Below are positions 1 to 44,528 of a stretch of 44,528 nt of DNA, piece by piece; position 1 is the first letter of the stretch; each line of letters begins with the position of its first letter. This DNA comes from Candidatus Chloroploca asiatica (GTDB lineage Bacteria > Chloroflexota > Chloroflexia > Chloroflexales > Chloroflexaceae): positions 1 to 44,528 of the forward strand of contig NZ_LYXE01000106.1 in the NCBI RefSeq assembly GCF_002532075.1. Direction: 5' to 3'. The notes under the pieces are model-generated. The model saw nothing but the letters and a program-made list of their open reading frames with translations, was not told where the DNA came from and did no database searches. Position numbers and translations under genes: made by a program.

Positions 1-83
1 AGGGTCGTCTTGCCATGGTCTACGTGCCCAATCGTGCCGATGTTTACGTGCGGCTTCGTCCGCTCGAATTTCTGCTTTGCCAT
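1..83 (-). CDS. tuf: Elongation factor Tu, N-terminal fragment (cut by window edge)
   Basis: Only the first 27 codons and part of the next are inside the window. They read [20 protein letters not shown] and continue into VDHGKTT, the start of the P-loop (GHVDHGKT) of EF-Tu, the GTPase that delivers aminoacyl-tRNA to the ribosome. The start is the ATG at 83-81. It is the last visible gene of the str operon, after fusA and an intervening methyltransferase gene, with a 148-nt gap before it. The gap is long enough for a separate tuf promoter or leader, but none is clear. Identity is near certain from the N-terminal sequence. Confidence 0.96.
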
Positions 84-231
84 AAGCTTGATACTCCACA
101 AGGTTTTGAGGTAGTGCTGGTCACCACCCAACGTTATTTCACTTTATCTCGATGAGAGGGGGCCAAACCCCTCACTTTTCAGCCACTCACACCCACCCGA
201 GGACGTGAAGAACAAATCCTTTTCCGACACA
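84..231 (-). other. Gap between the methyltransferase gene and tuf, with a weak hairpin
   Basis: This 148-nt tuf leader has no gene. Read on the minus strand it holds a GC-rich hairpin at about 173-156 (GAGGGG, loop TTTGGC, CCCCTC). The hairpin lacks a following T-tract, so it could be a partial terminator of the upstream gene, an mRNA processing site or a tuf leader element. I see no clear TTGACA/TATAAT pair. Confidence 0.4.
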
Positions 232-1149
232 CTACAACAGGTCAGACTGCACCTGATGGGGATGAAGCACATCCGACCAGCAGGCATAGAGGGCAGTGGG
301 CAGCAAGCGCCCGGAGCGTTCTTCGCGGAGGGTCAACTCCCCCGCGCTTGTCGAACCTGAACGCCGACTGAAAGCTGCCGTCAGCAAATTGTACAAGGTC
401 AACGCGGACACATTCGTCGCATAAGCATTGAGCAACAACCCAAGGGACTGGTCACTCAAGAGTTGCACACACTGCGCAACAAGTTCAGGCAAATGCTCAT
501 TCAAGCGCCAGATTTCCCCTTTGGGGCCACGGCCAAAGACGGGAGGATCCATCACAATCAAGTCATAGTGGCGTCCACGGCGAATCTCGCGTGCAACAAA
601 CTTGCCAACATCATCAACGAGCCAGCGAATTGGCGCTGCTTCGAGGCCAGAAAGGCGTTGATTATCCTGCGCCCACCGCACAGCTGGCTTGGACGCATCG
701 ACGTGGGTCACTGCGGCACCGTGAGCTGCGGCATAGATACTCGTCAAGCCAGTATAACCAAAGAGCACAAGCACCGACGGTCGAGGGCTTCTGGCGAGCA
801 CATCTGCGAGCCAGGGCCAATGAGCGCTATGCTCGGGAAAGATCCCGGTATGACGAAACGGGGTTGGGCGAACCCAGAACGCTAAATTGTCATAGTGCAA
901 CGGCCACTGTTCAGGCAACTGACGGCGCGCAACCCAGTGACCAGGGGTATCATCGCCGCTGCGAGCTTTCGCAAAGGTTGCATCAGCACGCAACCACTCT
1001 TGTTCGGTCAACGTCACCGGCCAGATCGCCTGGGTATCGGGCCGTACTAGGGTATAGGAACCAAAACGTTCGAGCCTGGCACCGCCACCTGTATCAAGGA
1101 GGGCATATTCCCGCCAGGGTGGCGGTGCCAGCAAATGCAACTCAGGCAT
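232..1149 (-). CDS. Class I SAM-dependent methyltransferase (RlmI/RlmK-like)
   Basis: The 305-residue protein carries a Rossmann-fold methyltransferase domain in its second half. The SAM-binding motif I region reads VLVLFGYTGLTSIYAAAHGA (about residues 126-145), followed by the acidic end of the next strand (THVDASKPA). The catalytic-type motif is DPPVFGRG (about 200-207), which resembles the DPP-x-F/Y motif of RlmI-type 23S rRNA cytosine methyltransferases. The N-terminal part is not a recognisable PUA domain, so the substrate could be rRNA, tRNA or protein. The start lies only 6 nt after the fusA stop, so it is almost certainly co-transcribed with the translation factors. That placement fits a ribosome-related substrate, but this is inference. 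Confidence 0.8.
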   Translation of the reverse strand: MPELHLLAPPPWREYALLDTGGGARLERFGSYTLVRPDTQAIWPVTLTEQEWLRADATFAKARSGDDTPGHWVARRQLPEQWPLHYDNLAFWVRPTPFRHTGIFPEHSAHWPWLADVLARSPRPSVLVLFGYTGLTSIYAAAHGAAVTHVDASKPAVRWAQDNQRLSGLEAAPIRWLVDDVGKFVAREIRRGRHYDLIVMDPPVFGRGPKGEIWRLNEHLPELVAQCVQLLSDQSLGLLLNAYATNVSALTLYNLLTAAFSRRSGSTSAGELTLREERSGRLLPTALYACWSDVLHPHQVQSDLL

Positions 1150-1155
1150 GCGTAC

Positions 1156-3264
1156 TCAACTCGCACTTCGCTTTTCGATAATCTCTTTCGCAAGCGCGTC
1201 GGGCAACGCCTCGTAGTGATCGAACTCCATCGAAGAGGTTGCACGGCCCTGGGTCGCAGAACGAAGGTCGGTGGTATAGCCAAACATCGTTGCGAGGGGC
1301 ACATAGGCTTTGACAATCTGCGCATTGCCGCGTGCTTCCATCCCTTCAACACGGCCACGGCGCGAGTTCAAATCACCGAGCACGGTTCCAAGGAAATCCT
1401 CGGGGGTTGTCGTTTCGACCTTCATAATTGGCTCAAGCAACTGGGGGCGGCCCTTACGAACACCGTCCTTCAGCGACATTGAAGCAGCAATCTTAAAAGC
1501 CATTTCGGACGAGTCAACCTCGTGGAATGAGCCATCATAGAGGATTGCTTTGAGGTCAACCACGGGGAACCCGGCCATCACACCGGTCTGCATGGCCTCT
1601 TTGATCCCCTGTTCAACGGCGGGAATATACTCACGAGGAACCGTCCCACCGACAATCTGGTTCACAAACTCAAAGCCAGCCCCAGGCTCTTGTGGTTGAA
1701 ACTTAATCTTCACGTGAGCAAACTGGCCTTTACCACCAGTCTGGCGAACAAAGCGAGTCTCGATATCAGAAGCTGTGCTAATCGTCTCGCGATACGAAAC
1801 CTGAGGCTTGCCCTGATTAGCTTCGACCTTATACTCACGGCGCATACGGTCAACAATCACCTCGAGGTGAAGCTCACCCATCCCCTTAATAATCGTCTGA
1901 CCGGTTTCCTGGTCGGTATAGACACGGAAAGTCGGATCTTCCTCACTGAGACGATTCAGGGCAATAGCCATCTTATCTTGATCAGCCTTCGTCTTGGGCT
2001 CAATGGCCAACTCAACAACCGGCTCGGGGAAGCGAATACTCTCGAGCACAATCGGCTTATCGGGGTCACAGATAGTATCGCCGGTAAAACTCTGCTTAGG
2101 ACCAACCATTGCCGCGATATCACCGGCATAGACCGTATCAATATCTTCGCGATGGTTTGCATGCATCTGGAGAATGCGTCCGAGGCGCTCACGCTGACCG
2201 CGGGTACTATTGAGGACATAGCTCCCCTTCTCGATCGTGCCAGAGTAGACCCGGAAATAGGCCAACTTCCCAACGTAGGGATCGGCAACAATCTTGAAGA
2301 CAAGGCCAGAGAACGGTGCCTCATCGGTAACCTCGCGCAGGAGCAACTCAGCATCGTCTTCGCCAAGCAGATGACCGGGGAAAGTCCCCTGGATAGGGGG
2401 GCGTTCGAGAGGCGAAGGAAGAAACTCAACGACAGCATCAAGGAGTTTCTGGACGCCCTTATTTTTCAGTGCAGCACCACACAGAACAGGAACGAGCTTG
2501 CCCTCAATTGTAGCCTTACGGAGACCACGCTTGAGTTCTTCAAGGCTCAAATCCTCGCCCTCAAGATAGAGCAGGGTCAACTCATCATCGGTCTCAGCAA
2601 TCATCTCAACGAGATCGGCACGCGCATTCTGGGCGCGAGCAAGCATATTCTCGGGCACATCCACTTCCTGAACATCCTTGCCGAGATCGTCGTTATAGAT
2701 TGTTGCGCGCATCGTCAAGAGATCGACAACGCCTTTGAAGGTATCTTCAGCGCCAATAGGCAACTGAATAACTGCTGGTTTCGCACCCAGGCGGTCAACA
2801 ATCATATCAACACAGCGCTCAAAACTTGCGCCGGTGCGATCCATCTTATTGACAAAGCAGACACGGGGCACACTATACTTATCAGCCTGACGCCAGACCG
2901 TCTCAGACTGAGGCTCAACCCCAGCGACCCCATCAAAGACCACGACGCCACCATCGAGGACACGCAGCGAGCGCTCGACCTCAACGGTAAAATCAACGTG
3001 GCCGGGCGTATCAATAATATTGACCCGATAGACTGTATCACCGAGTTTCCACTGCGCCGTAGTTGCAGCCGAGGTAATCGTAATCCCGCGCTCTTGCTCC
3101 TGGGGCATCCAGTCCATCGTCGCGGTTCCCTCATGAACCTCGCCGATTTTATAGGTGCGCCCGGTATAGAAGAGAATGCGCTCGGTTGTGGTGGTCTTGC
3201 CCGCATCAATGTGAGCAATAATCCCAATATTTCGCACTTTATCAAGTTCGAACTGGCGTGGCAT
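1156..3264 (-). CDS. fusA: Elongation factor G
   Basis: The 702-residue protein has the full EF-G architecture. The N-terminal GTPase has the P-loop AHIDAGKTT (about residues 17-25), the switch II motif DTPGHVDF, and the NKMDR specificity motif. Domains II to V follow, with typical segments such as [14 protein letters not shown] and the C-terminal region with [22 protein letters not shown] drives GTP-dependent translocation of mRNA and tRNA on the ribosome and, with RRF, ribosome recycling. Length matches the family (about 690-705). It sits 87 nt downstream of rpsG in the classical order rpsL-rpsG-fusA. Confidence 0.98.
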
Positions 3265-3351
3265 ACCGTCCCCTACTCCTAGGTCAGGCGAGCATATCGC
3301 CTCTTATAGGACTCACAGCAAGCATCAAACAGGAGAACTTCTGTTGAGCGC

Positions 3352-3825
3352 TTAGAGCCGTCCATAATGGGCAAAGGCACGATTTGCCTCAGCCATCTTA
3401 TGTACATCTTCCTTACGTTTAATCGTCGTCCCGGTATTGTTATAGGCATCTACAATCTCATTGGCGAGACGCTCGTGCATCGGGCGACCACTACGTGAGC
3501 GAGCAGCAGTCAAGAGCCAGCGCATTGCGAGGGCATAGCGGCGGTCGCTCTTAACTTCAACAGGCACCTGATAGGTTGCGCCGCCAACGCGCTTGGGTTT
3601 AACCTCAATAGCGGGACTGGCATTGCGTAGCGCAATCTCAAACACCTCAAGTTGCGGCTTCCTGGTGCGCTCAGCGGCAATATCGAGCGCATCATAGACA
3701 ATGCACTCGGCGACGCTCTTTTTACCGCGTTCCATCACTTTATTGATGAACTTCTGCACCAACACACTATTGTAGCGTGCATCAGGTGGCGGGATCCGCT
3801 TTTCAATATTTCCACGACGGGGCAT
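3352..3825 (-). CDS. rpsG: 30S ribosomal protein S7 (uS7)
   Basis: The 157-residue protein is full length. It starts [10 protein letters not shown] and includes the segments [43 protein letters not shown] and the C-terminal [20 protein letters not shown], all typical of uS7. The protein nucleates assembly of the 30S head by binding the 3' domain of 16S rRNA. A GAGG ribosome-binding site precedes the ATG with normal spacing. It is the second gene of the str operon, 85 nt after rpsL. Confidence 0.98.
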
Positions 3826-3910
3826 AGAATTTCCTCAATGCTTGTAGCTGACAGATTGTGCAGCAACGAAGGCTGACAGAGCGACCGTTTTGCTTTGCGC
3901 CGTGCAGCAA

Positions 3911-4345
3911 TTAGCGCTTCTTGCCAATCGCCTGGGCATTCTTCTTGGTACCGTACTTCGAGCGACCCTGTTTACGACCATTCACCCCCTGGGTATCGAG
4001 GGTACCGCGCACGATATGGTAGCGCACACCCGGCAAGTCTTTGACACGGCCACCGCGGATCAGCACCACCGAGTGCTCTTGCAGATTATGGCCCTCACCA
4101 GGGATATAGGCCGTTACCTCGATCTGATTAGACAGGCGGACACGGGCAATTTTGCGCAGAGCCGAATTCGGCTTCTTGGGCGTCACCGTTGCAACCTTGG
4201 TACACACCCCACGCTTCTGAGGTGAACCCTTGCCACGCGTCAACTTGCCCTTCAACGAATTGTACGTGAACCGCAGTGCAGGAGCCTTGGTCTTCTTCTC
4301 GACCGGCTTACGCGGTTTCCGTACGAGCTGATTAATAGTTGGCAT
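3911..4345 (-). CDS. rpsL: 30S ribosomal protein S12 (uS12)
   Basis: The 144-residue protein has the uS12 core, with [48 protein letters not shown] and [14 protein letters not shown]. It helps set decoding accuracy near the A site. The lysines of KPNSALRK and RVKDLPG, which are classic sites of streptomycin-resistance substitutions, are the wild-type residues. Compared with the E. coli protein there is an insert of roughly 13 residues in the N-terminal part (around [15 protein letters not shown]), as in the longer uS12 type of Firmicutes. An AGGAG site lies 6 nt before the ATG. It is the first gene of the operon. Confidence 0.98.
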
Positions 4346-4505
4346 CCAGCACTCCTACAGACTAAAGCTCGCTCATCAACATCCAATGTTCAGACAAAAT
4401 AATATCCGAGCCCCGTATCTGGTCATAGCAGAAGCTACGCCTTAGAGTGGGCCGGTTTGACACACAGAGGACTATTCAGCGCGTGCCATGGCACGACGAT
4501 AAAGG

Positions 4506-4534
4506 AGTATACCATTTGGCGGGGGGGTTGTCAA
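4506..4534 (-). promoter_or_regulatory. str operon promoter
   Basis: On the minus strand there is a perfect -35 TTGACA (4534-4529), a 17-nt spacer and a -10 TATACT (4511-4506) with an extended TGG before it. It would start transcription near 4499, giving a leader of about 150 nt before rpsL. This is the strongest sigma-70-type match in the region and fits a highly expressed ribosomal operon. Confidence 0.8.
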
Positions 4535-4582
4535 ACGAGGAAAGCGTACAATTTTCACTACCAATTGTTGCCAGAGTAATCA

Positions 4583-4611
4583 TTGACGCAGTATAGTGCA
4601 AATGTTATGAT
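4583..4611 (+). promoter_or_regulatory. Promoter of the Fe-S oxidoreductase gene
   Basis: TTGACG (4583-4588), a 17-nt spacer and TATGAT (4606-4611) form a good sigma-70-type promoter about 47 nt before the chosen start. A second, overlapping candidate is TTGCCA (4568-4573), 18 nt, TATAGT (4592-4597). The 312-nt gap 4346-4657 thus holds two divergent promoter regions and no gene. Confidence 0.6.
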
Positions 4612-4657
4612 AAGCAAAATTTGCGTGCTGCCAAGGGAAGAAAGGCCTGGCTGCGAT

Positions 4658-6835
4658 ATGGATGAACCAATTATTGTTGCGATTCGTGAGATCTACTGGA
4701 ACGTAGATCGTTTTGGCAAACTGGCTCCCATCTTTCTCTATGGTCTGATCCTGGTCACATCAATTGTGATGACCTGGGGTATTTTGCGTGATATTGGGCG
4801 ATGGCGTAAAGGGCGTCCTGATGCACGCATTGACCAACTTCCCGCACGTACCGTTGAGTTTCTGGCCCAAGTCTTTGGCCAAAAGAAGGTACTGCGTGAT
4901 CGTCGGCCAGGGATGATGCATGCTCTAATCTTTTTTGGTTTTCTGACCCTCTTTATTGGCACCGACATTATTGCGGTTGAAGAGGATTTTACGTTGCCGA
5001 TGATGGGGGAGGATGCAGGCAAGATTCTTGTCGGCACGTTTTATCAGAGCTACGAATTTATTATGGATACGCTAGGGCTTGTTTTTGTGGCAGGCCTGAG
5101 CTGGGCTGCGTGGCGGCGGTATCGGATCAAAGAACCGCGCCTTGATAATCGGCGTACCGACGCGTGGGTGTTGTGGGTTTTGCTCTTCATTGGCATTGGC
5201 GGCTTTTTGATCGAGGGGTTGCGCATTGCCAATCAAGAAATTGGCGGCATTCCCGTCTATGAGCAGGCGTGGGCACGCCTAGCATATGTCGGCTTTGCGC
5301 TAGCCGTCGTCTTCAAAGCCATCGGGCTAGGGGATGGCAGTGCCATCGGGCTCAACCTTCACATTCTGCTCTGGTTCACCCATGCGGCAGCGACGGGAGC
5401 ATTCATTGCGACACTACCGTTTAGTAAATTCAAGCACATCTTTTACACCCCGCTCAACACCTTTTTTCGGGATACAGCGCCACGCGGTGCCCTTGAGACC
5501 ATTCCGGCGCTGGAAGCGGAAATCGAGAAAGACGAGCCCCGTCTAGGCATTGCGACGCTGGGTGATCTGAGTTGGAAGCACCGGCTCGATCTTGATGCCT
5601 GTATGCGGTGTGGGCGGTGTCAAGCGGCCTGTCCGGCGCACGCATCGGGGGCGGATCTTTCACCGAAGTATATTATTACCAAATTGCACGACTTGATGCG
5701 GGAAGAGCCGATCCATTTCAAAGATGGCACCGTCAAACTTGTCGCGCAGCTTGACATGGATGGACAAGAGGATGAAGAGGGAGGCAGGGGAACGATTGAT
5801 AACGAGCGGGTACCCCTATACGAAAACCTCTTTACCGAAAATGAACTGTGGAGTTGCACGACATGTTATGCGTGTGTCCACGAATGCCCGGCGATGATCG
5901 AGCATGTTGACGATATTGTGGGTGCACGGCGACACCTCACGATGATTGCGAGCGAAGTGCCACAAGGGGTCAAACGGGTGCTTGAAGGCATCGAGCGTGC
6001 CGGCAACCCGTGGCGCTTGCCAGCCGGTGAACGGACAGCCTGGGCGGAGGGGTTGGATATCCCGATTATGGCCGAGCAAGAAGAGGCGGACGTACTCTTC
6101 TGGGTTGGCTGTGCGCCGAGTTACGACGAACGCAGCAAACGGGTCGCACGAGCCTTTGTGCAACTATTGCAACAAGCTGGCGTTAACTTTGCCATCCTTG
6201 GTGACGAAGAGACGTGCAACGGCGATCCGGCGCGACGCATGGGGGAAGAATTGCTCTATCAAGCACAGGTAGAGCAGAACATCGAGACGATGAAGCAATA
6301 CAAATTCAAGACCATCGTCACGACGTGTCCCCACTGCTTCAACACAATCAAGAACGAATATCCTCAGTTCGGTGGTGGTGCGGGCGTTGACTATGACGTT
6401 ATCCACCACACCGAATTCCTAGCGCGGCTGGTAGCCGAGGGCAAACTGAAGCCAGTGAAGCCGCTTGGCGAAAAGGTCGTGTATCACGACCCGTGTTACA
6501 TCGGCCGTTACAACGACATCTATGATGCACCTCGTGAGCTACTGAAGAGCATTCCGGGGGTTGAACTGGTCGAAGCGCCGGATCGCAATCGCGAGCGCTC
6601 GATGTGTTGTGGCGGTGGTGGTGGCAATGTCTGGCTAGAGGGTTGGGGCAAAGAGCAGGTCAACTACATCCGGCTCGAGCAGTTGACCGAGGCACAACCA
6701 GCGACACTCGCGATGAGCTGCCCATTCTGCATGGTGATGTTTGAAGATGCCGCCAAGAACACTGGGCGGGATGAAAGCCTACGGCGGCGCGATATTGCAG
6801 AATTGCTCCTGGAGTCACTGGAACCTACGGCATGA
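4658..6835 (+). CDS. Membrane Fe-S oxidoreductase: NarI-like domain, 4Fe-4S dicluster, two CCG domains
   Basis: The 725-residue protein starts with a membrane domain of about five helices (residues about 1-260, NarI/heme-b-like). A dicluster ferredoxin region follows, with CMRCGRCQAACPA from C315 and CTTCYACVHECPA from C400. Two cysteine-rich CCG domains then appear: CPHCF after VGCAPSYDER, and HDPCYIGR with SMCCGGGG and SCPFC. This is the HdrD/GlpC-type architecture. Related proteins act as ETF:menaquinone oxidoreductases (EMO type) or other quinone-linked Fe-S oxidoreductases, so electron transfer between a soluble donor and the menaquinone pool is likely. The ATG at 4658 is preferred over more upstream in-frame starts because those overlap the promoter. 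No etfAB is in the window, so the partner is unknown. Confidence 0.85.
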   Translation: MDEPIIVAIREIYWNVDRFGKLAPIFLYGLILVTSIVMTWGILRDIGRWRKGRPDARIDQLPARTVEFLAQVFGQKKVLRDRRPGMMHALIFFGFLTLFIGTDIIAVEEDFTLPMMGEDAGKILVGTFYQSYEFIMDTLGLVFVAGLSWAAWRRYRIKEPRLDNRRTDAWVLWVLLFIGIGGFLIEGLRIANQEIGGIPVYEQAWARLAYVGFALAVVFKAIGLGDGSAIGLNLHILLWFTHAAATGAFIATLPFSKFKHIFYTPLNTFFRDTAPRGALETIPALEAEIEKDEPRLGIATLGDLSWKHRLDLDACMRCGRCQAACPAHASGADLSPKYIITKLHDLMREEPIHFKDGTVKLVAQLDMDGQEDEEGGRGTIDNERVPLYENLFTENELWSCTTCYACVHECPAMIEHVDDIVGARRHLTMIASEVPQGVKRVLEGIERAGNPWRLPAGERTAWAEGLDIPIMAEQEEADVLFWVGCAPSYDERSKRVARAFVQLLQQAGVNFAILGDEETCNGDPARRMGEELLYQAQVEQNIETMKQYKFKTIVTTCPHCFNTIKNEYPQFGGGAGVDYDVIHHTEFLARLVAEGKLKPVKPLGEKVVYHDPCYIGRYNDIYDAPRELLKSIPGVELVEAPDRNRERSMCCGGGGGNVWLEGWGKEQVNYIRLEQLTEAQPATLAMSCPFCMVMFEDAAKNTGRDESLRRRDIAELLLESLEPTA

Positions 6836-6856
6836 GGGAAGCAGACATATAGACGT

Positions 6857-6885
6857 ACTGAAGGCCAGCAATGCTGGCCTTCAGT
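6857..6885. terminator. Hairpin between convergent genes
   Basis: A perfect 14-bp inverted repeat (ACTGAAGGCCAGCA and its complement) around one central base lies 21 nt after the Fe-S oxidoreductase stop and 33 nt before the end of the opposing RNA-binding protein gene. There is no T-tract, but its place between convergent genes suggests a bidirectional terminator. Confidence 0.65.
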
Positions 6886-6918
6886 GTGTCATCAGATTAA
6901 ATTTAGAGGGAAGCTAAA

Positions 6919-7218
6919 TTAATAGCGGCGATTGCCAAAGCCACCACTATCATGACGGGGGCCACGCGGACCGCCTTTATCTTCAGCTTCATTCACACGA
7001 AGAGGACGCCCCCCGATCTCAAGGCCATCGGTGTCACGGATCACCTTGGCAAGATCCTCCACTTCCATCTCAACAAAACCAAACCCCCGCGAGCGCCCGG
7101 TATCACGATCATAAATAACGCGAGCACTCTGCACCGAGCCATGCTCACGAAACACAGCTTCGAGTTGCTGATCGTCAATACCCCACGCGAGATTACCGAC
7201 AAAGAGCTTTACTTGCAT
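6919..7218 (-). CDS. RRM-domain RNA-binding protein
   Basis: The 99-residue protein is a single RNA recognition motif with a short glycine/arginine tail. RNP2 is KLFVGNL (residues about 4-10) and RNP1 is SRGFGFVEM (about 42-50), both with the aromatic residues that stack on RNA. The tail reads GPRGPRHDSGGFGNRRY. Such small RRM proteins are common in cyanobacteria and Chloroflexota, where several are cold-induced and thought to act as RNA chaperones. The ATG at 7218-7216 is chosen because the RRM begins right after it and a GGAG-type site precedes it; the in-frame extension upstream is Cys/Arg-rich and unlike the family. A long untranslated leader is implied. Confidence 0.92.
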   Translation of the reverse strand: MQVKLFVGNLAWGIDDQQLEAVFREHGSVQSARVIYDRDTGRSRGFGFVEMEVEDLAKVIRDTDGLEIGGRPLRVNEAEDKGGPRGPRHDSGGFGNRRY

Positions 7219-7548
7219 TCCGATCCCACTCCTGCGTGCCAGGCTACACCGTGACACACTGCACCGGCAAGGGCAAGCGCCCCTGCGTTCATCAATTCGG
7301 GCGACACGTCGAAGCAATACATTGAGTCACTTCGTGGAGAAATGTCGTCAAAACAGGCAAACCTTCCGAAACGACTCGGTGGAAAGGCCGACACACACGA
7401 TCTTCATTGTTCGTGTGCCATGGCCTAGCTAAGCAAACGCCGCGGGCTGCACCTCGGTCGGGGAGGCACATGCATTCAAGGAGACGAAACCTATTGCAAA
7501 GGAGGCTCTTGCGACATCGTGACGCTGTTAGATATGGAAAGTGTACCA
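7219..7548 (-). promoter_or_regulatory. Promoter and ~320-nt leader of the RNA-binding protein gene
   Basis: An extended -10 (TGGTACACT, minus strand, 7548-7540) lacks a good -35. Transcription from it would give a leader of roughly 315 nt with no gene. The leader has a small hairpin near 7389-7414 (CACACGA...TCGTGTG). Long 5' leaders are a known feature of cold-regulated RNA chaperone genes, so post-transcriptional control is possible but unproven. Confidence 0.4.
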
Positions 7549-7880
7549 CATACATATCACTTTGAGAAGCCCCCATGATGACTTTCAGGCAAATTTTGTA
7601 CAAATAGTACGAGAGGGCATCTATTCACACGATAGCATCAAAAGGTATCATGAGAAATTATTCTTTTTGCAATTATTGATTTAGCGTACTAGAGCAAACC
7701 TAACGAGTTTGTCAAAGCATTTACGTACTTGCTCACGGCTATGCCGCGAGCAAGCACACAGTACCTTTACAAATACTTAAGACCAGAGAAGAATTTTGGG
7801 AAGATATGATCGTTTTCGGGGATTATTTGTGTAATATGTCACAGATTTAGCAATCTACGTCCCGAGGGACGCTACTTTGC
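7549..7880. other. Gene-free AT-rich gap with an imperfect hairpin
   Basis: I see no credible gene here. At 7731-7757 there is an imperfect hairpin (CTTGCTCaCGGC, loop TAT, GCCGcGAGCAAG; 11 of 12 pairs). On the minus strand a perfect TTGACA (7715-7710) has only a poor -10 partner (TAGTAC). A small RNA or a second promoter for the RNA-binding protein gene is possible, but the sequence does not settle it. Confidence 0.3.
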
Positions 7881-7882
7881 TC

Positions 7883-7913
7883 AAAAAAACAGCCCGCGTC
7901 GTGGGCTGTTTTT
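7883..7913 (-). terminator. Rho-independent terminator of the S9 peptidase gene
   Basis: On the minus strand the hairpin AAAAACAGCCC / GGGCTGTTTTT (7913-7903 with 7895-7885) is followed by a run of seven T residues (complement of the A run 7883-7889). It lies 37 nt after the peptidase stop. This is the most canonical terminator in the window. Confidence 0.85.
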
Positions 7914-7950
7914 CGAGCGAAGCAGGGGATGGAGGAGATAGGCTAGCGGG

Positions 7951-9981
7951 TTAGCAATAGCGGTCAAACCAGGCGAGGGTACGCCGCAAATGGTCAACGC
8001 GGTGGGCAGGTTCACCGGTGCGGGTAAGTTCGTGGCCTTCACGGGGGTAGCGAACAAATTCAACAACTTTCTTCTGGCGACGGAGGAAAGAAAAGAGTTG
8101 TTCGGCCTCGCTGATGGGAACACGGTAATCACACTCGCTATGCAAAAGCAAGAGAGGGGCAGTTATTTTATGGGCGTGGGCAAGAGGCGAGTGAACCCAC
8201 AACTCTTCGGCCATTTCCCAGGGATAGCCATTGAACTCAATTTCGATCAACTCGTGGGCATCGGATGTAGAGGGGTGAGAGATGAGATTGTAGACACCGC
8301 GGGCGGCTACTCCACAGACAAAACGATCAGTGTGAGCCAACAACCAGGCGGTCATATAGCCGCCATAGGAGCCACCGGTAACGGCAATGCGCGCAGGATC
8401 AATGCCCCCGCGGGACAGCATGGCGTCAACACCTGCCTCGATATCAGGGGCATCGGCATAGCCCCAATTGCCACGGATGGCATCGCGCCACTGTTCGCCA
8501 TAGCCTTCGGAGCCGCGTGGATTGCAGAAGAAGACGACATAGCCTGCGGCGGCCATCGTTTGCCATTCATGCCACATCGAACGGAAAGCCGGCCCCCACA
8601 TCGTATGCGGACCGCCGTGAATCGAGACAATCATCGGATGAGGTTGATCGGGTTGCCAGGCAGGCGGATAGAGGGCCCATCCCTGAACCTCCTGACCATC
8701 GGGGGCAAGGTAGAGAATTTCATTGAGCGGAACCACAACACGCTGGTCGAGGTAGGCTTGATTGAGTGTGGTCAACTGGCGTTCGGTGCCATCAGCGTGG
8801 AGCAAGAAGAGTTCACCGGGATTCGCGGGGCTACTAGCGAGAAACGCGATCGTGCCATCACGGGCGACATCAAAGCCATTGACCATGCGCAAGCCGGGGA
8901 CAAGAGTTATGCCATTGCGGTAGGTTGGCGTACCAGGCAAGCCAAGACTATACAGATGCTGATCACCGCGCCAGCCAGCCGTAAAGATGATGCCCTGGCT
9001 ATCGGGTTGCCAGCGGAACTGTTCCACATTGAGATCGGTATGAGCAGTCAAATCCTCTGGCTCGCCGCCCTCAGCCGGAATGATAGCGACACGGTTACCA
9101 TCGGCGAGAAGTTTTTGCTCATCGAGGCAAAGAAAAGCGATCATCGTGCCATCGGGCGAAGGTTGAGGATCGAAATAGGAGAAGCCGGGTTTGGTAAGAA
9201 CGATGGGTTGAGCGCCACTAAGGGGAAGACGGAGCACATCATAGAAAGCGAAGAGCGAGTCGGCCTCGGGATCACGAGTCGCGGTACTAAGCAGGCTCTG
9301 ACCATCGGGCATCCAGGTAGGGGCACCAAAGTGGATATCGCCATCGGTAAGGCGGCGTGGCCGGGGAAGTTGTTCGACATCATCAAGCGGCACATCAATG
9401 ACATAGACGTGGCGGCGACGGTGGTCAAAGAAACTGGTGCCACTACGATAGGGGAGGCGCGTGATCACGCGTGGATCGATGCACTGCTCTTCTTCATGAC
9501 GGCGCTGCTCGACGGCGCGTTGTGCGTCCCAGGCGGTAGCGGGGGCAGGCGAGGGTTCAGCGTGCTCACGGGCACGTTCTTCTTCGCTAACAGGGGCAAG
9601 AAAAGCAATCTGGCGACCATCAGGGCTCCAGACCGGATCACTGGCGCCATTGGGCATGGCCGTGAGTTGTTGAGCCTCACCGCCGGCGAGTTGAAGGCGA
9701 TAGAGTTGTCCCTGAGGATCATCGCGACGTGAAACAAAGACCAGACTCTGACCATCGGGATTCCAGCGTGGTTGATAATCGAACAGCCCATGGGTCAAGC
9801 GGCGTGAGTGTCCAGTTGCGACAGAGGTAAGCACAAGGCGACGATGGTAACGATTCTCGTGCTTATTGGTCGTCACATAAACCGACACAATCGACCGGCC
9901 ATCAGGACTAATCCGAACATCTTCAAGGGAGCCAAGCGAATAGAGATCTTCAACGGTTATGGGAGTGCGCTGAGTATCCAC
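7951..9981 (-). CDS. S9 family serine peptidase (acylaminoacyl-peptidase/prolyl oligopeptidase type)
   Basis: The 676-residue protein has an N-terminal WD40-like beta-propeller built of PD40 repeats (ISPDGRSIVSV, WNPDGQSLVFV, WSPDGRQIAFL, PSPDGTMIAFL; residues about 20-400) and a C-terminal alpha/beta-hydrolase domain. The nucleophile is Ser538 in GGSYGGYM, with the likely triad partners Asp618 (CDYRVP) and His650 (EGHEL). Such enzymes cleave short peptides, often N-acylated, in the cytoplasm, with the propeller limiting access. The GTG at 9981 is chosen as start because AAGGA lies 8 nt upstream; the longer in-frame extension runs into the promoter. No signal peptide is seen. Confidence 0.9.
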   Translation of the reverse strand: MDTQRTPITVEDLYSLGSLEDVRISPDGRSIVSVYVTTNKHENRYHRRLVLTSVATGHSRRLTHGLFDYQPRWNPDGQSLVFVSRRDDPQGQLYRLQLAGGEAQQLTAMPNGASDPVWSPDGRQIAFLAPVSEEERAREHAEPSPAPATAWDAQRAVEQRRHEEEQCIDPRVITRLPYRSGTSFFDHRRRHVYVIDVPLDDVEQLPRPRRLTDGDIHFGAPTWMPDGQSLLSTATRDPEADSLFAFYDVLRLPLSGAQPIVLTKPGFSYFDPQPSPDGTMIAFLCLDEQKLLADGNRVAIIPAEGGEPEDLTAHTDLNVEQFRWQPDSQGIIFTAGWRGDQHLYSLGLPGTPTYRNGITLVPGLRMVNGFDVARDGTIAFLASSPANPGELFLLHADGTERQLTTLNQAYLDQRVVVPLNEILYLAPDGQEVQGWALYPPAWQPDQPHPMIVSIHGGPHTMWGPAFRSMWHEWQTMAAAGYVVFFCNPRGSEGYGEQWRDAIRGNWGYADAPDIEAGVDAMLSRGGIDPARIAVTGGSYGGYMTAWLLAHTDRFVCGVAARGVYNLISHPSTSDAHELIEIEFNGYPWEMAEELWVHSPLAHAHKITAPLLLLHSECDYRVPISEAEQLFSFLRRQKKVVEFVRYPREGHELTRTGEPAHRVDHLRRTLAWFDRYC

Positions 9982-10049
9982 AGAGCATATCCTTACACAA
10001 GAGTTACGATGGAACAAAAGACAGTTATACGCCTTCTTCACATACGATA

Positions 10050-10058
10050 ATTGTACCA
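10050..10058 (-). promoter_or_regulatory. Candidate extended -10 of the S9 peptidase gene
   Basis: TGGTACAAT on the minus strand (10058-10050) is an extended -10 box about 70 nt before the GTG start. No matching TTGACA is found, so it would depend on the TGG extension. Confidence 0.4.
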
Positions 10059-10099
10059 TATCTTGAGCACCTGTTACTAGCTGAGCATCAAAAACAAAC

Positions 10100-10149
10100 T
10101 TGACAAGTAATTTTATTCAGATTATACTCAACCTGTTGTAGATTCTACA
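10100..10149 (+). promoter_or_regulatory. Strong promoter and small palindrome upstream of the Xre regulator
   Basis: TTGACA (10100-10105), a 17-nt spacer and TATACT (10123-10128) form a near-consensus promoter. Just past the predicted start point is a palindrome TGTAGA-T-TCTACA (10137-10149), well placed to be an autoregulatory operator. The leader to the ATG at 10288 is about 150 nt, AT-rich and gene-free. The 306-nt gap 9982-10287 holds nothing else I can support. Confidence 0.65.
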
Positions 10150-10287
10150 GATATATGGCAACAGAAAAGACAACTTTTAAATATCTAAGCAGATTACTCT
10201 AACGAATTCTCAAACAAACGGCTTTCTTAAAAGACTGCGGACACAATAATCCCAACATAATGTACAAACCTGTCAGGAGGAGACGAC

Positions 10288-10980
10288 ATGTCTATACAAG
10301 GAATAATCGGTATGGAAGAGCCTATTGCAGTCTTATTATTTCACACGGCTATGAGCAGAGGCCAATCGTTAAGTGATTTTGCCGAAGAAGTAGGGATTGG
10401 AACAATCTCATTGCGGCAATTTATGCTGGGCAAAACGACACGGCCACGTGAACGCACCATGGAAGCGCTTAGTAGCGTGCTCGATCTACCCATAGAAGAG
10501 ATACGGCAGCGTATGGGGCGCCAGCCAGAGGCAGCCCCACCGTTTGGTGAATGGCTGAAGGCACAGATGGAAGGGCGTTTTTCGCGGTCACGGTTGAACC
10601 GTGAGGCGAAGATCAGTGATGGTGCCATGCGCAACTATCTCAGTAATCGCACCTTACCGGATGCCGATCAGTCACAACGGCTCGCCGAAGTGCTAGGAGT
10701 TGACACTCTTGCGCTCGCACGGATCATTGTTGCCAACCAATTTGCCGAAGCAGGCATCGTGCTGACGAACAGCTCGATGGTGGCCCCGATCAATAACGAA
10801 GCCGAGGGAAGCGACGGAGGAGCGCCGGTTGCGGAGGCGGATCTTAACGGATCAGGCGGGAAGCCAAGCGGACAGGAACTGTCGAGCGACGAAGTGCAAC
10901 TACTTGGCCTATGGCGACAGTTGCACCCACAGGCAAAACGAGCAACGCTGGGCTACCTAGCTATTCTCGCGACTGAATAA
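10288..10980 (+). CDS. Transcriptional regulator with two Xre-type helix-turn-helix domains
   Basis: The 230-residue protein has two successive Xre/Cro-like domains. The first (about residues 12-68) includes LSDFAEEVGIGTISLRQFML and GKTTRPRERTMEALSSVLDL. The second (about 84-150) includes RLNREAKISDGAMRNYLSNR and LPDADQSQRLAEVLGV. A polar linker (about 165-205) leads to a short C-terminal helix ending in LHPQAKRATLGYLAIL. It probably binds DNA as a repressor, but its targets are unknown. A strong AGGAGGAG site precedes the ATG. It is a single-gene unit between a consensus promoter and a hairpin, and a palindrome at the predicted transcription start suggests self-regulation. Confidence 0.82.
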   Translation: MSIQGIIGMEEPIAVLLFHTAMSRGQSLSDFAEEVGIGTISLRQFMLGKTTRPRERTMEALSSVLDLPIEEIRQRMGRQPEAAPPFGEWLKAQMEGRFSRSRLNREAKISDGAMRNYLSNRTLPDADQSQRLAEVLGVDTLALARIIVANQFAEAGIVLTNSSMVAPINNEAEGSDGGAPVAEADLNGSGGKPSGQELSSDEVQLLGLWRQLHPQAKRATLGYLAILATE

Positions 10981-10994
10981 GACGCCCAGATTCA

Positions 10995-11031
10995 CATGAG
11001 GGGTGGGCCGCTAAGCGGCCCACCCCTCATG
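10995..11031 (+). terminator. Terminator hairpin after the Xre regulator gene
   Basis: A perfect 17-bp inverted repeat (CATGAGGGGTGGGCCGC and its complement) with the loop TAA lies 14 nt after the stop codon. It has no T-tract. Position and stem strength support a terminator or an RNA-stabilising 3' end. Confidence 0.7.
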
Positions 11032-11054
11032 CGGATCTGAGGGACAACGACAAC

Positions 11055-11083
11055 TTGCGCCTGCGCTTGACTCCTGGTACGAT
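11055..11083 (+). promoter_or_regulatory. Candidate promoter of the lipoprotein-permease operon
   Basis: TTGCGC (11055-11060), a 17-nt spacer and TACGAT (11078-11083) with an extended TGG lie 23 nt before the first ATG of the lipoprotein gene. The -35 is a weak match. Confidence 0.45.
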
Positions 11084-11106
11084 GCCTCAGCCTAATAGAG
11101 GAGGCT

Positions 11107-12339
11107 ATGCGATACGTGAAACCTATGCGACTTATGGTGAGCATGATCAGCTTGATGCTGCTCGGTGTTACGATGGTGGTGTTAAGCGGATGCACGACGC
11201 GACCACTGCTTGGCGAGGTAAGCCTGAGTGCAACGTCGTTTAACCCAACCGAAGCGAGTCGGCCCCTGGATATTCGTTATGCGGTAGGCCGTGACGCAAC
11301 CGTTGATATTTATCTGAATGATAGTACTGGTGAGCAGTTTAACCTGCGACGCAGAGACATACGCCCTGGCAGTCGTGAACCCTACATTTTGCGGTTTGAT
11401 GGTACCGTACCGGTTGACGACCCAATAATTGTGCGGCGGATGTTGTCACCTGGAACCTATGAACTGGTCATCGCAGCGGAGGGAAACGATGGGCAACGGA
11501 GTGAACAGCGGCACAACCTGACGATTACCGGCAATGAGATAGGGTTACCAACCATCGAGAACCTGGTCGTGTCGCCCTCAATCATTTCGCCCAATGCCGA
11601 TGCAATTGATGACATTGCAGAAATCACCTACCGACTGCCGGTGACAGCAACCGTTGACATTATGATGACGGCACCTGATGGTGAAGTCATCCCAGTAGTC
11701 ACCCGCGAAGAGGTAGGGCCATACGAACAGCACCACATCTGGAATGGCAAACGACCGAATCAATCGCTCTTGTCGGCGGGCATCTACACCTACACGGTGC
11801 GGGCAGAAGATGCATATGGCAACATTGTGCAGCAACAGGGACAACTTGGACTCGAAGATGTCGGGCAACCCGAAGCGCGCATTGTTGCGGCGCACATCGC
11901 CCCGCAGCGCGTCATGCTGGGAGACGTCATTACCGTGACCATGCGGGTGCGCAATACCGGCGATGTCCCGATCCGCACGTACGGGCCACCGAGCGGCTTC
12001 GCCTACACGACCGATGAAGTCTTTTCGTCGGTTGAGCAAGGACGTTACACGGCCCAGGCGGGTGGCTTCTGGCGGGTCGGCATGGATTGGGACGCCAATA
12101 GTGGGGGTGGACCGCGGCGCTACCCATTCCGCTGGGCCATTTCGCCCCGGCCAACCGAAGAGTGGGCGATCCCAGGGGTCGAAGACTTCTTGATGCCAGG
12201 CGAAGAGGTCGAGATTGTTGGACAGATTCGCATTTTGCAGCGTGAGACCCGAATGGGTTTTTATGTCGGGTTGATCCAGGATGGAGTCGGCTTCTTTCAG
12301 GATCGCACGGCACGAACAATTATCGAAGTCGGTTTCTAA
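11107..12339 (+). CDS. Lipoprotein with Ig-like domains
   Basis: The 410-residue protein begins with a lipoprotein signal peptide: a positively charged N-terminus, a hydrophobic segment, and a lipobox LSGC with the acceptor Cys29. The rest looks all-beta. One segment, SPNADAIDDIAEITYRLPVTATVDIMM, with WNGKRPNQSLLSAGIYTYTVRAEDAYGN after it, matches the FlgD/FlgD-like Ig domain found in many surface proteins. No enzyme motif is seen. It lies 3 nt upstream of a MacB-like permease, so it may be an extracytoplasmic partner of that protein. The start is uncertain: GGAGG (11100-11104) is only 2 nt from this ATG, so the GTG at 11116 or ATG at 11125 are alternatives. Confidence 0.78.
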   Translation: MRYVKPMRLMVSMISLMLLGVTMVVLSGCTTRPLLGEVSLSATSFNPTEASRPLDIRYAVGRDATVDIYLNDSTGEQFNLRRRDIRPGSREPYILRFDGTVPVDDPIIVRRMLSPGTYELVIAAEGNDGQRSEQRHNLTITGNEIGLPTIENLVVSPSIISPNADAIDDIAEITYRLPVTATVDIMMTAPDGEVIPVVTREEVGPYEQHHIWNGKRPNQSLLSAGIYTYTVRAEDAYGNIVQQQGQLGLEDVGQPEARIVAAHIAPQRVMLGDVITVTMRVRNTGDVPIRTYGPPSGFAYTTDEVFSSVEQGRYTAQAGGFWRVGMDWDANSGGGPRRYPFRWAISPRPTEEWAIPGVEDFLMPGEEVEIVGQIRILQRETRMGFYVGLIQDGVGFFQDRTARTIIEVGF

Positions 12340-12342
12340 ACT

Positions 12343-13593
12343 ATGGAACTTGGTGATATTCTGCGTACAGCCTTAGAGAATCTAGGGCGGCGCAAAGTAC
12401 GTACGATCCTGACGTCAACCGGGGTCATTGTGGGCATCTTGACGATTGTCACAATGGTTTCGCTCGGTGTTGGCGTACAACGCGAGGTACGGGCGCAATT
12501 TGCGGCGTTAGGGCTGGAGAATGTCTTTGTCAACCCCGGCGTCCAGCGTAACGATGATTTTTTTACCCAGTTTGGCACACCACGCCGATCGAATCCGATC
12601 ACGCCTGAGGTGGTTGCGCAATGGGAAGCCTTGCCAACGGTGCAGGGCGTCGTTGCCCAGATCAATCTTGATGATGTGACATCGTTGATCGAGTTTGCCA
12701 ATGGCGATCTCACCTCGATCCGCGTGACAGGGCAGCAAGTCTTTGCCAACCCGTTTCGCAGTGAAGCGTCGGCGCTGGCAGGCGACATTAGCCCGGTGCA
12801 ACAAGCAGGGCGAGTCGTGCTTGCGGCGGGTGCGTTGCCAGAGGGAGTTGAGGCGGGAGAACTTGTCGGACAAACAATCACGATTGTGCTCCGCAGTCCA
12901 CGCGGTGAAAGTGAGCGCTTCCCGCTGATTGTTGCCGGGGTAAGCGACCTACCTGACAACGAAGTCCAGGCGACCGTCGCTGATATGGCGACGATGAAAT
13001 CGTGGTGGTTCAATGTCCCGGACTACCTGCAAACCCAGGGGTACGATCTGGCGGTGGTGCGGGCAAATGACGTCGCAGCGGCGGCAGTGCTTGTGCGCAC
13101 CTTTCGCGAAGAGGGGTACCGCGTACAATCACTCGAACTAATCCTCGAACAGGCGAACCGGGTTTTTGCGGTAATCAACGTCATGCTTGCCTCAGTTGGC
13201 GGATTGGCGCTCTTTGTGGCGAGCCTCGGGATCGTCAATACCATGATTATGGCGATCTACGAGCGCACGCGCGAAATTGGCACGCTGAAAGCGATTGGTG
13301 CATCACGGGGGGATATTCGCAACCTGTTTATGATCGAGGCAGGGCTAATCGGGTTGCTTGGTGGAGCGTTTGGGATTGTAGGCGGATGGCTACTAGGCCT
13401 ATTGCTCAACGAAGTGATTGCCTGGTACATTGCGCGCGAGCAACTCCCGATTGCGGCGACCTTCTTTGTGACCCCGTGGTGGCTCGCGCTGGCAGCGCTC
13501 GTCTTTGCCGCACTGATCGGGATCGTGGCGGGACTCTACCCGGCAGCGCGAGCGGCACGGCTTGATCCGTTGGTAGCGCTGCGTTACGAATAA
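12343..13593 (+). CDS. MacB-like ABC transporter permease (FtsX family)
   Basis: The 416-residue protein has the MacB/LolCE topology. There is an N-terminal helix (KVRTILTSTGVIVGILTIVTMVSLGVG, residues about 18-45), a large extracytoplasmic domain (about 50-265), and a FtsX domain with three C-terminal helices. The conserved cytoplasmic loop reads IYERTREIGTLKAIGASRGDIRNLF, and the end is YPAARAARLDPLVALRYE. Such permeases are mechanotransmission proteins that work with a MacB/LolD-type ATPase on substrates outside the membrane. No ATPase gene is adjacent; the usual partner is the upstream lipoprotein, 3 nt away. The ATPase must be encoded elsewhere if the system works. Confidence 0.9.
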   Translation: MELGDILRTALENLGRRKVRTILTSTGVIVGILTIVTMVSLGVGVQREVRAQFAALGLENVFVNPGVQRNDDFFTQFGTPRRSNPITPEVVAQWEALPTVQGVVAQINLDDVTSLIEFANGDLTSIRVTGQQVFANPFRSEASALAGDISPVQQAGRVVLAAGALPEGVEAGELVGQTITIVLRSPRGESERFPLIVAGVSDLPDNEVQATVADMATMKSWWFNVPDYLQTQGYDLAVVRANDVAAAAVLVRTFREEGYRVQSLELILEQANRVFAVINVMLASVGGLALFVASLGIVNTMIMAIYERTREIGTLKAIGASRGDIRNLFMIEAGLIGLLGGAFGIVGGWLLGLLLNEVIAWYIAREQLPIAATFFVTPWWLALAALVFAALIGIVAGLYPAARAARLDPLVALRYE

Positions 13594-13614
13594 ACACCGC
13601 CTTCGGCTTGACAT

Positions 13615-13651
13615 GCCGTGCTCGGCCAACCTATGGTTGGCCGAGCACGGC
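13615..13651 (+). terminator. Terminator hairpin after the permease gene
   Basis: A perfect 17-bp inverted repeat (GCCGTGCTCGGCCAACC and its complement) with the loop TAT lies 21 nt after the stop. No T-tract follows. The next 130 nt hold no gene. Confidence 0.7.
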
Positions 13652-13783
13652 GTTGTCTAACATACGCCTTTTGGCTGATGGCTAGCTCGCCCGTGTGTGC
13701 TACCCTGGCTGAGATGAGCAGATGATGGGCCCGGTTGCGCTTGGCGAGGCGCCGGTCGCGCTCTTGCAGATAAGGAGATGATT

Positions 13784-15640
13784 TTGCATCAGCAGAGCGA
13801 GTTTACAATTAAAGATGCCTATCAGTACAACCATGCAAGTCGGTGGCAATGGATTGTCGCGCATGTGGTGCGGTACAAATGGCTGGCGCTGGTAGCGATA
13901 GGCTGTTATATTTTGGGATGGATTGCCTATGCAGGTGCACAGGTCTTCATTGGACGTGCCGCCGAAGAGATTCTGCAGCCGAGTGCCGCCCAGGGGTTGC
14001 TGATGCTGGCGCTGATCATCATGGGGCTACTGGCGCTGGATGGCATTTCGATGCTGATTGGTACGCTTGCCGCTGAGACGGTGGCATCGCACTTCGAAGC
14101 CGATGCACGTCAGGAGCTCTATGCGAGTCTGCTGGGGAAGAATAAGGCGTTTCATGATCGGCAACGAGCTGGCGACATTATGGCACGGGCGACCGACGAC
14201 ACGCAGCAGTTGAGCAGCATGATCGTGCCCGGATCGAGTCTGATTTTTGAAACCATCCTGGGAATTCTGATTCCGATCACGTTTATCGCGCTGACACGGC
14301 TTGAACTAGCACTGATTCCCCTCGGCTTTGTAGCGGCCTATATTCTGCTAGCGCGGTCACATATTCGGCGCTTACAACCGGTGATCGACCGTCAGCGCGA
14401 GCAATACGGCACGCTGAACGCGGGGCTCGAAGAGAGTCTTTCGGGGATCGAAGTCGTGAAAGCGAGCGCACGCGAAATCTTTGAGCAAGGCAAATTTCGG
14501 CGTAACGCACGGATCTTCCGCGATCTCTTTGTGCAGCAAGGCGCTATCGAGGCACGCTATCTGCCACTGCTGGTCTATGGCATTGCGGCGGGCCTGACCT
14601 TCCTCCATGCGATGTGGCTTTATCGGCAGAGCGTGATTGATCTTGGCTCGGTCATTACGGTGATCGGACTGATGAATGTTTTGCGGTTTCCGACCTTTAT
14701 TTCGATCTTTGCGTTTTCAGTTTTTCAGGCTGGTTTATCAAGTGCCGGACGTATTCTGAGCATTATCAAAGCCGAGACTGACTTGCATGAGAATGCAACC
14801 GGATATGCGGCCCCGATGCGTGGTGCCATCACGTTTGAACATGTGAGTTTTGGATATGCGCGGCGGGGGGCAACGGGCACAATTGAAGCACCATCGGCCG
14901 AGGCACACACACCTGCGGCAACTCTTGAGGCGGTATCGTTTGACGTTGTACCGGGGCAGACGGTCGCCATTGTAGGACAGACTGGCAGTGGCAAGAGTGC
15001 GCTGACACAACTCGTGAACCGTACGTATGACGCGACGAAGGGACGGGTTCTGATTGACGGGGTCGATGTGCGTGACTGGAGTCTTGATGCGCTACGGTCA
15101 CAGATTGGCAAGATCGAGCAAGACATTTTTCTCTTCTCGCGGAGCATCGGGGAAAACATTGCGTTCGGGGCACCGGGAGCGACGCAGGCCGAGATTGAAG
15201 CCGCCGCCCACGCTGCTCAGGCGCATGCGTTTATCATGAGTTTTCCCGATGGCTACGCGACGGTTGTGGGGGAACGGGGCGTCACGCTTTCGGGGGGGCA
15301 ACGTCAACGCATTGCGCTGGCGCGAGCCTTCCTGAGTAATCCGCGCATTCTGATCCTGGACGATAGCACGAGTGCAATTGATAGTGCAACTGAGGATCAG
15401 ATTCAGCAAGCGATCCGCAAAGCCCAGGAGGGGCGCACCGTACTTTTGATCACCCACCGGCTCTCACAGATCCGCTGGGCCGACCAGATCCTGGTGCTTG
15501 ACAGTGGCCGACTGGTAGCAGCAGGAAGTCACGACGAACTGCTACGATGCTCACGTCACTACCGGCGGATCTTTGCCCGATTTGACGTTGATCTGCCGCC
15601 ACTCGAAGATGAAGCGACGCCGGTGCGGCGAGCAGCATAA
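13784..15640 (+). CDS. ABC exporter half-transporter, first gene of a pair
   Basis: This is a fused permease-ATPase of about 618 residues. The membrane domain (about 25-320) has six predicted helices and the ATPase occupies the C-terminal 270 residues. It has Walker A GQTGSGKSAL, the signature LSGGQRQR, Walker B ILILDDSTSAID (an Asp follows the first Asp, where the catalytic Glu normally sits) and the H-loop ITHRLSQI. That Asp suggests a degenerate catalytic site, as is common in one half of heterodimeric exporters. The next gene is the likely other half. The TTG at 13784 is preferred because AAGGAG (13772-13777) touches the ATG at 13778 but lies 6 nt from the TTG. Substrate unknown: lipids, peptides or drugs are all possible. 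Confidence 0.88.
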   Translation: MHQQSEFTIKDAYQYNHASRWQWIVAHVVRYKWLALVAIGCYILGWIAYAGAQVFIGRAAEEILQPSAAQGLLMLALIIMGLLALDGISMLIGTLAAETVASHFEADARQELYASLLGKNKAFHDRQRAGDIMARATDDTQQLSSMIVPGSSLIFETILGILIPITFIALTRLELALIPLGFVAAYILLARSHIRRLQPVIDRQREQYGTLNAGLEESLSGIEVVKASAREIFEQGKFRRNARIFRDLFVQQGAIEARYLPLLVYGIAAGLTFLHAMWLYRQSVIDLGSVITVIGLMNVLRFPTFISIFAFSVFQAGLSSAGRILSIIKAETDLHENATGYAAPMRGAITFEHVSFGYARRGATGTIEAPSAEAHTPAATLEAVSFDVVPGQTVAIVGQTGSGKSALTQLVNRTYDATKGRVLIDGVDVRDWSLDALRSQIGKIEQDIFLFSRSIGENIAFGAPGATQAEIEAAAHAAQAHAFIMSFPDGYATVVGERGVTLSGGQRQRIALARAFLSNPRILILDDSTSAIDSATEDQIQQAIRKAQEGRTVLLITHRLSQIRWADQILVLDSGRLVAAGSHDELLRCSRHYRRIFARFDVDLPPLEDEATPVRRAA

Positions 15641-15656
15641 GCGGTGGGTGGGGAAT

Positions 15657-15960
15657 GTGCGTGGGCGGCAGGCAAGCCTGCCGCCCACGCACGGCAGAGG
15701 ATGAAGGCTCGGCGGGGGCAACGCAAGGCCTGCCGCCCACGCACGGCAGAGGATGAAGGCTCGGCGGGGGCAACGCAAGGCCTGCCGCCCACGCACGGCA
15801 GAGGATGAAGGCTCGGCGGGGGCAACGCAAGGCCTGCCGCCCACGCACGGCAGAGGATGAAGGCTCGGCGGGGGCAACGCAAGGCCTGCCGCCCACGCAC
15901 GGCAGAGGATGAAGGGTCGGCGGGGCAACGCAAGGCCTGCCGCCCACGCACGGCAGAGGA
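15657..15960 (+). repeat. Terminator-like hairpin whose 3' arm is repeated in a 52-bp tandem array
   Basis: A perfect 17-bp hairpin (15657-15673 with 15676-15692, loop AA) follows the first exporter gene. Its 3' arm (GCCTGCCGCCCACGCAC) is then the start of a 52-bp unit repeated five times (starts 15675, 15727, 15779, 15831, 15883) plus a partial sixth copy from 15934. The fifth copy is 51 bp and has a G for C change. Each unit also carries a small hairpin, CTGCCG-CCCACGCA-CGGCAG. Because 52 is not a multiple of 3, the reading frames across the array are accidental. The array fills most of the 375-nt gap between the two exporter genes. Confidence 0.9.
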
Positions 15961-16015
15961 TTTGGAGTGGCGTTCTTAAGACCTTCGCCGGAGGGTGTTT
16001 ATCCTGGAGGAATCC

Positions 16016-17827
16016 ATGGGTTTTATTTTTGACGGTCTGGATGCAGAAGAATACGACCGTAAATACGGCGATAAGATTCTAGTCAAACGGATTCTGAGCT
16101 ACTTTCGGCCTGAAGCGCCGAAGATGATCATTGCTGCCGGGATGATTATTGCAACTGCGCTGCTTGATGCGGTGATACCGATCTTTATTGCACAGAATCT
16201 TGATCGTCTGCAGCCAGACACACCCTTTACGCAACTCGGCATGGTTGCCTTGGGCCTGGTCGCGCTGGCATCGACATCGTGGGTCTTCAACTTTATCCGT
16301 CAGACGCGCTCATCGCAGGCGGTCGGTGCGGTGGTACTCAAACTGCGCGAGGACGCGGCCGACGCCGTATTACGGCGTGATCTCTCGTTTTACGACCAGT
16401 TCCCGACAGGCAAGATCGTCAGTCGAGTGACGTCGGATACGGCAGCCTTCTCGCAAGTGATGGTACTGACGATGGAATTGATGAGTCGGCTGTTGCTCGT
16501 TGTGGTGCTGCTGATCTATCTGGCAACGATCAACCTGCAACTGACGCTCGTGTTACTGGGCCTGGCCCCTTTTATTGTCGGGGCAGCACTGGGTTTTCGA
16601 GCGCTAGCGCGGAAAACGATCACCGCATCGCGGCGGATGAATGCGACCGTGAGCGCCCATGTGCAAGAGACTGTGAGCGGCATCGGGGTCGCCAAGACCT
16701 TTCGGCAAGAGCCAGCGATCTACAACGAGTTTGTGCGGGTGAACAACCAGAGTCGGCGGGTGAATATGCGCACGCGCTACACCTTTAGCAGCATCTTCCC
16801 GCTGCTCAACATCCTGGCTGGCATCGGCACCGCGCTGCTTGTCTATCTTGGGGGCATGCAAGTACGGGGTGGTGGGCTGACACCAGGCGAATGGTTCCTC
16901 TTTATCCAGGGTTTGGCGCTCTTCTGGTTCCCACTGACCAGCATTGCCTCGTTCTGGAGTCAGTTCCAGCTTGGTCTAGCGGCAGGCGAGCGGGTCTTTG
17001 CCCTGATTGATGCCGAGCCAGAGGTCGTGCAACGAGGTGATGTGCGGCTACCGGAACTGAAAGGAGCGATCCGTTTTGCGCATGTCAATTTTGCGTACCG
17101 TCCAGGTGAGCCAGTTCTGCATGACTTCAACCTGACGATCCATCCGGGCGAAACGATTGCGCTGGTCGGACACACGGGGTCGGGCAAGAGCAGCATTGCG
17201 CGACTGGTTGCACGCTTCTACGAATTTCAAGAGGGCAGCATCACGCTTGATGGCACAGACATCCGCACCCTGAACCTGGCAGCATACCGCACACGATTGG
17301 GCATTGTCACGCAAGCGCCGTTTCTGTTTGATGGAACGGTACGCGAAAATATCCGCTATGGGCGACCGGAAGCCAGTGACGAAGCGGTGCGCGCAGTGGC
17401 AGAGCGGGTCGGTGGGGGAGACTGGATTGCAGGGTTGCCAGAGGGACTGGAGAGTCAGGTTGGCGAGCGGGGAGGGGGCCTCTCGATGGGGCAACGGCAG
17501 CTTGTCGCGCTAGCGCGGGTGTTGTTGCAAGACCCGGCGATCTGCATTCTTGATGAAGCAACGGCGAGCATTGACCCGTTGACCGAGACCTTGATCCAGG
17601 AAGGGCTAGACGAAGTACTGTTGGGGCGGACATCCATTGTGATTGCCCACCGACTGAGCACGATACGGTCGGCGGATCGCATTATTGTGCTGCGCAAAGG
17701 CGCAATCATTGAAGAAGGCAATCACGACCAGTTGATTGCAGCGAACGGACACTACGCCGAACTGTACAACACCTACTTTCGGCATCAATCGCTGGACTAT
17801 ATTGAAGGGACACGTCGGGCAGCGTAA
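16016..17827 (+). CDS. ABC exporter half-transporter, second gene of a pair
   Basis: The 603-residue protein has a six-helix membrane domain (about residues 40-320) and a C-terminal ATPase with Walker A GHTGSGKSSI, Q-loop VTQAPFLFDG, signature LSMGQRQL (Met in place of the usual Gly), Walker B ICILDEATASID with the catalytic Glu, and H-loop IAHRLSTI. The intact Glu here and the Asp in the upstream partner support a heterodimeric exporter with one active site. The signature change LSMGQ is close to that of some heterodimeric family members. The ATG at 16016 is chosen because GGAGG (16006-16010) lies 5 nt before it; the upstream in-frame GTG at 15995 has a poorly spaced site. Hairpin arrays flank the gene on both sides. 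Confidence 0.9.
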   Translation: MGFIFDGLDAEEYDRKYGDKILVKRILSYFRPEAPKMIIAAGMIIATALLDAVIPIFIAQNLDRLQPDTPFTQLGMVALGLVALASTSWVFNFIRQTRSSQAVGAVVLKLREDAADAVLRRDLSFYDQFPTGKIVSRVTSDTAAFSQVMVLTMELMSRLLLVVVLLIYLATINLQLTLVLLGLAPFIVGAALGFRALARKTITASRRMNATVSAHVQETVSGIGVAKTFRQEPAIYNEFVRVNNQSRRVNMRTRYTFSSIFPLLNILAGIGTALLVYLGGMQVRGGGLTPGEWFLFIQGLALFWFPLTSIASFWSQFQLGLAAGERVFALIDAEPEVVQRGDVRLPELKGAIRFAHVNFAYRPGEPVLHDFNLTIHPGETIALVGHTGSGKSSIARLVARFYEFQEGSITLDGTDIRTLNLAAYRTRLGIVTQAPFLFDGTVRENIRYGRPEASDEAVRAVAERVGGGDWIAGLPEGLESQVGERGGGLSMGQRQLVALARVLLQDPAICILDEATASIDPLTETLIQEGLDEVLLGRTSIVIAHRLSTIRSADRIIVLRKGAIIEEGNHDQLIAANGHYAELYNTYFRHQSLDYIEGTRRAA

Positions 17828-17896
17828 GGGCACGGCAGCGCCGTGCCCCAACGACCGCGCCGTGCCCCAACGACCGCGCCGTGCCCCAACGACCGC
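17828..17896 (+). repeat. Hairpin whose 3' arm is repeated in a 19-bp tandem array
   Basis: Starting at the base after the stop codon, GGGCACGGC (17828-17836) pairs with GCCGTGCCC (17840-17848). The 3' arm plus the spacer CAACGACCGC forms a 19-bp unit present in three perfect copies (17840, 17859, 17878). A separate hairpin (CCAACGCTC, loop CCGCTA, GAGCGTTGG) follows at 17906-17929. The first hairpin has the position of a terminator of the exporter operon. Confidence 0.88.
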
Positions 17897-17905
17897 GCGG
17901 GGGGG

Positions 17906-17929
17906 CCAACGCTCCCGCTAGAGCGTTGG
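17906..17929 (+). terminator. Second hairpin after the exporter operon
   Basis: A perfect 9-bp stem (CCAACGCTC with GAGCGTTGG) with a 6-nt loop follows the 19-bp array. It has no T-tract. It may reinforce termination of the exporter transcript. Confidence 0.5.
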
Positions 17930-17996
17930 GACATAGTAGATTAGGGTATAATGCAGCCTGGACTTGCCGATGTTTGCAGGTAAGGCCAGGCTGCAT
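17926..17996 (+). promoter_or_regulatory. Candidate promoter and 5' stem-loop of the dinG-like gene
   Basis: A perfect -10 TATAAT (17947-17952) has a weak -35 TTGGGA (17926-17931) at a short 15-nt spacing. Around the expected start point begins a long imperfect hairpin: ATGCAGCCTGG (17951-17961) pairs with CCAGGCTGCAT (17986-17996), with an inner CTTGCC/GGTAAG stem. The mRNA would carry this structure at its 5' end, where it could protect the transcript. Confidence 0.4.
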
Positions 17997-18038
17997 TTCT
18001 ATGCCATAAGCACAAGATCTGGTGACGGAAAACTAGCT

Positions 18039-20858
18039 ATGAACGAGCGCATTTATGTAGCGGTTGATGTTGAGACAACGGGGCTGGTTCCGGGGACGGA
18101 TGAATTGATCGAAGTCGCGGCGGTTACCTTTCGTCGTCATGAAGTGCTCGACACCTACAGCCAGCTTGTGCAACCGCGCCAGCCGCTGCCACTCAAGATC
18201 ACCCGTCTGACGGGCATCGCGCCCAAGGATGTAGCCGAGGCACCCTTCTTCAATATGATTGGGGGGGACTTTGCGCGTTTTATCAAGAGTTACCCGATTG
18301 TGGGGCACTCGGTCAGTTTTGACCTGAGCATGCTCCGTGCGCAGGGCATGAACTTTACGCAGCCGACGTATGACACATTTGAACTGGCAACCCTGCTGAT
18401 GCCACAGGCACCGATCTACAAACTAAGCGCCCTGGCCGAACGGATCGGTGTACCGCACCCTGATGCCCACCGTGCGCTCAATGATGCGATCGTCACGGCG
18501 CATGTTTTCAACCACTTGCTTGACCTGCTCGAAGCGCTGAGTCTCGATGCCTTGAATGAGATCATGCGGTTGATCAACAAGATTGATTTCCCGATGCGCG
18601 ATCTCTTTGAGCATACGGTGCGGGAGAAGACGCGGAACGCCTTTTTTGAGCCAGCGATGCCAGGGCGGATACAGCCACCCCCAACGATCTTTGAGATGGC
18701 ACCGCCGCCAGGCCTGGGTGAGCCACAGCCACTCAAACCCACGGGTGACGCACGACCGCTTGACTATGATGACATTGCGGCCTTCTTTGCCCCAGATGGC
18801 CCACTCGGGCAACAATTTCCCGGCTACGAGCCACGGGCACCCCAGGTTCACATGGCGCAGGCCGTGGCCGAAGCCTTCAACCTGAGCGAACCATTGCTCG
18901 TCGAAGCGGGCACGGGTACTGGGAAATCGTTGAGTTACCTGATCCCCTCGGTCTTTTTCGCCACTCGCCGCGGCGAGCGGGTTGTCATTTCAACCAATAC
19001 GATCAATCTACAAGATCAACTCTTCTTCAAAGACCTCCCGGCCTTGCAAACGATCATGGCCGCGAGTGGCATGCCTCCCTTTACGGCCTCATTGCTCAAA
19101 GGGCGCGGCAACTACCTCTGTCTCAAACGGTACTACGAAATGCAGCGGAGTGAGAACCTGAACCCGGACGAGGTACGGATGTTGCTCAAGGTTCAACTCT
19201 GGGTTCCTACGACCGAGAACGGGGATAAAGCCGAGTTGCTGCTGATGGATCGGGAAAACGTTGCGTGGAATCGGGTCAATGTCACACCCGAGACATGCAT
19301 TGGCTCGCGGTGTCCACATTTTCGCGAATGTTTCTTTTTCAAGGCGCGGCGTCAGGCCGAAGCCTCGCATGTTCTGGTGGTCAACCACGCACTGCTCATT
19401 GCCGATCTCGCCGCGCAATCGCATGTCTTGCCGCCGTACGCGCACCTGATCATTGACGAAGCCCACAACCTGGAAGATGTCGCCACAGATCAACTGAGTT
19501 TCAAGGTAGATCAGGCGGCCATGCTAAAGTTTCTCGATGATATCTTTCAGACGGGCGGAGCACAAGTTGTCAGTGGGTTGCTGAGTGAATTGCCGGCGGC
19601 GTTGCAGGCCGGGGTAGACGAGCTTGTGGCAAAAAAAATTGCGCAAGCGAGCGACTTGATCCGTCCGGCGCTGGTACGGGCGCGCACCGCCGTGTACGAA
19701 TGCTTCAACCTGTTGAATGCCTTTGTGATCCGCGAAGTGCAGGATAACCAGTATGACCCACGCCTGCGACTAACCCCGGGCATTCGCCAGAAGGCGGCCT
19801 GGCAAGAAGTACAAGTCGTCTGGGCGAACATGACCGACATCCTGACGGTCATTGGCACAGGACTGGCCGAGATCGAAGAGCAACTGCGCAATCTGGAGGC
19901 GAGCAAAGTCGACGGGTACGAGGAGCTCTTGATCCAGGTCGAATACCTGGGGCGGTTTGCCGTAGATGTACGGGTCAAGACGGGGCATATCATCTTTGGT
20001 GACGAAGCGATCATTGCCTGGTTGACGCTGGATCGGCAGCGCGACACCCTGACCCTAACGGCGGCACCACTCAGTGTTGCCGATATGTTGCAGGCCCAGC
20101 TCTTTGCGCAAAAAGCAACGAGTGTGCTTGCCTCGGCAACGCTGACGATCGAGACAAGCTTTGAGTTTGTCAAAGATCGCCTGGGGTTGCCTGAGGCCAA
20201 CGAACTGGAGCTCGAATCGCCCTTCGACTACGAAAAACAGGCGCTAGTCTATATCCCGAGTGACATCCCCGAGCCGAATCAGCGAGGGTATCAACAGGCG
20301 ATTGAGCAGGCGCTGATCGAACTCTGCACCGTCACAGGCGGGCGCACCCTGGCCCTCTTTACCGCGAATAACGCCCTGCGCCAGACCTACCATGCGATCC
20401 AGGAACCACTAGAAGCCCAGGAAATAGCGGTACTGGCGCAGGGGATTGATGGCAGTCGGCGGGCGTTGCTCGACCGTTTCAAAGAATTTCCACGCACGGT
20501 CTTGCTCGGCACAAACAGTTTCTGGGAAGGAGTAGACGTTGTCGGCGATGCGCTCTCGGTGCTCGTGATTACAAAACTTCCGTTCAGCGTACCGAACGAT
20601 CCAATCTTTGCGGCCCGTAGCGAGCGCTTTCAGGATCCGTTTGGCGAATTTTCGGTACCGCAGACGATTCTGCGCTTCAAGCAGGGCTTTGGGCGTCTGA
20701 TCCGGAGTCGCGAAGATCGGGGGATTGTGGTCGTGCTTGATCGACGGCTGTTGAGCAAGAAATATGGTCAGCAGTTCCTCGACTCCTTGCCCAACACCCG
20801 CGTGCGTACAGGGCCGTTGAATCAGTTGCCGGTGCTGGGGGAACGGTTTTTAAAATAA
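18039..20858 (+). CDS. dinG: DinG-family helicase with N-terminal DEDDh exonuclease
   Basis: The 939-residue protein fuses a DnaQ-like 3'-5' exonuclease (about residues 1-180: DVETTGL, VGHSVSFDLSML, and the DEDDh histidine in HRALNDAIVTAH) to a superfamily 2 helicase. The helicase has Walker A EAGTGTGKS (K296), a DEAH box at D473 (IIDEAHNL) and the XPD-type iron-sulfur cysteines C361, C420, C425 and C431. The C-terminal motifs include GTNSFWEGVDVVGD and QGFGRLIRSR. DinG helicases unwind DNA with a 5'-3' polarity and resolve D-loops, R-loops and forks. The exonuclease fusion is typical of the Firmicutes/Chloroflexota type. The ATG at 18039 is chosen because the exonuclease motif begins 10 residues later; the ribosome-binding site is weak. 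Confidence 0.9.
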   Translation: MNERIYVAVDVETTGLVPGTDELIEVAAVTFRRHEVLDTYSQLVQPRQPLPLKITRLTGIAPKDVAEAPFFNMIGGDFARFIKSYPIVGHSVSFDLSMLRAQGMNFTQPTYDTFELATLLMPQAPIYKLSALAERIGVPHPDAHRALNDAIVTAHVFNHLLDLLEALSLDALNEIMRLINKIDFPMRDLFEHTVREKTRNAFFEPAMPGRIQPPPTIFEMAPPPGLGEPQPLKPTGDARPLDYDDIAAFFAPDGPLGQQFPGYEPRAPQVHMAQAVAEAFNLSEPLLVEAGTGTGKSLSYLIPSVFFATRRGERVVISTNTINLQDQLFFKDLPALQTIMAASGMPPFTASLLKGRGNYLCLKRYYEMQRSENLNPDEVRMLLKVQLWVPTTENGDKAELLLMDRENVAWNRVNVTPETCIGSRCPHFRECFFFKARRQAEASHVLVVNHALLIADLAAQSHVLPPYAHLIIDEAHNLEDVATDQLSFKVDQAAMLKFLDDIFQTGGAQVVSGLLSELPAALQAGVDELVAKKIAQASDLIRPALVRARTAVYECFNLLNAFVIREVQDNQYDPRLRLTPGIRQKAAWQEVQVVWANMTDILTVIGTGLAEIEEQLRNLEASKVDGYEELLIQVEYLGRFAVDVRVKTGHIIFGDEAIIAWLTLDRQRDTLTLTAAPLSVADMLQAQLFAQKATSVLASATLTIETSFEFVKDRLGLPEANELELESPFDYEKQALVYIPSDIPEPNQRGYQQAIEQALIELCTVTGGRTLALFTANNALRQTYHAIQEPLEAQEIAVLAQGIDGSRRALLDRFKEFPRTVLLGTNSFWEGVDVVGDALSVLVITKLPFSVPNDPIFAARSERFQDPFGEFSVPQTILRFKQGFGRLIRSREDRGIVVVLDRRLLSKKYGQQFLDSLPNTRVRTGPLNQLPVLGERFLK

Positions 20859-20871
20859 TGGAGTTAGCTAG

Positions 20872-21855
20872 ATGAATTCTGAAGATACAAGTCCGCGTCG
20901 CCCTTTTTCTGCGCTACGCCTCTTTTTGACCGGGTTTGCGATGGGCATTGCCGACCTGATCCCAGGGGTATCGGGCGGAACAATGGCGTTCATTCTTGGG
21001 GTCTACGAGCAATTACTCGATGCGATCAAATCCTTCAATGTACGCCTGTTGCAACTGTTCGGAAAGCGTCAATGGCGTGAGGCGTTTGGACAGATTCCCT
21101 GGACGTTTCTCATTCCGCTCGGTCTGGGCATCGGGGTTGCCATTATTTCCATGGCACGTACGATGCGTTTTTTGCTCGAGAATTACCCGATCTACCTCTT
21201 TGCTTTTTTCTTTGGCTTGATTCTTGCCTCGATTATCGCTGTTGGTGTGACCGTACGCTGGAATCCGACAACCCTGGTCGCACTCGTGGTTGGTACAGTT
21301 GCCGCGTTTATTATTGTTGGCCTGGTGCCACTCAATATGCCAAATGATCCGCTGACCCTCTTTTTGAGTGGCACTGTTGCGATTATGGCGATGATTCTGC
21401 CAGGTATTTCAGGATCTTTTATTTTGCTTATTCTTGGGCAATATGCCTATGTGCTCAATGCTGTTTCAGAGTTCAACCTGTTGGCGATCATTCCGCTGGG
21501 GCTCGGGGCCGTCGTCGGTTTGTTGGGGTTTGCGCGAGTCTTGAGTTGGTTGCTGAAGCATTATCACGGAGTGACCGTGGCAGTGCTCGTCGGCTTTATG
21601 GCGGGTTCATTGCGCAAAATCTGGCCCTGGAAAGAGGTACTCGAGACGATGCTTGATCGTCACGGTGAAATCGTCCCCCTACGCGAACGCAATATCTTGC
21701 CCGATTTTGCTGGCCCAGAATTCTGGATCGCCCTGCTGCTGGCGGTGATTGGCTTTTTCTTACTCAGCTTTATTGACCACCTGCAGACCAGAGCAAACCC
21801 GATCTTCCGTTGGATGGGCCCTCGGCGAGGAACCAAGCCTGTTGCGTCGCCATAA
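20872..21855 (+). CDS. DUF368 membrane protein, polyprenyl-phosphate transporter (PopT type)
   Basis: The 327-residue protein has about eight to ten membrane helices and the DUF368 signature LFLTGFAMGIADLIPGVSGGTMAFILGVY near its start, repeated in a weaker form as IMAMILPGISGSFILLILGQY at about residue 175-195. DUF368 proteins, with DedA proteins, are known to recycle undecaprenyl phosphate across the cytoplasmic membrane for peptidoglycan and other envelope polymers. GGAG lies 8 nt before the ATG. It follows the dinG-like gene by 13 nt and is probably co-transcribed, with no obvious functional link. The glycosyltransferases further right would also use polyprenyl carriers. Confidence 0.88.
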   Translation: MNSEDTSPRRPFSALRLFLTGFAMGIADLIPGVSGGTMAFILGVYEQLLDAIKSFNVRLLQLFGKRQWREAFGQIPWTFLIPLGLGIGVAIISMARTMRFLLENYPIYLFAFFFGLILASIIAVGVTVRWNPTTLVALVVGTVAAFIIVGLVPLNMPNDPLTLFLSGTVAIMAMILPGISGSFILLILGQYAYVLNAVSEFNLLAIIPLGLGAVVGLLGFARVLSWLLKHYHGVTVAVLVGFMAGSLRKIWPWKEVLETMLDRHGEIVPLRERNILPDFAGPEFWIALLLAVIGFFLLSFIDHLQTRANPIFRWMGPRRGTKPVASP

Positions 21856-21865
21856 GGAGATCCTT

Positions 21866-21912
21866 TGAACAGACCACAAACGCCAACTAAGCTGGCGTTT
21901 GTGGTCTGTTCA
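21866..21912. terminator. Bidirectional terminator hairpin
   Basis: A perfect 20-bp stem (21866-21885 with 21893-21912, loop ACTAAGC) lies between the convergent DUF368 and epimerase genes, 10 nt after the former's stop and 17 nt before the latter's end. It has no long T-tract on either side. It likely ends both transcripts. Confidence 0.8.
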
Positions 21913-21929
21913 GCAACAACGGCTTCCCT

Positions 21930-23138
21930 CTATCGCATGCGCCGCAATAATTCCATACAGGCACGGGGGTGTTGATAGGCCTGTTCGTAGATCCCCACTT
22001 TATAACGATCAGGCAGAGGAGTGCCGTCGAGCGCCAGGGATTTGAACCAGTCCCCATGTACTCGATCAATGAAATGGTCTTCGATGTAGAACCAGATGTT
22101 CGCCGCTGCTTCGGCGAAGCAGGCTTCGCCTGAGAGCTGAAAGGCGGTATACATACCAATCAGGGTTTCGGCTTGTGCCCACCAGCTTCGTTCAACACTG
22201 TTGGTGACCGGGCGCACCCCGCCATCAGGGTCGATGCCATCTTTGTAGACAACAGTAGCAAGCCCCAGAACCGCTTCACGCACCCGCGCCTGGAGATCGC
22301 GGTTCCCCTGAACAGTGGCAGCCTCAACGAGAAACCAGCTACTCATACTATCGTGGCCGTACGAAATATTGCCAGTCAGGGGCCGCCAGGTTGTATCAAA
22401 GCAGAGCCGTAGATGGCCCGTCACTGGATCAATGCCTCGCGTAAGGATGTTTTCGATCATCGCACGCTGGCGCTCACGCAGCAGGCTATCGTCCCAGATG
22501 CGCAAGAGATTCGTGTAAGCTTCGAGCAAATGCAGCAGCGTCGGCATCGAAAGATAGACATAGTTCGAGGTGTAGCGCTCATCTTCCCAGACCGGCACAT
22601 GCCAGGTACGATTGGAACCCTCACTATAGCCATCACAGCGCGGATTGTAGATACTCGCCTCGATCAACTGGAAGATTTCTTTGGCAAGCTGCAAGCTATT
22701 GGGGTCGCCGGTTGCGCTATGATGTTCAGCGAGGCCATACACGGCCATCGCCTGCGCAACGGTCGTCTTGCGGGTATCGAGCGGTCGCCCCCACATATCG
22801 ACTGTCCAAAAGATCCCACCATATTCTTCATCCCAGAAGGCGAGGCGCAGATAACGGAACGCTCGACCGGCCATTTCGAGGTATTCGGGGCGACGGTAGG
22901 TGCGATAGGCAGCCGCAAAGATCCAGAGGATCTGCGCACAGATCAATGCCACGCGTGGAACTTCGTTGAGTGACCGCAGATCACGGGTGACCGCACCATA
23001 AAAACCGCCACGCGGACGATCAACGACACGGTACATCCAGAAGGGCAAAATATTGCCCAGTAACTCCTCTTCAATTTTCTGGCGCAAAAATATGCGCTGC
23101 AGGCCTGGCGCTGCCCGGATTTGCTCTATTTCAGACAT
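21930..23138 (-). CDS. AGE-family sugar epimerase (cellobiose 2-epimerase-like)
   Basis: The 402-residue protein has the alpha/alpha-barrel pattern of the N-acylglucosamine 2-epimerase family (segments WMYRVVDRPRGGFYG, AQAMAVYGLAEHH, NRTWHVPVW). The motif ISYGHDSMSSWFL holds one catalytic His, followed by RSWWAQAETLIGMY. These enzymes interconvert sugars such as cellobiose/mannose-linked disaccharides or glucose/mannose. The C-terminal YQHPRACMELL aligns with the family motif Y-H-N-x-R-A-C, so the second catalytic His position looks like Gln, with a His one residue later. The ATG at 23138 is chosen because GGAG lies 9 nt before it and the upstream extension is unlike the family. A possible extended -10 (TGGTATGAC, minus, 23208-23200) lies before it. 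Confidence 0.85.
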   Translation of the reverse strand: MSEIEQIRAAPGLQRIFLRQKIEEELLGNILPFWMYRVVDRPRGGFYGAVTRDLRSLNEVPRVALICAQILWIFAAAYRTYRRPEYLEMAGRAFRYLRLAFWDEEYGGIFWTVDMWGRPLDTRKTTVAQAMAVYGLAEHHSATGDPNSLQLAKEIFQLIEASIYNPRCDGYSEGSNRTWHVPVWEDERYTSNYVYLSMPTLLHLLEAYTNLLRIWDDSLLRERQRAMIENILTRGIDPVTGHLRLCFDTTWRPLTGNISYGHDSMSSWFLVEAATVQGNRDLQARVREAVLGLATVVYKDGIDPDGGVRPVTNSVERSWWAQAETLIGMYTAFQLSGEACFAEAAANIWFYIEDHFIDRVHGDWFKSLALDGTPLPDRYKVGIYEQAYQHPRACMELLRRMR

Positions 23139-23199
23139 GGGGCTCTTCTCCACTCCACCAGGACTTGCTTGTTTTGGGGGCCGTTCGATCAGACTGTAG

Positions 23200-23208
23200 G
23201 TCATACCA
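23200..23208 (-). promoter_or_regulatory. Candidate extended -10 of the epimerase gene
   Basis: TGGTATGAC on the minus strand lies about 62 nt before the epimerase start. No clear -35 is present. Confidence 0.35.
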
Positions 23209-23320
23209 CACCTGCGAATGCATGCCACGTTGCCTTCAACACGTTGCCTACCTGGGCTAACGACACTCATGAGATAAAGACTTGTCCTCTTCCAGCATAC
23301 ACGCTCCGGTTTCAAAGAAC

Positions 23321-23346
23321 TTGATTTGTACTATCCGTACTATAAT
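23321..23346 (+). promoter_or_regulatory. Candidate promoter of mmuM
   Basis: A perfect -10 TATAAT (23341-23346) follows TTGATT (23321-23326) at a short 14-nt spacing. The leader to the ATG at 23426 is about 75 nt and holds a 5-bp hairpin (GCTGG-TTCA-CCAGC) near 23388-23401. I do not recognise a SAM or other methionine riboswitch in it. Confidence 0.5.
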
Positions 23347-23425
23347 AAGGGCAAGGGTTTGTGCGATATAAGTCCCTGCGGGGCACCGCTGGTTCACCAG
23401 CAGCATTTTTCTTGGGGAGAGACGG

Positions 23426-24361
23426 ATGGATCCTATTGCGCACATGCTTCAGATGCATCCTTTTCTGGTGCTTGATGGAGCGATGGCAACCGAACTTGAG
23501 CGACGCGGCTGCAACCTCAATGATCCGCTCTGGTCGGCCAAGATCTTGCTTGAGGCACCCGAGTTGATCCGGCAGGTTCACGCTGACTATTTTGCGGCCG
23601 GGGCTGATGTGGCAATTACGGCAAGTTACCAGGCGACCTTTGAGGGCTTTGCCAGCCGGGGGCTTGAACGAGCGGTGGCCGCAGCGTTGATGCAGCAGTC
23701 GGTGCGCCTTGCGCTTGAGGCCCGTGATCATTTCTGGGCCAACCGGGCCAACCGAGTGGGCCGTTCACGGCCGCTCGTGGCTGCGTCGGTTGGGCCATAT
23801 GGTGCGTTTCTCGCCAATGGCGCTGAGTATCATGGTGACTATGGGTTGAGCGAAGAGGCCCTGATGGAGTTTCATCGTCCACGTATGGCGGTACTCGCGT
23901 CCGCAGGGGCCGACCTCTTTGCCTGTGAGACGATCCCCTGTCTCGCCGAAGCGCGTGCGCTGGCACGCCTCTTGCCCGAATTTCCCGAGATGTGGGCCTG
24001 GATCAGTTTTACGGCACGCGACGAGAAGACGATTGCGCAAGGTGAGTCTTTTGCCGATTGCGTGGCTCTACTCGAAGCGTATCCCCAAATTGCCGCTCTC
24101 GGCATCAATTGCACGGCTCCTCGCTATCTCAACGGGTTGATCCGTACGGCCCGCCGCGTAACGACGCGGCCCATTTTGGTCTATCCAAATTCGGGTGAAG
24201 AGTACGAGGTCGCATCACGGTCGTGGTCGGGAGAATGCTCGAGTGCCGATTTTGGGACACAGGCGCGTACCTGGTATGCGCTCGGGGCAAAACTCATCGG
24301 TGGGTGCTGCCGGACGACGCCAGACCATATTCGAGCGGTGCGGTCGATCTTGTATACATAA
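23426..24361 (+). CDS. mmuM: Homocysteine S-methyltransferase
   Basis: The 311-residue protein matches the MmuM/YagD family. The N-terminal segment is LVLDGAMATELERRGCNL, then PLWSAKILLEAP and the TIM-barrel core with ASVGPYGAFLANGAEYHGDY. The zinc ligands are Cys229 in GINCTAP and Cys294-Cys295 in GGCCRTTPDHI. These enzymes transfer a methyl group from S-methylmethionine or SAM to homocysteine, making methionine. The last 181 nt overlap the convergent glycosyltransferase gene as annotated. A purine-rich site (GGGGAGAGA) precedes the ATG. Confidence 0.92.
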   Translation: MDPIAHMLQMHPFLVLDGAMATELERRGCNLNDPLWSAKILLEAPELIRQVHADYFAAGADVAITASYQATFEGFASRGLERAVAAALMQQSVRLALEARDHFWANRANRVGRSRPLVAASVGPYGAFLANGAEYHGDYGLSEEALMEFHRPRMAVLASAGADLFACETIPCLAEARALARLLPEFPEMWAWISFTARDEKTIAQGESFADCVALLEAYPQIAALGINCTAPRYLNGLIRTARRVTTRPILVYPNSGEEYEVASRSWSGECSSADFGTQARTWYALGAKLIGGCCRTTPDHIRAVRSILYT

Positions 24362-26985
24362 AAGGTGACGCCCTGGCCGTCGGGAAAGGCCGGTCCCTCG
24401 GCTGTAGGCGTCGCGTTCACACCAAGGATTGGAGCAAGAGCGGCGGCTTCTTCCTTGGCGAAATAGCCCGAAAGCAGGAAGATCGCGTCGGGCTCGGCTG
24501 GCTCTGAAAGCTCTGCGCCCGCAAAGCTCTGCACGACCAGGCCAGTGGTGAGAAAGGCAAAGACCGGGTCGCTGCGCACAACTTCGGGGACATAGACCTG
24601 GGTTGCGAGTGTCCCGCCATTTGCTTCGGCAAGCTCACGGACATACGCGCCCATCTGGCTCTGCACCGGGTAAAAGACGAGAAAGACTTCGCGCTGCGGC
24701 GGCATGAGCACAAAATAGACCGCTGCATTGAGCGCAAGCACAAGAGTGACCAGCGTTGCGCCAACACCCTGCGTTAGCCACCGCGGTCTGCTTGCGGCAG
24801 GCCAGCGCTGCGTCAAGCTGTGCCACAGGGCGATCCACCCCACGGCGGCGATCATGAAGGCAAAGGCCGCCGCTGAAAACCCACGCAAGCCGTGTGGCCC
24901 ATTGACGGCAAGCGCACTCGGCACCAGGCCAAGCGCCAGCGCCCCCGCAAGCATCAGGCTCCGCCAGTCAAGTGGGTAACGGAGCAATCCGGCAACCCCG
25001 AGCAGCATGCCGATACCCGTCACATAGTCGAGCATCGGACGCCCCGGGGCGTGATGACGCCCATTCAAATCACCTTCGCCGTGAAACATCAACAGATGCT
25101 GCCGCAGGGTTGTGTCAAGCATGCGTAGCGGCGGTTCCCCACGCCGGGCTTCTTCACTCAAGAGAAAGACCTGGCTCACCCGGTCATTGAAGGCGTCGGG
25201 CTGATTGAAGGCATAGATCACCAGCGGCGTGACGGTGAGCACCAGACCCACCGCCGCCGCCAGGCTGCCCACCAACCACCCGCGCCAGGCCTGCGGCGCA
25301 CGCACCAACAAGAGCAGCGCCAGCCACGCCGCAATGATCGGGGCCATTCGCCCGGTGTGGTAGGTCTGCACCGCCAGACCAAGGCAAACCCCACCGAGCA
25401 AGCAGGCGAGCAAGGCACGCATACGTTGCCCAACCGACAAGACGGTCAACTCTTTCTCCGCACCGGCGGAAGGCTGAGCGCAAAGCCCCCAGCCAAGCAA
25501 CCAGAGGCCGCAGAGCGTCAACAAGGGGTCAAAGACGGTAGGAAAAGCGAGGCGACTGACGGTGATATGCCAACTAGAGACAGCGAGGAAGAGCGCCGCG
25601 AGCAACCCGATGCTGCGACGGCCACTGAGCCAGGTGGCAAACCCATAGAGCGGCAAGACGGTCAGCGCCCCGGCGAGACCACTGACAACGCGCATTGACC
25701 AGAGATTTTCGCCCCAGAAGTGCAGCGCAAGCGCAAAGGGGTAGAGGCCGAGCGCCGGCATATTGACGCGGTTGCTGGCGATATAGATCGGGCGATAGTC
25801 AGCGTAATCGCGGATCAACTGCGCAAACATGCCGTGACGCGCCTCATCACGCCACAGGCCAAAGGGTAGTTCATGAAGCCGATAGAAGCGCAGCCCGAGG
25901 GCAAGCAGAAAGATGAGGCCGAGTAACAGTAGGGCATATTTCCGGGAAAGATCGGGGCCTCCCTGCGCCCAGAGATCCTTGCCGAGCCCATACGGGCCAC
26001 CGGTCATCAGCATAAGGGCCACGAGCGCCAGGATCAACCCGCCGGCGACGCTGAGTTGCGTATTGAGCAGACCAACCGCCACAGCAAGCAGCGCCATCGC
26101 TGCGCTCAGGGTCAGCGCACCAGACGCCGACGGGGCATTGGACGCATTGCGTGGACGAGACGCCCACGCTCCCAGGAGCGGGAGGGTGCTGACGGACACA
26201 ACAACCAGCAACAGAGTGGCCGTGCCGAGGATCCACGGCGTGGGCGGTAGCGCCCAGGCGAGACCAGAGGGATCACGGAAGGCCCAGACAAGCAAGAGTG
26301 CACCGCCGACCGCACTCACCAGACTCGCCCGCCGCCAGAGATGCCTGCGTTGGCGCGGCAAGAGCAGTGCATCGAGCCAGGCAATCGCGGCAACGATCAC
26401 CGCGAGCACCCAGGTCAGCCATACTGCACGAGCAAACGCAGGCGTCTGGATGCCACCGATGCGTTCAAGTTGAAGAGCGGCGACAGGAATGCCAAGGGGG
26501 CGAAAATCAAGATCATCGGCGGTAACACCGGGATCGCTGACGGCTGTGACCAGATTGAGTGGGCGAGCCACGCCCGATGCCGTCGCAACGGTATCAGGGG
26601 GCAAAAGCAGCGTATAGGTACGCCAGCCATCCTGCACATCAAAGCGCACAACGTCAATTGAAGCCTGTTGCAACCTCACCGACGGCGTTTCCTCGGCAAG
26701 CAAACGCTCACCATTGAGGCGCAGACGCAGGAACGATGGCGCCGGCGTAGCGCCGTGCAAGAGCAACCGAGCCTCGGGGCCACTCCAGCGAAAGGTTTCA
26801 CCGGCCCCAACCTCGGGCTGATAAAACCCGCTCACAAAACGGCTATCGCCAGGCACGCCAAGGTCAACAAAAAGCGGCGGTGCCAGGCGCAGTACTAACC
26901 CAAGCAGCGGAGCGACCAGCATCAATACGAACAAAGGCACCAGGTATAGGCCCTGAGGCAAACGAAAACGAGGCAAAGCGATCAT
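24181..26985 (-). CDS. GT-C membrane glycosyltransferase (GT39/ArnT-like), paralogue A
   Basis: The 934-residue protein has an N-terminal helix, a small soluble domain (about residues 40-190), then many membrane helices. The GT-C/PMT core carries LPFGLWRDEARHGMFAQ with the catalytic-type Asp-Glu pair, and SGRRSIGLLAALFLAVSSWHITVSR. Such enzymes transfer a sugar from a polyprenyl-phosphate donor to proteins or lipids on the outer face of the membrane. A near full-length paralogue lies at 28186-30957. Homology to it ends near DGQGVTFYVYK; the remaining ~46 residues lie antisense to mmuM and are probably an extension after stop-codon loss. The ATG at 26985 lies 15 nt after the upstream gene stop. 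Confidence 0.85.
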   Translation of the reverse strand: MIALPRFRLPQGLYLVPLFVLMLVAPLLGLVLRLAPPLFVDLGVPGDSRFVSGFYQPEVGAGETFRWSGPEARLLLHGATPAPSFLRLRLNGERLLAEETPSVRLQQASIDVVRFDVQDGWRTYTLLLPPDTVATASGVARPLNLVTAVSDPGVTADDLDFRPLGIPVAALQLERIGGIQTPAFARAVWLTWVLAVIVAAIAWLDALLLPRQRRHLWRRASLVSAVGGALLLVWAFRDPSGLAWALPPTPWILGTATLLLVVVSVSTLPLLGAWASRPRNASNAPSASGALTLSAAMALLAVAVGLLNTQLSVAGGLILALVALMLMTGGPYGLGKDLWAQGGPDLSRKYALLLLGLIFLLALGLRFYRLHELPFGLWRDEARHGMFAQLIRDYADYRPIYIASNRVNMPALGLYPFALALHFWGENLWSMRVVSGLAGALTVLPLYGFATWLSGRRSIGLLAALFLAVSSWHITVSRLAFPTVFDPLLTLCGLWLLGWGLCAQPSAGAEKELTVLSVGQRMRALLACLLGGVCLGLAVQTYHTGRMAPIIAAWLALLLLVRAPQAWRGWLVGSLAAAVGLVLTVTPLVIYAFNQPDAFNDRVSQVFLLSEEARRGEPPLRMLDTTLRQHLLMFHGEGDLNGRHHAPGRPMLDYVTGIGMLLGVAGLLRYPLDWRSLMLAGALALGLVPSALAVNGPHGLRGFSAAAFAFMIAAVGWIALWHSLTQRWPAASRPRWLTQGVGATLVTLVLALNAAVYFVLMPPQREVFLVFYPVQSQMGAYVRELAEANGGTLATQVYVPEVVRSDPVFAFLTTGLVVQSFAGAELSEPAEPDAIFLLSGYFAKEEAAALAPILGVNATPTAEGPAFPDGQGVTFYVYKIDRTARIWSGVVRQHPPMSFAPSAYQVRACVPKSALEHSPDHDRDATSYSSPEFG

Positions 26986-26999
26986 AGTTGTTCTCTCGT

Positions 27000-27575
27000 T
27001 TAGCGACGGGGCCAACCACGTCCCAGCAGGAAAGCTAGAAGAACCAACAATGGCCAGAGCCAGATCACGTCGCCTGGCCCACCAGATCCAGCGAGAGGAG
27101 CAACGCGACGCAAACGCAGCAACCGGTAAGAGGCAGTGCCAGCATCCAGATCCGCATCGCTCAGACGGTGGGGGTTTATCCCGGCCAGATAGGCGGCAAA
27201 GCCACTTCCCTGGAGCACATCACGCATGATCGCCGTCTTGCCCGCGCTCTCGGTGACATCCTCCACCTCAACGAGCCAGCGTCCGTCGGGGAGCCACACC
27301 TCAGTGCGCGGCTGAGCCATAAGATTGTGATACCAATCGGCGCTGCGGCCAAATCCTGACGTAACATACACGTCACCATCGCGTTCGGCGTAATTGACTG
27401 GCGTGCGATAGAGGCGCCCGCTTTTGCGACCCGTATGGATCAAGATAAGAAAGCGCCCGATTCCTGACGGCCAAAAATTAAGGTACGCTCCCATGCCTAC
27501 GCGCCAATGCCATAGCATCAGAGGATTTAGCCGTTTGAACATCTGCCGCAAGAGGTGCTCACTGGTTTGTGACAT
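27000..27575 (-). CDS. Deazaflavin (F420)-dependent nitroreductase family protein with C-terminal membrane helix
   Basis: The 191-residue protein contains the split-barrel DDN/DUF385 domain: GRFLILIHTGRKSGRLYRTPVNYAERDGDVYVTSGFG is the hallmark, followed by DWYHNLMAQPRTEVWLPDG. Members bind coenzyme F420 and reduce quinones or nitro compounds, so an F420H2-dependent quinone reductase is a fair guess. The C-terminal WLWPLLVLLAFLLGRGW segment looks like a membrane anchor, which is not usual in the family. AAGGAG precedes the ATG with normal spacing. It lies 15 nt upstream of paralogue A and is probably co-transcribed. No F420 biosynthesis gene is in the window. Confidence 0.82.
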   Translation of the reverse strand: MSQTSEHLLRQMFKRLNPLMLWHWRVGMGAYLNFWPSGIGRFLILIHTGRKSGRLYRTPVNYAERDGDVYVTSGFGRSADWYHNLMAQPRTEVWLPDGRWLVEVEDVTESAGKTAIMRDVLQGSGFAAYLAGINPHRLSDADLDAGTASYRLLRLRRVAPLAGSGGPGDVIWLWPLLVLLAFLLGRGWPRR

Positions 27576-27613
27576 AGATTTAGCTCCTTACCCGACAAGG
27601 CTTGCGTCAAGGT

Positions 27614-27642
27614 AGTATAACGCACTTGTTCACGAGGAGTCA
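27614..27642 (-). promoter_or_regulatory. Candidate promoter of the deazaflavin-dependent reductase gene
   Basis: A -10 TATACT on the minus strand (27619-27614) has a poor -35 (TGACTC, 27642-27637) at 17 nt. It lies about 40 nt before the reductase ATG. Confidence 0.4.
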
Positions 27643-27644
27643 GG

Positions 27645-28090
27645 GGGCGCATGCCACCCTGGCGAACAACCAGGCCGCCATCGCCGGCGATGCGATCTAC
27701 GAAGATTCCCCGCAGACCCGGGCCAATCCGGGCGTGGTGCAGCTTGTGAACACGGTCATCTTTGGCTATCCGGTCAACTGCGATGGCGGGCTGTTTCAAT
27801 CGCTCGGTCGCGACCTGAGCCAGGGCAGTTGCGCGTCGTTGAGCACCGCCATCGATCGGGATGCCTTCACCGGTGATCTGTTGCTCGGCAATCTGACCTA
27901 TAACGGCGGACGCTTCCCGATGCAAACCCTGCTGCCGCAACCCGGTAGCCCACTCATTGACGCCGGCGATCCGACGGCTTGCCAGGCCACTGATCAACGC
28001 GACGCCTCCCGCGTGGGCACATGTGACCTGGGTGCCGTGGAATATGGGGCACGTGCGTTTGCCGTGCTTATGCCTTTGATCAAGCGATAG
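27645..28090 (+). pseudogene. Remnant of a right-handed beta-helix surface protein (choice-of-anchor Q type)
   Basis: An open frame of about 145 codons encodes only the C-terminal part of a parallel beta-helix surface protein. It has ATLANNQAAIAGDAIY, a helix-rung-like NTVIFGYPVNCDG, and the typical end motif LPQPGSPLIDAGDPTACQATDQRD with CDLGAVEYG. The rest of the gene and any signal peptide are missing; the upstream sequence is the reductase gene on the other strand. The last residues, AFAVLMPLIKR, form a hydrophobic stretch followed by basic residues, a tail seen on many exported Chloroflexota proteins (recalled, not checked). No start codon or ribosome-binding site is convincing, so I call it a truncated gene. 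Confidence 0.7.
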
Positions 28091-28129
28091 CGATCGCACA
28101 GAGGCATTGCGAGGCCGTGCAACATTTTT

Positions 28130-28172
28130 TCGCCAGCAAAAAAGCCAGCAATGCTGGCTTTTTTGCTGGCGA
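28130..28172. terminator. Bidirectional terminator hairpin
   Basis: Perfect 21-nt arms (28130-28150 and 28152-28172) around one central base. The inner stem carries A and T runs, so both strands have a T-tract after a GC-rich core. It sits between the beta-helix remnant and the end of GT-C paralogue B, and shares the 15-mer GCCAGCAATGCTGGC with the hairpin at 6857-6885. Confidence 0.8.
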
Positions 28173-28185
28173 GCGAGAGCAAACA

Positions 28186-30957
28186 TCACGGCGATACACC
28201 CACCTCATACATATAAAACGTCACCCCTTGCCCGTCAGGAAACGCTGGTCCACTGCCCGTCGGTGCGGCGTCTGTTCCAAGGATCGGGGCGAGCACAGCG
28301 GCCTCTTCGTCGGCAAAGTAGCCCCCAAAGAGAAAGAGTGCCCCTGGTTCCGGCGGCGCCGATAGGCTTGCCCCGCGAAAGGTTTCGATGTGCAGGCCTG
28401 AGGTCAGAAACATGAAGATCTGATCATTTTTCAGGCCTTCAGCGACGTAGATCTGCCTTGGCAGTTCGCCGCCGTTTTCGTTTGCGACGGCACGAATGTA
28501 CGCCCCCATCTGGCTCTGCACTGGGTAGAAGACGAGAAAGACTTCGCGCTGCGGTGGCATCACGACAAAATAGACCGTTGCGTTGAGCACGATCACCAGG
28601 CTCGCCAGCATTGCCACGATGCTGCGGCGCATGCCCCGCGCAAGCTGCACCCCGCGCTGGCGCAGGCTCCACCCAAGGGCGCTCCAGCCCAGGGCCGCAA
28701 TGATCACGCCATACGCAGCGGCGTTGAGGCTTCGCATGCCGTGGGGGGCATCGACCGCCAGCGCGCTCGGGGCCAGGCCCAGCAGAAACAAGCCGGCCAC
28801 GATCAGGGTGCGCCAATCACGCACCGAGCGGAGCAAGACGACGCTGCCGAGCAGCAGGCCAATGCCGGTGACATAGTCGAACATCGGTCGTCCGGGGGCG
28901 TGGTGCCGCCCATTCAGGTCGCCCTGCACGTGAAACATCAGCAGGTGCTGCCGGAATGCCTGGTCAAGCATTTCTAGCGGCGCGGCCCCTTGCCGCGCCT
29001 CGTCACTCAAGAGAAAGACCTCGCCCACCCGGTCGTTGAAGGCTTCGGGTTGGTTGAGCGCAAAGAGCAGCAGCGGTGTCACGGTCAGCAACAGCCCCAG
29101 GCTTGCCACAAGACTGCCACGCAACCAGCCGCGCCACGCCTGTGGCTCGCGCAACAAGAGCACCAGCGCCAGCCACGCCGCCGCCACAGGGGCCAGCCGT
29201 CCCGTGTGATACGTCTGCATCGCCAGACCAATGCTCGCGCCCCCGAGCAGACAATACGCCATCCAGAAGAACCGGTGGTGCCCCGGGCGAGCATCAGTTC
29301 CCCTCGCCAACGGGCTGCCCGTCGTGTGCGACAGGATCGGTGGGTACACGTGCGCTGTTCGCCCCCCTCCGCTCAGCCCCAACCCGAGCAACCAGAGGCC
29401 ACTGAGGGTCAGCAGTGGGTCAAAGATCGTAGGAAAGACGAGCCGACTGACCGTAATATGCCAACTTGAGACCGCCAGCAAGAAAGCCGCAACAAGCCCG
29501 ATGCTGCGGCGCCCGCTGAGCCACGTCGCAAAGCCGTAGAGCGGCACGACCGTCAGCGCCCCGCCGAGGCCACTCATCACGCGCATCGACCAGAGATTCT
29601 CGCCCCAGAGGTGCAAGGCGAGCGCAAAGGGGTAGAGCCCGAGCGCAGGCAGGTGGATCGAGAGCGGTGCGGCATTGAGGTCGAGTTGCGATGCATCGAG
29701 GTTCTCGTTGGCGATATAGATCGGTCGATAATCAGGGTAATCACGAATGCGCTGGGCAAAAAGACCGTGACGCGCCTCGTCGCGCCACAGGCCAAACGGC
29801 ATCTCATCAAGTCGAAAGAGCCGCAACCCGATGGCGAGCACCAGGATCAGGCCGAGCAGCAGCAGGGCATATTTCTGGGAAAGATCGGGGCCACCATGTG
29901 CCCACCCATCCTTGCCGAGCCCATACGGGCCACCGGTCACCAACATAAGGGCCACGAGCGCCAGGATCAACCCGCCTGCCAGACTTGTCTGCGTATGCAA
30001 CAGCCCAACCGCGACCGCCAGCAGCGCCATCCCCGTCACCAGGGCGAACCCCGACGTTCCCCCCACCCCCAACCCCTCCCCCACGAGGGGGGAGGGGCGT
30101 TTTCCCGCACCGCCTTCAGGCGTTTGCGCATCACCTCGCTCCGCGTCCCCCGCAAGCGCGAAAACCAACCCAACCCCCAGCAAGAGCGTGCCTGTCCCCA
30201 GGATCCACGGCGTGGGTGGCAAGACCCAGGCAAGCCCGAAGGGATCGCGTGCGGCCCAGAGGATCAGGATTGTTCCACCAAACCCGATCACCAGACTCGC
30301 CCGTAGCCACAGGCTTGCTCGTCGGCGCGGCAAGAGCAGCGCATCAAGCAAGGCCAGGCTGCCAGCAACCAGCGCCAGCAACCAGGTGAGCCAGAGCGAC
30401 CGGATAAGCGCGGGCGTGTGTGGCCCTTCCAGGGCAGCGACGCCAACATGCGATACGGGCAGCCCAAGGGGGCGAAAATCACGGGCCGTATCGCTGGCCC
30501 CAGGCGTGCTCACCGCAGTCTCGAGGGCGAGCGGAAGCGCAGAACCAGCGGGCGTCGCCACTGCCCCCGAGGGCAGCAGGATCTCATAGCTACGCCAACC
30601 GGCCTGCACCGCAAAGCGCGCCACCTCGCTGGTACCCTGGATAAGCGCAACCTCGGGGGCGCCCTGGGCAAGAAGGCGCTCGCCACTCAACTGGAGCAAG
30701 AATACCGTAGGATCCGCAGGGGCACCGTGCAACACAAACCACGCCTCGGGACCACTCCAGCGAAAGCTTTCGCCAAAGCCAGTTTCAGGGGTATAAAAAC
30801 CGCTGAGAAAACGAAGATCGCCCTCGTCGCCAACATCAACCTGGAGCGGCGGGGCCGTGCGGAGAGCCAGCACCAGGAGCAGGGCGGTAAGCCCGAGCAA
30901 CAGCAGAGGAACAAGCGAACGAGTGAAACCCTGGCGAAGAGCGCGACCAGCCCCCAC
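28186..30957 (-). CDS. GT-C membrane glycosyltransferase (GT39/ArnT-like), paralogue B
   Basis: The 923-residue protein is co-linear with paralogue A. It has the N-terminal helix and soluble domain (LRFLSGFYTPETGFGESFRW), then the membrane core with MPFGLWRDEARHGLFAQ and SGRRSIGLVAAFLLAVSSWHITVSR. It should transfer a sugar from a polyprenyl-phosphate donor outside the membrane. Relative to A it has three insertions: RPSPLVGEGLGVGG (coded by a palindromic repeat, 30073-30097), a short one near NENLDASQLDLNAAPLS, and one near GRTAHVYPP. The GTG start shares one base with the TAG stop of the upstream GT2 gene (TAGTG), so translation is coupled. The GT2 product likely supplies its donor. Confidence 0.86.
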   Translation of the reverse strand: MGAGRALRQGFTRSLVPLLLLGLTALLLVLALRTAPPLQVDVGDEGDLRFLSGFYTPETGFGESFRWSGPEAWFVLHGAPADPTVFLLQLSGERLLAQGAPEVALIQGTSEVARFAVQAGWRSYEILLPSGAVATPAGSALPLALETAVSTPGASDTARDFRPLGLPVSHVGVAALEGPHTPALIRSLWLTWLLALVAGSLALLDALLLPRRRASLWLRASLVIGFGGTILILWAARDPFGLAWVLPPTPWILGTGTLLLGVGLVFALAGDAERGDAQTPEGGAGKRPSPLVGEGLGVGGTSGFALVTGMALLAVAVGLLHTQTSLAGGLILALVALMLVTGGPYGLGKDGWAHGGPDLSQKYALLLLGLILVLAIGLRLFRLDEMPFGLWRDEARHGLFAQRIRDYPDYRPIYIANENLDASQLDLNAAPLSIHLPALGLYPFALALHLWGENLWSMRVMSGLGGALTVVPLYGFATWLSGRRSIGLVAAFLLAVSSWHITVSRLVFPTIFDPLLTLSGLWLLGLGLSGGGRTAHVYPPILSHTTGSPLARGTDARPGHHRFFWMAYCLLGGASIGLAMQTYHTGRLAPVAAAWLALVLLLREPQAWRGWLRGSLVASLGLLLTVTPLLLFALNQPEAFNDRVGEVFLLSDEARQGAAPLEMLDQAFRQHLLMFHVQGDLNGRHHAPGRPMFDYVTGIGLLLGSVVLLRSVRDWRTLIVAGLFLLGLAPSALAVDAPHGMRSLNAAAYGVIIAALGWSALGWSLRQRGVQLARGMRRSIVAMLASLVIVLNATVYFVVMPPQREVFLVFYPVQSQMGAYIRAVANENGGELPRQIYVAEGLKNDQIFMFLTSGLHIETFRGASLSAPPEPGALFLFGGYFADEEAAVLAPILGTDAAPTGSGPAFPDGQGVTFYMYEVGVSP
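30073..30097. repeat. REP-like palindrome inside the coding sequence of GT-C paralogue B
   Basis: CCCCTCCCCC (30073-30082), loop ACGA, then GGGGGGAGGGG (30087-30097) form a strong hairpin with one bulged G. On the minus strand the region translates as SPLVGEGLGVGG, a peptide often seen when this kind of palindromic intergenic repeat is translated (recalled, not checked). Paralogue A lacks it, so it is probably an in-frame insertion in a loop between membrane helices. Confidence 0.65.
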
Positions 30958-31769
30958 TACTGACGCTCACCAAGAATAGCCTCGCTATGATGTGGACTGA
31001 TCACATCAGCCAGACGAGCACTAAACTGACGATAACGGCGCAGACCAGCGCGGTGCAGCATCATGCGGCGCAGGACATTAAGCGTTGCGAGCCCATAGAC
31101 AACCGAGCGCTGAAAATTGACTGAGGATGCCTCTTCAAAATAGCGGGTTGGCACCGCAATCTCGCCAATGCGAAAGCCGTACTGCACCGCCTGCACAATC
31201 ATCTCGGTATCAAAGACAAAATCATCCGAGTTGAGCAAAAACGGTACGGTCTCAAGCAAACGACGGTTGTAGGCGCGAAACCCGGTATGAAACTCAGAGA
31301 GGTTGAGGCCGAGCACAGCATTTTCACAAATCGTCAGAAACCGGTTCGAGATATACTTCCAGACTGGCATGCCCCCGTCGAGCGCCGGAATACCATGTTG
31401 ACCCGGCTGGCGCTTCAAACGCGAACCAAGCATCATATCGTATTCACCGGCAACGATCGGGCGAATCAACTCAACAATGCGCGTCGAATCATACTGATAA
31501 TCGGGGTGGAGCATCACCACAATATCGGCTCCATCGCGTAACGCCTCAAGGTAGCAGGTCTTTTGGTTGCCCCCATACCCGCGATTCTGGATATGGATCA
31601 CCACCTCGATCCCGAGTTGCCGAGCAATCTCAACCGTCTCATCGCGGGAAACATCATCAACCAGGATGACGTGGTCAACCACACCAGGCGGAATATCATG
31701 ATACGTCCGTTCGAGCGTACGAGCGGCATTATAGGCAGGCATCACGACAACAACGCGAGGCTTCTTCAT
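30957..31769 (-). CDS. GT2 glycosyltransferase, polyprenyl-phosphate sugar synthase-like
   Basis: The roughly 270-residue protein has a GT-A fold: [14 protein letters not shown] at the N-terminus, [14 protein letters not shown] (the nucleotide-binding region), then [13 protein letters not shown] where a DxD-like metal motif would lie, and [15 protein letters not shown]. This matches dolichol-phosphate mannose/glucose synthase-type enzymes that load a sugar onto a polyprenyl phosphate at the cytoplasmic face. No C-terminal membrane anchor is obvious. It is the first gene of a unit whose next gene (GT-C paralogue B) overlaps it by one base, giving a donor-synthase plus transferase pair. The start is uncertain: ATG at 31769 is preferred (GGAG 10 nt upstream), with 31778 as alternative. 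Confidence 0.87.
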
Positions 31770-31814
31770 CCCAGGCATTCTCCGCATACGACACAACGCG
31801 AGCAAACCACCCTG

Positions 31815-31820
31815 ATTATA
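31815..31820 (-). promoter_or_regulatory. Candidate -10 of the GT2 gene
   Basis: A perfect TATAAT on the minus strand (31820-31815) lies 46 nt before the preferred GT2 start. The matching -35 position falls inside the neighbouring terminator hairpin and is not a good match. Confidence 0.4.
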
Positions 31821-31827
31821 GCAGAAT

Positions 31828-31872
31828 TTGGGTGATGGATGGCGCTGCTACGCAGCGCCATCCATCACCCAA
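31828..31872 (-). terminator. Terminator hairpin after the metal ATPase gene
   Basis: A perfect 21-bp stem (31828-31848 with 31852-31872, loop TAC) lies 29 nt after the ATPase stop on the minus strand. A candidate -10 for the next gene is placed right beyond it, so it separates two units. Confidence 0.75.
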
Positions 31873-31901
31873 GTATGAGCCAGGCAAAGCTCTCATTCGT
31901 T

Positions 31902-33830
31902 CTACCGATGGGCTAACAGGCGCAAGCCGTTGAGCACAACGATAATCGTACTCCCCTCGTGCCCGACGACGCCAAGGGGCAACGGGATGCCGATGGTGAG
32001 CGTCGCGATGACAAGCACCACGACGACAGTGAGGGCAAAGCTGATATTCTGCCAGACGATGCGCTGGGTGCGTTTACTCAGCTTGACGGCATAGGCAATG
32101 GCACTGAGGTCATCACGCATCAAGACAATATCAGCCGTTTCGAGGGCCGCATCGGTGCCCGCCGCGCCCATCGCAATGCCACTGGCGGCAGCGGCCAGCG
32201 CCGGAGCATCATTGACCCCATCGCCAACCATGGCCGTCGGCCCATAGCGACGGCCCAGATCCTCAACAATGCGCAGCTTATCTTCGGGCATCAGGCTGGC
32301 GTGAACTTCGTCAATGCCGAGACGACGCCCCAACGCTTCAGCGACACGCTCATTGTCCCCGGTGAGCATCACAATGCGTTCGATGCCTGCGGCGCGCAAC
32401 TCAGCCAGTTGCGCGGCAGCATCGGGGCGCTCGCGATCCATCACGGTAATCAGACCCAACCAGCGCCCACCACGGGCTGCCAATAACACCGTGCCACGGC
32501 CTTCGAGCGCCAGACGATCTGCTTCGTCCAGCAATTCCTGGGGCACCGGCAAACCGGCGTGGGCAAAGAGTTTTGGTGCGCCAACGAGGGTCTCTTGACC
32601 CTCCCAGGTCGCACGCACGCCCATGCCCGTCACCGCCTCGAAAGCTTCGGGTTCGTCGGTCTCCAGACCTTGGGCCTCGGCGTATGCAAGGATCGCCCTG
32701 GCGATCGGATGTTCGCTTTGGGCCTCGGCACGGGCCACTGCCGTGAGCAACGCATGCGCTGTTACGCCGGGCTGCGGCAAGATATCGGTCACTTCAGGGC
32801 GACCATAGGTGAGCGTCCCCGTCTTATCAAAGGCAATGACCTTGACGCGACTCAACTCTTCAAGATGGGCACCACCCTTGAAGAGTACCCCTTTGCGCGC
32901 AGCGTTGGCGATGGCACTGAGCAGCGCAGCGGGCACGCTGATCACCAGAGCACACGGCGATGCAACGGTCAGCAAAACCATACCACGATAAAAATTATCG
33001 CTGAAGTTCACCCCAAAGAGCGGTGGCACCAGCAGAATAAAGAGGGCCACAGTTGCAATGACACCCATCGCATACCACTGCTCGGCGCGGTCGAGAAAGC
33101 TCTGCGTTTGCGCCTTGCGGGCCTGGGCATCGCTGACCATGCCAATAATGCGGGCCAGGGTGCTCTCTTCGGCCGTTTTCGCAACCTGCATATCAAGGGC
33201 ACCACTCTGATTGAGCGTACCGGCCAGGATCGTCGCACCGACACCCTTTTGCACCGGCATGGACTCACCGGTGATGGCCGACTCATCGAAATTACCGGTA
33301 CCCTGAATGATCACGCCATCAAGCGGCACCCGATCACCTGGGCGCAGCACAACGAGATCGCCAGGCACAATTGCCTCAAGCGGCACCTCTTCAAGCTCGC
33401 CATCACGCCGGATCGTCACCGTATCAGGGCGCAACTCGAGCAGTGACGAGATCGCGCTGCGGGTGCGATTCATCGCATAGTTCTGTAACACATTGCTCAG
33501 CGAAAAGAGGAAAAGCAGGATCGCCCCCTCGGTCCAGGCGTCCACATAGGCCGCTCCAAGCGCTGCGAGCACCATCAACAGATCGACCTCAATCGTGCGC
33601 TCGCGCAGGGCTTTGATGATCGCAATGACGGCAAAGAAACCACCGACAAAATAGGTAGCCATCCGCACCGTCAAAAGCAGGCCGGGGGCCGCCTCTACGC
33701 GTTCTAGCAGAACACCGACAACAATGCCGACCAGGGTCAATAGAACAAACAATTGTTCAACAAAAGTCGCATCAAACTGAAGACGACGTTCAGGCTTTGT
33801 TTCAGGACGTGAGGTTGATAACGTAATCAT
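31902..33830 (-). CDS. P1B-4-type metal-transporting ATPase (CoaT/CtpD/PfeT-like)
   Basis: The 642-residue protein has the P1B ATPase layout: membrane helices, the TGES actuator motif (ITGESMPV), the ion-site SPC motif (residues 291-293), the phosphorylated Asp335 in DKTGTLT, the SEHPIARA motif and GDGVNDAPAL. The last helix has HEGST (from His624). SPC plus HEG(S/G)T is the signature of subgroup P1B-4, whose members export Co(II), Fe(II), Zn(II) or Cd(II). There is no N-terminal metal-binding domain. AAGGA lies 7 nt before the ATG at 33830. It is 83 nt downstream of a TrmB-type regulator gene and is likely under its control. Confidence 0.92.
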   Translation of the reverse strand: MITLSTSRPETKPERRLQFDATFVEQLFVLLTLVGIVVGVLLERVEAAPGLLLTVRMATYFVGGFFAVIAIIKALRERTIEVDLLMVLAALGAAYVDAWTEGAILLFLFSLSNVLQNYAMNRTRSAISSLLELRPDTVTIRRDGELEEVPLEAIVPGDLVVLRPGDRVPLDGVIIQGTGNFDESAITGESMPVQKGVGATILAGTLNQSGALDMQVAKTAEESTLARIIGMVSDAQARKAQTQSFLDRAEQWYAMGVIATVALFILLVPPLFGVNFSDNFYRGMVLLTVASPCALVISVPAALLSAIANAARKGVLFKGGAHLEELSRVKVIAFDKTGTLTYGRPEVTDILPQPGVTAHALLTAVARAEAQSEHPIARAILAYAEAQGLETDEPEAFEAVTGMGVRATWEGQETLVGAPKLFAHAGLPVPQELLDEADRLALEGRGTVLLAARGGRWLGLITVMDRERPDAAAQLAELRAAGIERIVMLTGDNERVAEALGRRLGIDEVHASLMPEDKLRIVEDLGRRYGPTAMVGDGVNDAPALAAAASGIAMGAAGTDAALETADIVLMRDDLSAIAYAVKLSKRTQRIVWQNISFALTVVVVLVIATLTIGIPLPLGVVGHEGSTIIVVLNGLRLLAHR

Positions 33831-33913
33831 ATGGTGTTCCTTTAGGAGGCGTGTGCCCCCCAACCAGAGGCTACCGTGCAGCGCAACGGGCCGCAGGCCT
33901 GCTGCCCAGCACG

Positions 33914-34693
33914 TTAACGTAACACCTGACGATCTTCAGGTGGCAGCAATTCAAGCAATTCAGGGCCCAGACGAGCAAAAATGCGCTGGGCAAAGAGTTC
34001 CATCCAGATAAACTGACGGGCAATCAAGACCATATTTGGGTTCGTTGTGACGGTGGCCGAGGTGACCATATGACCGCTAGCAATGAGAAATTCACACTCA
34101 TCCGCAACCACAATCAGCGTCTCTTCCATGCGGTGCAATTCAGTTTCCCGTTTGGGATGACGTACCACCTGGCCAAGCTCAAAGGGGGTGTCACCGGTGA
34201 GAATGACCCCCAGCGCAACCCCACGGGCATGAGCATCTTCGAGACGATGGCGCAAAGCTTCGATGTCGGCATCGGTAAAGACAAGCATCAGTTCACGTTT
34301 GGCCCGATCAATGAGATCGCCGGCATAGGCTAGGGCCTCGTTACGCCCACTGAAATTCCAGAGCCGTCCGGTCTTTTCTTGATGGTACAGGGGCAAAAGT
34401 TCGGTACGCAGATTGGCCGCACGCTCACGGGCTTCACGCTCGTAGCGATCCAGCAACAGCGCCGGCGAAACCGGTCGGTACAGCGTTGCCTTCTCCTCTT
34501 CGGATTTGAGCGCCGCCCCACGCGCCTCGAGCCGCCCCAAGGCCTCGTAGACCATCGAACGCGGAACACCCGAGCGCTTGCTGATTTGATAGCCAGTGGC
34601 CGGGTTTTCACTCAGTAGCGCCAGGTAGACTTTCGACTCATATTCAGTCAATCCGAGCGCAGCAAGTTGATCAAGAAGCTGTACAGTTGCCAT
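33914..34693 (-). CDS. TrmB-family transcriptional regulator
   Basis: The 259-residue protein starts with a winged helix-turn-helix (about residues 8-75: LAALGLTEYESKVYLALLSENPATGYQISKRSGVPRSMVYEALGRLEARGA) that is characteristic of TrmB. It is followed by a coiled-coil stretch (RYEREARERAANLRTELLPLY) and a C-terminal PLD-like/TrmB effector domain (about 115-245). TrmB proteins mostly sense sugars in archaea; bacterial members vary. Its own upstream region has a perfect 13-bp inverted repeat overlapping the promoter, so it is likely autoregulated and controls the metal ATPase downstream. Confidence 0.86.
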   Translation of the reverse strand: MATVQLLDQLAALGLTEYESKVYLALLSENPATGYQISKRSGVPRSMVYEALGRLEARGAALKSEEEKATLYRPVSPALLLDRYEREARERAANLRTELLPLYHQEKTGRLWNFSGRNEALAYAGDLIDRAKRELMLVFTDADIEALRHRLEDAHARGVALGVILTGDTPFELGQVVRHPKRETELHRMEETLIVVADECEFLIASGHMVTSATVTTNPNMVLIARQFIWMELFAQRIFARLGPELLELLPPEDRQVLR

Positions 34694-34719
34694 ACCAGAG
34701 ATTCTCTTCTACGTATCTT

Positions 34720-34751
34720 TTTATAGTAGTTCAAATCCGAACTACTATAAA
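34720..34751. promoter_or_regulatory. Perfect 13-bp inverted repeat: likely operator of the TrmB-type regulator
   Basis: TTTATAGTAGTTC (34720-34732), a 6-nt spacer AAATCC, and its complement (34739-34751) sit 27-58 nt before the regulator ATG. The element contains TATAAA in the position of a -10, so a bound protein would block transcription. The core TAGTAGTTC differs from known TrmB sites but has a TACT-type element. Confidence 0.7.
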
Positions 34752-34820
34752 GTCTACACGTTTTTGACGCTTTTGTCAACCCTCAGAGTACAAAACCCCC
34801 TACCGCACAGCCGCTGCAAA

Positions 34821-34829
34821 TGGTATACT
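34821..34829 (+). promoter_or_regulatory. Extended -10 promoter upstream of the small membrane protein
   Basis: TGGTATACT lies 47 nt before the ATG at 34876. The -35 is weak. The same TGG-TATACT occurs in the str operon promoter. Confidence 0.5.
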
Positions 34830-34875
34830 ATGAAAAGATGTGCATGGGGCGATAGCCCCGGAAAGGATTGCTTGT

Positions 34876-34974
34876 ATGCGTAAAAAAGAGCGTCGTGCTA
34901 TTCAGATCGCCAGTGCCCTGGTGATCGGCTTTCTTGCGTTTGTCTTGATCGTGACGGCGGTTGTACCCTATTAG
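34876..34974 (+). CDS. Small single-helix membrane protein (32 aa)
   Basis: The ORF encodes MRKKERRAIQIASALVIGFL and ends in FVLIVTAVVPY. A basic N-terminus (six of the first seven residues after Met charged) precedes one hydrophobic segment, giving an inside-in topology by the positive-inside rule. AAGGA lies 8 nt before the ATG and a promoter-like element lies 47 nt upstream, both supporting a real gene despite its size. It is the first gene of a likely unit with the DCC protein 18 nt downstream. I do not recognise a family. Function unknown; small membrane proteins often act as partners of larger membrane complexes. Confidence 0.65.
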   Translation: MRKKERRAIQIASALVIGFLAFVLIVTAVVPY

Positions 34975-34992
34975 TCTAGAACGTCGTGTTTT

Positions 34993-35397
34993 ATGTCTAC
35001 TCATCAGTATGCGCTGTTGTTTGATGGCAAGTGTCGTATCTGTAGTAGTCAGGTCGAGACCATTGCTGCCTATAACGACGATGGTCTCATCGAATTGCTC
35101 GATATGAATTCGGCTGAGGCGCGTGAGCGCTTTCCACAGGTCACCCCTGAAATGGCGCAACGCGAGCTGCATCTGGTGGCACCTGATGGTACCTTCTATC
35201 AGGGTGCCGACGCGGTGCGTGAAACACTGCTCCGCTTACCATCATTGCGCGGTCTGGGCGAGCTCATGCGCTTGCCCGGTGCAATGTTCCTTGCCCGCCC
35301 ACTCTATGCTTGGGTTGCCGCAAATCGTTATACGATCGGTGGTCGTACCGAAGAGTGTGCCGATGGTACCTGTCAACCCTACCGCTCGCAGAGTTGA
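34993..35397 (+). CDS. DCC-family thiol-disulfide oxidoreductase (DUF393)
   Basis: The 134-residue protein has the DCC motif, LFDGKCRICSSQV (residues about 9-21), with Cys14 and Cys17 forming a CxxC redox pair. The rest (ELLDMNSAEARERFPQVTPE, MAQRELHLVAPDGTFYQGADAVRETLLRLP) matches DUF393, a thioredoxin-like family with a predicted disulfide oxidoreductase role. An extra CADGTC near the C-terminus could form a second disulfide. It sits 18 nt after the small membrane protein gene and 9 nt before another membrane protein gene. Substrate unknown. Confidence 0.88.
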   Translation: MSTHQYALLFDGKCRICSSQVETIAAYNDDGLIELLDMNSAEARERFPQVTPEMAQRELHLVAPDGTFYQGADAVRETLLRLPSLRGLGELMRLPGAMFLARPLYAWVAANRYTIGGRTEECADGTCQPYRSQS

Positions 35398-35406
35398 AGT
35401 GAGACT

Positions 35407-35703
35407 ATGCGCGTTGTGGTTGTCTCACTGGTACTGTTGCTTGTGATGCTCGTTGCTGGTTCGTCAGGCTACGAACGGGTTGCGCTCGCTGCGCTACCCC
35501 TGTTTGTGCCTGACCAGTGCGTGCATACCTGTCAACCCTTCTTTGAACCCGAACCAACCCCCAACGATGGTGAATACGAGCCAAAACCACTTGGCTATGG
35601 AGTGGTTCTGGCGCTAGCCTGTCTCTTTGGGTTGTCAATCGTCGCCCTCACCGGCGGAATCGCCATGAAACGTCGGTTTGATGCGATAAGCCCCGATGAA
35701 TAG
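35407..35703 (+). CDS. Small membrane protein, unknown function
   Basis: The 98-residue protein has an N-terminal hydrophobic segment (residues about 2-35, possibly a signal anchor), a short exposed stretch with two cysteines (DQCVHTCQPFFEPEPTP), and a C-terminal helix (GVVLALACLFGLSIVALTGGIAM, about 65-87) ending in a charged tail. The exported Cys pair next to the DCC oxidoreductase gene, 9 nt upstream, suggests a redox relationship, but this is only a guess. No family recognised. Confidence 0.65.
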   Translation: MRVVVVSLVLLLVMLVAGSSGYERVALAALPLFVPDQCVHTCQPFFEPEPTPNDGEYEPKPLGYGVVLALACLFGLSIVALTGGIAMKRRFDAISPDE

Positions 35704-35725
35704 TGCGAATCTGAGCAAATCTCCC

Positions 35726-35755
35726 TTGCCAGACATGGCAAAACTGGTGCATAAT
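35726..35755 (+). promoter_or_regulatory. Promoter with an internal palindrome before the 85-aa protein
   Basis: TTGCCA (35726-35731), an 18-nt spacer and CATAAT (35750-35755) form a good promoter. The -35 also forms a palindrome TTGCCA-GACA-TGGCAA (35726-35741) that could bind a regulator. The leader to 35857 is about 95 nt. Confidence 0.55.
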
Positions 35756-35856
35756 AGGAACAGAGGCTGGTCAAAAGATGTGCGTTAGCGTGCATTTGCT
35801 GTGCAAGCACTATCTGTACACCAACAAGGTAGATTTGCGAAAGAGGAGCTCGTCGT

Positions 35857-36114
35857 ATGCCTACGCTATTGCACTTGGTGATGACTGGTGTCTGGGGGAT
35901 GACGCTTATCATCCATACACGGCGTCTGTGGCGCCTTGCCTGTGTTGAGCAGTTGCGTCATTGGGAAGACGAGCAGCGCCTCCGCACGGGGTGGAACCGT
36001 ATCTGGTGGTGGCTCGGTCAGGACGAGTTCTGGAATGAGGTACGCTCGGATTGCCTCAAGGCAATTGAAATTACGCTCATGATTTTTCTGCTTGCGTGGG
36101 GTATGAGTCAATAG
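35857..36114 (+). CDS. Small membrane protein, unknown function
   Basis: The 85-residue protein has an N-terminal hydrophobic segment (HLVMTGVWGMTLIIHT), a charged, Trp-rich middle (RTGWNRIWWWLGQDEFWNE) that looks amphipathic, and a C-terminal helix (IEITLMIFLLAWGM). GAGGAG lies 8 nt before the ATG. The downstream gene overlaps its end by 19 nt, so the two are probably translated together. No family recognised. Confidence 0.65.
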   Translation: MPTLLHLVMTGVWGMTLIIHTRRLWRLACVEQLRHWEDEQRLRTGWNRIWWWLGQDEFWNEVRSDCLKAIEITLMIFLLAWGMSQ

Positions 36115-36509
36115 AAGCTTTTTTGACATCTGACCGTGGGGTGCAGTGGATTGCAGTCGCAATTGGCTGGATGGTTGATTTTTCCCTGCGTATTTTGCTT
36201 CAGGTGAGCCTCTTCTGGTTTGGGTTGACGGCTTTTTTTCGTGAACCCGAGATGACCAATCCCATTCATCTGGTGATTCTTGGGCTCGTGTTGCTCTCGA
36301 CGGCCATTGGCGGTTTTGTTGCCGCCCGGGTTGCCGAACGCTCTGAGGCACTGCACGGGATGCTCGTTGGTCTCGTCGGTATTCTGGCCGTCGCAGCAAC
36401 CAGTATCGGGCTCCAACCGACACCGCTCATCTTCATTGTTGCCCAGATTCTCAGTGTGGGAACGGCAACCCTCGGTGGTCTGCTGGCGTGCCGTTTTCGC
36501 TTACCCTAA
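36096..36509 (+). CDS. Four-helix membrane protein (TIGR04086-like)
   Basis: The 137-residue protein has about four helices. The central segment GLVLLSTAIGGFVAARVAERSEALHGMLVGLVGILAVAA has the G-x-x-AAR...HG-x-LVG pattern of the TIGR04086/YndM-like family, whose function is unknown. The GTG start at 36096 overlaps the preceding gene by 19 nt. No clear ribosome-binding site is seen, so the start is uncertain; translational coupling is plausible. A later ATG (about residue 26) would cut into the first helix. Confidence 0.6.
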   Translation: MGYESIEAFLTSDRGVQWIAVAIGWMVDFSLRILLQVSLFWFGLTAFFREPEMTNPIHLVILGLVLLSTAIGGFVAARVAERSEALHGMLVGLVGILAVAATSIGLQPTPLIFIVAQILSVGTATLGGLLACRFRLP

Positions 36510-36530
36510 ATCACCAGGAGAGAAAGACCG

Positions 36531-36734
36531 ATGCCCTATGTCCATATCAAAATCACCCGCGAAGGGGCGACCGCTGAGCAGAAGGCTGAGTTGATCCGCC
36601 GCTCTACCCAGATGCTGAGTGAGGTGCTCGGCAAGAATCCGGCGACGACCTTTGTGATTATCGAAGAGGTCGAGACGGATAACTGGGGTATCGCCGGGGA
36701 AAGTGTGACGGTTCGCCGTCAGCGCGGCTCATAA
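36531..36734 (+). CDS. 4-oxalocrotonate tautomerase family protein
   Basis: The 67-residue protein starts with MPYVHIKITREG, so the processed N-terminal Pro1 can serve as the general base of the tautomerase superfamily. The remaining KAELIRRSTQMLSEVLGKNPATTFVIIEEV matches the short 4-OT family, which acts as a hexamer on keto-enol isomers of aromatic degradation products. Its exact substrate cannot be set from sequence. It ends in a tail-to-tail overlap with the convergent rluA-like gene. Confidence 0.9.
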   Translation: MPYVHIKITREGATAEQKAELIRRSTQMLSEVLGKNPATTFVIIEEVETDNWGIAGESVTVRRQRGS

Positions 36735-37688
36735 GGCCGCACGCTCAACCCAGTCGCGCAGATCCTCGGGCAAGGGGCAGTTCAGTTGGAGTGGTTCGTG
36801 TGTCACCGGGTGCGTCAGGCTGAGTATGCCGGCATGCAGAAGATGTCGTTTAATTGGCACCCCGGAAACCTCGTTCGGCCCACCATAGGTGGCGTCGCCG
36901 AGGATCGGATGCCCCAGATGCGCCAGGTGAAGCCGAATCTGATGCGTGCGCCCGGTGTGCAGTTCAGCCTCGATCAGCGCGTAGTCACCGTACCTGTGCA
37001 GGCACTTGAAACTAGTCTGTGCTCCTTTGATGCGCCCGCCACCTTGCGGTAACGTCTGACCAATCTCATCTTCCCCATAGAGACGCCAGCGCCCGTGCGC
37101 TGACCGTCCGTGGCCTGTCGTCAGAGAGCAATGCATCCAATCGGGGCTGCCAGCACATACCGCCAGATAGCGTTTGATCACGCTACGCCCAGCAAATGCA
37201 TCATGCAGCGCACGATTGATGCCGGCGTCGCGACTAAAGAGCAGCAACCCCGAGGTGTCGCGGTCAAGTCGGTGCGCCGGATGCAAGACGAGGTCTGTAC
37301 CGTCGCGCGCCATGAGGTAGGTTTTCAGCGCAACCCATACATTGCCAAACCGATCCCACGGGGTTTCGATGGTGTACCAGCCAACCGCTTTATTGAGCAC
37401 AACCAGCCAGCGATCTTCGTACACAAGATCAGCCGCCGTCACGACCGGCTCGGCATAGATACCGTTCGGAGGCAGGCGTATCGTCACCTGATCCCCAGGT
37501 TCCAGCGTCAAATCCAACGCCAGAACCCGTCGCCAGTTCACCCAAACCCCGCCACGTTCCAGCGCTGTTGTCCCCACTGTGCCAGCCATAGATGCGACAA
37601 GTTCGGCGAGAGGCACCGCACTCTCACCTTCACTGACCGTATGCATGATAATGGAGGGCAATGCCGCTGGATCAGGCCCACTGCTCAC
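36729..37688 (-). CDS. RluA-family pseudouridine synthase
   Basis: The 319-residue protein has the RluA catalytic core: the motif HPAHRLDRDTSGLLLFS with the catalytic Asp in HRLDRDTSG, ELHTGRTHQIRLHLAHLGHPILGD and the C-terminal LLHAGILSLTHPVT. It isomerises uridine to pseudouridine in rRNA or tRNA. An N-terminal stretch (about residues 1-90) with VWVNWRRVLALDLTLEPGDQV resembles an S4 RNA-binding domain. The GTG start overlaps the lutC stop (GTGA), so translation is coupled, though the function is not related. The end overlaps the convergent 4-OT gene by 6 nt. An internal ATG at 37646 is an alternative start. Confidence 0.87.
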   Translation of the reverse strand: MSSGPDPAALPSIIMHTVSEGESAVPLAELVASMAGTVGTTALERGGVWVNWRRVLALDLTLEPGDQVTIRLPPNGIYAEPVVTAADLVYEDRWLVVLNKAVGWYTIETPWDRFGNVWVALKTYLMARDGTDLVLHPAHRLDRDTSGLLLFSRDAGINRALHDAFAGRSVIKRYLAVCAGSPDWMHCSLTTGHGRSAHGRWRLYGEDEIGQTLPQGGGRIKGAQTSFKCLHRYGDYALIEAELHTGRTHQIRLHLAHLGHPILGDATYGGPNEVSGVPIKRHLLHAGILSLTHPVTHEPLQLNCPLPEDLRDWVERAAL

Positions 37689-38383
37689 GGGGTCTGCACA
37701 AGCACAACGTGGAGTTCGGGCGGCCCGTGAATGCCCAACGAGAGCGTCATCTCAATATCAGCCGTGCGCGAGGGACCACTGATAAAGGTCAGATTACTGG
37801 TGGCATCAAAGAGTGTTCCAGCATAGCGTTCACGCAAGCGAGTCATCGCCTCACCGAGCCCTCGGACGATCTGGTCGCTCCGGATAACTGCAATGTGCGT
37901 CGGGGCCAGCAACGAGGCCAGCCGTGGGCGGCCCGGCCCGTGGTAGAGCACCAGGCTGCCACTCTCGGCGATCGCAAACTCGGCCCCCGAAAGACAGACC
38001 GGGGCCGGTTCGAGCACCTGCAACTGCGCCTTCCGCGCCTCGTCGCGCACCACCGGATCGAGCACCTGCACGCCACGTTCAGCCAACAGTGTATCAAGAC
38101 CGGGGAGCCCAATCTGCGCACGATCCCAGGCGACTGCCATCGTGGCCTTGCGCGCCTCAAGCAGCGTCGCAATGGTTTCGAGGGCCTCTTCATCATCAGC
38201 AACCTGATATACGCGGCCCTCCAGTTTCGTCAATTCGGCGGCAAACTGGGCCGCCAGATCATCGGCGGGAGGCAACACAAACGGTGGTGGCGTATGCGGG
38301 GCCTTCTGCGCCTCCGCCTCAAGCCAAGCCCGGTTCGAAGCAAGACTCGTCCGTAACGTTGCTAAGATCTGTTCACGACTCAT
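37685..38383 (-). CDS. lutC: Lactate utilization protein C (LUD domain)
   Basis: The 232-residue protein has the LUD/LutC fold, with PAPVCLSGAEFAIAESGSLVLYHGPGRPRLASLLAPTHIAV and the C-terminal NLTFISGPSRTADIEMTLSLGIHGPPELHVVLV, which are typical. LutC works with LutA and LutB in oxidation of L-lactate to pyruvate. The ATG at 38383 overlaps the lutB stop (ATGA), so the start is well supported. AAAGG lies upstream inside lutB. The next gene overlaps its end. lutA is not in the window. Confidence 0.9.
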   Translation of the reverse strand: MSREQILATLRTSLASNRAWLEAEAQKAPHTPPPFVLPPADDLAAQFAAELTKLEGRVYQVADDEEALETIATLLEARKATMAVAWDRAQIGLPGLDTLLAERGVQVLDPVVRDEARKAQLQVLEPAPVCLSGAEFAIAESGSLVLYHGPGRPRLASLLAPTHIAVIRSDQIVRGLGEAMTRLRERYAGTLFDATSNLTFISGPSRTADIEMTLSLGIHGPPELHVVLVQTP

Positions 38384-39804
38384 TGCGTACGCCCTTTCTT
38401 CTGGCGTTCTTCCCACCATTCGCTAAAGCTCTGCGAGCCATGGGGTTGCGGGAAATCGCGCCCATGCGTCCAGAGGTGCAAGGGAGGCGGGAGATGACGA
38501 ATCCGCCCTTTGCGCCCGATGAGGCGTGAACCGAGGCGAGCAGCACGGCCACCAGCGCGATAGACCAGCGGATTCTTCATCATAAGCGCGTAGCTCTTGA
38601 TACCTGCCGTTTCTACCGGATGGGCCTTGCCTGCCTTGACGGCATCGGCGCGCAGGCGTAGCAGCATATCGGGGATCGCAATCCCAACGGGACAGACCTC
38701 CTGGCAGGCTCCGCAGAGCGAACTCGCCTGAGGCAAAAGGTAGGCATCGGGCAGATCGGGCTGAAGGAGCGGGGTAAGGATCGCCCCAATGGGGCCTGAA
38801 TAGACACCGCCATACGCATGACCACCGATCGCCTGATAGACCGGACAAGCATTGAGGCAGGCCCCACAGCGAATGCACATCAACGACTCGACATACTGCC
38901 CGCCCAGGATGCGCGAGCGACCATTGTCGAGCAACACCAGGTGAAACTCTTCGGGGCCATCGGCCTCGTCGGGACGAGCCGGGCCGCTGATGATGCTCGT
39001 ATAGACACTCATTTTCTGGCCGGTGGCCGAACGAGCCAACACCTGAAGCATCACCGCCAAATCATCAAACCGCTCGACAATGCGCTCGATGCCCATAATC
39101 GCCACATGGATGCGCGGCACCGTCGTCGAGAGGCGGGCATTGCCCTCGTTCTCAACAATTGCGATGGCACCCTCTTCGGCGACACCAAAATTGACCCCGC
39201 TAATGCCCATTTCAGCCTGGAGAAACCGTTGCCTCAGCGCCGTCCGGGCGGCGCGGATCATCGGCGGCACTTCGGTCGTCGGTGTCATCCCGAGGTGCTC
39301 TTCGAAGAGCGCGCTTACCTGTTCACGAGTCTTATGAATCGCGGGGGCAATAATATGCGACGGCGTTTCGCCGGCAAGCTGAATAATATACTCGCCGAGA
39401 TCAGTTTCGACCACCTCAAAGCCAGCGTGTTCGAGGGCATGGTTGAGGTGAATCTCCTCCGAAGCCATCGACTTGGATTTGACGATGCTCTTGACCCCAC
39501 GGTCGCGGGCAAGATCGACAATATAGCGGCGGGCGGCTTCGCCATCAGCAGCCCAGCAGACCTTGCCACCACGGGCCTCGACCTGATCGGCCAGACGTAC
39601 CAACAACGCATCGAGTTTACTCAACGCATTGGCCCGTAACGCCCGCGCCTGACGGCGTAGCCCATCAGCATCTTCAAGCGCATCAATCGCCCCGGCTCGA
39701 TTGCCCACAAACCGTGTGGTTGCCCGCTCCAGCGCCGTCTTCAAGGTCTCGTCATGCAGCGCCGTATCAACCCTGTCGTGAAAATGAAGCGTCTGGGTAG
39801 CCAT
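38380..39804 (-). CDS. lutB: Lactate utilization Fe-S protein B
   Basis: The 474-residue protein has an N-terminal LUD domain (KSIVKSKSMASEEIHLNHALEHAGFEVVETDLGEYIIQL, GVNFGVAEEGAIAIVENEGNARLST) and a C-terminal 4Fe-4S dicluster with CIRCGACLNACPVY and CGACQEVCPVGIAIP. This is the standard LutB layout. It passes electrons from lactate oxidation. LutA, normally encoded next to it, is absent from both sides, so it must lie elsewhere or be replaced. The divergent gap to the histidine kinase gene is about 190 nt. Confidence 0.92.
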   Translation of the reverse strand: MATQTLHFHDRVDTALHDETLKTALERATTRFVGNRAGAIDALEDADGLRRQARALRANALSKLDALLVRLADQVEARGGKVCWAADGEAARRYIVDLARDRGVKSIVKSKSMASEEIHLNHALEHAGFEVVETDLGEYIIQLAGETPSHIIAPAIHKTREQVSALFEEHLGMTPTTEVPPMIRAARTALRQRFLQAEMGISGVNFGVAEEGAIAIVENEGNARLSTTVPRIHVAIMGIERIVERFDDLAVMLQVLARSATGQKMSVYTSIISGPARPDEADGPEEFHLVLLDNGRSRILGGQYVESLMCIRCGACLNACPVYQAIGGHAYGGVYSGPIGAILTPLLQPDLPDAYLLPQASSLCGACQEVCPVGIAIPDMLLRLRADAVKAGKAHPVETAGIKSYALMMKNPLVYRAGGRAARLGSRLIGRKGRIRHLPPPLHLWTHGRDFPQPHGSQSFSEWWEERQKKGRTQ

Positions 39805-39940
39805 AGCATGAATTCTAGTGGATTGCTACCACGAAGATGCAGTTGTCATGCGATCAGGTCAGGTAGATGTCATACGAACACGACCTGGAGCGATCTCCCG
39901 CAACATCATCGTAGCGACCCGATAGCTATTGAATGAGGAA

Positions 39941-39970
39941 TTGGCTATAGTGTACCATAAAAGGTACAAT
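39941..39970 (+). promoter_or_regulatory. Promoter of the histidine kinase-response regulator operon, with inverted repeat
   Basis: TTGGCT (39941-39946), an 18-nt spacer and TACAAT (39965-39970) form a promoter. The inverted repeat TGTACC-ATAAAA-GGTACA (39951-39968) covers the -10, so a repressor could sit here. AAAGGAG precedes the ATG at 39993. Confidence 0.55.
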
Positions 39971-39992
39971 AGAGAGCGAAAGGAGCACAAAG

Positions 39993-42626
39993 ATGCCACG
40001 CACAATCCGCCGCACGCCTCGTCGGCGTCTCCAGCATGCCAATCGCCTCTACCGAGTGCTGAGTCGGGTCAGTGAGACGATTGTGCGCCGGAATGACCGC
40101 CTGCTGCTTTTTGCCGATGTCTGTCAGATTGCGGTGGAAGAAGGGGGCTTCAAACTCGCCTGGATCGGACTGGTCGATGAACGGACGGGTCGCGTGGTGC
40201 CGATGGGCGTCAGCGGGGAAGCGTCCTCATACCCCTATGCGATCAAGGTGACGAGCCGGGATGAACCGGCGGGTCGCGGGCCGACAGGCACCGCTATTCG
40301 TGAAGGGCGTGCGGTAGTCTGCAACAACATTGCCGACAGCGTCAACACACGTCCGTGGCACCATCTGGCGGCCCATCATGCCTTACGAGCCTCAGGGGCG
40401 TTTCCGCTCGTTGTTTATGGACGGGCCATCGGTGCGCTCAACCTCTATGCCGATAGCCGGGGCTTTTTTGATCGGCAGGAAGTCGGCATGCTCGAACAGG
40501 TCGCAAATGTAATCTCGTTTGCGCTCGAAAAACTGGAAGAAGAAGAGCGCCGCAACCGCGATGAGACCAACCGCCAGCTTGATATTGAACGGCAAGAGGC
40601 CCTGCTGCACCTGACCGAGATGACCAGCCAGAGCGAACGTGAGGTAATCGAGTATGCACTCGAAGAGGCAGTGCGACTGACCAGCAGCAGCATTGGGTAC
40701 CTCCACTTTGTCCTTGCCGATGGTGTCAACCTCCAACTGTTTACCTGGTCAAGTAGCGTACGCGAGGCGTGCTCGGTCGCCGCGAACACCCACTATCCCA
40801 TCGCCAGCGCTGGCGTGTGGGTGGATTGCCTGCGCACGCGAGCCCCCGTCTTCCACAACGATTATCAAAATCTCCCCGATCGTCATGGCTACCCCGAAGG
40901 GCATATCCATCTGATCCGCCATATGAGTGTCCCCCTGATCGACGGCGACCAGATCGTGGCAATTGCCGGCGTGGGCAATAAACTTGATCATTACGATGAG
41001 AAAGATGCCCGTCAGTTGCTCCTCTTTATGAGTGGCATGTGGGCGATGATCCAGCGCAAACGCGCCGAGTCGGCCCTCCGCGAGAGCGAAGCGCGCTACC
41101 GACGCCTTACCGAACATGCCCCTGACATCATCTATCGGTACCGCCTGCACCCCGATCCAGGCTTTGAGTATGTAAGCCCGGCGGTCACGACCCTGACTGG
41201 TTATACCCCAGACGATCATTATGCCGATCCGCAACTTGGCTATAAATTGATCCATCCTGAAGATCGCCATACCCTGAAAGATATGGCGGAAGGAGGCTTG
41301 AGTTTCAAGCCAATGGAATTGCGCTGGGTATGCCGCGATGGTGCTGAACTCTGGGTTGAACAACGCAATGTACCTGTCTACAATGCCACTGGCGAGATCA
41401 TTGCGATCGAAGGGATTGCGCGTGACATCACGGATCGTAAACTCGCCGAGACGACCCTGCGGGCTGAGCGGGCCCAACTTGAATACTGGGTGATGGAGCG
41501 AACGCGCGATCTGCGCCACGAACGTGATCGCACCCGTGCGATGCTCGAAGCCTTGAGCGAAGCCGTGATTGTCGTTGATCCAAACGGGGTCATTGATTAC
41601 CTCAACCCTGCCGCGACTACCCTGACTGGGCTGCACGGCGGGATCAGTCCGACCGTCTGGGCATGGTGGCGCACACAGACGGCTGACGCAAACCCGAATG
41701 CTCAACTCTGTGCAGCGCTGAAGACTGGACGCCGCTGGCAGGGTGAGGTGACGCTGGTTGATGCCAGTGGTATTCCCTACGATGCGGCGATCACGGTTGC
41801 CCCCCTCTTCGATCCTGATGCACCAGGCCATCCCGTGCGTTTTGTGACGGTTCACCGCGATATTACGGCAACCCGGGCTGCTGAGCGGATGAAGGATCAG
41901 TTTGTCTCGAATGTCTCGCACGAGTTGCGCTCACCCACCTCGTTGATCACCATGCTTTCGGGCAATCTCGAATTGCTCTACCACCGGCTTGATGATACCC
42001 GTCGCCTCGCGATCATTGCGGATATTCGTGCCCATACCCGTACCCTGAATGAACTCATCGGCAGTGTCCTGGAAATTTCACGCATTGACGGCGGGCGTGT
42101 GGATGGTGAACGCCACAGCATCGATCTGATGCGCCTGGTACGCGACGAGGTAGCCCAGTTTCTGCCGGTAGCGCGGCGCAAACATTTGAACCTGACAGTC
42201 GAGCGCGGTCAGGCCCTGCCCATCATTGCGGAAGAGGGCCAGATACGCCAGGTCTTGCGCAATCTCTTGACCAACGCGCTCAAGTTCACGCCTGAGCATG
42301 GCCAGATTGTGTGTACAGGGGTCATCGTTGCCGATCAACTTGATCATACCTGGCCTGGGCACGTACGCCTGCCAGCTGGGCAATGGGTGGCCCTACGGAT
42401 CAGCGATAATGGCATCGGCATTCGGACAACGGATCTACCACATATCTTTGAACGTTTCTATCGTGCCGAAACCCAAGGCAACATTCCTGGTACAGGGCTG
42501 GGCCTCTCGATTGCCAATGAACTGGTGCGCCTGCATGGCGGCACGATTGAAGTCAGGTCGACCCTGGGAATGGGCAGTACCTTTGTCATCTACCTGCCCC
42601 TTGACAGTGATGAAGAGGTCGTATGA
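39993..42626 (+). CDS. Hybrid-input sensor histidine kinase (2 GAF, 2 PAS, HisKA, HATPase)
   Basis: The 877-residue protein has no membrane helices and is probably cytoplasmic. GAF domains lie at about residues 25-180 (FKLAWIGLVDERTGRVVPMG) and 200-360 (SSIGYLHFVLADG; HMSVPLIDGDQIVAIAGVGNK). PAS domains start at about 369 (HAPDIIYRYRLHPDPGFEYVS) and 516 (MLEALSEAVIVVDPNGVIDYLNPA). The phosphorylated His643 is in SNVSHELRSPTSL. The ATPase has the N box from N757, G1 DNGIGI (about 805) and G2 GTGLGLSIANEL. It probably senses cytoplasmic signals. Its stop overlaps the response regulator start (ATGA), so the two are a cognate pair. Confidence 0.93.
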   Translation: MPRTIRRTPRRRLQHANRLYRVLSRVSETIVRRNDRLLLFADVCQIAVEEGGFKLAWIGLVDERTGRVVPMGVSGEASSYPYAIKVTSRDEPAGRGPTGTAIREGRAVVCNNIADSVNTRPWHHLAAHHALRASGAFPLVVYGRAIGALNLYADSRGFFDRQEVGMLEQVANVISFALEKLEEEERRNRDETNRQLDIERQEALLHLTEMTSQSEREVIEYALEEAVRLTSSSIGYLHFVLADGVNLQLFTWSSSVREACSVAANTHYPIASAGVWVDCLRTRAPVFHNDYQNLPDRHGYPEGHIHLIRHMSVPLIDGDQIVAIAGVGNKLDHYDEKDARQLLLFMSGMWAMIQRKRAESALRESEARYRRLTEHAPDIIYRYRLHPDPGFEYVSPAVTTLTGYTPDDHYADPQLGYKLIHPEDRHTLKDMAEGGLSFKPMELRWVCRDGAELWVEQRNVPVYNATGEIIAIEGIARDITDRKLAETTLRAERAQLEYWVMERTRDLRHERDRTRAMLEALSEAVIVVDPNGVIDYLNPAATTLTGLHGGISPTVWAWWRTQTADANPNAQLCAALKTGRRWQGEVTLVDASGIPYDAAITVAPLFDPDAPGHPVRFVTVHRDITATRAAERMKDQFVSNVSHELRSPTSLITMLSGNLELLYHRLDDTRRLAIIADIRAHTRTLNELIGSVLEISRIDGGRVDGERHSIDLMRLVRDEVAQFLPVARRKHLNLTVERGQALPIIAEEGQIRQVLRNLLTNALKFTPEHGQIVCTGVIVADQLDHTWPGHVRLPAGQWVALRISDNGIGIRTTDLPHIFERFYRAETQGNIPGTGLGLSIANELVRLHGGTIEVRSTLGMGSTFVIYLPLDSDEEVV

Positions 42627-43366
42627 AGAGCATGGCTGCGATTCTCGTCATTGACGATCAGATCGAGCATCTGCAAGCCGTACAGATGCTACTCGAGGCC
42701 GAAGGGTATCGCGTGACGCTGTGTACCTCGGCGAGCGAAGCACTGACCATCCTTGAAACAGAGCCGATCAATCTGATCCTGGCTGATGTCGCGATGCCGC
42801 AAATGAATGGCTACCAGTTGCTCGAAACGATTCGCCGTCGGGTTGAATGGACCGGTATTCCCCTGGTCTATCTGACCGGCCGTGCCCTTGACAGCGATAT
42901 TCGGTTTGGCAAAGCGCTCGGTGCTGACGATTACCTCACGAAACCGATTCAACCAGAAGATCTCCTGGCCGTGGTCGAGGGCAAATTGCGACGATATGCC
43001 CAACTGCTCCAGCAGACACCCGCTGTCCAGCCAACCAGCGTCGAGCAACTACTCCAGCTTGGGCCGCTGCTAATTGATCCTGAGCGCCACCGCGCCTGGA
43101 TACACGAAGAAGAACTGATGCTCTCCGCACGAGAATTCACCCTGCTCACCTGTCTCGTGCGTCAGGCTGGCCGCGTCATGTCAGCACGAGAGTTGGTACG
43201 CATCACGCACAAACTTGACCTCGACGACACCGACGAAGCCCGTGAACTGGTTCGTCCCCTGGTACGTACCCTCCGGCAGAAACTGAACCTTTCACCTGGA
43301 CAACCAGGATCCATCGAAACCGTGCGCGGCCTGGGCTATCGCATGCTCGAAGTACCTCCGCTGTAA
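42623..43366 (+). CDS. OmpR/PhoB-family response regulator
   Basis: The 247-residue protein has a receiver domain (about residues 1-125) with the acidic pair in VIDDQ, the phospho-acceptor Asp55 in ILADVAMP and Lys107 in LTKPI, and a winged helix DNA-binding domain (about 150-245) with LSAREFTLLTCLVRQAGRVMSARELV and the wing RGLGYRML. It is the cognate partner of the upstream kinase, with a 4-nt overlap. Two downstream promoters carry 11-bp tandem repeats placed as for a PhoB-type activator, so this protein is the likely binder, though this is inferred. Confidence 0.93.
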   Translation: MKSMAAILVIDDQIEHLQAVQMLLEAEGYRVTLCTSASEALTILETEPINLILADVAMPQMNGYQLLETIRRRVEWTGIPLVYLTGRALDSDIRFGKALGADDYLTKPIQPEDLLAVVEGKLRRYAQLLQQTPAVQPTSVEQLLQLGPLLIDPERHRAWIHEEELMLSAREFTLLTCLVRQAGRVMSARELVRITHKLDLDDTDEARELVRPLVRTLRQKLNLSPGQPGSIETVRGLGYRMLEVPPL

Positions 43367-43373
43367 GCTCACC

Positions 43374-43433
43374 AAACTTCACGCAAACTTCCCGTAAGTT
43401 ATGCTTCTCAGCATCGACATGCTCGGTTATGCT
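43374..43433 (+). promoter_or_regulatory. Promoter with tandem 11-bp repeats before the PAS-domain gene
   Basis: Two direct repeats AAACTTCACGC (43374-43384) and AAACTTCCCGT (43385-43395) are followed by 9 nt, a weak -35 TTCTCA (43405-43410), 17 nt, and a -10 TATGCT (43428-43433). OmpR/PhoB-family activators typically bind such 11-bp repeats just upstream of a weak -35. The next gene begins 31 nt later. Confidence 0.72.
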
Positions 43434-43464
43434 GTACACAAGCTTGCCAGAATATTGACAAAGT

Positions 43465-43827
43465 ATGTTCAGAATGCACTTCGTTATGACCCAGCACTTG
43501 CCAACCACCCCCGACACTGATAGTCGTTCACAACTGCGTGCCACGATCAACCTGAGCGGATCAATCGTCTCCCTCGATGGAGCCTGGCATCAACAACTTG
43601 GGTGGCCCGCCGAGGGCTTGCTTGACACGATTTTTGTCACCCATGTCTATCCTGATGATCTCGAGCACGTGATCAGTGCGATCCATCTGGCGGTCAGTAA
43701 CGAACAACCTGTGCGCTTTCGTTGCCGCTACAGCCACTACAACAACTCGTATCTGCCAATTAACTGGCAGGCCCACTTCAAGCTTGATACCCTCTACATT
43801 GAACTGATCGGGCTCCTTGCACGATAA
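43465..43827 (+). CDS. Single PAS-domain protein
   Basis: The 120-residue protein appears to be one PAS-like domain. It has INLSGSIVSLDGAWHQQLGWPAEGLLDTIFVTHVYPDDLEHVISAI, which follows the PAS pattern of a G-W-x-x-E-L/G-like segment and an H-P-D-D-like helix start, followed by VRFRCRYSHYNNSYLPINWQAHF. No output domain is present, so it may act as a stand-alone sensor or adaptor for another protein, for example the nearby kinase. The start is unsure: ATG at 43465 or 43486, and neither has a good ribosome-binding site. Its promoter carries tandem 11-bp repeats of the same type as the CBM48 gene promoter. Confidence 0.7.
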   Translation: MFRMHFVMTQHLPTTPDTDSRSQLRATINLSGSIVSLDGAWHQQLGWPAEGLLDTIFVTHVYPDDLEHVISAIHLAVSNEQPVRFRCRYSHYNNSYLPINWQAHFKLDTLYIELIGLLAR

Positions 43828-43833
43828 TTCCAC

Positions 43834-43893
43834 AAATTGCACGGAAATTGCACGCCTGATAGCAATGACATTGAACGCACAATCCGGTATGCT
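43834..43893 (+). promoter_or_regulatory. Promoter with tandem 11-bp repeats before the CBM48 gene
   Basis: Direct repeats AAATTGCACGG (43834-43844) and AAATTGCACGC (43845-43855), 9 nt, ATGACA (43865-43870; 5 of 6 to consensus), 17 nt and TATGCT (43888-43893). The layout is identical in every distance to the promoter at 43374-43433. The leader to the ATG at 44045 is about 145 nt, and 43894-44044 holds no other recognisable element. Confidence 0.75.
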
Positions 43894-44044
43894 CCATGCT
43901 ATAGGCACATCCCCGTAACGCCAACATCCAGGTCAGTTGTGTCCTCAATTATTTTTAGCTCACGCACAATGGAACAGTTTTTCCATGCCAGGATCGCATG
44001 AACACAGGGGCTGCTTCCAATAAGGCATTCAAGGAAAATGTACC

Positions 44045-44341
44045 ATGGTTATCAAACACACTGTGCCTGATCAGCCCGACAAGCTACAACTCACCTTTTC
44101 TGTACCCTCCTCGATCTGGGCTGACCAGATCTATCTAGTCGGTGATTTCAACGAATGGAACGCCCGAGCCACACCACTGCGCCGCTATGAGGACGGTTGG
44201 AGTATCGCCCTCCTGGTTGACCGTGATAACCGTTACGGCTATCGCTATCTGCTTGACGACCATTCAGATATGTGTGACTGCCACGCCGATGCGTATGCAC
44301 GCGCGGCTGATGGTAGCGCGATGTCTGTCGTTGTAAGTTAA
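44045..44341 (+). CDS. Stand-alone CBM48 / glycogen-binding domain protein
   Basis: The 98-residue protein is a lone CBM48 (isoamylase N-terminal/AMPK-beta-type) domain. The typical segments are QIYLVGDFNEWN (about residues 28-39) with the aromatic and polar residues used for glucan contact, ATPLRRYEDGWSIALLV and YGYRYLLDD. No catalytic domain follows, so it may bind glycogen or target a partner to it. The family is usually fused to branching or debranching enzymes. AAGGA precedes the ATG. Its promoter shares the tandem 11-bp repeat layout of the PAS-gene promoter. Confidence 0.85.
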   Translation: MVIKHTVPDQPDKLQLTFSVPSSIWADQIYLVGDFNEWNARATPLRRYEDGWSIALLVDRDNRYGYRYLLDDHSDMCDCHADAYARAADGSAMSVVVS

Positions 44342-44394
44342 TACCACGCCGTCAAACCTCAGGGCGATTGCATCATACGAAATCGGATACAACG

Positions 44395-44528
44395 GGGCAC
44401 CCGCAAGGGGTGCCCGTACAGGGCCGGGGGCCGATCCCGGTGTAGGGGCACCCCTTGCGGGTGCCCTTGCGGGTGCCCTTGCGGGTGCCCTTGCGGGTGC
44501 CCTTGCGGGTGCCCTTGCGGGTGCCCTT
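44395..44528 (+). repeat. Long hairpin whose 3' arm is extended by a 12-bp tandem array (cut by window edge)
   Basis: A 21-bp perfect inverted repeat (44395-44415 with 44446-44466), extended by TACA/TGTA across one mismatch, follows the CBM48 gene by 53 nt. The last 12 nt of its 3' arm (TTGCGGGTGCCC, 44455-44466) is the first of six full copies that run to 44526, with the seventh cut by the window end. Total copy number is therefore unknown. The core resembles palindromic intergenic repeats found in other genomes (recalled, not checked). Confidence 0.85.

Follow-up and report, generated by a model that had tools for sequence, protein, structure and literature searches.

The window (the whole stretch of DNA analysed, 44,528 nucleotides of a contig of Candidatus Chloroploca asiatica) carries in its final 4.5 kb, on the + strand, genes for a sensor histidine kinase, a response regulator (RR), a PAS protein and a CBM48 protein in this order, and the last two genes are each preceded by a pair of tandem 11-bp repeats. 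What reads these repeats, and to what effect? Judging from the adjacency of the RR gene, the co-occurrence of repeats and RR, and the protein family, they probably serve as the operator at which the neighbouring RR, of the OmpR/PhoB type, would activate both genes.

The gene cassette and its promoters

The initial annotation had described at both promoters a tandem pair of 11-bp units, a weak -35 hexamer 9 nt further on, a 17-nt spacer and TATGCT, and this description is exact, base by base (Table 1). The distance from the start of the repeats to the -10 is 54 nt in both. The PAS operator starts 7 nt downstream of the stop codon of the RR gene, and the CBM48 operator 6 nt downstream of that of the PAS gene. 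With the second unit ending 9 nt ahead of a weak -35, the tandem 11-bp units are laid out like the site of an OmpR/PhoB-type activator, and, as in operators of this type, they repeat in the same direction about once per helical turn.

Table 1. Genes and promoter elements of the cassette, in positions of the window
Feature	Position	Strand	Description
Sensor histidine kinase	39993..42626	+	877 aa; GAF, PAS, HisKA, HATPase_c (Pfam); orthologues adjoin RR
OmpR/PhoB-type RR	42623..43366	+	247 aa; Response_reg and Trans_reg_C (Pfam); alignment, AlphaFold model, PDB matches
PAS promoter, candidate operator	43374..43395	+	AAACTTCACGC-AAACTTCCCGT, tandem 11-bp units; conserved
PAS promoter, -35-like TTCTCA	43405..43410	+	9 nt past repeat 2; 4/6 to TTGACA
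PAS promoter, -10 TATGCT	43428..43433	+	17-nt spacer after -35
Single-domain PAS protein	43465..43827	+	120 aa; PAS_3 (Pfam)
CBM48 promoter, candidate operator	43834..43855	+	AAATTGCACGG-AAATTGCACGC, tandem 11-bp units; conserved
CBM48 promoter, -35-like ATGACA	43865..43870	+	9 nt past repeat 2; 5/6 to TTGACA
CBM48 promoter, -10 TATGCT	43888..43893	+	17-nt spacer after -35
Single-domain CBM48 protein	44045..44341	+	98 aa; CBM_48 (Pfam); orthologue alignment

The kinase and RR genes overlap by 4 nt. As the initial annotation had it, the gene upstream of the repeats encodes an OmpR/PhoB-type RR: Response_reg (PF00072) scores 89.5 bits, and Trans_reg_C (PF00486) scores 55.6 bits against a cut-off of 26.2, which identifies the winged-helix domain. 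The receiver residues D11, D12, D55 and K107, with the phospho-acceptor Asp, are invariant in 18 aligned sequences, and the RR is presumably controlled by phosphorylation. An alignment of 12 RR sequences shares E205, A206, R207, E208, L209, R211, P212, R215, R218, K220 and L221, all in the effector-domain helix 203-221 predicted in the AlphaFold model, which by the family fold would be the DNA-reading helix. The arrangement of the domains in this model is uncertain (pTM 0.54). In a structure search it resembles solved members of the OmpR/PhoB family, including the DNA-bound RpaA on the kaiBC promoter (PDB 9dvt, rank 1), KdpE (4kny and 4kfc, ranks 4-5) and PmrA on its box (4s04, rank 22); all of these are also matched by the RR sequence profile. 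These four structures share 28-31% identity with the RR model and superpose poorly over the whole chain (TM 0.46-0.53), as expected if the domain orientation differs or is mispredicted.

The PAS protein has a plain PAS fold in the predicted structure (mean pLDDT 88), and its derivation as a copy of the PAS domain of the kinase was rejected, similarity between them being undetectable. The CBM48 protein passes the Pfam gathering cut-off for CBM_48 (27.2 against 22.4 bits), and the family domain is the only one detected in it by Pfam and orthologue alignment; a CBM48 profile matched none of the solved structures at 1e-3. On the other side of the kinase, two divergent genes (37685-39804) encode proteins that resemble, by eye in their translations, LutB/LutC-type proteins of lactate utilisation. 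Directly after the CBM48 gene, gggtgcccttgc-type tandem repeats extend to the contig end (44390-44528; by eye).

Conservation beside orthologues of the response regulator

RR relatives at E<=1e-20 are present in all 61 genomes searched, and the best locus of each of 18 genomes was examined. Thirteen of the 18 aligned RRs, the own one included, are at least 54% identical to that of the window. The gene order kinase-RR-PAS-CBM48 is kept at 10 of the 18 loci, in four genera and two families; three of the ten belong to the own genus and seven to three other genera, one of these seven being in another family. In a comparison of longer stretches around five cassette loci with the window, flanking genes were shared by the sister species only, and at four loci of other genera the cassette comprises the only ORFs of at least 90 aa in common with the window.

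When 16 intergenic regions from 8 genomes were searched for motifs without supervision, the paired unit emerged with the consensus GCACGAAACTtCCCGCCAGTCcCCCGC, the sites of the two sister species being added by position afterwards. Among the inspected offsets of 29-34 nt, TAnnnT lies 31 or 32 nt past the repeat pair in all 20 PAS and CBM48 promoters of the 10 genomes. Further single promoters with the motif stand beside RR orthologues in two more genera (G003 and G025); that of G003 precedes a PAS gene, and the G025 contig stops 406 nt past the RR gene. In these 22 predicted promoters, the hexamer 9 nt past repeat 2 agrees with TTGACA at three, four or five of six positions (6, 10 and 6 promoters, respectively), TAnnnT is always present, and the -35 to -10 spacer is 16 or 17 nt, which fits the 16-18 nt of the sigma-70 type. 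Variation in spacing is confined to the -35/-10 interval. Conservation in relatives, on which the initial annotation had made its proposal depend, is seen in the tandem units and their distance to the -35 and -10, which are kept beside RR orthologues of other genera.

The thirteenth close RR relative, in G004, misfits in that its pair is weaker and a -10-like TATGAT lies at 37 nt, and this counts against the operator reading. By eye, no such promoter is seen at L113, the best (48%) among the best 80 RR matches listed from named genomes. In another RR subgroup (L016, L017, L019 and L020), a receiver-domain gene follows within a few dozen bases, leaving no room for a promoter, and a clear site is absent from wider stretches around eight further RR relatives.

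Some observations touch on related loci. At L194 of G004 (- strand, from 5503), a repeat pair follows an RR relative with no obvious gene next to it, and a terminator-like hairpin about 150 nt beyond the pair possibly ends a short transcript (both by eye). Downstream of a diverged RR paralogue in G030, three tandem units, CATGTTCACGC, AGCTTTCACGC and AGCTTGCACCC, are found at L199:1883-1915, with TACAGT 31 nt past the second unit; other members of this RR group may therefore have operators of the same type. The CBM48 leaders of G034, G005, G020, G051, G012 and G030 (loci L008, L009, L011, L010, L006 and L012, respectively) have in common, in the stretch from the promoter to the start codon, a hairpin of the form GGCCGGAACAGnGnnGTTCCGGCC or a variant form, which is not evident by eye in the CBM48 leader of the window. 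Nine pairs are predicted in it over the six sequences, and two of them are changed on both sides in some sequence. A search for known RNA elements in eight cassette loci gave eight Rfam matches at E<=1, all under the gathering scores.

With leave-one-genus-out profiles, the site ranks first in 22 of 22 regions, although this covers the scoring only, the sites having been chosen by motif search across all genera. Of 1000 dinucleotide shuffles per region, 0 to 1.8% attain the score by itself, and 0/1000 in each of the 22 regions attain it together with TAnnnT at 31 or 32 nt. With these profiles the 22 sites score 7.0-31.1 bits, and the weakest overlap the best of a control set taken from upstream of 20 further CBM48 genes (at most 7.4 bits, minus-strand gene starts being approximate), so that the weakest sites are told apart by the -10; TAnnnT at 28-35 nt occurs in none of the controls. 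Self-identity is maximal at lag 11 in 18 of the 22 promoters (0.49, against 0.39 at lag 10 and 0.37 at lag 12), and units 1 and 2 are identical at 0.68 of positions against 0.31 for shuffled letters. A third 11-bp unit reaching into the -35 is weak and is not claimed (identity to unit 2 of 0.33 against 0.26 shuffled, p 0.015; p 0.10 for unit 1).

The motif in the genome and across the order

The pattern AAAYTKCMCGNAAAYTKCMCG occurs with at most two mismatches at two places in the 5,839,665-base genome, namely the PAS and CBM48 sites, each with 0 mismatches, and the reversed pattern used as a control occurs at none. When three mismatches are allowed, there are three extra places against four for the control, none of the three with TAnnnT at the right distance. 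With two sister species added to the own genome, the matches at this level outside the cassettes number 15; TAnnnT, sought 32-34 nt past the 21-letter word, is absent from all 14 checked, the remaining match overlapping one of these. The 20 cassette promoters, the two of the window among them, were used to train profile R1, which finds the window sites at E = 5.5e-9 and 3.2e-8; the next match in the own genome, among 150 scored of 1879 first-look candidates, is partial (E = 0.16). The second CBM48 gene of the genome (L193) has no site upstream (best 0.5 bits). A wider regulon was rejected, a third site in the own genome being absent by pattern, at two or three mismatches, and by profile. Of the small regulon anticipated in the initial annotation, the two promoters stand, and further sites at equal distance did not turn up in the rest of the own genome by either pattern or profile. 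The candidate regulon consists of the PAS and CBM48 promoters alone, though weaker sites could have been missed.

Across 82 genomes of the order, the profile gives 22 matches at E<=1e-3 in 12 genomes: 20 training sites, the G025 site beside the RR orthologue, and G024:C95 (E 4e-4), a G/C-rich run judged to be a chance match. The G003 site is missed at this threshold, and none of the 22 matches precedes a kinase-RR operon. That motif and RR occur together is in part a circular finding: the RR served to find the relatives, and the model had been trained on 10 of the 11 genomes with true matches. When the own genus is left out of the profile, the PAS site comes second in the own genome (E=0.14, 28 of 65 positions) and the CBM48 site is unlisted at E<=5. 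The repeat units are less C-rich in the own genus: the motif word has drifted, and it is position plus geometry, not a strong shared word, that carries the link. The candidate operator pair is real, conserved and locally dedicated.

Regulator, mode of action and meaning

Repeats of fixed spacing are conserved beside an RR with OmpR/PhoB-type domains. The activator reading of the initial annotation is supported to this extent by the RR family and the conserved layout; we infer binding and activation from the adjacency of the RR gene, its co-occurrence with the repeats and its protein family. A phosphorylated RR dimer would bind head-to-tail on two 11-bp units with a consensus of roughly AAACTTCCCGC-nAnTTnCCCGC, and the bound RR, just upstream of the weak -35, would contact RNA polymerase and switch on two single-gene transcription units, for the PAS protein and the CBM48 protein. 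The kinase, the RR, two operators and two targets would form one self-contained cassette, no site having been detected in the rest of the genome or ahead of the kinase-RR operon.

A comparable operator is the PHO box of Streptomyces PhoP, a regulator of the OmpR/PhoB family, in which direct repeat units of 11 nt are paired ahead of the target genes, sometimes with weaker units alongside (PMC7866108). The present sites have this pairing in common with it; unlike the PHO box, they precede two single-gene targets adjoining the RR gene, a further site was not found, and the units follow a word of the AAACTTCCCGC type.

This likeness would also suit another, global winged-helix RR, e.g., a phosphate regulator of the PhoB/PhoP type, binding the repeats with the adjacent RR as a bystander, and 17 places in the own genome match the RR at E<=1e-20, this RR among them. 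Such a reading is nevertheless unlikely. Many sites would be expected of a global regulator, but two were found, and the matches across the order at E<=1e-3 adjoin RR orthologues, except the chance-like one, even though all 61 genomes searched for RR relatives also have other OmpR-type RRs. The RR itself falls short of the PhoB equivalog TIGR02154 (122.1 bits, cut-off 296.2), unlike PhoB/PhoP, and phosphate-uptake genes are not among the targets of the two detected sites, weaker sites possibly having been missed.

Some OmpR-type RRs act as dual regulators, and the RpaA chain among the RR profile matches carries the name 'dual regulator'. It is, however, very unlikely that the RR binds the repeats yet represses or acts both ways, since each unit is entirely upstream of the -35, without overlap with the -35 or the -10, and the -35 hexamers are weak, as would be expected at the promoters of an activator. 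Chance or mere descent, i.e., a duplicated promoter without function, would explain the unit type and TATGCT common to both own promoters, and the two sister species, being so closely related, tell little by themselves, but it can hardly be credited given that the remainder of both own promoters is unlike by eye, that the units and spacing recur in other genera despite diverged surroundings, and that the leave-one-genus-out ranking and the shuffles make it very improbable; that identical geometry was unlikely to arise by chance, as first argued, is borne out by the pattern search in the own genome and the recurrence outside the genus.

Activation by the adjacent RR is thus the preferred reading. 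The kind of operator is already known, while this motif and target set were not found described in a literature search that covered few subscription journals, and for OmpR-family binding motifs in Chloroflexi the search gave only work on nitrogen fixation in Alphaproteobacteria. For an RR of the Chloroflexi, the sites define a candidate operator to the base; they tie a kinase-RR pair to just two targets and give a starting point for learning what two orphan proteins of one domain each, PAS and CBM48, do. It is a rather unlikely further reading that the cassette is a portable, self-contained two-component system with two free domains, a PAS sensor and a CBM48 of the glycogen type, as its entire output. 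If this were true, the kinase system would make its own soluble sensory and storage-polymer-binding partners, and reserve-polymer status could influence signalling.
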